IMG/VR virus record: IMGVR_UViG_3300043639_000042
Coordinates: 1-24,067 of that record
Strand: one strand, 5' to 3'
Length of the DNA stretch: 24,067 nt
Source of the DNA: a virus
Positions 1-24,067 of the stretch are shown here, piece by piece. A program made the position numbers and the translations under genes. The number at the start of each line of letters is the position of its first letter. Within the stretch, counting starts at the first letter, position 1. The notes below the pieces were generated by a model. It saw nothing but the letters and a program-made list of their open reading frames with translations. It was not told the DNA's origin and did not search any database.

Positions 1-72
1 AGCGTGGGTGTCATCTCGCGACCGTGGGTCTCATCTCGCGCGCCTCCTGCGGCCGCTGGAGGTTCTCGATGA
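1..72 (+). CDS. 3' end of an upstream gene (partial)
   Basis: The first reading frame is open from the window edge to a TGA whose bases overlap the ATG of the next gene (ATGA), the junction style used throughout this genome. Only about 23 C-terminal residues are visible, ending in an Ala/Pro/Gly-rich tail, so no function can be given. The first part is made of a 20-base tandem repeat. It may equally be intergenic DNA that happens to be open. Confidence 0.35.
   Translation, partial: SVGVISRPWVSSRAPPAAAGGSR
3..40 (+). repeat. Two-copy tandem repeat, 20-base period
   Basis: The 18-base block CGTGGGTNTCATCTCGCG appears at 3-20 and again at 23-40, differing only at N (G then T). It ends 28 bases before the start codon at 69. 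It could be a protein-binding site or a duplicated stretch of the upstream coding region. The window edge hides whether more copies lie upstream. Confidence 0.6.
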
Positions 73-461
73 ACGCTGACGATGCGGCCCGGCTCGTGAA
101 CCTGCTCGTCGCCACGTGGCCCGGAGGCCCGAAGGCGTACGTGTGGACGCAGGCCCTCGAAGCGCTCGACGCTCCGGCGGCGAACCGGGCGTACGCCCGT
201 CTCCGGGACACGGCGAAGAGCATCACCGTCGCCGGGTTCCGGGAGGTCTACGACACCGCTTCCCGGCCCGCGCCGGGTGGTCGCCGCTACGAGCCGACCG
301 CCGGGTGCGTCCACTGCGGCGGGACTGGGTTCGAGCCCGGCGAGCCGATCTACGAGACCGTGCTCGGTGAGCCCCACGAGTACACGACCCTCCAGCCGTG
401 TCGGTGCACCCGTCCCGCCCCGCCGCGCCCTCCGCAGCCATCCCTGCTTGACGCAACGTGA
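69..461 (+). CDS. Small early protein with DnaJ-type CxxCGGTG zinc motif
   Basis: This 130-residue protein has a helical N-terminal half (about 1-65), then C80-x2-C83 followed by GGTGFEPG, and a second pair C111-x-C113 near the end. The first pair resembles the zinc-binding CxxCxGxG repeat of DnaJ, so one bound zinc is likely. The start at 69 is chosen because GGAGG (58-62) lies six bases upstream and the ATG overlaps the preceding stop. A longer form beginning at 24 has no such site. The N-terminal half followed by a Cys pair is vaguely like phage helicase loaders, and its place in an early operon would allow that, but this is a guess. The C-terminal tail is proline-rich. Confidence 0.7.
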   Translation: MNADDAARLVNLLVATWPGGPKAYVWTQALEALDAPAANRAYARLRDTAKSITVAGFREVYDTASRPAPGGRRYEPTAGCVHCGGTGFEPGEPIYETVLGEPHEYTTLQPCRCTRPAPPRPPQPSLLDAT

Positions 462-488
462 ACCCCGGGGGCGCGACGCGTCGCGGGC

Positions 489-540
489 TACTCTGCGCGG
501 GACCGGGAGGCGTCCGCCGCCCCGGCGAAGGACAGCAACC
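489..540 (+). promoter_or_regulatory. Candidate promoter -10, GC hairpin and shared 15-base start leader
   Basis: A TACTCT element (489-494) is followed by a GC hairpin (503-525; CCGGG pairs with CCCGG and GGC with GCC) and then CGAAGGACAGCAACC (526-540). The same 15 bases occur before the genes at 5601 and 21472. Here they are followed by a second Shine-Dalgarno (GAGGAG, 541-546) rather than directly by the start codon. A TTGACG at 448-453 is too far from the TACTCT to act as its -35. The promoter call is tentative; the repeated leader is certain. Confidence 0.5.
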
Positions 541-551
541 GAGGAGACCTG

Positions 552-938
552 ATGGCCCCGCCACAGCCCGATGACACACCGCCACCGCCCCGCCACATCC
601 GCACCGCGCCGTCCGCGCCCGGCCCGACGTGGGGCCAGTTCCAGGAGTGTCACGGGCTCATCCGCCACTCGTGGATGATCGTCCCCTCGGACTGGGTCGC
701 GACGTACGGCGGGGAGCAGATGACGTGCCGATGCGAGCGGTGCGGGACGGAGCGCCGCGACACCATCGGCACCAACACGGGTGAGATCGTGTCGCGCCGC
801 TACGTGTACCCGGACGGCTACCTCTACGGGCGCGACGACTACAAGCCGACCGCCGATGAGGTCCGCCTGATGTGGGTGACCCGCCACATCGAGGCGTCCC
901 GGAAGGCCGCCACCAAGCGCGCCGGGAGGCGGGCATGA
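552..938 (+). CDS. Conserved actinophage-type early protein with CxCxxC motif
   Basis: A 128-residue soluble protein with a proline-rich N-terminus (1-25). A Cys-His pair (C33, H34) and a C59-x-C61-x2-C64 cluster could together bind one zinc ion, followed by an Arg/Tyr/Gly-rich segment (about 68-95) and a basic helical tail (105-128). I recognise the overall pattern as a recurrent small protein of actinobacteriophages but know no assigned function; a nucleic-acid-binding role would suit the zinc cluster and basic tail. The start follows GAGGAG at good spacing, just after the shared leader, so this is probably the first gene of the transcription unit running to 2868. The stop overlaps the next start (ATGA). 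Confidence 0.75.
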   Translation: MAPPQPDDTPPPPRHIRTAPSAPGPTWGQFQECHGLIRHSWMIVPSDWVATYGGEQMTCRCERCGTERRDTIGTNTGEIVSRRYVYPDGYLYGRDDYKPTADEVRLMWVTRHIEASRKAATKRAGRRA

Positions 939-1492
939 GCGCCGCTCTTCAGGCGCAGGCCGTCGCCGCCGCGCTCGCCCGCCCCGTGGAGCGGCGCGGC
1001 GGCCGCTGGCACTGCCAGGTCTGTGACCGGGCGTTCGACTCGAAGCAGGCGATCGGCCCGCATCAGCTCTCCCACCGCCGCGAGGTCGGGCTGGCACCGC
1101 CGCGCCCGCCCGGCGCCCGCGGGCTCGGCAAGAACGTCACCTGCCGATCCTGCGGCCGCTGGATGACCCGAACGAACTACCCGCGCCATCTCCGCCAGGT
1201 CCACCGACTCGACGATGCCACGGTGCTCCGCACCATCGAGGAGGAGGCCGCCGCCAAGCGGGCCGGAGCGGCGGTCGTGCTCGCCGTCGAGGAGGAGCCC
1301 GCGCCGCCGCCCGGGCCGGACCCGTTGATGACGGACCTGTCGGCGGTGGACGCCGCCGCGGGCATCCTCAACGCGGCCCGCCGCGACGGACTCATCCCGG
1401 TCGGGATGCTGCGCCCGGTCATGGACTGGATCGGGCACACCGACCAGCTCCTCGCCGAACTGGCCCGCCAGTCCGGGGAGGCCCGGCGGTGA
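935..1492 (+). CDS. Tandem C2H2 zinc-finger protein
   Basis: This 185-residue protein carries two classical C2H2-type fingers. Finger 1 is C27-x2-C30-x12-H43-x3-H47 and finger 2 is C70-x2-C73-x11-H85-x4-H90, joined by a Pro/Arg-rich linker. The rest is a charged, Ala/Glu-rich helix and a helical C-terminal region (about 135-185). Tandem C2H2 fingers are uncommon in bacteria and phages and usually mean DNA or RNA binding, so a regulator or nucleic-acid-binding accessory protein is likely. The start is fixed by the ATGA overlap with the gene before, and the stop overlaps the next GTG. A longer form starting at 872 would overlap the neighbour heavily and is rejected. Confidence 0.8.
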   Translation: MSAALQAQAVAAALARPVERRGGRWHCQVCDRAFDSKQAIGPHQLSHRREVGLAPPRPPGARGLGKNVTCRSCGRWMTRTNYPRHLRQVHRLDDATVLRTIEEEAAAKRAGAAVVLAVEEEPAPPPGPDPLMTDLSAVDAAAGILNAARRDGLIPVGMLRPVMDWIGHTDQLLAELARQSGEARR

Positions 1493-1722
1493 CGGAGCGG
1501 CTGTCTCTGGCCCGGCTCGTGGACGAGGTCCGCCGCGCCCGGGACACCCGCTCCGTGGGAGGCCGCCTGGCGTGTGTCCTCGCGGCGTGCTCGACGTGCT
1601 CGGCCCGGCGCGGGGAGCCGTGCGTGTCGGAGGCGGTGCGCGACGGGACGCTGCGCACGTCGAACGTGGTCCACGCCGACCGGGCGAGGATGGCCGCCGC
1701 CGCACTGGAGGGCGCACCGTGA
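1489..1722 (+). CDS. Phage-type zinc-finger protein (CxxC-x7-C-x16-H)
   Basis: A 77-residue protein with C34-x2-C37, then C45 in a G-E-P-C context and H62 in V-V-H-A-D-R. This is the arrangement of the small phage DNA-binding zinc-finger family, whose pattern is roughly CPxCxAxxGxPC followed by HxxR. The N-terminal 30 residues are a basic helix. The same domain appears at the C-terminal side of the protein encoded at 5601, so the genome carries two copies in different contexts. The GTG start overlaps the preceding TGA by four bases and the stop overlaps the next GTG, so the gene is translationally coupled on both sides. DNA binding is inferred from the family; no target is known. Confidence 0.75.
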   Translation: MTERLSLARLVDEVRRARDTRSVGGRLACVLAACSTCSARRGEPCVSEAVRDGTLRTSNVVHADRARMAAAALEGAP

Positions 1723-2147
1723 CTGACCCGCATCTCAACCCGACCGACCCGCATCTCGATCCCCGGTTCCTCGCCGGGGTGAAGCTGCTGGAGCGGACCG
1801 GCGCCAAGACGTTCCGCATCGGCTACTCCGATGAGGACGACGGCCCGCCGACCGTGTGGTACGCGGTCGCCACGTGGCGCGGTCGGGTCGCGGGTGGCTA
1901 CCCGGTCCGTGACACGGAGCGCGCTGAGGCCGCCGCCGCGCTCGACGGGACGACCGCCGTGATGCGGCTGTGTGAGGCGGTGATCGACGGCGGGGTGTGC
2001 ACTCACTGCCAACAGCCGACCATCTTCGACCCCGACCCACCTGATGATGACCCGCTCTCGGACCTCCTCGACCGGATGGGCTGCCGGTACGCGTGGGACC
2101 CTGAGCTGTCCACGTTCCGCCGGTCATGCGAGGGCGACGCACCGTGA
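1719..2147 (+). CDS. Conserved hypothetical early protein
   Basis: A 142-residue acidic protein of unknown function. Visible features are an N-terminal tandem DPHL motif (two copies within residues 3-14), an alpha/beta-like middle, a CTHC pair near residue 95 and one more Cys in the segment GCRYAWDPEL (about 120-130). Two or three further Cys could complete a zinc site. I recognise the C-terminal half as a recurring actinophage pattern without a known role. The GTG start is chosen for the four-base overlap with the gene before; the longer form starting at 1572 reads through that gene out of frame. The stop overlaps the next GTG. Confidence 0.7.
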   Translation: MTDPHLNPTDPHLDPRFLAGVKLLERTGAKTFRIGYSDEDDGPPTVWYAVATWRGRVAGGYPVRDTERAEAAAALDGTTAVMRLCEAVIDGGVCTHCQQPTIFDPDPPDDDPLSDLLDRMGCRYAWDPELSTFRRSCEGDAP

Positions 2148-2374
2148 GCGCCGCCCTCGGGGTCATCGTGGTCCTGCTCGCCGCCGGGAACGTGGCGTGT
2201 GCCGCCACCGTGGCCTACATGGCGCGCCGCTACCGCCTCCTGTCGGGTGAGGTCACCGAGCTACAGGCCGTGGCCGACATGCTCCTCCTCGCCAACGGCA
2301 AGCCCGCCGTGTTCGCCGCCCGCCACGGACTGGAGTACGTGCTCGACCCAACGAAGCTCCCGCCGCCGCCGTGA
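2144..2374 (+). CDS. Small single-pass membrane protein
   Basis: A 76-residue protein with one strongly hydrophobic stretch at about 4-26, followed by the basic segment ARRYR and a soluble tail with a heptad-like Leu/Val pattern (about 33-52). It is most likely anchored with its C-terminus in the cytoplasm. An ATG six codons earlier (2126) is possible, but the GTG overlapping the upstream TGA matches the other junctions of this operon. The function is unknown. It could act on the membrane during early infection or as an exclusion factor, but nothing in the sequence decides this. Confidence 0.65.
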   Translation: MSAALGVIVVLLAAGNVACAATVAYMARRYRLLSGEVTELQAVADMLLLANGKPAVFAARHGLEYVLDPTKLPPPP

Positions 2375-2868
2375 GGTTCGACCCCGTGACGCACACGGTC
2401 CACGCCGCCGGGCGCACCTGGCAAGCCGACCCCGCCAACACGTTCCGCGAGGACCTGGAGTCCGCCGCCGTGACCGGGTACCTCCACCGTGGCCGGGGCT
2501 GCCTCGTGCGCTTCGAGACCGGGTGGTCCGCCTCCATCATCTGGGGCGCCGGGACCTACTCCTCGAACCACGACGCGTGGCACACCTGGGACCCGTTCAC
2601 GGAAGAGCCGACCACCGTCGAGGTCGGCGTGCTCGACCGCACCGGTGAGCTGCGGATGCGCCGCCACGCCGACGACGAGATGGAGTGGCACGACGTCGAG
2701 TCCTACCTCGATGACCTCCAGCTCGCCGCCATCCTCGATGAGCTGGCCGCCCTCCCCACCGACACCAACTTCGGGCAACGCCCGCCCACCGCCGCCGAGG
2801 TCACAGAGATGGCCCGGGCCTACGCCGCGGAGTTCCGGCCCGAGGACCTCCACCTGTTCGACACGTAG
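2371..2868 (+). CDS. Hypothetical acidic early protein
   Basis: A 165-residue soluble protein. The first 95 residues are rich in Trp, His and aromatic residues and look like a small beta fold. The last 70 are acidic helices. I do not recognise the family. It begins with a GTG overlapping the preceding stop and is the last gene before the intergenic zone at 2869-3248, where two terminator-like hairpins end this operon. Codon use matches its neighbours. Confidence 0.7.
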   Translation: MRFDPVTHTVHAAGRTWQADPANTFREDLESAAVTGYLHRGRGCLVRFETGWSASIIWGAGTYSSNHDAWHTWDPFTEEPTTVEVGVLDRTGELRMRRHADDEMEWHDVESYLDDLQLAAILDELAALPTDTNFGQRPPTAAEVTEMARAYAAEFRPEDLHLFDT

Positions 2869-2883
2869 CGCGATCAGGGTGCA

Positions 2884-2969
2884 CCCCCCCACCCCCCCAC
2901 CCCCCCCGGGGGTCGGGGTGTTGTAGGCACCAGCCACCCCGCATCGTGACGGGCCGACCCCGATTTTTT
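2884..2969 (+). terminator. C-tract region and terminator with T6 tail
   Basis: Three C-runs (7, 7 and 8 bases, separated by single A) at 2884-2907 run into GGGGG. TCGGGGT (2913-2919) can pair with ACCCCGA (2957-2963), which is followed at once by TTTTTT (2964-2969). CGGGGTG (2914-2920) can alternatively pair with CACCCCG (2935-2941). The T6 directly after a stem is the best intrinsic-terminator signature in the window and closes the early operon ending at 2868. The long loop makes the exact fold uncertain. Confidence 0.55.
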
Positions 2970-2979
2970 CAGTCGTCAA

Positions 2980-3004
2980 CTCCCCGGGACTCAGTCCTGG
3001 GGAG
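2980..3004 (+). terminator. Compact hairpin, second terminator candidate
   Basis: CTCCCC and GGGGAG enclose GGGAC-TCA-GTCCT, giving an eleven-pair stem (one G-T pair) with a three-base loop. It is followed by a TCTCTCTCC pyrimidine run rather than a clean T-tract. It lies just after the T6 terminator and may be a back-up, or a structured site linked to packaging. Confidence 0.5.
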
Positions 3005-3105
3005 TCTCTCTCCGAGTTGGTGGCACAAACGGCTGCTGCTGGCTCGGCCTCGGCTACCGTGCTCGGCGGGCGCCCTGGCGTGCTCGGAGTAGCTCGTTGC
3101 TGTCC

Positions 3106-3136
3106 TCCTCCGTGGCACCCGGGGCGCTCCTCCGTG
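3106..3136 (+). repeat. Two direct repeats TCCTCCGTG, 22-base period
   Basis: TCCTCCGTG occurs at 3106-3114 and 3128-3136, each followed eight to nine bases later by a CGGGG run. The pair lies upstream of the HNH/terminase genes, where phages of this type usually have their cos or pac site, so the repeats are candidate terminase-binding sites. Nothing else supports this. Confidence 0.4.
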
Positions 3137-3166
3137 TTCCGGGGCCATTCCGGGACCGTCCGCCGG

Positions 3167-3203
3167 TCTGCGAGGCGTACGCGGGCACACAGCGACCTCT
3201 CCG
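3167..3203 (+). repeat. 37-base dispersed repeat, copy A
   Basis: This stretch, beginning TCTGCGAGGCG and ending GCGACCTCTCCG, matches 20989-21025 at 32 of 37 positions without gaps. Both copies are intergenic and in the same orientation, one just before the packaging/late genes and the other just after the last late gene. Confidence 0.75.
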
Positions 3204-3235
3204 GCTCGTTCCGCTCCGCTCCCGGACGGGCCGCG

Positions 3236-3241
3236 TACGCT
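3236..3241 (+). promoter_or_regulatory. Candidate -10 for the HNH/terminase operon
   Basis: TACGCT ends seven bases before the ATG at 3249, so transcription from it would begin at or next to the start codon and give a nearly leaderless mRNA. There is no recognisable Shine-Dalgarno before this gene and no good -35. The same spacing is seen at 7011 and 8796. Confidence 0.4.
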
Positions 3242-3248
3242 CGTGGCG

Positions 3249-3527
3249 ATGCCACGCCGGGGGTCCGCCTACGGCCCGGAGTACGCCCGGGCACGGCGCC
3301 TCCTCCTCGGCCGCCCGTGCTGGCTGCGCCTCACGTGTGACGGCGCCCCGGCGGACTCGGCGGACCACGACCCGCCGCTGGCGCTTCACGATCACCGCCC
3401 CGGCTCGGGCTGCTGCGTGCTCCGCCCGGCCTGCCTGCCGTGTCAGAAGCGGCAGGGCTCCCGCCTCGTGGGGGCGCGCCGCCGCCGGGTGCGTCGCCGT
3501 CTCCCGCCGCCGTCGAGGGTCTGGTGA
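3249..3527 (+). CDS. HNH endonuclease, terminase-associated
   Basis: A 92-residue protein with C24 and C30, the core D-H40-D-P-P-L, a further His cluster (H47, H49), and C62-x2-C65 followed by KRQG. This is the zinc-bound HNH (beta-beta-alpha metal) layout of the small nucleases next to phage terminases, which are thought to take part in cutting concatemeric DNA during packaging. The C-terminus is Arg-rich. The start at 3249 is chosen over the GTG at 3243 because of the -10 element placed seven bases before it and the natural Met-Pro-Arg start; the difference is two residues. The stop overlaps the terminase small-subunit GTG by four bases. Confidence 0.8.
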   Translation: MPRRGSAYGPEYARARRLLLGRPCWLRLTCDGAPADSADHDPPLALHDHRPGSGCCVLRPACLPCQKRQGSRLVGARRRRVRRRLPPPSRVW

Positions 3528-4015
3528 GCGAGGAGGGGCGCCGCCCGTGGGACCGCCGCCCGGGGGAGTCCGCCCGGGCGTACGAGGCGTTCCGCCGGTT
3601 CCGCGACGCCGGGCCGCTCCGCACGTTCGACGTGATCGTGACCGACACGGACCGCCGGACGACGCTCCTCGACTGGTCCGGGCGGAACGATTGGAGGGAC
3701 CGGGCCGCGGCGTGGGATGACGAGGTCCACCGGACCGATGACCTCCGCCGCCTCGAAGAGCTACGCGGGATGCACGACCGTCATCAGCGGGCCGGACGCC
3801 TGGCGATGATGAAGGCCCTCGCCGCCCTCCAGAACGTCGAGCCCGGCGACATTCCGCCGTACGCCGCGGCCCGCCTCCTGGAGCTGGGCGCCCGCCTGGA
3901 GCGCGACACCCTCATCGTGTCCGTCGAGGAGCTGCAGGGGGTCCCGGCGGCCCCGGTGGAGGACCCGTGGGAGGCGGTCGCCCGTGAGCTTGAAGGCCTC
4001 CCCGCCTCACCCTGA
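3524..4015 (+). CDS. terS: Terminase small subunit
   Basis: A 163-residue protein whose N-terminal region contains PWDRRPGESARAYEAF and the later W-x4-W-x2-R-A-x2-W-D pattern (WSGRNDWRDRAAAWD), typical of small terminase subunits of actinophages. A long charged helical region (about 75-140) would form the oligomerisation core. The protein recognises the packaging site and loads the large subunit. It starts with a GTG coupled to the HNH gene and overlaps the large subunit by 32 bases. Position and pattern support the call; sequence conservation in this family is always weak. Confidence 0.78.
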   Translation: MSEEGRRPWDRRPGESARAYEAFRRFRDAGPLRTFDVIVTDTDRRTTLLDWSGRNDWRDRAAAWDDEVHRTDDLRRLEELRGMHDRHQRAGRLAMMKALAALQNVEPGDIPPYAAARLLELGARLERDTLIVSVEELQGVPAAPVEDPWEAVARELEGLPASP

Positions 4016-5420
4016 ACCCCGCTGGGGGACCCCGCGCCGGGCGGGGCGGGCGACGCGCGGGCCGCTCCTCATCCGGGTCGGGCTGCTCCTCGGCTGGCGC
4101 TTCCATCCGTGGCAGGTCCACGTGTCCGACGTCGCGCTGGAGGTCCACTCCTCCGGGCTCCCGTACTACCGCACCGTCGGCCTGTCGGTGGCCCGCCAGA
4201 ACGGCAAGACGCTGCTGCTGCTGGCTCGCATCGCGATGGAGCTGCTCGGGCGCCGCCGCACCGTCGTGTACACGGCGCAGGACCGCCAGACGGCGCGGCG
4301 CAAGTGGGAGGAGATGTGTCTCGCCCTCCTCGCCGTCCCGTCGTTCGCCGCCCGGGTGATCGAGTTTCACACGAACAACGGGCAGGAGGTCCTCCGCCTC
4401 GACACCGGCTCCGTGTTCCTCATCGTGACGCCGAACGACAAGGCGGGGCGGTCGATGTCGGTGGACCTGGCGATCGTGGACGAGGCGTTCGCGCACCGCT
4501 CGATGGACGTGATCGGCGCCCTCTCCGGGACGATGGCGGCCCGGACGCACGCCCAGCTCTGGATCACATCGAACGCCGGGACCTCCGAGTCGGTGCTGTT
4601 CCGCCACTACACGGAGACCGGGCGGGCCCAGGTCGCCAACCCCGCGTCGCCGATGGCCTGGTTCGAGTGGGCCGCGGAGGAGGGCGCGGACATCTTCGAC
4701 CGGGAGGGGTGGGAGGCGGCGAACCCGAGCCTGGACCTCCCGGGCGGAGTCGTCTCCGCCCACCTGTCCGCGATGGCGCTCGACGGGATCGACCCCGACA
4801 AGTACCGGCGGGAGTACCTCAACCAGTGGGTCGACATCGACGTGCTCACCGGGATCGACGCCGCGACGTGGAACGCCTGCCGCCTCGATGAGAACGTGCC
4901 CGCCGGACGCCTCGCCCTCGCCGTGGACATGACCCCGGAGCGTGACCGCGGCGCCCTCGTCGTCGCGGGTGAGGCGCTGCTCACGATGTGCACGGACGGG
5001 ACCGTCCGGGAGGTCGTGCCGATGGAGGTCATCGAGCACACGTCCGACGTGGACCGCCTCACCGCCCGCACCATCGAGGTCGCCCGCCGCGCCGGAGCGC
5101 TCGTGGTCCTCGACCGGGGCAACCCCGCCTCTTCCCTCGTCCCCGCCCTGGAGCGCGAACAGGTCGAGGTCCGCCTCATCCCCGGCCCCGAGTTCGCCCG
5201 GGCGTGCGGCGACTTCTACGACGCCGCCCGGTTCCGGCGCCTCTCCCACCGCGGGGACTACCGCCTCGCCGACGCCGTGCTCGCGGCGACGAAGCGGTCG
5301 ATGGGCGAGTCGTGGGTGTGGAAGCGGCGCGGCCCGTCCGACATCTCCCCGCTCGTGGCCGCCACCCTCGCCCGGTGGGGCGTCGTCGCCTCGGTCCCGG
5401 TCATCCCGGCGATCTACTGA
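3984..5420 (+). CDS. terL: Terminase large subunit
   Basis: A 478-residue packaging motor. The ATPase domain has Walker A ARQNGKT (about 70-76), Walker B VDEA (165-168) and the coupling motif ITSNAG (194-199). The C-terminal half is an RNase H-like nuclease with acidic residues in LAVDMTPERD, VVLDRGNP and ADAVLAATK. It cuts concatemers and pumps DNA into the prohead. The GTG at 3984 gives a short basic N-terminal extension and overlaps terS; a later start is possible, but no better ribosome site is seen. The gene ends before an intergenic hairpin and is not followed directly by the portal, as is more usual; an accessory block lies between. Confidence 0.93.
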   Translation: MSLKASPPHPEPRWGTPRRAGRATRGPLLIRVGLLLGWRFHPWQVHVSDVALEVHSSGLPYYRTVGLSVARQNGKTLLLLARIAMELLGRRRTVVYTAQDRQTARRKWEEMCLALLAVPSFAARVIEFHTNNGQEVLRLDTGSVFLIVTPNDKAGRSMSVDLAIVDEAFAHRSMDVIGALSGTMAARTHAQLWITSNAGTSESVLFRHYTETGRAQVANPASPMAWFEWAAEEGADIFDREGWEAANPSLDLPGGVVSAHLSAMALDGIDPDKYRREYLNQWVDIDVLTGIDAATWNACRLDENVPAGRLALAVDMTPERDRGALVVAGEALLTMCTDGTVREVVPMEVIEHTSDVDRLTARTIEVARRAGALVVLDRGNPASSLVPALEREQVEVRLIPGPEFARACGDFYDAARFRRLSHRGDYRLADAVLAATKRSMGESWVWKRRGPSDISPLVAATLARWGVVASVPVIPAIY

Positions 5421-5484
5421 CCTGTGTATGGCGATCCGCCGCCGCCCGTAACGGGGTCCGCGCCGAATTTCTCAGCGAGCGTGC

Positions 5485-5520
5485 CAGGGGCAACGAGCTC
5501 TCGGTGAGAATGTGCCCCTG
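5485..5520 (+). terminator. Inverted repeat after terL
   Basis: CAGGGGCA (5485-5492) and TGCCCCTG (5513-5520) form a perfect eight-pair stem around a 20-base loop, which itself can form a small TCTC/GAGA hairpin. There is no T-tract. It lies between terL and the accessory block and probably marks the end of the terminase transcript, or is a regulator site. Confidence 0.5.
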
Positions 5521-5549
5521 ACCTGGGACTATGGGCGACCTCGGCCTGG

Positions 5550-5600
5550 TTAGATACAGGCGCCGGGCACTCCGCCCGGCGCACACGAAGGACAGCAACC
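5550..5600 (+). promoter_or_regulatory. Candidate promoter, 5' hairpin and shared 15-base start leader
   Basis: A -10-like TTAGATA (5550-5556), with TG three bases upstream, is followed by a perfect hairpin CGCCGGGC-ACTCC-GCCCGGCG (5561-5581) and then CGAAGGACAGCAACC (5586-5600), directly joined to the ATG. AAGGA serves as the Shine-Dalgarno, eight bases from the start. The same 15 bases precede the genes at 552 and 21472. This suggests the accessory block is its own transcription unit. Confidence 0.55.
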
Positions 5601-6167
5601 ATGACCAAGTTCCAGACCCACGTTCACCCCGAGACCTACGTCGCGACGGACCCGCTGGAGTGGCGGACCCCGCAGCTCCACACGAAGGCCGCCGCCTGCA
5701 AGCTCTCGGACTGCACGTTCGCGGACCACACGGAGGCCGCCAAGGTCGAGTACGTGAAGGCGGCCGCGAGCCTCCGCACCGAGCTGGCGAGCCAGTCCCG
5801 TGCGCTGAAGGCCGCCGCCCGGAGGGCGTCCGCCGCCCTAGAGGCCGCCGAGACCCACGAGGAGGTCGTGGAGGCGGTCGAGGCCATCGCGGCCACGGAG
5901 CCCACCCGGAAGGCCCGCCCCGCGGCGGAGCGCCGGAACGAGACGACGCACCCGCACGGGGAGTCCGCCGTCGCCACGCTCGGCTGCCCCACGTGCTCCG
6001 CCCGTAAGGCGGTGCGGTGCGTCCGCCATGACGGCGAGCACACCAACCACGTGCACGCCGCCCGGATGAAGGCGTGGGAGGCCAAGGGCTCCCCCGCCGC
6101 CACCCTCCCGGCCAAGGCCGTGAAGGCCGCCGCCAAGAAGAGCGCCGCCAAGGCCGGTGCCAAGTGA
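5601..6167 (+). CDS. Zinc-finger protein with histone H1-like Lys/Ala tail
   Basis: A 188-residue protein in three parts. The N-terminal region (1-45) has scattered His and two Cys. The middle is a long Ala/Glu/Arg helical region, probably coiled coil (about 45-115). The C-terminal part has the phage zinc-finger pattern C129-x2-C132-x7-C140-x11-H152, then a Lys/Ala-rich tail (about 158-188, including AKAVKAAAKKSAAKAGAK) like the DNA-compacting tails of histone H1 and actinobacterial HupB. A nucleoid-type or DNA-condensing role is inferred from these parts. It is first in the accessory block, preceded by the shared start leader, and overlaps the next GTG by four bases. Confidence 0.8.
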   Translation: MTKFQTHVHPETYVATDPLEWRTPQLHTKAAACKLSDCTFADHTEAAKVEYVKAAASLRTELASQSRALKAAARRASAALEAAETHEEVVEAVEAIAATEPTRKARPAAERRNETTHPHGESAVATLGCPTCSARKAVRCVRHDGEHTNHVHAARMKAWEAKGSPAATLPAKAVKAAAKKSAAKAGAK

Positions 6168-6487
6168 CCGGGGAGCAGCACCCCGCCAAGAGCGCCGCCC
6201 GGGAGACCGGGCGGCGCCGCCGCGTCCGGGACCTGCCGGACTGCCGGCCCTCGTGCGCCGCCCGCCGGAACCCGAACGCCGAGTGCGTGTGCGGGGAGCT
6301 GGCGGACTTCCGGGCGTACTTCAACGTGGCCGACGAGCTGTCGGACCCGCTGACGTCCCTGGAGGACCTCGACGCCCGGTACGTCCGGGAGGCCCGGCGG
6401 AGCAGCGAGGCCCTTGGGCTCTCCTGGCCGCCGTACCTGGCGGACGCCGAGGAGTTCGCCCTGTCTCACCCGGAGTACCTGGCGTGA
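6164..6487 (+). CDS. Hypothetical protein with four clustered Cys
   Basis: A 107-residue protein with a basic N-terminal 25 residues, a cluster of four Cys (CRPSC and ECVCG, about 27-44) that could bind zinc, and an acidic helical remainder containing repeated Asp-Glu-Leu and Tyr residues. I do not recognise the family. The start is the GTG overlapping the preceding stop; the longer open frame from 6074 is antiparallel to nothing but reads through the previous gene and is rejected. The stop overlaps the next GTG. Confidence 0.65.
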   Translation: MTGEQHPAKSAARETGRRRRVRDLPDCRPSCAARRNPNAECVCGELADFRAYFNVADELSDPLTSLEDLDARYVREARRSSEALGLSWPPYLADAEEFALSHPEYLA

Positions 6488-6924
6488 GGGGCGTCGCCAT
6501 CATCGTGGAGCACGTCGGGGACGACCCGCTCTACACGTACCGGGTGGAGCCGTTCAACGGCGCCCTCCCCGAGCTGCAGGCCATCATCGGCGGCTACATC
6601 GAGGCCGCCCCGTCTCACGAGTCGGTGACGATCTGGTGCAACGAGGACGGCAAGGCGCTCCGCCTCCCCGTGAACCGGCTGGCGATGGACGTGTGGATTC
6701 GCTGGGACGTGTACGGCTGCATGACGGTCGGCCGGGACTGGCTCGCCGGGAACGTCGTGGTGACCGGCGGGACCGGGCGCCACGGGGAGACGCTCGACAT
6801 TCCACGCGCCGCCGCCGAGTGGGTCCTCACCGTGGCGGAGGACGCCGGAGCGGTGATCGTCACGGAGCCCCGCCCGGACTGGTCCCGGTTCGGGCTCGTG
6901 GACCGCACGGAGGACGACGCGTAA
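6484..6924 (+). CDS. DUF3846-domain protein
   Basis: A 146-residue protein matching the DUF3846 layout: LQAIIGGYIE (31-40), then NEDGK (53-57), LPVN (61-64) and a closing GNVVVTG (89-95). This small alpha/beta domain is common in phages and plasmids; I know of no proven role. Residues 96-146 form a C-terminal extension beyond the usual domain, with a helix and a DWSRFGL motif. The GTG start overlaps the preceding stop. The gene ends about 50 bases before a strong hairpin, so it closes the first half of the accessory block. Confidence 0.72.
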   Translation: MRGVAIIVEHVGDDPLYTYRVEPFNGALPELQAIIGGYIEAAPSHESVTIWCNEDGKALRLPVNRLAMDVWIRWDVYGCMTVGRDWLAGNVVVTGGTGRHGETLDIPRAAAEWVLTVAEDAGAVIVTEPRPDWSRFGLVDRTEDDA

Positions 6925-6946
6925 CGCCCGGGAGCGGTCGCTGTGC

Positions 6947-6952
6947 TATCGT
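6947..6952 (+). promoter_or_regulatory. Candidate -10 upstream of hairpin
   Basis: TATCGT lies nine bases before a GTG (6962) that opens the same frame as the ParB-like gene. A transcript from here would run straight into the 13-pair hairpin at 6972-7002, so it could be attenuated there. No clear -35 is visible, so the call is weak. Confidence 0.3.
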
Positions 6953-6971
6953 CTCCGCCTCGTGAACCTGT

Positions 6972-7002
6972 ACCGGCCCCGGGAACCTCTCCCGGGGCCG
7001 GT
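6972..7002 (+). terminator. Strong GC hairpin between DUF3846 and ParB-like genes
   Basis: ACCGGCCCCGGGA and TCCCGGGGCCGGT form a perfect 13-pair stem with a five-base loop ACCTC. There is no T-tract, as is common for actinobacterial terminators. Its 3' arm plus following bases, CGGGGCCGGTCCGCGT (6993-7008), recurs exactly after the integrase terminator (22960-22975). Confidence 0.7.
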
Positions 7003-7010
7003 CCGCGTCC

Positions 7011-7016
7011 TACGAT
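7011..7016 (+). promoter_or_regulatory. Candidate -10 for the ParB-like/glycosyltransferase unit
   Basis: TACGAT ends eight bases before the GTG at 7025, giving a possible leaderless or nearly leaderless transcript. The region that would hold the -35 lies inside the hairpin and shows no match to TTGACA. Confidence 0.4.
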
Positions 7017-7024
7017 CGCCCGCG

Positions 7025-7684
7025 GTGACAGCGACGCACGAGGTGGTCCGGGTGGCGGTGGACGCGCTCCGCCCGCACCCGCGGAACTACCGGACCCACC
7101 CGGAGGACCAGCTCGCCCACATCGAGCAGTCGCTCCGCCTCCACGGGTTCTACCGCAACATCGTGATCGCCCGCGACGGGACCATCCTCGCCGGGCACGG
7201 GGTCGTGCTCGCGGCCCGCCGTCTCGGGTGGGAGGAGGTCCCCGTGATCCGTCTCGACATCGGGCCGGATGATGCCCGCGCCCTCCAGGTGCTCACCGGG
7301 GACAACGAGATCGCCAACCTCGGGGACGTCGACGACCGGGAGCTGACCGAGCTGCTCCGTGAGCTGGCGTCGGAGGACTGGGACCTCCTCCTCGGGACCG
7401 GGTTCTCCGAGCAGCAGCTCGCCGCCCTCGCGCTCGTCACCCGGCCCACGTCGGAGCTGGCCGACCTGGAGGCCGCCGGGGAGTGGCTCGGGCTCCCCGG
7501 GCTGGAGGGCGCGGACCCCGAGCCGCGGATCACGATCCGGTTCCAGGACCTCACGGACCGGGACCGCTTCCTGGCGGACGTGCTCGGCGGCGAGTACCCG
7601 ATCCTCCGCAAGAAAGGTGAGGTCTGGACGACGTGGTATCCACCGAAGGCGATGAACGATCTGGCGAGCCTCCGCTTCGAGTAG
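7025..7684 (+). CDS. ParB-like (ParB/Srx-fold) protein
   Basis: A 219-residue protein. Residues 7-105 are a ParB N-terminal-like domain: VDALRPHPRNYRTHP, then HGFYRNIVIARDGTILAGHG, AARRLGWEEVPV (63-74) and TGDNEIANLG (91-100). The GHGVVLAARRLG segment is the version seen in phage ParB-like proteins near methylases and terminases, rather than the GERR motif of chromosome partition proteins. Such proteins have been described as nucleases or as CTP-binding DNA switches; which applies here is unknown. The C-terminal 110 residues are not recognised. The GTG at 7025 is preferred over one at 6962 because the earlier start would put a terminator hairpin inside the gene. Confidence 0.8.
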   Translation: MTATHEVVRVAVDALRPHPRNYRTHPEDQLAHIEQSLRLHGFYRNIVIARDGTILAGHGVVLAARRLGWEEVPVIRLDIGPDDARALQVLTGDNEIANLGDVDDRELTELLRELASEDWDLLLGTGFSEQQLAALALVTRPTSELADLEAAGEWLGLPGLEGADPEPRITIRFQDLTDRDRFLADVLGGEYPILRKKGEVWTTWYPPKAMNDLASLRFE

Positions 7685-7695
7685 GCCTCAGCGCC

Positions 7696-7857
7696 GTGCG
7701 GCGGCGCGTCCGCCTCATCCGGTGGCGGCTCGGCGCCCGTCGATGCGTCTGCGGCGAGCACGTCCTCGCGCCCCGCACGACGATGGAACTGGCCGGGGTC
7801 AAGCACCGCACCGACGGCCCGTGCTACCACTGCGACACCTACGGGGACCCGCTGTGA
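7696..7857 (+). CDS. Small zinc-ribbon-like protein
   Basis: A 53-residue basic protein with C-x-C near residue 18 and C-x2-C near residue 45, a likely single zinc ribbon. The GTG at 7696 follows the ParB-like stop by 11 bases without a clear ribosome site; upstream ATG codons within the previous gene (7633) are an alternative. The stop overlaps the glycosyltransferase GTG by four bases, so the two are probably coupled. No function is known. Confidence 0.55.
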   Translation: MRRRVRLIRWRLGARRCVCGEHVLAPRTTMELAGVKHRTDGPCYHCDTYGDPL

Positions 7858-8768
7858 GTGCTCCGCCGCGGCGGGTGCCCCGGTTCCCGATCTACATCCC
7901 GAGCAAGGGGCGGGCGCGCCGCGACGCCTACTGCACCGCCCGGTTCCTCACCGCGGACGGGGTCCCGTTCCGCCTCGTGGTGGAGCGCTCGGAGGCCGCC
8001 GCCTACGAGGCGCTGTACCCGGAGGCCGAGGTGCTCGTGCTCCCATTCTCGGACGCCGGGTCGGTCATCCCGGCCCGGAACTGGATTCGTGAGCACGCCG
8101 AGGCGGAGGGCCACACCCGCCACTGGCAGCTCGACGACAACATCTTCGACGTGCGCCGCCTCTATGCGGGCAAGCGCATCCCGTGCAACTCGGGGATCGG
8201 GTTATGGGTGTGCGAGGAATTCTCCGAGCGTTACACCAACGTCGGCGTGTCCGGCCTGAATTATCAGATGTTCGTCTCGGATGAGGAGCGCAAGCCCTAT
8301 TTCCTGAACGTCCACGTGTACTCGTGCACGCTCATCAACCACGCCATGCCCTACCGGTGGCGGGGCCGCTACAACGAGGACACCGACCTGTGTCTCCAGG
8401 CGCTCGCCGGCGGCTGGTGCACGGTCGCGCTGAACGTGTTTATGGCCCACAAGCGCACGACGATGAAGATGGCCGGGGGGAACACGGAGGCCCTCTCGTA
8501 TTTCGATGACGGGCGGCTGCGGATGGCCCGGGCACTGGAGCGCCAGTGGCCTCACGTCGTGGAGACCCGCCGCCGGTTCAAGCGTCCGCAGCACGTCATC
8601 CGGGGCAACTGGCGAGGGTTCGACACCCGCCTGATTCGGCGCACCGACATCGACTGGGATGCGCTCCCGGCGGTGGACGAACTCGGGATGGAATGCAACG
8701 CCGTGCGCTCGATCCGCTCACCCATCATCGAGCGTGTCCACGCCCGCGCCAAGGCGGAAGGGTTCTGA
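7854..8768 (+). CDS. TET-associated-type glycosyltransferase (TAGT family)
   Basis: A 304-residue GT-A-fold-like enzyme. It starts with FPIYIPSKGR (11-20), then LVVE (41-44), IPARNW (72-77), RHWQLDDNI (89-97) with the DDN metal/sugar-nucleotide site, NVHVYSC (152-158), YRWRGRYNEDTD (167-178), GGWCT (186-190) and KRTTMKMAGGNT (200-211). This set is the signature of the TAGT family described beside TET/JBP oxygenases in phages, where it glycosylates 5-hydroxymethylcytosine in DNA. No TET/JBP gene is seen in this window, so the substrate is unproven. The gene has more A/T-ending codons than its neighbours (TAT, AAT, TTC-rich stretch at 8200-8500) and the only in-frame TTA codon I noticed (8202-8204, Leu117), suggesting recent acquisition. 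It ends before a hairpin. Confidence 0.8.
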   Translation: MSAPPRRVPRFPIYIPSKGRARRDAYCTARFLTADGVPFRLVVERSEAAAYEALYPEAEVLVLPFSDAGSVIPARNWIREHAEAEGHTRHWQLDDNIFDVRRLYAGKRIPCNSGIGLWVCEEFSERYTNVGVSGLNYQMFVSDEERKPYFLNVHVYSCTLINHAMPYRWRGRYNEDTDLCLQALAGGWCTVALNVFMAHKRTTMKMAGGNTEALSYFDDGRLRMARALERQWPHVVETRRRFKRPQHVIRGNWRGFDTRLIRRTDIDWDALPAVDELGMECNAVRSIRSPIIERVHARAKAEGF

Positions 8769-8785
8769 GTCAACGACCCGGCGGA

Positions 8786-8806
8786 GACCGAGGGCTAGCC
8801 TCGGTC
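8786..8806 (+). terminator. Hairpin between glycosyltransferase and portal
   Basis: GACCGAGG and CCTCGGTC form a perfect eight-pair stem with a five-base loop GCTAG. There is no T-tract. It closes the accessory block. The loop and 3' arm also contain TAGCCT (8796-8801), ten bases before the portal GTG, so the site could combine termination with a new start. Confidence 0.55.
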
Positions 8807-8811
8807 ACCCA

Positions 8812-10062
8812 GTGGAGTCACGCCTGCCGTCCGGGCTCGTCGTAGAGCATCGCTCGGCGTGGGATGCCCCACCGAACGCGAATGATCCGGCGGACGTTCC
8901 TCCGGCGACCGTAGGCCCTCCTGACGCTCGTCCCGGCGACCCGAACGGGGTCGAGATCGTGTCCGGCCCGCCCCGCGGGGACTGGCGTGGGAGCGGGCCG
9001 CCCCGGGCGATGCCATGGTCCGGATGGCCCGGCGAGTGGGACACCCCGAACTGGTGGGGCCGCCTCAACGACGTGGCCGACACCGCGTGGGGCGCGCTGG
9101 ACCTCAACTCGAACCTCCTCGCGACGATGCCCCCGTACCTCGTGGCGGTGGCTCCGTCCACGCCGACGAGCTGGATCGACAACCCCGACCCGGACCTCTA
9201 CAACTCGTGGGAGGAGTTCGCCAAGCAGTACTTCTGGGATTACCAGATGGGCGAGGCGTTCGTGCTCTGCACGGCCCGCTACTCGAACGGGCTCCCGGCC
9301 CGCTTCCACGTCGTGGAGCCCTGGTTCGTCAACGTCGACATGGTCGGCGGGCGCCGCCGCCACTCGATCGGCTCCGTCGACGTGACCGAGGACATGCTCC
9401 ACGTGCCCTACAAGATCACGGTCGGGGAGGCCCGCGGCCACGGCCCGCTAGAGGCGGGACGCCAGCGCCTCGTCGCCGCCCGGATGCTCACGATGCACAT
9501 GACCGGGATGGCGACGCAGGGTGGCATCCCCGCCTCGGTGCTCGAGGTGCCCTCCCGGCTCGACGCCGAGCAGGCGGCGGACCTCCAGCACCAGTGGATC
9601 ACGGCCCGCCTGTCCGGGCTCGGGCTCCCCGCCGTGCTCTCCGGCGGGGTGACGTGGAAGGCGTCGATGATGTCCCCGAAGGACATGGCGCTGGTCGAGC
9701 TGCTCCAGTTCAACGAGTCCCGGATCGTGGTCCTCCTCGGCGTCCCCCCGTTCCTGATGGGTCTCCCGTCCGGCGGGGACTCGATGACGTACAGCAACGT
9801 CCTGTCGCTCTTCGACTACCACTGGCGCGCCGGGCTCCGGCCCCGGGCGTCGATCCCGATGGCGGCCCTGTCGAACTGGCTCCTCCCGGGCTCCGGGGTG
9901 GTCGAGCTGAACCGGGACGCCTACGTGCAGCCGGACCCGAAGACACGCGCCGAGATGTGGGAGATATTGATCCGCATCGGTGTCGTCACGGCGGAGGACG
10001 TGCAGGCGATCGAGCGGTACCGCGTGACGGGTGAGATGCCCGAGGGAGCAGCAGTCCTATGA
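8812..10062 (+). CDS. Portal protein, HK97-type
   Basis: A 416-residue protein forming the ring at the capsid vertex through which DNA passes. Support comes from the conserved block WWGRLNDVADTAWGALDLNS, the central region with HVPYKI, the segment FNESRIVVLLGVPPFLMGLP and the following TYSNVLSLFDYHWRAGLRP, all typical of HK97-like portals; the place just before the protease and capsid agrees. The first 60 residues are Pro/Asp-rich and probably disordered. The GTG at 8812 is chosen because the frame upstream runs back into the glycosyltransferase gene and through the hairpin. The stop overlaps the protease ATG. Confidence 0.9.
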   Translation: MESRLPSGLVVEHRSAWDAPPNANDPADVPPATVGPPDARPGDPNGVEIVSGPPRGDWRGSGPPRAMPWSGWPGEWDTPNWWGRLNDVADTAWGALDLNSNLLATMPPYLVAVAPSTPTSWIDNPDPDLYNSWEEFAKQYFWDYQMGEAFVLCTARYSNGLPARFHVVEPWFVNVDMVGGRRRHSIGSVDVTEDMLHVPYKITVGEARGHGPLEAGRQRLVAARMLTMHMTGMATQGGIPASVLEVPSRLDAEQAADLQHQWITARLSGLGLPAVLSGGVTWKASMMSPKDMALVELLQFNESRIVVLLGVPPFLMGLPSGGDSMTYSNVLSLFDYHWRAGLRPRASIPMAALSNWLLPGSGVVELNRDAYVQPDPKTRAEMWEILIRIGVVTAEDVQAIERYRVTGEMPEGAAVL

Positions 10063-10649
10063 CCGATGAGCAGCAGCCTGAGGTCCGCCCGGCGTCCCCG
10101 ATCGAATTCCGCTCGGTCGCCGACATGGAGGTCCGCTACGCCGAGCGGACCATCGAGCTGGTTCTCATGCCCTACGACACGGAGGCGGCGGTGATGATCC
10201 ACGGACGCCCCGTGCTGGAGTCCCACGCCCCGGGCGCGTTCACCGGGGTCGAGAAACGGGCGAACCGGGTGAAGGTGAACCGGGACCATGACGTGGCCCG
10301 GACCGTGGGCCGCGCCTTCGCTCTTCACCCGTCGCGGACCGAGGGACTCGTCGGTGAGCTGCGCATCGCCCGCACCCCGCTCGGTGACGAGACGCTCGGC
10401 CTGGCCGAGGACGAGGCGCTGGAGGCATCGGTCGGGTTCGCGGTGATGCCCGGCGGGGAGCGGTGGACCGATGGCCGCTCCCGGCGGCGGGTGTCGCGGG
10501 CGTTCCTCGATCACGTCGCGATGGTCCCGGAGGGCGCCTACGAGGGCCGTGTCCTCGCGGTCCGTTCCGCCGCCGTCACGGTGGACACACCGGTCCGGGT
10601 GCCGACCCCCAACCTCGATGAGGTCCTCGCCTGGATGGCCGGTCGTTGA
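10059..10649 (+). CDS. Prohead protease, HK97 family (peptidase S78)
   Basis: A 196-residue serine protease that trims the capsid scaffold during maturation. The likely catalytic His is H77 in NRDHD, and the Ser is S124 in LEASVGF. The fold core runs from FRSVADMEVR to about FLDHVAMVPEGAY. The acidic/aliphatic C-terminal tail is about 35 residues. It overlaps the portal gene by four bases. The stop TGA lies inside a TTGACC that can serve as the -35 of the capsid promoter. Confidence 0.92.
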   Translation: MTDEQQPEVRPASPIEFRSVADMEVRYAERTIELVLMPYDTEAAVMIHGRPVLESHAPGAFTGVEKRANRVKVNRDHDVARTVGRAFALHPSRTEGLVGELRIARTPLGDETLGLAEDEALEASVGFAVMPGGERWTDGRSRRRVSRAFLDHVAMVPEGAYEGRVLAVRSAAVTVDTPVRVPTPNLDEVLAWMAGR

Positions 10650-10676
10650 CCCGGCCCGACCGGGCGTGTCTACGAT
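10646..10676 (+). promoter_or_regulatory. Promoter for the capsid gene
   Basis: TTGACC (10646-10651) and TACGAT (10671-10676) are separated by 19 bases, the best -35/-10 pair in the window. The -35 overlaps the protease stop codon. It would give the capsid gene its own strong transcript with a leader of about 115 bases. Confidence 0.6.
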
Positions 10677-10683
10677 GACCGCC

Positions 10684-10797
10684 GAGTAGCCGCGACGCCA
10701 CTACCTCCGGAGGAGCCTCACCGCGAGCAGCGGGCCGGAGTAGCGGGTGACGAAGCCCTGCCGACACACATCCCCGTGTCCGTAGAGGAGTCACCCA
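10684..10797 (+). promoter_or_regulatory. Structured leader of the capsid mRNA
   Basis: The untranslated stretch before the capsid gene contains CTCCGG pairing with CCGGAG (flanked by CTAC and TAG) around a GC-rich inner region, then a GACAC/GTGTC hairpin, then AGAGGAG (10784-10790) seven bases before the ATG. No known riboswitch is recognised. It may stabilise the message or tune capsid translation. Confidence 0.45.
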
Positions 10798-12033
10798 ATG
10801 CCCGCGCAGACTGACGCGATGATCGCCCGGCTCGACTCTGAGCTGGAGGAGCGCAACGCCTTCATCGAAGGCCTGATCGCCAACGCCCAACAGGCCGATG
10901 AGGGTCGCGGACGCGACCTGAACAGCCAGGAGATGGAGCTGGTCGGCTCCGCCCGCGCCCGCATCGGCGCGCTCAACGAGCAGCTCACCCCGCTGCGCGA
11001 GACCTCCCGGATCGCCATCGAGTCGCGGGCACGGTCCCACGAGATCAACGGCGAGATCGTCGGCGCCCGCCACCGCGCCGGGGTCGGACCCGTCGAGTAC
11101 CGCTCCGCCGGGGCCTACATCAACGAGTACATCCGCGCCGGGATCGGGAACCGGGAGGCCGCCGAGCGCCTCGAAGTGTTCCACCGGGCCGCCGCCCACC
11201 AGACCACGGCGGACAACCCTGGCCTGCTCCCCGAGACGCTCCTCGGACCCATCCTCGCCAGCCTCGACTTCGCCCGCCCGCTGGTATCCGCGCTCGGGCC
11301 CCGCCAGCTCCCGTCCGGGTCGTGGTCGCGGCCCCGGATCACGCAGCACACCCAGGTCGGCAAGCAGACCGCTGAGAAGACCGAGCTGCCCAGCCGCAAG
11401 ATGATCATCGGCAAGATCCCGATCGAGGCGGACACCTTCGGCGGCTACGTCAACGTGGCCCGCCAGAACGTGGACTGGTCCCAGCCGCAGGTGCTCGACA
11501 TCGTGATCGGTGACCTCACCTCGGAGTACGCCTTCGAGACGGAGGAGGAGACCGGGACCGTGCTCGGCGCCGCCGCGGTGGCCGGTCCGGCGCTCCCCGC
11601 GACGCCCACGGCGGGCGACATCACCGCCGCCCTGTGGGCCGCCGCCGGTCTCGTGTTCGGCAACATGTGGACGGCGCGCACCCCGATCGGACGGCTCATC
11701 CTGGCGATGGCGCCGGACATGCTCGTGCTCATGGGGCCGCTGTTCCCGCCGGTCAACCCGACGAACGCCCAGTCGTCCGGGTTCAACGCCGGGGCCATCA
11801 CGGAGGGACCGCAGCCCGCCATCTCCGGGATCACCCCGGTCGTGTCCGGCGCCCTCGCGGCGGGGACCGCGCTCGTCATCGCGTCGAACTCGGTCGAGTG
11901 CTACGAGGACCGCATCGGCGCCCTGCAGGTCGTCGAGCCCTCCGTCCTCGGCGTCCAGGTCGCGTATGCGGGCTACTTCGCCCTGCCGGTCCTGGAGCCC
12001 ACCGGGGTCGTCAAGATCACGAAGGCGCCGTGA
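10798..12033 (+). CDS. Major capsid protein, HK97 fold
   Basis: A 411-residue protein. Residues 1-80 are charged, heptad-rich helix: the scaffolding delta domain that the protease next door would remove. The shell domain follows: AGAYINEYIR (about 100-110, N-arm/spine), GLLPETLLGPIL, the WSRPRITQHTQV and KMIIGKIPIEADTFGGYVNVARQ beta elements, and the C-terminal A-domain with FGNMWTARTPIGRL. These are typical of actinophage HK97-type capsids. It has its own promoter, leader and strong ribosome site, as expected for the most abundant product. The stop overlaps the next GTG. Confidence 0.93.
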   Translation: MPAQTDAMIARLDSELEERNAFIEGLIANAQQADEGRGRDLNSQEMELVGSARARIGALNEQLTPLRETSRIAIESRARSHEINGEIVGARHRAGVGPVEYRSAGAYINEYIRAGIGNREAAERLEVFHRAAAHQTTADNPGLLPETLLGPILASLDFARPLVSALGPRQLPSGSWSRPRITQHTQVGKQTAEKTELPSRKMIIGKIPIEADTFGGYVNVARQNVDWSQPQVLDIVIGDLTSEYAFETEEETGTVLGAAAVAGPALPATPTAGDITAALWAAAGLVFGNMWTARTPIGRLILAMAPDMLVLMGPLFPPVNPTNAQSSGFNAGAITEGPQPAISGITPVVSGALAAGTALVIASNSVECYEDRIGALQVVEPSVLGVQVAYAGYFALPVLEPTGVVKITKAP

Positions 12034-12281
12034 GCGGGGCCGCCACCGAGGCGGTCCCCGCCGCCACCGGAGACGACGGCGAGTGGCGCTGGTCGCAGCC
12101 GAACCAGCAGGTCGTTCGCCCGTCCGCCCGGCCGGATGACTGGCCTGGCTGGGAGGACCAGACCCCCGAGCCCGAACCCGAGCCCGAACCTGAGCCCGAG
12201 CCTGAACCCGAGCCTGAGCCCGAGCCGGAGGAGCCAGCGCCGGAGCCCGAGCCGGAGCCTGCGCCGGAGGAGCCCGAGTGA
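12030..12281 (+). CDS. Small protein with Pro-Glu repeat tail
   Basis: An 83-residue protein. The first 45 residues contain WRWSQPNQQVVRPSARPDDW. The rest is a proline/glutamate tail with 11 consecutive Pro-Glu pairs and further degenerate ones. It is coupled to the capsid gene by a GTGA overlap and to the next gene in the same way, so it is probably made with the head proteins. A spacer, decoration or capsid-surface role is possible; the function is unknown. The tail is extended and strongly negative. Confidence 0.7.
   Translation: MSGAATEAVPAATGDDGEWRWSQPNQQVVRPSARPDDWPGWEDQTPEPEPEPEPEPEPEPEPEPEPEEPAPEPEPEPAPEEPE
12165..12230 (+). repeat. In-frame hexanucleotide repeat CC[CTG]GA[AG]
   Basis: Eleven consecutive six-base units encoding Pro-Glu vary only at the third codon positions (CCC/CCT/CCG, GAG/GAA). 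The silent variation suggests selection for the peptide, not only replication slippage. Confidence 0.85.
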
Positions 12282-12556
12282 CGTACTACGACATGCCGAA
12301 CAAGGAGTGCGTCGGGCTGGAGCCGTGCTGGGCCGCGGACAACGTCCCGGACGCCACCGGGGCCACAGCCGGTATCCCGGGCACGTTCACTCCGCCCGGG
12401 ACTGACATCCCGAAGAACCTCGCCGGGATGACCGGGATCGTGGCCTCGCCGGCGACCCCGTGGACCACGGGCCAGTACGTCCAGACGCAGCTGACGGGCG
12501 CGCCCGGGCGGGTCACCTGGAGCGGCTCGTCCTGGGTCGGAGGAGTCGCGCCCTGA
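12278..12556 (+). CDS. Small head-region protein
   Basis: A 92-residue protein rich in Gly, Pro and Thr. The second half contains WTTGQYVQTQL and WSGSSWVGG, a pattern I associate with small structural proteins following the capsid gene in actinophages. It has one Cys in each of two short segments near the N-terminus. A decoration or head-fibre role is likely by position, not proven. The GTG start is coupled to the gene before, and the stop shares one base with the next ATG. Confidence 0.7.
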   Translation: MTYYDMPNKECVGLEPCWAADNVPDATGATAGIPGTFTPPGTDIPKNLAGMTGIVASPATPWTTGQYVQTQLTGAPGRVTWSGSSWVGGVAP

Positions 12557-12885
12557 TGGCCTACGCCGAGCCCGCGGACCTCGCCACGGCGCTCGGCGAC
12601 GACCGTCTCGCGACGACCGCCGCCGAGCTGCTCCAGGCGTGCCTCGACGCGGCCGCGGCCGAGATCGACCACGAGCTGGACCGTGTGGACCCGCTCCCCG
12701 TCCCGGCCCCGGCGCTCGCCGTTCGCACCAACGTCAACCGGGCGGTGGAGTGGTTCAAGGCGCCGGACACCTACAACGGCGGGGTCGGGTTCGACCAGAC
12801 CGGGGTGCTCCCGGCGCCGGTCTCCGGGTTCGAGCGTCACGCCGCCGCGCTCACCCCGCTCAAGCAGCGCTGGGGTGTGGCGTGA
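12556..12885 (+). CDS. Head-tail connector (gp6-like adaptor)
   Basis: A 109-residue, mostly helical protein beginning YAEPADLATALGDD, with a second long helix (AELLQACLDAAAAEIDHEL) and VNRAVEWFKAPDT in the middle. This is the layout of the HK97 gp6 / SPP1 gp15 adaptor that binds beneath the portal. Its place after the capsid genes fits. The start uses the TGATG overlap with the preceding gene and the stop overlaps the next GTG. Confidence 0.75.
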   Translation: MAYAEPADLATALGDDRLATTAAELLQACLDAAAAEIDHELDRVDPLPVPAPALAVRTNVNRAVEWFKAPDTYNGGVGFDQTGVLPAPVSGFERHAAALTPLKQRWGVA

Positions 12886-13262
12886 CCGCGCTGCTCGACG
12901 CCCGGGCCAAGCTCGCCGCCGCCCTCGCCCCCGTGGATGACGGCGACCCGGTCGTGCTCGTGGACCTCGTGGACGCCATCACGCCTCCGGCGCTCATGCT
13001 CGGCTGGGCCGAGCCGTGGATGACACCCGACACCGGCTGCTTGTACTCCGGGCGCATCGTCGTGACCGCCGTGTCGACCCGCCTCGTCCCGGGCGCCGGG
13101 ATCGCCACCCTGGAGGAGCTGGTGACGTACACGATCAACCGGCTCCGCACGTCCGGCGGTGCGTGGCCGCTGGAGTCGGTCGGCGGTCCCCGCGTGTTCG
13201 TGATCGCCAAGACGAGCTACCTCGCCGCCCGCCTCACGTTCCGAGTCAAGGTCACAACCTGA
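12882..13262 (+). CDS. Head-tail joining protein, probably tail terminator
   Basis: A 126-residue alpha/beta protein: an N-terminal helix (LLDARAKLAAAL), strands around YSGRIVVTAVSTR, a helix LEELVTYTINRLR and closing strands RVFVIAKTSYLAARLTFRVKV. This order resembles tail-terminator proteins (lambda gpU-like), and it sits directly before the tail tube gene. A head-closure role cannot be excluded, since no separate head-closure gene is recognised. It is coupled to the adaptor gene by a four-base overlap. Confidence 0.65.
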   Translation: MTALLDARAKLAAALAPVDDGDPVVLVDLVDAITPPALMLGWAEPWMTPDTGCLYSGRIVVTAVSTRLVPGAGIATLEELVTYTINRLRTSGGAWPLESVGGPRVFVIAKTSYLAARLTFRVKVTT

Positions 13263-13273
13263 GAGGAGTGCTC

Positions 13274-13711
13274 ATGGCCGAGCCAGAGCCCGTCATCCTG
13301 TACAGCCCGTCGCTCACCATCGACGGCGCCGAGCTGAAGTGCCTCATGTCGCACATCGAGCTGAACCCCGACGTGTCCACGGTGGAGGTCAAGACCGCCT
13401 GCGGGACCAAGGAGTACCCGGGCACCATCAAGTGGAAGTTGAAGGCCAGCCTGTACCACTCGTTCGACCCCGAGGGCACCAACGAGGTCCTCACCGCCGC
13501 GGTGGCCGGGCGCGCCCCGGTCCCGTTCACGGTGCTGCCGAACTCGGGACAGCCGATCTCAGCGACCAACCCCGAGTTCACCGGGGACCTGATCCCCCAG
13601 CCGTTCTCGCCGCTCTCCGGCGACATCGGGGACGCCTCCAGCTTCGACCTGGAGTGGTCCATCTCCGGCTGGCTCGACGTGCCGATCACCAACATCGTCC
13701 CGGCGCCGTGA
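13274..13711 (+). CDS. Major tail (tube) protein
   Basis: A 145-residue beta-rich protein (YSPSLTIDGAELKC, LNPDVSTVEVKTACGTKEYPG, WKLKASLYHSFDPEGTNEVL, SFDLEWSISGWLDVP), typical of tail tube subunits that stack as hexameric rings around the tape measure. It is at the short end for this family. It has its own strong ribosome site (GAGAGGAG, 13261-13268), as expected for an abundant product. The TAC and tape measure genes downstream support the call. Confidence 0.75.
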   Translation: MAEPEPVILYSPSLTIDGAELKCLMSHIELNPDVSTVEVKTACGTKEYPGTIKWKLKASLYHSFDPEGTNEVLTAAVAGRAPVPFTVLPNSGQPISATNPEFTGDLIPQPFSPLSGDIGDASSFDLEWSISGWLDVPITNIVPAP

Positions 13712-14121
13712 CGGACACGGGCGCGGCCACGATCGAGGCCGTCGGCGGACCTCAGGCCGCGGCGGACCTCCGGCGGTGGGCGGACCAGCTCCCCGCCGAG
13801 GTCACGAAGGCCTCCGGCCCATTCGCCGAGCAGGTCGCGGACTCCGTGCGCGCCCGTGTCCCCGTGCTCACCGGGACCCTCGCCGGCTCCGTCACGTCCG
13901 GCCCGGCGGAGGGCGATGAAGGCGTCGAGGTCTCGATGGGCGCCGGGGTGGTCTACGCGGGCTGGATCGAGTTCGGCGGGAGCCGTGGCCGCGAGTACAT
14001 CCCGGAGGGCCGCTACGTGTACCCGACCGCCCTCGAACCCGAGGAGCAGTTCGCCCAGGCCGCATCGGAGGCCGCCGACCACTCGATCGAGAGGTTCTCA
14101 TGGTCAACACCGAGCCAGTGA
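13708..14121 (+). CDS. HK97 gp10-like minor tail/neck protein
   Basis: A 137-residue protein: GPQAAADLRRWADQLPAEV, VADSVRARVPVLTGTLAGSV and VYAGWIEFGGSRGR match the HK97-gp10-type family (R-x-P-x-x-T-G-x-L, then Y-A-x-x-x-E-F-G). Members act at the head-tail joint or in tail completion. Here the gene follows the tail tube gene, whereas it more often precedes it. It overlaps the first tail chaperone by 22 bases. Confidence 0.8.
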   Translation: MTDTGAATIEAVGGPQAAADLRRWADQLPAEVTKASGPFAEQVADSVRARVPVLTGTLAGSVTSGPAEGDEGVEVSMGAGVVYAGWIEFGGSRGREYIPEGRYVYPTALEPEEQFAQAASEAADHSIERFSWSTPSQ

Positions 14122-14465
14122 TCACCGTTCCGCCGCCATCGAACGGGACCGCCCCACGGGTGCTCCCGGAGGCCGTGACGCTGTCCGCCGCCGTGGCCCG
14201 CCGCATCCCGTCCCCGGGCACGCAGCGCGCTCTGCGGGCGCAGACCGGGCGCTCCTTCGATGACCTCTGCGGGGAGGCGGCGGACGGCGCCGACCGCATC
14301 CAGACGCTCATCTGGATGCAGCTCCGCAAGTCGATCCCCGACCTGCACTGGGAAGAGTGTGAGGACGTCGAGGGCATCCCGGAGGAGGAGCCCTCCCGTC
14401 CCGCGGACCCTACGCAGCTCTCCGAGCCCGGGAGCTTGCCGGCTTCTGCCGCTTCTGGCGGATGA
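14100..14465 (+). CDS. Tail assembly chaperone, upstream frame
   Basis: A 121-residue protein that keeps the tape measure soluble while the tail tube assembles. It contains LPEAVTLSAAVARRIPSPGT and a helical core with FDDLCGEAADGADRIQTLIWMQLRKSIPDLHWEEC in the order usual for this family, and ends in an acidic/Ser-rich tail closing in SAASGG. It is placed between tail tube and tape measure, where phages encode two overlapping chaperones through a frameshift. The stop TGA overlaps an ATG in the -1 frame. Confidence 0.8.
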   Translation: MVNTEPVITVPPPSNGTAPRVLPEAVTLSAAVARRIPSPGTQRALRAQTGRSFDDLCGEAADGADRIQTLIWMQLRKSIPDLHWEECEDVEGIPEEEPSRPADPTQLSEPGSLPASAASGG

Positions 14466-14572
14466 GCCCGGGCGAGGTCTACGCGATGGACGACGAGACG
14501 TATCACGCGTTCGTGCTCTACATGCGCGACGAGGTGAAGGCCCGGGAGCGGGCCGCGAAGCGGAAGAGGTGA
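14363..14572 (+). CDS. Tail assembly chaperone, frameshifted C-terminal part
   Basis: The -1 frame is open from just after a TGA at 14360-14362 to TGA at 14570-14572. Its conserved part begins at 14432 and reads ELAGFCRFWRMSPGEVYAM, then DDETYHAFVLYM and a basic end (RERAAKRKR), which is the typical second half of the chaperone pair. A ribosome slipping by -1 between 14363 and 14462 would make the long form. No standard X-XXY-YYZ heptamer is present in that interval. The alternative is re-initiation at the ATG at 14462, which would give only 36 residues and lose ELAGFCRFWR. Confidence 0.65.
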   Translation, partial: GRRGHPGGGALPSRGPYAALRARELAGFCRFWRMSPGEVYAMDDETYHAFVLYMRDEVKARERAAKRKR

Positions 14573-14576
14573 CCCC

Positions 14577-16298
14577 GTGGCCTCCGGCCCGAGCGTCCTA
14601 GTCAAGTTCCTCGCCGACACGTCGAAGATGACCGGCGACGTGGACAAGGCGTCCACGAGCATGACCTCCTCGATCGGGTCGTTCGCCAAGAAAGCCGCGC
14701 TGTCCCTCGGCGCCGCGTTCGCGGCGAAGGAGGTCATCGACTTCGGCAAGGCCAGCGTGGAGGCCGCCGCCGCCGACGCCGAGGCGCAGGCCAAGCTCGC
14801 GCAGGCACTCAAGACCACGGCGGGAGCGACCGACGCCCAGGTGGCCGGGGCCGAGTCGTTCATCTCGAAGCTGTCCCAGCAGGCCGCCATCGCGGACGAT
14901 GACCTCCGCCCGGCCCTCGCGACCCTGGCCCGCGGGTTCAAGGACACCGGGAAGGCGCAGGACGCGCTCACCCTGGCGACCGACGTGGCGGCGGGGACCG
15001 GCAAGGACCTCTCGACCGTGACCGAGGCGATGATGAAGGCCGCCAACGGCAACACGGGAGCCCTCGGCCGCCTCGGCGTGGCGACGAAGGACGCCGCCGG
15101 CAACAGCCTCTCGCTCGACCAGATCATGGCGAACATGGCGGAGACCTTCAAGGGGCAGGCGTCCGCCGCGGCGGACTCCACCGCCGGGCGGATGCGGGCC
15201 GCCAAGATCGCCTTCGGGGAGTTCCAGGAGCAGATCGGCTCCGCCCTCCTGCCGGTCATCACGACGCTGGCGACCCTCTTCACCGGGACCCTGATGCCCG
15301 CCATGTCGGCCACGTTCGGCTGGATCACCGACCACAAGGACATCGTCCTCGCCGTGCTCGCCGGGATCGCGGCGGGGTTCGTCGCGCTCGGCATCACCCT
15401 GATCCCCGTGTTCATCGCCTGGGTCGCCGGGGCCGCCGCCGCCGCCGCGGCCACCATCGTCGCGGCGGCGCCGTTCATCGCGATCGGCGCCGTCATCGCC
15501 GGGGTGGCGTACCTCATCATCCACAACTGGGACACCATCGTCGCCGCCACGACCGCCACGTGGGACGCCATCATCGGCGCCGTCCAGTTCGTGTGGAACT
15601 GGATCAAGGCGAACTGGCCCACCCTCCTCGCCGTCATCACCGGACCCTTCGGCCTCGCGGTCAAGCTGATCGTGGACAACTGGGACACCATCAAGGGCGC
15701 GGCGCAGGCCGTGTGGAACTGGCTGAACGGGACGTGGCAGTCCCTCACGGGGATCATCACGGCGCCCATCTCCGCCGCCGCCTCCGCCATCTCCGGGTTC
15801 TTCGGGACCATCAAGGACGCCGCCACCGGGGCCTACAACTGGGTCAAGGACAAGTTCGACTCGATCGCCGGGGCCATCGACTCCGTCATCGGTGGCATCC
15901 GCACCGCCGTGACCTCGGTCGTCAACGCGATCAAGGCCCCGATCAACGCGGTCATCGGGGCGTGGAACGGGCTGGAGTTCCGGGTGCCCTCGGTGACGAT
16001 CCCGTCCGTCAGCATCCCGGGGCTCGGCACCATCGGCGGGGGCAGCTTCGGCGGCCAGGTGATCGGGTTCCCGGACCTCCCCAAGCTGGCGGCGGGTGGC
16101 GTGCTCACGTCCCCGACGCTCTTCCTCGGCGGTGAGGGCGGGCAGACCGAGATCGTGGCCCCGGAGGCGCTGCTGCGGGCCATCGTGGCGGAGGAGAGCG
16201 GCGGGCACTACACCCTGAACCTCTACCCGCGCACGGCGGACGCCTCCGACATCGCGTACGGGTTCCGCCGCCTGGAGCTGATGGCGGGCCTGCGGTGA
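14577..16298 (+). CDS. Tape measure protein
   Basis: A 573-residue protein that sets tail length and is ejected with the DNA. The N-terminal 250 residues are Ala/Lys-rich helix (coiled-coil-like). A long hydrophobic region follows (about 256-320), then repeated aromatic-rich units with NWDTI and VWNW (about 320-450), and a C-terminal domain with FGGQ, LAAGG and LFLGGEGG, all common in siphovirus tape measures. At roughly 0.15 nm per residue, the tail would be about 85 nm. No lytic or peptidase domain is seen. It starts with GTG soon after the chaperone frame and overlaps the distal tail gene by four bases. Confidence 0.92.
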   Translation: MASGPSVLVKFLADTSKMTGDVDKASTSMTSSIGSFAKKAALSLGAAFAAKEVIDFGKASVEAAAADAEAQAKLAQALKTTAGATDAQVAGAESFISKLSQQAAIADDDLRPALATLARGFKDTGKAQDALTLATDVAAGTGKDLSTVTEAMMKAANGNTGALGRLGVATKDAAGNSLSLDQIMANMAETFKGQASAAADSTAGRMRAAKIAFGEFQEQIGSALLPVITTLATLFTGTLMPAMSATFGWITDHKDIVLAVLAGIAAGFVALGITLIPVFIAWVAGAAAAAAATIVAAAPFIAIGAVIAGVAYLIIHNWDTIVAATTATWDAIIGAVQFVWNWIKANWPTLLAVITGPFGLAVKLIVDNWDTIKGAAQAVWNWLNGTWQSLTGIITAPISAAASAISGFFGTIKDAATGAYNWVKDKFDSIAGAIDSVIGGIRTAVTSVVNAIKAPINAVIGAWNGLEFRVPSVTIPSVSIPGLGTIGGGSFGGQVIGFPDLPKLAAGGVLTSPTLFLGGEGGQTEIVAPEALLRAIVAEESGGHYTLNLYPRTADASDIAYGFRRLELMAGLR

Positions 16299-17179
16299 GC
16301 CTCCTCGACCCGTGGGTGCCCGACGCCGACTGCGAGACCCACGAGTGGCGGAGCGCGGCGGGTGAGACGATCCGCTTCGTGACGCGCGCCGAGGCGAAGG
16401 CGCGGATGATGCCTCCCGTGTCGCTCTTCACGGTGCGGGTGCCGCAGTCGATGGGCGGACGCTTCCGCCACGCCCGCCATGACGAACGGCTCCTCACGCT
16501 CCCCGTCGTGTTCCCCGGCCCGGCCACCGGACGCGACGAGCTGCGGCGCTGGGCCCGGGCGCTCGACCCCGTGCGCGGCGAGGGGACCCTCACCGTCGTG
16601 CAGGGCGCCCACGCGGGCCGCCAGCTGGTGTGCGCCTACGAGGCCGGGCTCGATGACCTCGCCGAGCAGTTCGACTTCGCTGGGGAGCTCGGCACCCTCG
16701 CGTTCCGGGCCGCCGACCCGTACTGGCAGGACGCCACCGAGTCGGCGGTGGTGGCGACGATCAACTCGACGGCGTTCACCTGGTTCCCGTTCGCCGGGAC
16801 GTGGGCCGCGCAGCCGCTCCGCCTCGGCGCCTCGGACGTGTTCGCCGCCGTCACGGTCACGAACCCCGGCGACGTGGACGCCTGGCCGGTCATCACCACG
16901 CTCGGGCCGGGCACGGACCTCAACGTGACGAACCAGACCACCGGGCTGCACTGGTCGTTCCCGGGCGCGATGGCGGCGGGCTCCACGCTCATCGTGGACC
17001 ACCGCCCCGGCCACAAGGCGGCCCGCCTCGACGGGACCAACGTGTTCGGCCGCCTCGCCGACGACTCCGTGCTGTGGCCGCTCGTGCCCGGCCCTAACCG
17101 CATCTCGATCGGGTTCGCCTCCGCCACGGCGGCGAGCCGTGTCACGTTCACCTGGCGCAACCGGTGGCTCGCCGCGTGA
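16295..17179 (+). CDS. Distal tail protein (Dit-like)
   Basis: A 294-residue baseplate hub protein placed after the tape measure. The N-terminal half has the tail-family pattern (RFRHARHDERLLTLPVVF, then DELRRWARALDPVRGEGTL, then LAFRAADPYW near 145). The C-terminal half is a beta sandwich beginning around TVTNPGDVDAWPVI and ending VTFTWRNRW. This two-domain order is that of the siphovirus Dit family, forming the ring to which the hub and receptor-binding proteins attach. It is coupled to its neighbours by four-base overlaps. Confidence 0.85.
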   Translation: MSLLDPWVPDADCETHEWRSAAGETIRFVTRAEAKARMMPPVSLFTVRVPQSMGGRFRHARHDERLLTLPVVFPGPATGRDELRRWARALDPVRGEGTLTVVQGAHAGRQLVCAYEAGLDDLAEQFDFAGELGTLAFRAADPYWQDATESAVVATINSTAFTWFPFAGTWAAQPLRLGASDVFAAVTVTNPGDVDAWPVITTLGPGTDLNVTNQTTGLHWSFPGAMAAGSTLIVDHRPGHKAARLDGTNVFGRLADDSVLWPLVPGPNRISIGFASATAASRVTFTWRNRWLAA

Positions 17180-18279
17180 ACGCCTGGGAGCTGTACGTCA
17201 CGGACCGGGTCGGGACCCGCCAGGCGGCGGTGGACCCCTACGAGTCAGCGGAGGTCATCGCCCGGGCCAACGACGTGTCCACGTGGCGAGTCACCGTGCC
17301 ATCGGACACGGAGGCCGGGCAGTGGTTCCTCACCGACACGTTCGCTCGGCTCGAGGTCGTGCTCGACCACTCGATCTGGCGCTCCGGTCCGGTCGTGCAT
17401 CTGGAGCGCACCGTGGACGTCGACGGCGACATGCTCGACGTGTCCGGGGTGGATGACACGGTCTGGCTCCAGCGCCGCAACGCTCACCCGCAGCCGGGCA
17501 CCGCGGCGCCGCCGTACGCGACGACCGCCTACGACGTGCACACCGGGACCGCCGCCACCGTGCTCGCCGAGCTGGTCCGGGTGAACGCCGGACCGTCCGC
17601 CGTGGCGGCCCGGCGGGTGCCCGGGCTCGCCGTCCCGGTCCCGGCCCCGGCGGGGCCGGCGATCACCGTGTCGGCCCGCTGGCAGAACCTCCTCACGCTG
17701 TGCCAGGACACGGCGCGCCCGTATGACCTCATGTTCGATGTCGTCGACCTGTCGTTCCGGGTGTACGCGGCGGCGAACCGGGGCGCCGTGTTCTCCGCCG
17801 GGCTGGAGACCCTCGCCGGGTGGACGATGACGGCGGAGGCCGCCACCGCCAACAAGGTCGTCGTGGCCGGGGCCGGGCAGGGCGCGGCCCGCCTCATCCG
17901 GGAGGCCGCCGACGCGGGCTCGATCGGGACGTGGGGCCTCGTGGAGACCTTCGAGGACCGCCGCGACACGTCCGACGTGGCGGAGCTGGACAAGTCAGCG
18001 ACCGAGGCGCTCGCCTCCGGCGTGACCCCTGTGACCGTCGTGTTCGTCCCGCTCGACTCGGAGGGCCAGGCGTTCGGGCGGGACTGGACGCTCGGGGACA
18101 CCGTGACCGTGATCGCCGGAGGGCTCACGGTCATCGACCAGATCCGGGAGGTTCACGTCACGCTGGACGATGCTGGTGCGACCGTGGTCCCCTCGGTCGG
18201 GGCTCCGGCGGGCGACCTCGCCCTGTTCCGCTCGCTCGCCGGTCTCGACCGGCGGGTGCGCCAGCTCGAAAGGATCTGA
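17176..18279 (+). CDS. Gp37-like minor tail protein (tail hub)
   Basis: A 367-residue protein of the ReqiPepy6 Gp37-like family: WELYVTDRVGTRQ at the start, DHSIWRSGPVVHLER and DGDMLDVSGVD in the first third, LCQDTARPYDLMFDV in the middle, and TATANKVVVAGAGQG-type region followed by LGDTVTVIAGG near the end. These proteins replace the tail-associated hub in many actinophages and form the tail tip. The start is the GTG overlapping the Dit stop rather than an ATG four codons earlier. Confidence 0.85.
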   Translation: MNAWELYVTDRVGTRQAAVDPYESAEVIARANDVSTWRVTVPSDTEAGQWFLTDTFARLEVVLDHSIWRSGPVVHLERTVDVDGDMLDVSGVDDTVWLQRRNAHPQPGTAAPPYATTAYDVHTGTAATVLAELVRVNAGPSAVAARRVPGLAVPVPAPAGPAITVSARWQNLLTLCQDTARPYDLMFDVVDLSFRVYAAANRGAVFSAGLETLAGWTMTAEAATANKVVVAGAGQGAARLIREAADAGSIGTWGLVETFEDRRDTSDVAELDKSATEALASGVTPVTVVFVPLDSEGQAFGRDWTLGDTVTVIAGGLTVIDQIREVHVTLDDAGATVVPSVGAPAGDLALFRSLAGLDRRVRQLERI

Positions 18280-18281
18280 CG

Positions 18282-18974
18282 ATGGTCGCGATGAACGTGT
18301 GGCCCACCGATGGCGCTGATGGCTCCGTCTCCTCCGAGGCCCGCTGGCGCAAGATGGGCCGACTGTGGACACCGACCGGTGTCGCGTCCGGCGTGTCGAC
18401 CGAGATGAAGCCGACGCTCGCCGGCACGAACCTGACCATCAAGGCCGGTGCCGCATGGGTCGACGGTCACTACTGCGAGCTGCTCGGCGACCAGGTGCTC
18501 ACCGTCACCGCCAACGGGCTCACCGTGGTCCGCTTCGACCCCGCCGCCAACACCGCCGACCTGATCTACCGCGACGGCGCGACGACGCCGAACCAGTCAC
18601 CGACCGGCATCTGGGAAACCCCGATCGCGCAGATCGTCGGCAGTGCGCTGCGCGACGTGCGCCCGTTCACGTCCGGCGACGCGTGGCACCCGCTCACCCC
18701 GCTCTACAACGGGTGGTCGAGCACGACGCTGGCGCAGCGCGTCGTCGGCGATGAGCTGCAGGTCCGCGGCAGCGTCGGTAACGGCGCCCCGGCGACGGCG
18801 ATCTGCTGGCTGCCGGTCCCGCCGCCGTTCGACTTCGAGTTCCTCGGCTCGGCGTGGAAGTCCGGCGTCGGCAACATCGCGGTGACCGGGTTCGTGTTGG
18901 CGGCTGACGGCAACATGCAGGTCCGCGACGGGACCTCGGTCTTCCTCGACTTCCGCTACTCGATCCGACCCTGA
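18282..18974 (+). CDS. Minor tail protein, probable receptor-binding/tip protein
   Basis: A 230-residue protein. The first 125 residues (MNVWPTDGADGSVSSEARWRK, IKAGAAWVDGHYCEL, VVRFDPAANTADLIYRDG, PIAQIVGSA) resemble the N-terminal attachment domain of siphovirus tail-tip or fibre proteins, which binds the baseplate. The last 100 residues are a beta-rich domain likely exposed for host binding. An AAAGGA ribosome site lies about nine bases upstream. It is the last recognisable virion gene before lysis, in keeping with a receptor-binding protein, but no fold is certain. Confidence 0.65.
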   Translation: MVAMNVWPTDGADGSVSSEARWRKMGRLWTPTGVASGVSTEMKPTLAGTNLTIKAGAAWVDGHYCELLGDQVLTVTANGLTVVRFDPAANTADLIYRDGATTPNQSPTGIWETPIAQIVGSALRDVRPFTSGDAWHPLTPLYNGWSSTTLAQRVVGDELQVRGSVGNGAPATAICWLPVPPPFDFEFLGSAWKSGVGNIAVTGFVLAADGNMQVRDGTSVFLDFRYSIRP

Positions 18975-18989
18975 AGGGAAGAAACCCCC

Positions 18990-19259
18990 ATGGCCTACTG
19001 GGACCAGTCACAGCTATCACAGGACAACGACTTCATCTTCCGCATCGCGGCGTGCGCCGCCGTCGAGGTCGACCTCGTCGACCAGCAGCAGCCGAGGGAG
19101 TGGGCGCTCGCCAACGTTTGGTTCCTCGCCGCCTCGCCTGGGTTCTCCGACGCCTACTCCTCGGCCGTCGTCGGCGGTGTGCCCAACCCCGGCCGAGACC
19201 CCGCCGTCATCTCCGACTCTGAGATCCTCTCCGCCGTCCAGGCCCACAACACCCCGTAA
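18990..19259 (+). CDS. Small conserved phage protein of unknown function
   Basis: An 89-residue acidic protein: YWDQSQLSQDNDFIFRIAAC at the start, ASPGFSDAYSSAV in the middle, and GRDPAVISDSEILSAVQAH at the end. I recognise the pattern (uncleaved, ending in D-P-A-V-I-x-D-x-x-I-L-x-A-V) as recurrent in actinophages between tail and lysis genes, with no assigned role. A GAAGGGAAG ribosome site lies upstream. Confidence 0.7.
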   Translation: MAYWDQSQLSQDNDFIFRIAACAAVEVDLVDQQQPREWALANVWFLAASPGFSDAYSSAVVGGVPNPGRDPAVISDSEILSAVQAHNTP

Positions 19260-19273
19260 GAGGAGGACCCGCC

Positions 19274-19366
19274 GTGAGCACCGAACCCGTCACCCCGGAG
19301 CCCGAGCCGGAGCCCGACAACGTCCCCGACGAGGACCACGTCGAGCCACCGCCCGACGAGCCGTGA
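19274..19366 (+). CDS. 30-residue Pro/Glu-rich peptide
   Basis: A short open frame beginning GTG after AGGAGG (19260-19265), encoding VSTEPVTPEPEPEPDNVPDE and a further ten acidic/proline residues. The strong ribosome site, tight fit between two genes and the GTGA coupling with the endolysin start argue that it is translated. It shares its Pro-Glu repeat with the protein encoded at 12030. It may serve mainly to couple translation of the endolysin. Confidence 0.55.
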   Translation: MSTEPVTPEPEPEPDNVPDEDHVEPPPDEP

Positions 19367-20112
19367 CCGTCCAGACCAGCTTCCGGAACTGGCAGTCAGC
19401 GCCGCTCCAGCCGGACCCGCTCCGCTGCGCCCCGATCTGCCTCACATGGTCCTCCTGGCTGCGCTCCACGTGGGGCGGCCAGGACCTCGGCTGCTACGTG
19501 GCCCGGCCCATCGTCGGCGGCAGCTCCCCGTCCAGCCACGGCTCAGGAGCCGCGACCGATTGGCGTTACCAGGACCCCGGCCCGGGCCGTCAGCGGATGC
19601 TCGACGAGGTCCTCCCCAGGCTCCTCAACGACTCGCTCGAACTCGGCATCCAGGCGATCCACGACTACGTCGGCTGCCGCATCTGGCGACCCCCGGGACT
19701 GTCCGGCCGCCCCTCCCAAATCTCGCCCGAGTGCGGCTGGCGGGACCAGACCCCGGGCTCCCAGATGGGCCAGTCGTGGGCGCTCTGGCTTCACATCGAG
19801 TGCATCGACACCCGCTGGGCCGACACCCGCTCGGTCCCCGAGATGCTCGACGACACTCCCTCGATCATCCCCGAACCCGACCCCGATGAGGAGGACGACG
19901 TGCGTCTGTACCTGGTGCTCTACCCGAACTCGCAGGCCCAGTTCGTGACCGACACGGCGACGTTCAAGACGCCGATCGCCACCCCGGACGTCGCCTGGCA
20001 AGGCGTCGCCCAGCTCGGCTGGATCTCGGCCACTCCGGGCGAGCCCGACCCGATCGTGTTGGAGCCCGGCTGGGCGCCGTTCCTCGACAGCCTCCCCACG
20101 ACCGTGCCCTGA
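19363..20112 (+). CDS. Endolysin-like protein with M15/VanY-type peptidase motif
   Basis: A 249-residue protein. Residues 57-66 read [10 protein letters not shown], an exact fit to the zinc-binding SxHxxGxAxD motif of M15/VanY DD-peptidases. [16 protein letters not shown] (93-108) is the usual following segment of the actinophage versions, and LHIE (143-146) is in the position of the last zinc His. Residues 175-249 form an acidic linker and a small C-terminal domain that may bind the cell wall. It would cut peptidoglycan cross-links to release phage. The holin-like gene follows directly. No signal peptide is seen, so it would depend on the holin. Confidence 0.65.
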
Positions 20113-20393
20113 TGGCCGGCGAGGACTCCTCCCCGGCGGCCCACCCGGTGATGACGCTCCTCGCCGCCCGGAGCGTCACCGACCTCATCGTGCTCACGTT
20201 CACGGTCGTGGTGGCCGTCTCGATCCTGGCGACCGGCGCGACCATCGCCGTCATCGAGATTCGCGACCCGGCGACCGACACGACCGCCATCGTGGACACC
20301 CTGACGTCGACGGTCACGACGATCATCGGCGCCCTCCTCGGCCTGATCGCCGGCAAGAGCGAGATGTCGTCGCGGCCGACCCCGCCGCCGTGA
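20112..20393 (+). CDS. Holin-like protein, two membrane segments
   Basis: A 93-residue protein with hydrophobic segments at about 24-48 and 66-80 joined by a short acidic loop, and a Ser/Pro-rich end. Size, topology and the position next to the endolysin fit a phage holin, which opens the membrane at lysis. Other small membrane proteins share this form, so the call rests on context. The start shares one base with the endolysin stop; the stop overlaps the next GTG. Confidence 0.65.
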
Positions 20394-20965
20394 CCCCGAC
20401 CCAGGCGATCCGCATCCTCGCCGCCAGCGCCGCCACGAGCGCCGTCATCGTCGGCGGGACCTTCGCCTGGCAGGTCGCCGTCGGAGTCGACACGGAGGCC
20501 CCCCCAGCCGCCACCGTGCCCGGCGTCGGCATCATCCCGGGCCCGACCGGACCGCAGGGTCCCGCCGGGCCTCCCGGCCCGACCGGGCCTCCCGGACCAC
20601 GAGGCGAGCAGGGACCGCCCGGAGCGGACGGCGCGCCTGGGCTCGACGGCGCGCCCGGCGCGGACGGGCTCGACGGGGCCGCCGGAGCGGACGGCGCGGT
20701 CGGCCCTCCCGGCGCCCGGGGCGCCCGGGGCGCGACCGGACCGACCGGCGCTCAAGGACCTACCGGCTCCGCCGGACCGACCGGGCCGCCCGGAGCGGAC
20801 GGCGCGACCGGGGACCCCGGACCAGCAGGCCCGCCGGGAACCCCGGGCGCCGCCGGGCCGCCGGGACCGTTCTGCCCGCCCGGGTTCCACATCGAGCACG
20901 TCAGCCTCCACCAACGCCAGCCGGTCGACGGTGACATCGTCGTAGCGGTCTGCGCCGCCGGATGA
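20390..20965 (+). CDS. Membrane-anchored collagen-like protein
   Basis: A 191-residue protein in four parts: a short N-terminus with a hydrophobic anchor (about 7-31), a linker, 37 uninterrupted Gly-X-Y triplets (51-161), and a 30-residue C-terminal cap with two Cys (162 and 188). Gly-X-Y runs form trimeric collagen-like rods. In phages they usually occur in tail fibres, but here there is a membrane segment and the gene follows the holin, so the rod would probably project from the cell membrane. A role in lysis, in changing the lysogen surface, or as a fibre stalk is possible. The GTG start is coupled to the holin-like gene. Confidence 0.75.
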
Positions 20966-20988
20966 GCCACGCTCAGGCACCGGGCAGC

Positions 20989-21025
20989 TCTGCGAGGCGC
21001 ACACGATCGCACAGCGACCTCTCCG
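20989..21025 (+). repeat. 37-base dispersed repeat, copy B
   Basis: The partner of the repeat at 3167-3203: same orientation, 32 of 37 positions identical, in the gap between the last late gene and the tRNA. The two copies bracket the whole late region. Confidence 0.75.
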
Positions 21026-21061
21026 TGGCCTCCCGGGCACATGCCCGCGGCCCGGGCGGAA

Positions 21062-21096
21062 GGGGCCGGGAGCCACCGCCCGTGTCTCCCGGCCCC
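21062..21096 (-). terminator. Terminator hairpin after tRNA-Pro
   Basis: GGGGCCGGGAG and CTCCCGGCCCC form a perfect eleven-pair stem with a 13-base loop. On the minus strand it begins two bases after the tRNA 3' end and is followed by TTCC, so it would end the tRNA transcript. It can also stop rightward late transcription from the other strand. Confidence 0.65.
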
Positions 21097-21098
21097 GG

Positions 21099-21172
21099 TC
21101 GGGCTGGTGGGCCTCGAACCCACGACCCCCTGGCCCCCAGCCAGGTGCGCTACCAAACTGCGCCACAGCCCG
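21099..21172 (-). tRNA. tRNA-Pro (anticodon GGG)
   Basis: Read on the minus strand, the 74 bases fold into a complete cloverleaf: acceptor CGGGCTG/CAGCCCG with discriminator A, D arm GCGC/GCGC with a TTTGGTA-type loop, anticodon arm CCTGG-CTGGGGG-CCAGG, and T arm GTGGG-TTCGAGG-CCCAC. The anticodon GGG reads CCC and CCT proline codons. CCA is not encoded. It is the only minus-strand gene seen. It may be carried for translation, but its place beside the integrase suggests it also contains or lies next to the attachment core, since many tyrosine integrases use tRNA genes. Confidence 0.93.
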
Positions 21173-21471
21173 TCTCCGTTCGGCACTCGGACTCCCCGGG
21201 CTAACTCTCCGGGCTAACTCCTCGGCGCCTTGTGCCTATCTACCAGGGCTGATGTCCGGGAGCCCGGTTGACCCCCAGAACTGCCCGGGAGGGACGAGCG
21301 GGGCCGAGCGGGGTCCGGCGGGGACCGCTCCGGGTGGACGTACTCCCTGGACAACGACCGGATGGCCCCGCTACACCCCGTGGGACCCCGGTAAGCCCCG
21401 TGGAGCCTGTAGAGTGCCGGTTAGCCACTCCACGGGGTAACTGCCCCGAGGACCTACGAAGGACAGCAACC
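21173..21471 (+). other. Probable attP region with integrase arm-type repeats
   Basis: Between tRNA and integrase there is no gene but many repeats: GGGCTAACTC at 21198-21207 and 21211-21220 (13-base period), the related GGGGTAACTG at 21434-21443, and the inverted form GGTTAGCC at 21419-21426. CCCCGTGGAG (21396-21405) and CTCCACGGGG (21428-21437) form a perfect ten-base inverted repeat. CCCCGTGG also occurs at 21376. Short repeats in both orientations next to a tyrosine integrase are typical of arm sites bound by its N-terminal domain. The core crossover site cannot be defined from this window alone. Confidence 0.55.
21410..21471 (+). promoter_or_regulatory. Candidate integrase promoter and shared 15-base start leader
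   Basis: TAGAGT (21410-21415) lies within the loop of the inverted repeat 21396-21437, so a protein binding the repeat could block it. CGAAGGACAGCAACC (21457-21471) joins directly to the integrase ATG and is identical to the leaders at 526 and 5586. AAGGA acts as the Shine-Dalgarno. Confidence 0.5.
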
Positions 21472-22905
21472 ATGACCGCGACAGACACACCCCGCCGGGG
21501 CCGCCCCCGCACCACGGAGGACGGCCCGATCGGGTCGGGCTCCGTGTTCGAGAACAAGGCCCGCGGCACGTGGGTCGCCCAGGTGTACGTCCGTGGGGAG
21601 GACGGGCGCCGCACCCGCCGGGCCAAGGGGTACGCCACGGAGGCGGAGGCGCGGGCCGCGCTGGTGGACCTCCGCCGGGAGCATCACGTCACGCCCGGGG
21701 CCGCCCGGACCGAGATCGAGACGCCGGTCGGTACGTCCGTGTTCTACGACCGGACCCGCGGCAAGTGGGTCGGCCAGTTCCGCTACGTGGAGGGCGGCAA
21801 GCGCCGCGCCAAGACGGTCGTGCGGTCCACGGAGACCGCCGCCGCCGCCGCCATCGCCGAGGTCGTCACCGCCACGTTCGAGGTCCGCCCGGTCACGCCG
21901 GGGCCGGACGCACTGCTGCGGGACTGGTTCCGCTTCTACGGCGAGCAGCTCCTCCCCACGGAGGGCCTCGCGGCGGACACGGTCTCCGGGGTGCAGGGCT
22001 ACCTCACCCGGGACCTCGTCCCGTCCGAGCTGGCGGCGCTGCGCCTCGACGCCCTCACGGCGCTCGACGTGTACAAGTACCTCGCCGCCCTCTCCGCCTC
22101 CGGGCGTGGCCCGTCGTCGGTGAAGCAGGTTCGCAACGCCCTCTCGAAGGCGCTGAAGGCCGCCGTGCTCTACGGGCGCCTCAGCAGCGGGGTCACCGAG
22201 GCGCTGCGGGGGCAGCGCCTCCCGCGGGCGGAGCGCGCGGCGGCCCGGCGGCGGCGGGTGAAGATGCTCACGCCGGAGCGGGCCCGCGGGCTCCTCGCGG
22301 CGGCGGCGGAGCACGGCGTCGAGTGGGAGACCCTCGTGCTCGTCATGCTCGGGACCGGGCTGCGCCGCGGGGAGGTCCTCGCGCTCCGCTGGGATCACAT
22401 CGACTTCGAGGCCGGGACGATGCGCTACGAGAACGCGATCGCCGGGGACGGCGCGGGCGGGGAGGTCTACGGGCCGACCAAGACGGGCGCCGTCGAGACG
22501 GACGTGCTGGCGCCGCAGGTCCTCGATGCGCTCCGCCGGCAGCGCACGGCGCAGGCCGAGGCCCGCCTGGCGTACCCGTGGACGTGGGCGGAGGGCGACG
22601 AGCACGACGACTTCGTGTTCACGAACGCCCACGGCCGCCGCCTGAAGACCGACTACGTCACGAAGCGGGTGACCGCGATCGCGGAGGCCGCCGGGCTCGG
22701 GCACATCACGCCGCACATGCTCCGCCACTCCGCCGCCTCGTTCCTGGCCGCCGCCGGGACCCCGCTCCCGGTCATCCAGCGCGTGCTGCACCACGCGTCG
22801 GAGACCATCACCCGCGACGTGTACGTCCACCTGTTGGAGGCCGCCTACACGGGCGGGGTGACGGCGCTCAACGAGGTCCTCCGGGAGCTGGCCGTCGGCG
22901 AGTAG
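21472..22905 (+). CDS. int: Tyrosine recombinase integrase with duplicated arm-binding domain
   Basis: A 477-residue integrase. Two consecutive AP2-like arm-binding domains are seen: residues 22-68 (GSVFENKARGTWVAQVYV) and 87-130 (TSVFYDRTRGKWVGQFRYV). The core-binding domain is at about 145-255. The catalytic domain carries R298 in TGLRRGE, K337 in PTKTG, H415 and R418 in HMLRH, H441 in LHHAS and the nucleophile Y451 in RDVY. All active-site residues are present. Most relatives have only one arm domain. The ATG at 21472 is chosen because the shared leader abuts it; the open frame upstream runs into repeat DNA. An excisionase-like gene lies downstream in the same direction. Confidence 0.95.
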   Translation: MTATDTPRRGRPRTTEDGPIGSGSVFENKARGTWVAQVYVRGEDGRRTRRAKGYATEAEARAALVDLRREHHVTPGAARTEIETPVGTSVFYDRTRGKWVGQFRYVEGGKRRAKTVVRSTETAAAAAIAEVVTATFEVRPVTPGPDALLRDWFRFYGEQLLPTEGLAADTVSGVQGYLTRDLVPSELAALRLDALTALDVYKYLAALSASGRGPSSVKQVRNALSKALKAAVLYGRLSSGVTEALRGQRLPRAERAAARRRRVKMLTPERARGLLAAAAEHGVEWETLVLVMLGTGLRRGEVLALRWDHIDFEAGTMRYENAIAGDGAGGEVYGPTKTGAVETDVLAPQVLDALRRQRTAQAEARLAYPWTWAEGDEHDDFVFTNAHGRRLKTDYVTKRVTAIAEAAGLGHITPHMLRHSAASFLAAAGTPLPVIQRVLHHASETITRDVYVHLLEAAYTGGVTALNEVLRELAVGE

Positions 22906-22928
22906 CTTCCGCCTCCGGAGCCATGACA

Positions 22929-22967
22929 CGGCCCCGCTCCTCCCCTGCCGGACGAGGAGCGGGGCCG
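22929..22967 (+). terminator. Terminator hairpin after integrase
   Basis: CGGCCCCGCTCCTC and GAGGAGCGGGGCCG form a perfect 14-pair stem with an eleven-base loop, 23 bases after the integrase stop. There is no T-tract. The bases at 22960-22975 (CGGGGCCGGTCCGCGT) are identical to those of the hairpin at 6972-7002. Confidence 0.75.
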
Positions 22968-23134
22968 GTCCGCGTTCCGGCCCTGGTCGTTCCGAAAGCA
23001 ACCATCCGCGCCCGTCCACAGGTCGGTGTGGGCAATCCACCGAAGAACATGGGTTGTCCCTCTAGCGGGTCACAGGGGGGAGGGTCCATGCTTGGCCCCG
23101 GGCGGGCGCCCAAGGGGAAATCGAGGGCACCGAA
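22968..23134 (+). other. Intergenic region before the excisionase gene
   Basis: Apart from a small inverted repeat TCGGTG/CACCGA (23023-23028 and 23038-23043), which may be a regulator site, I see no clear promoter, and the ribosome site before 23135 is weak (GAGGG, about eight bases away). A promoter for the excisionase unit must lie here or read through the integrase terminator. Confidence 0.4.
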
Positions 23135-23341
23135 ATGGCTGATATCGAGGAGCCCCGCACCGCCGCTCCGGCGATGTGGACGCTGGCGGAGGTCATGACG
23201 ATCACCCGCCTCGGACGGACCAAGGTCGAAGAGCTGGTCGCCTCCGGCGAGCTGCCATCGAAGAAGCTCGGTGCGCGCCGCATGGTGCTCGACGTCGACC
23301 TCCGGTCTTGGATCGCATCGCTCCCGTCCGGCGTGTCGTGA
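23135..23341 (+). CDS. xis: Excisionase-like helix-turn-helix protein
   Basis: A 68-residue protein with one MerR/excisionase-type winged helix-turn-helix (about 14-62): MWTLAEVMTITRLGRTKVEE, then GELPSKKLGARRMVLDVDLRSWIASL. Such proteins bind beside attP and turn the integrase toward excision; some serve as small regulators instead. Position one gene after the integrase supports the excisionase reading. The stop overlaps the next GTG. Confidence 0.75.
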   Translation: MADIEEPRTAAPAMWTLAEVMTITRLGRTKVEELVASGELPSKKLGARRMVLDVDLRSWIASLPSGVS

Positions 23342-23700
23342 GCGCCGCCGTTGCGGCGGAGCCCACCGAAGCGGAGATGACGAAGGCGATCATGGACGCC
23401 GCCCGCTTCCTCGGATGGCGCGTCGCGCACTTCCGGTCGGCCCGCACCAAATACGGGTGGCGCACCGCCGTCGAAGGTGACGGCGCCGGGTTCCCCGACC
23501 TCGTGATGGTCCACGGCAACGCCGGGCTCCTGTGGTGGATCGAGCTGAAGATGAAGGGGCGCCCGCTCGCCCCGGAACAGCAGGCGTGGGGCGGGGACCT
23601 CCAGGCGGCCCGGCAGGACTGGCGGTGCGTGCGTGGCCGCGCCGGGCTCGACGCGCTCCTCGACGCGATGGTGACCGAGCCACGGATGGCCGCGCCATGA
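23338..23700 (+). CDS. VRR-NUC nuclease
   Basis: A 120-residue single-domain nuclease of the PD-(D/E)xK group. GAGFPD (49-54) supplies D54 and WIELK (67-71) supplies E69 and K71; G-W-R-T near 40-43 and EQQAW (80-84) are also typical of stand-alone phage VRR-NUC proteins. Relatives cut branched DNA such as Holliday junctions and act in replication or recombination. The start is the GTG overlapping the excisionase stop. It overlaps the next ATG by four bases. Confidence 0.88.
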   Translation: MSAAVAAEPTEAEMTKAIMDAARFLGWRVAHFRSARTKYGWRTAVEGDGAGFPDLVMVHGNAGLLWWIELKMKGRPLAPEQQAWGGDLQAARQDWRCVRGRAGLDALLDAMVTEPRMAAP

Positions 23701-23906
23701 GCGGCGACCTGTGCCCGACGTGCGGGCAGCCGCTCCCGGAGCCCGGGCGCCCGCGCCTCGACCCCGCCGTGCGCCTCCTCGGCCGACAGCTCGTCCAGGC
23801 GGTGCAGGACGCGATGGACGATCGGGCCCACGGCGACGACCCGCACCCGCAGGACCCGCACCGCTTCCGTGACGGACGGTACGTCCCGCGCCGGGGTGGA
23901 CCATGA
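23697..23906 (+). CDS. Small protein with one CxxC motif
   Basis: A 69-residue protein beginning MSGDLCPTCGQPLPEPGRPR, with one CPTC pair, followed by a helix and a His/Asp-rich end. The single pair could form half of a zinc site shared in a dimer. No function is known. It is translationally coupled on both sides by ATGA overlaps and belongs to the early run that continues past the window. Confidence 0.65.
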   Translation: MSGDLCPTCGQPLPEPGRPRLDPAVRLLGRQLVQAVQDAMDDRAHGDDPHPQDPHRFRDGRYVPRRGGP

Positions 23907-24061
23907 CTGCGCTCCTCGGCGCGACGGTCGTCGTGCTCATCCTCGACGTGACGCTCGAAGCGTGGCGGATCACGGACGGGACCCGAAGGTGCCGGGAACG
24001 GGACCGTGACCGCGCCGCCATGCTCCGCACCCTCGACCGGACCGGAGGTCCACGACCATGA
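23903..24061 (+). CDS. Very small membrane protein
   Basis: A 52-residue protein with a hydrophobic N-terminal stretch (LLGATVVVLILDVTL, about 4-18) and a highly charged Arg/Asp tail. It overlaps its upstream neighbour by ATGA, and its own stop again overlaps an ATG at the window edge. The function is unknown; it resembles the small membrane protein encoded at 2144 only in layout. Confidence 0.6.
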   Translation: MTALLGATVVVLILDVTLEAWRITDGTRRCRERDRDRAAMLRTLDRTGGPRP

Positions 24062-24067
24062 CCAACC
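24058..24067 (+). CDS. Start of next early gene (partial)
   Basis: ATGACCAAC follows the ATGA overlap of the preceding stop and has GGAGG (24045-24049) eight bases before it. Only three codons are visible. Confidence 0.5.

Follow-up and report, generated by a model that had tools for sequence, protein, structure and literature searches.

The core of the gene block between the terminase and portal genes of virus record IMGVR_UViG_3300043639_000042 is predicted with reasonable confidence to be a two-component DNA-glycosylation module, consisting of a ParB-like protein and a TAGT glycosyltransferase. The sugar is most likely attached to DNA by a route independent of a TET-type oxygenase. ParB and TAGT form a conserved two-protein unit, which is found again beside the packaging genes of many unrelated uncultured phages. 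The window, which is the whole stretch of DNA analysed (24,067 nucleotides), has a GC content of 72%, and its terminase large subunit (TerL) has relatives among Mycobacterium, Gordonia and Arthrobacter phages, suggesting that the host belongs to Actinomycetota.

All features of the block lie on the + strand. TerL (3984-5420; phrog_9, E 2.9e-62; 74% identity to that of the related record L001) delimits it upstream and the portal gene (8812-10062; PF04860, E 4.6e-33) downstream; the portal ORF is listed from 8659, and the GTG at 8812 is probably its start. Six ORFs from 5601 to 8768 separate the two landmarks, in agreement with the original prediction, which had also regarded this separation as unusual. 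In two TerL relatives (L224 and L227) the TerL-portal gap is only about 85 bases and holds no insert; a gap as wide as the present one is indeed unusual for this lineage. The first three ORFs are accessory and encode a 188-aa zinc-finger-motif protein with a Lys/Ala-rich tail (5601-6167), a 107-aa product with a Cys-rich N-terminal part and no family match (6164-6487), and a DUF3846 protein (6484-6924; PF12957, E 8.6e-16). These are followed by the ParB-like gene (7028-7684), a small CxC...CxxC zinc-ribbon-like ORF (about 7699-7857) and the TAGT gene (7854-8768), whose GTG start overlaps the preceding stop codon. The ParB ORF is listed from 6962, but its start is probably 7028 because homologous ParBs start near an HPRNYR motif. 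The supposed division of the six genes into two terminator-bounded sub-units was not upheld, since a terminator scan found no intrinsic terminator on the + strand; the U-tract type is absent and only three GC hairpins lacking a T run are present. They are located 5' of the zinc-finger gene (5560-5582; fold of 5545-5600, -24.8 kcal/mol, z -3.4), probably in the ParB gene leader (a 13-bp hairpin at 6972-7002; z -3.25 for 6925-7027), and in the interval between TAGT and portal (8786-8806; z -2.5).

The block as a whole had been proposed to be a DNA hypermodification or genome-protection cassette. This proposal finds support for ParB and TAGT, given their pairing and fusions, the other enzyme partners of this ParB type, the gene cluster of record L014 and the TerL-portal slot of phage L073, but none for the genes of the zinc-finger, DUF3846 and zinc-ribbon proteins. 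These are variable passengers, present or absent between relatives. The zinc-finger protein has a 37% relative in L001, is shared with L001 only, and is missing from the slot in L006. In profile searches, neither it nor the zinc-ribbon protein matched a family above cut-off. Small zinc proteins of similar kind are dispersed over positions 24-1722 of the record, so zinc proteins are not special to the block. For this reason, and owing to the lack of conservation with ParB-TAGT, a genome-protection role of the zinc-finger protein and its histone-like tail was rejected. In all-against-all clustering of ParB-TAGT records, a Gp37/Gp68-like gene, so named by eye from its sequence, recurs in 4 records and is the sole gene to do so besides ParB, TAGT and structural genes.

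The glycosyltransferase matches the entire PF20691 profile of Pfam (model 1-205) at 152.4 bits, far over the cut-off of 27.5 (E 2e-44), as well as phrog_842 in PHROGs (E 1e-34). Its structure was modelled with high confidence (pLDDT 92, pTM 0.91) and matches GT-A chains with Z up to 14.6, so that the profile corroborates the family to which it had been assigned and the structure comparison its GT-A fold. The acidic motifs D94 D95 and D176 D178 are intact and invariant across 31 aligned sequences, while a PDB sequence search with TAGT returned no relative. The TAGT family owes its name to its association with TET-type oxygenases, and phage TET/TAGT systems were reportedly defined in papers in NAR (2013) and PNAS (2021). 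DNA, protein and sugar acceptors are not distinguishable from the fold; we infer that the acceptor of TAGT is DNA.

The partner protein consists of a ParB/sulfiredoxin N-domain, a helical middle and a C-terminal domain designated WWP. Although its score against the ParB model of Pfam (21.0 bits) is under the cut-off of 26.3, its N-domain is strongly recognised in PHROGs and by structure, which substantiates the earlier ParB-like annotation. The protein matches phrog_620 (E 3e-29) and, with its N-part, phrog_498 (E 7e-30) and the N-part of MTase_II in PADLOC (E 4e-16); a profile match to solved ParBs was also obtained (E 2.5e-6), and NCBIfam partition models scored far under cut-off. Residues 27-118 match ParB structures with Z 14, and the ParB_N fold aligns to 7bnr with Z 14.1 and an rmsd of 1.9 over 90 residues. 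A GHG motif is present in place of the arginine-bearing box II (GERR-like) of CTPase ParBs, and the nucleotide use of the protein is uncertain because of this difference.

The pairing of the two proteins is close to exclusive. Among the 80 closest ParB relatives on viral contigs, many of which derive from related metagenomes, TAGT lies directly downstream in 75 and within 3 kb in 4, and a contig end intervenes in 1; all 79 testable relatives thus have TAGT adjacent to or at most 3 kb downstream of ParB. The WWP domain is almost restricted to TAGT loci, with 182 of 187 WWP-bearing ORFs either fused to TAGT or followed by it. In one contig (G021/L033), the ParB N-domain, WWP and TAGT make up a single 454-aa protein. 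In L051 and L052 TAGT carries a fused WWP domain but no detected ParB, and a stand-alone WWP domain precedes TAGT in L031; in L001, where the zinc-ribbon-like ORF is absent, ParB and TAGT overlap. N-terminal extensions in Vibrio phages resemble the WWP domain, beating 1000 shuffles but missing the family-wide threshold; the cultured Vibrio phages 1.124.O and 1.076.O encode TAGTs that are 36% relatives of the one studied here. Moreover, 21 of 28 records have the TerL start downstream of TAGT at a distance of at most 3 kb, against about 1.1 expected. Evidence from gene neighbours of this kind is indirect. In a genome scan, a ParB relative was detected in only four contigs, all of them metagenome-assembled.

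In more distant ParB relatives the partner, either fused or encoded directly after ParB, is an N6/N4 methylase, a C5 methylase, TET, Mom or a DpdA-like enzyme. For ParBs nearer the TET type, one cluster comprises 27 fused proteins, of which 26 have a DPPY-like methylase motif, and its representative matches N6_N4_Mtase; the other partners are 23 TAGTs, 8 TETs, 4 C5 methylases and 3 DpdA-like proteins, and two are Mom-like (PF25680, E 4e-49). Adjacency or fusion occurs across unrelated phages for the proposed class of ParB-type partners of phage DNA-modifying enzymes. In the related phage L073, the TerL-portal slot is occupied by a ParB-N6/N4 methylase fusion. The module shares this slot and a homologous ParB N-domain (phrog_498; N-part of PADLOC MTase_II) with phage ParB-DNA methyltransferase fusions, but differs from them in having a glycosyltransferase, separate genes and GHG rather than the canonical GNHR-type box of L073. 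In L014, about 1 kb separates ParB-TAGT from genes for a P-loop kinase, another ParB, TET and an amino acid:DNA transferase, all ahead of the terminase. The pair is thus inside a TET/kinase/amino acid:DNA transferase cluster (Tet_JBP, Ploopntkinase3, ADDT), whereas it stands alone in the window record and most relatives.

In the mechanism we propose, TAGT would use its GT-A fold to move a sugar from a nucleotide sugar onto a base of the phage's own DNA, after replication and either ahead of packaging or in the course of it. The ParB-like protein would be its dedicated partner, with the WWP domain docking TAGT and the ParB/sulfiredoxin N-domain either bringing TAGT to DNA or licensing it via nucleotide binding, similar to what has been described for DpdB and DpdA. 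The sugar would likely protect packaged DNA against host restriction or against nucleases that depend on modification. DpdB is a ParB-like ATPase that partners DpdA in 7-deazaguanine insertion (PMC12839542). The likeness, a ParB-like NTPase-fold protein together with a DNA-modifying enzyme, is at the level of fold class, and DpdA is a base-swapping transglycosylase, unlike the glycosyltransferase TAGT.

As had been noted from the sequence, no TET/JBP or hydroxymethylation enzyme is visible: the 24-kb record contains no TET, thymidylate-synthase-family (PF00303) or C5-methylase match, an absence that weighs little because the record ends are missing. With Pfam and home-made profiles, TET was detected in just one of the 68 related records tested (G011, which served as the positive control), and a thymidylate-synthase-type hydroxymethylase was found among relatives in just two TAGT records, both without detected ParB. 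Both enzymes are absent from five ParB-TAGT relatives with end repeats and from nearly all the others tested. A missing oxygenase elsewhere in the genome, as first suggested, is therefore generally unnecessary, though the window itself is only a fragment.

Within DNA glycosylation, it is conceivable, though we hold it only tentatively, that TAGT performs a second step, in which the host or an undetected phage enzyme supplies a hydroxylated or otherwise functionalised base and TAGT, often as a tandem pair, builds or extends the sugar. In T2/T6, TAGT places glucose on the alpha-glucosyl-hmC of DNA as a second sugar on an already glucosylated base (PMC13216743), and other handles, such as 5-carboxymethylcytosine, are known in phages (PMC12783734). 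Several relatives carry two TAGTs in tandem, and in some a radical-SAM enzyme, a class-I methyltransferase or another glycosyltransferase-like gene separates ParB from TAGT. However, all-against-all clustering of 32 related records yielded no recurrent handle-making enzyme.

Glycosylation of a virion protein (capsid, portal or tail) would account for the location of TAGT among head genes, between TerL and portal; the top structural matches of TAGT include protein-modifying polypeptide GalNAc-transferases, and capsid glycosylation has been proposed for mycobacteriophages carrying glycosyltransferase genes (PMC11256854). We consider it improbable, since it explains neither a TAGT-specific ParB nor why ParBs of this type also occur with TET, Mom, DNA methylases and DpdA-like enzymes. 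In Vibrio phage 1.124.O, moreover, TAGT belongs to a replication/DNA-metabolism cluster, where a DNA adenine methylase and a dUTPase are its neighbours, far from head genes, and tblastn with TAGT matches no Mycobacterium phage. Very unlikely is a ParB serving extrachromosomal prophage partition or another DNA transaction, with a merely historical TAGT adjacency: ParB-domain proteins near the terminase and portal of DLP3 and DLP5 have been interpreted as phagemid partition factors (PMC7326821), but the present record has a tyrosine integrase (21268-22905), no ParA-like gene was noticed, and the pairing, the fusions and the TAGT-confined C-terminal domain argue otherwise. That TAGT alters host surface sugars or teichoic acid for superinfection exclusion or seroconversion is hardly credible, because, although polysaccharide synthases share the GT-A fold, inspection of the TAGT sequence and model revealed no evident signal or transmembrane segment, and this reading accounts neither for the DNA-linked partner nor for the linkage to terminase.

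Like the beta-glucosyl-HMC-alpha-glucosyltransferase of T2/T6, the TAGT of the DNA-glycosylation module is a phage-encoded PF20691 protein with a GT-A fold. T-even phages, in contrast, have dCMP hydroxymethylase and alpha-GT, whereas here TAGT occurs with a ParB-like protein and hydroxymethylase was not detected. The CmoX/CmoY carboxymethylcytosine systems are likewise phage hypermodification genes with ParBc-domain neighbours, which were noted in 2025 with their function unexplained (PMC12783734), but their handle is carboxymethyl and is joined to an amino acid.

Solitary TAGTs are common in phages, with 288 of 753 phage genomes carrying TAGT without alpha-GT or beta-GT (PMC13216743), and are now given a partner, the TAGT-specific ParB, and a location directly beside the terminase. 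A testable rule emerges as well, namely that this ParB type also pairs with DNA-modifying phage enzymes of other classes. A broader and rather doubtful hypothesis is that GHG-type ParB/sulfiredoxin proteins with enzyme-specific tails serve generally as subunits that load or license N6/N4 and C5 methylases, TET, Mom, DpdA-like enzymes and TAGT, and that ParB-TAGT glycosylates DNA with neither TET nor a hydroxymethyl-nucleotide pathway, by an as yet undescribed chemistry. If true, this would account for the ParB domains recurring beside phage DNA methylases and hypermodification genes (PMC12783734), and would point to a type of DNA glycosylation that has not been described so far.

The glycosyltransferase at 7854-8768 belongs to the TAGT family, as originally predicted, matching PF20691 in Pfam (E 2e-44; 152.4 bits, cut-off 27.5) and phrog_842 'beta-glucosyl-HMC-alpha-glucosyltransferase' in PHROGs (E 1e-34). 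Structure matching of its model (pLDDT 92.1, pTM 0.91) returned GT-A chains, with GalNAc-T2 on top (Z 14.6, rmsd 4.6, 229 residues) and cellulose synthase and others tied with it, so the fold gives no pointer to the acceptor. The upstream ParB-like protein (probably 7028-7684) scored under the Pfam cut-off (21.0 against 26.3 bits) and matched phrog_620 (E 3e-29) and the N-terminal parts of phrog_498 'DNA methyltransferase' (E 7e-30) and PADLOC MTase_II (E 4e-16). Residues 27-118 of its model (pLDDT 82.0) resemble ParB N-domains (7bnr; Z 14.1, rmsd 1.9, 90 residues), with lower-scoring matches to sulfiredoxin and a serine kinase, which bears out its ParB-like identity. The canonical motif of CTPase ParBs is an arginine box, where this protein has GHG; its nucleotide use is thus only putative.

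ParB and TAGT belong together. Among 72 TAGT relatives in viral contigs, nearly all of those that exceed about 47% identity and whose contigs extend far enough upstream are immediately preceded by a ParB relative, and the ParB stop and TAGT start often overlap. Conversely, for the best 80 relatives of the window ParB, TAGT lies directly downstream in 75 and within 3 kb in 4, the remaining locus being interrupted by a contig end. The two are a single protein (ParB N-domain, C-terminal domain and TAGT) in the related record G021/L033; in L051 and L052 the C-terminal 'WWP' domain of ParB is joined to TAGT in one protein, and in L031 it stands free ahead of TAGT. Of 187 WWP ORFs, a tally including overlapping loci of the same contigs, 182 either form one protein with TAGT or are followed immediately by it. 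Genes intervening between ParB and TAGT in some loci encode a second TAGT, a glycosyltransferase-like protein (L021), a radical-SAM enzyme (L172, 5654-6646; L206, 1837-2871), or mutually similar class-I methyltransferases (L197, 2047-2904; L201, 5627-6517; L029, 1523-2599), possibly sugar- or base-tailoring enzymes. The TAGT gene of L201 (6518-8242), whose TAGT match is in two pieces, is interrupted in frame by an apparent intein.

This ParB type is also found with DNA-modifying enzymes of other kinds. Each TET gene of L014, L076 (two), L078 and L079 has immediately before it a ParB whose tail differs, and L078 has another ParB ahead of a C5 methylase. The two TET genes of L076, a jumbo-size contig (327 kb), lie at 7150-11388, each behind its own ParB. 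In L014, ParB-TAGT lies about 1 kb from Ploopntkinase3, a second ParB, Tet_JBP and an amino acid:DNA transferase, and terminase genes come next. In addition, a survey covered 80 loci whose ParBs are closer to the TET type (94 ParB ORFs scored), with one representative scanned against Pfam and PHROGs per class of several members. Here 27 fused proteins formed one cluster, 26 with a DPPY-like methylase motif and the representative matching N6_N4_Mtase. The gene following ParB was TAGT (23), TET (8), C5 methylase (4), DpdA-like (3; L234 scanned, phrog_887, E 2e-19) or Mom-like (2; L252 scanned, PF25680, E 4e-49); ABC-GNAT, PAPS-reductase-like and radical-SAM genes also occurred, and the 'other' class consists partly of unrelated or wrong-frame ORFs. 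A radical-SAM gene likewise lies directly behind a ParB in L296 (4998-5963).

Consistent with the original observation that no TET/JBP oxygenase or hydroxymethylation enzyme is visible, neither TET/JBP, a thymidylate-synthase-family hydroxymethylase nor a C5 methylase was found in the 24,067-base window, a whole linear IMG/VR record without end repeats, from which the remainder of the phage genome is therefore missing. TET was found in one of 41 records with Pfam and in none of 27 further records with a five-sequence profile whose positive control matched. Five ParB-TAGT records have end repeats of 123-144 bases and were taken as complete. None of the five has TET or a thymidylate-synthase-family enzyme, and one (G016) has a C5 methylase. 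TET and thymidylate-synthase-family enzymes are likewise absent from two cultured Vibrio phages with TAGT. These absences suggest that most ParB-TAGT modules either dispense with the classical handle-makers or use one that was not recognised.

The module is linked to the terminase. In 27 of the 28 related records where TerL matches phrog_2, it lies downstream of TAGT on the same strand, starting within 3 kb in 21 of those 27 (about 1.1 expected for random position and strand). The window differs, its pair lying shortly after TerL. As described originally, six ORFs separate TerL (3984-5420) from portal (start about 8812). The supposed terminators bounding two sub-units were not recovered: a + strand scan found no intrinsic terminator, and GC hairpins without a T run lie instead at 5560-5582, 6972-7002 and 8786-8806. 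The DUF3846 ORF (6484-6924) matched its family (E 8.6e-16); the zinc proteins (5601-6167; about 7699-7857) had no family match above cut-off. Elsewhere, the window encodes a series of small zinc-motif proteins (24-1722), with two C2H2-type motifs in a phage protein at 935-1492 (PF13894, E 1e-4, under cut-off) and resemblance to PF24623 Phage_zn_bind_8 slightly under cut-off at 1489-1722; a long Pro-Glu (EPEPEP) repeat (12050-12280) in an ORF shortly past the major capsid gene; and a collagen-like GPx-repeat protein (20390-20965) whose repeats match NCBIfam Scl adhesin models far under their cut-offs.

The TerL relatives are few (52-75% identical), and their TerL-portal gaps contain a zinc-finger homologue, ParB and TAGT (L001), ParB and TAGT (L006), a single 420-aa ParB_N-N6/N4 methylase fusion (L073), unrelated small genes (L225) or only about 85 bases (L224, L227). 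Because these contents differ, the junction is a variable slot, occupied by a ParB-containing DNA-modification unit in the window and three relatives. The proposed hypermodification cassette is supported for ParB and TAGT; the conserved core does not include the zinc-finger, DUF3846 or zinc-ribbon gene.

The TAGT enzyme family and solitary TAGTs are already known, and TAGTs without alpha-GT or beta-GT have been noted but left unexplained (PMC13216743). The papers that could be searched gave no account of a TAGT-specific ParB, a ParB-TAGT fusion, the terminase linkage or the group's TET-independence. Among 50,697 phage genomes, no record covered at least 80% of the window ParB and the best TAGT match was 36% identical, so the module, as known, appears essentially limited to uncultured phages. 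DpdB, a ParB-like ATPase serving the DNA-modifying enzyme DpdA (PMC12839542), is a precedent resembling the role proposed here for ParB, and carboxymethylcytosine systems have ParBc neighbours of unknown function (PMC12783734). From the observed genetic anatomy and folds, we infer a substrate, a contact and a benefit: the WWP domain of ParB would bind TAGT, and ParB would bring TAGT to DNA or license it through putative nucleotide binding, so that TAGT may move a sugar onto a base. Expression beside the terminase suggests action near packaging, and the likely benefit to the phage would be protection from restriction.
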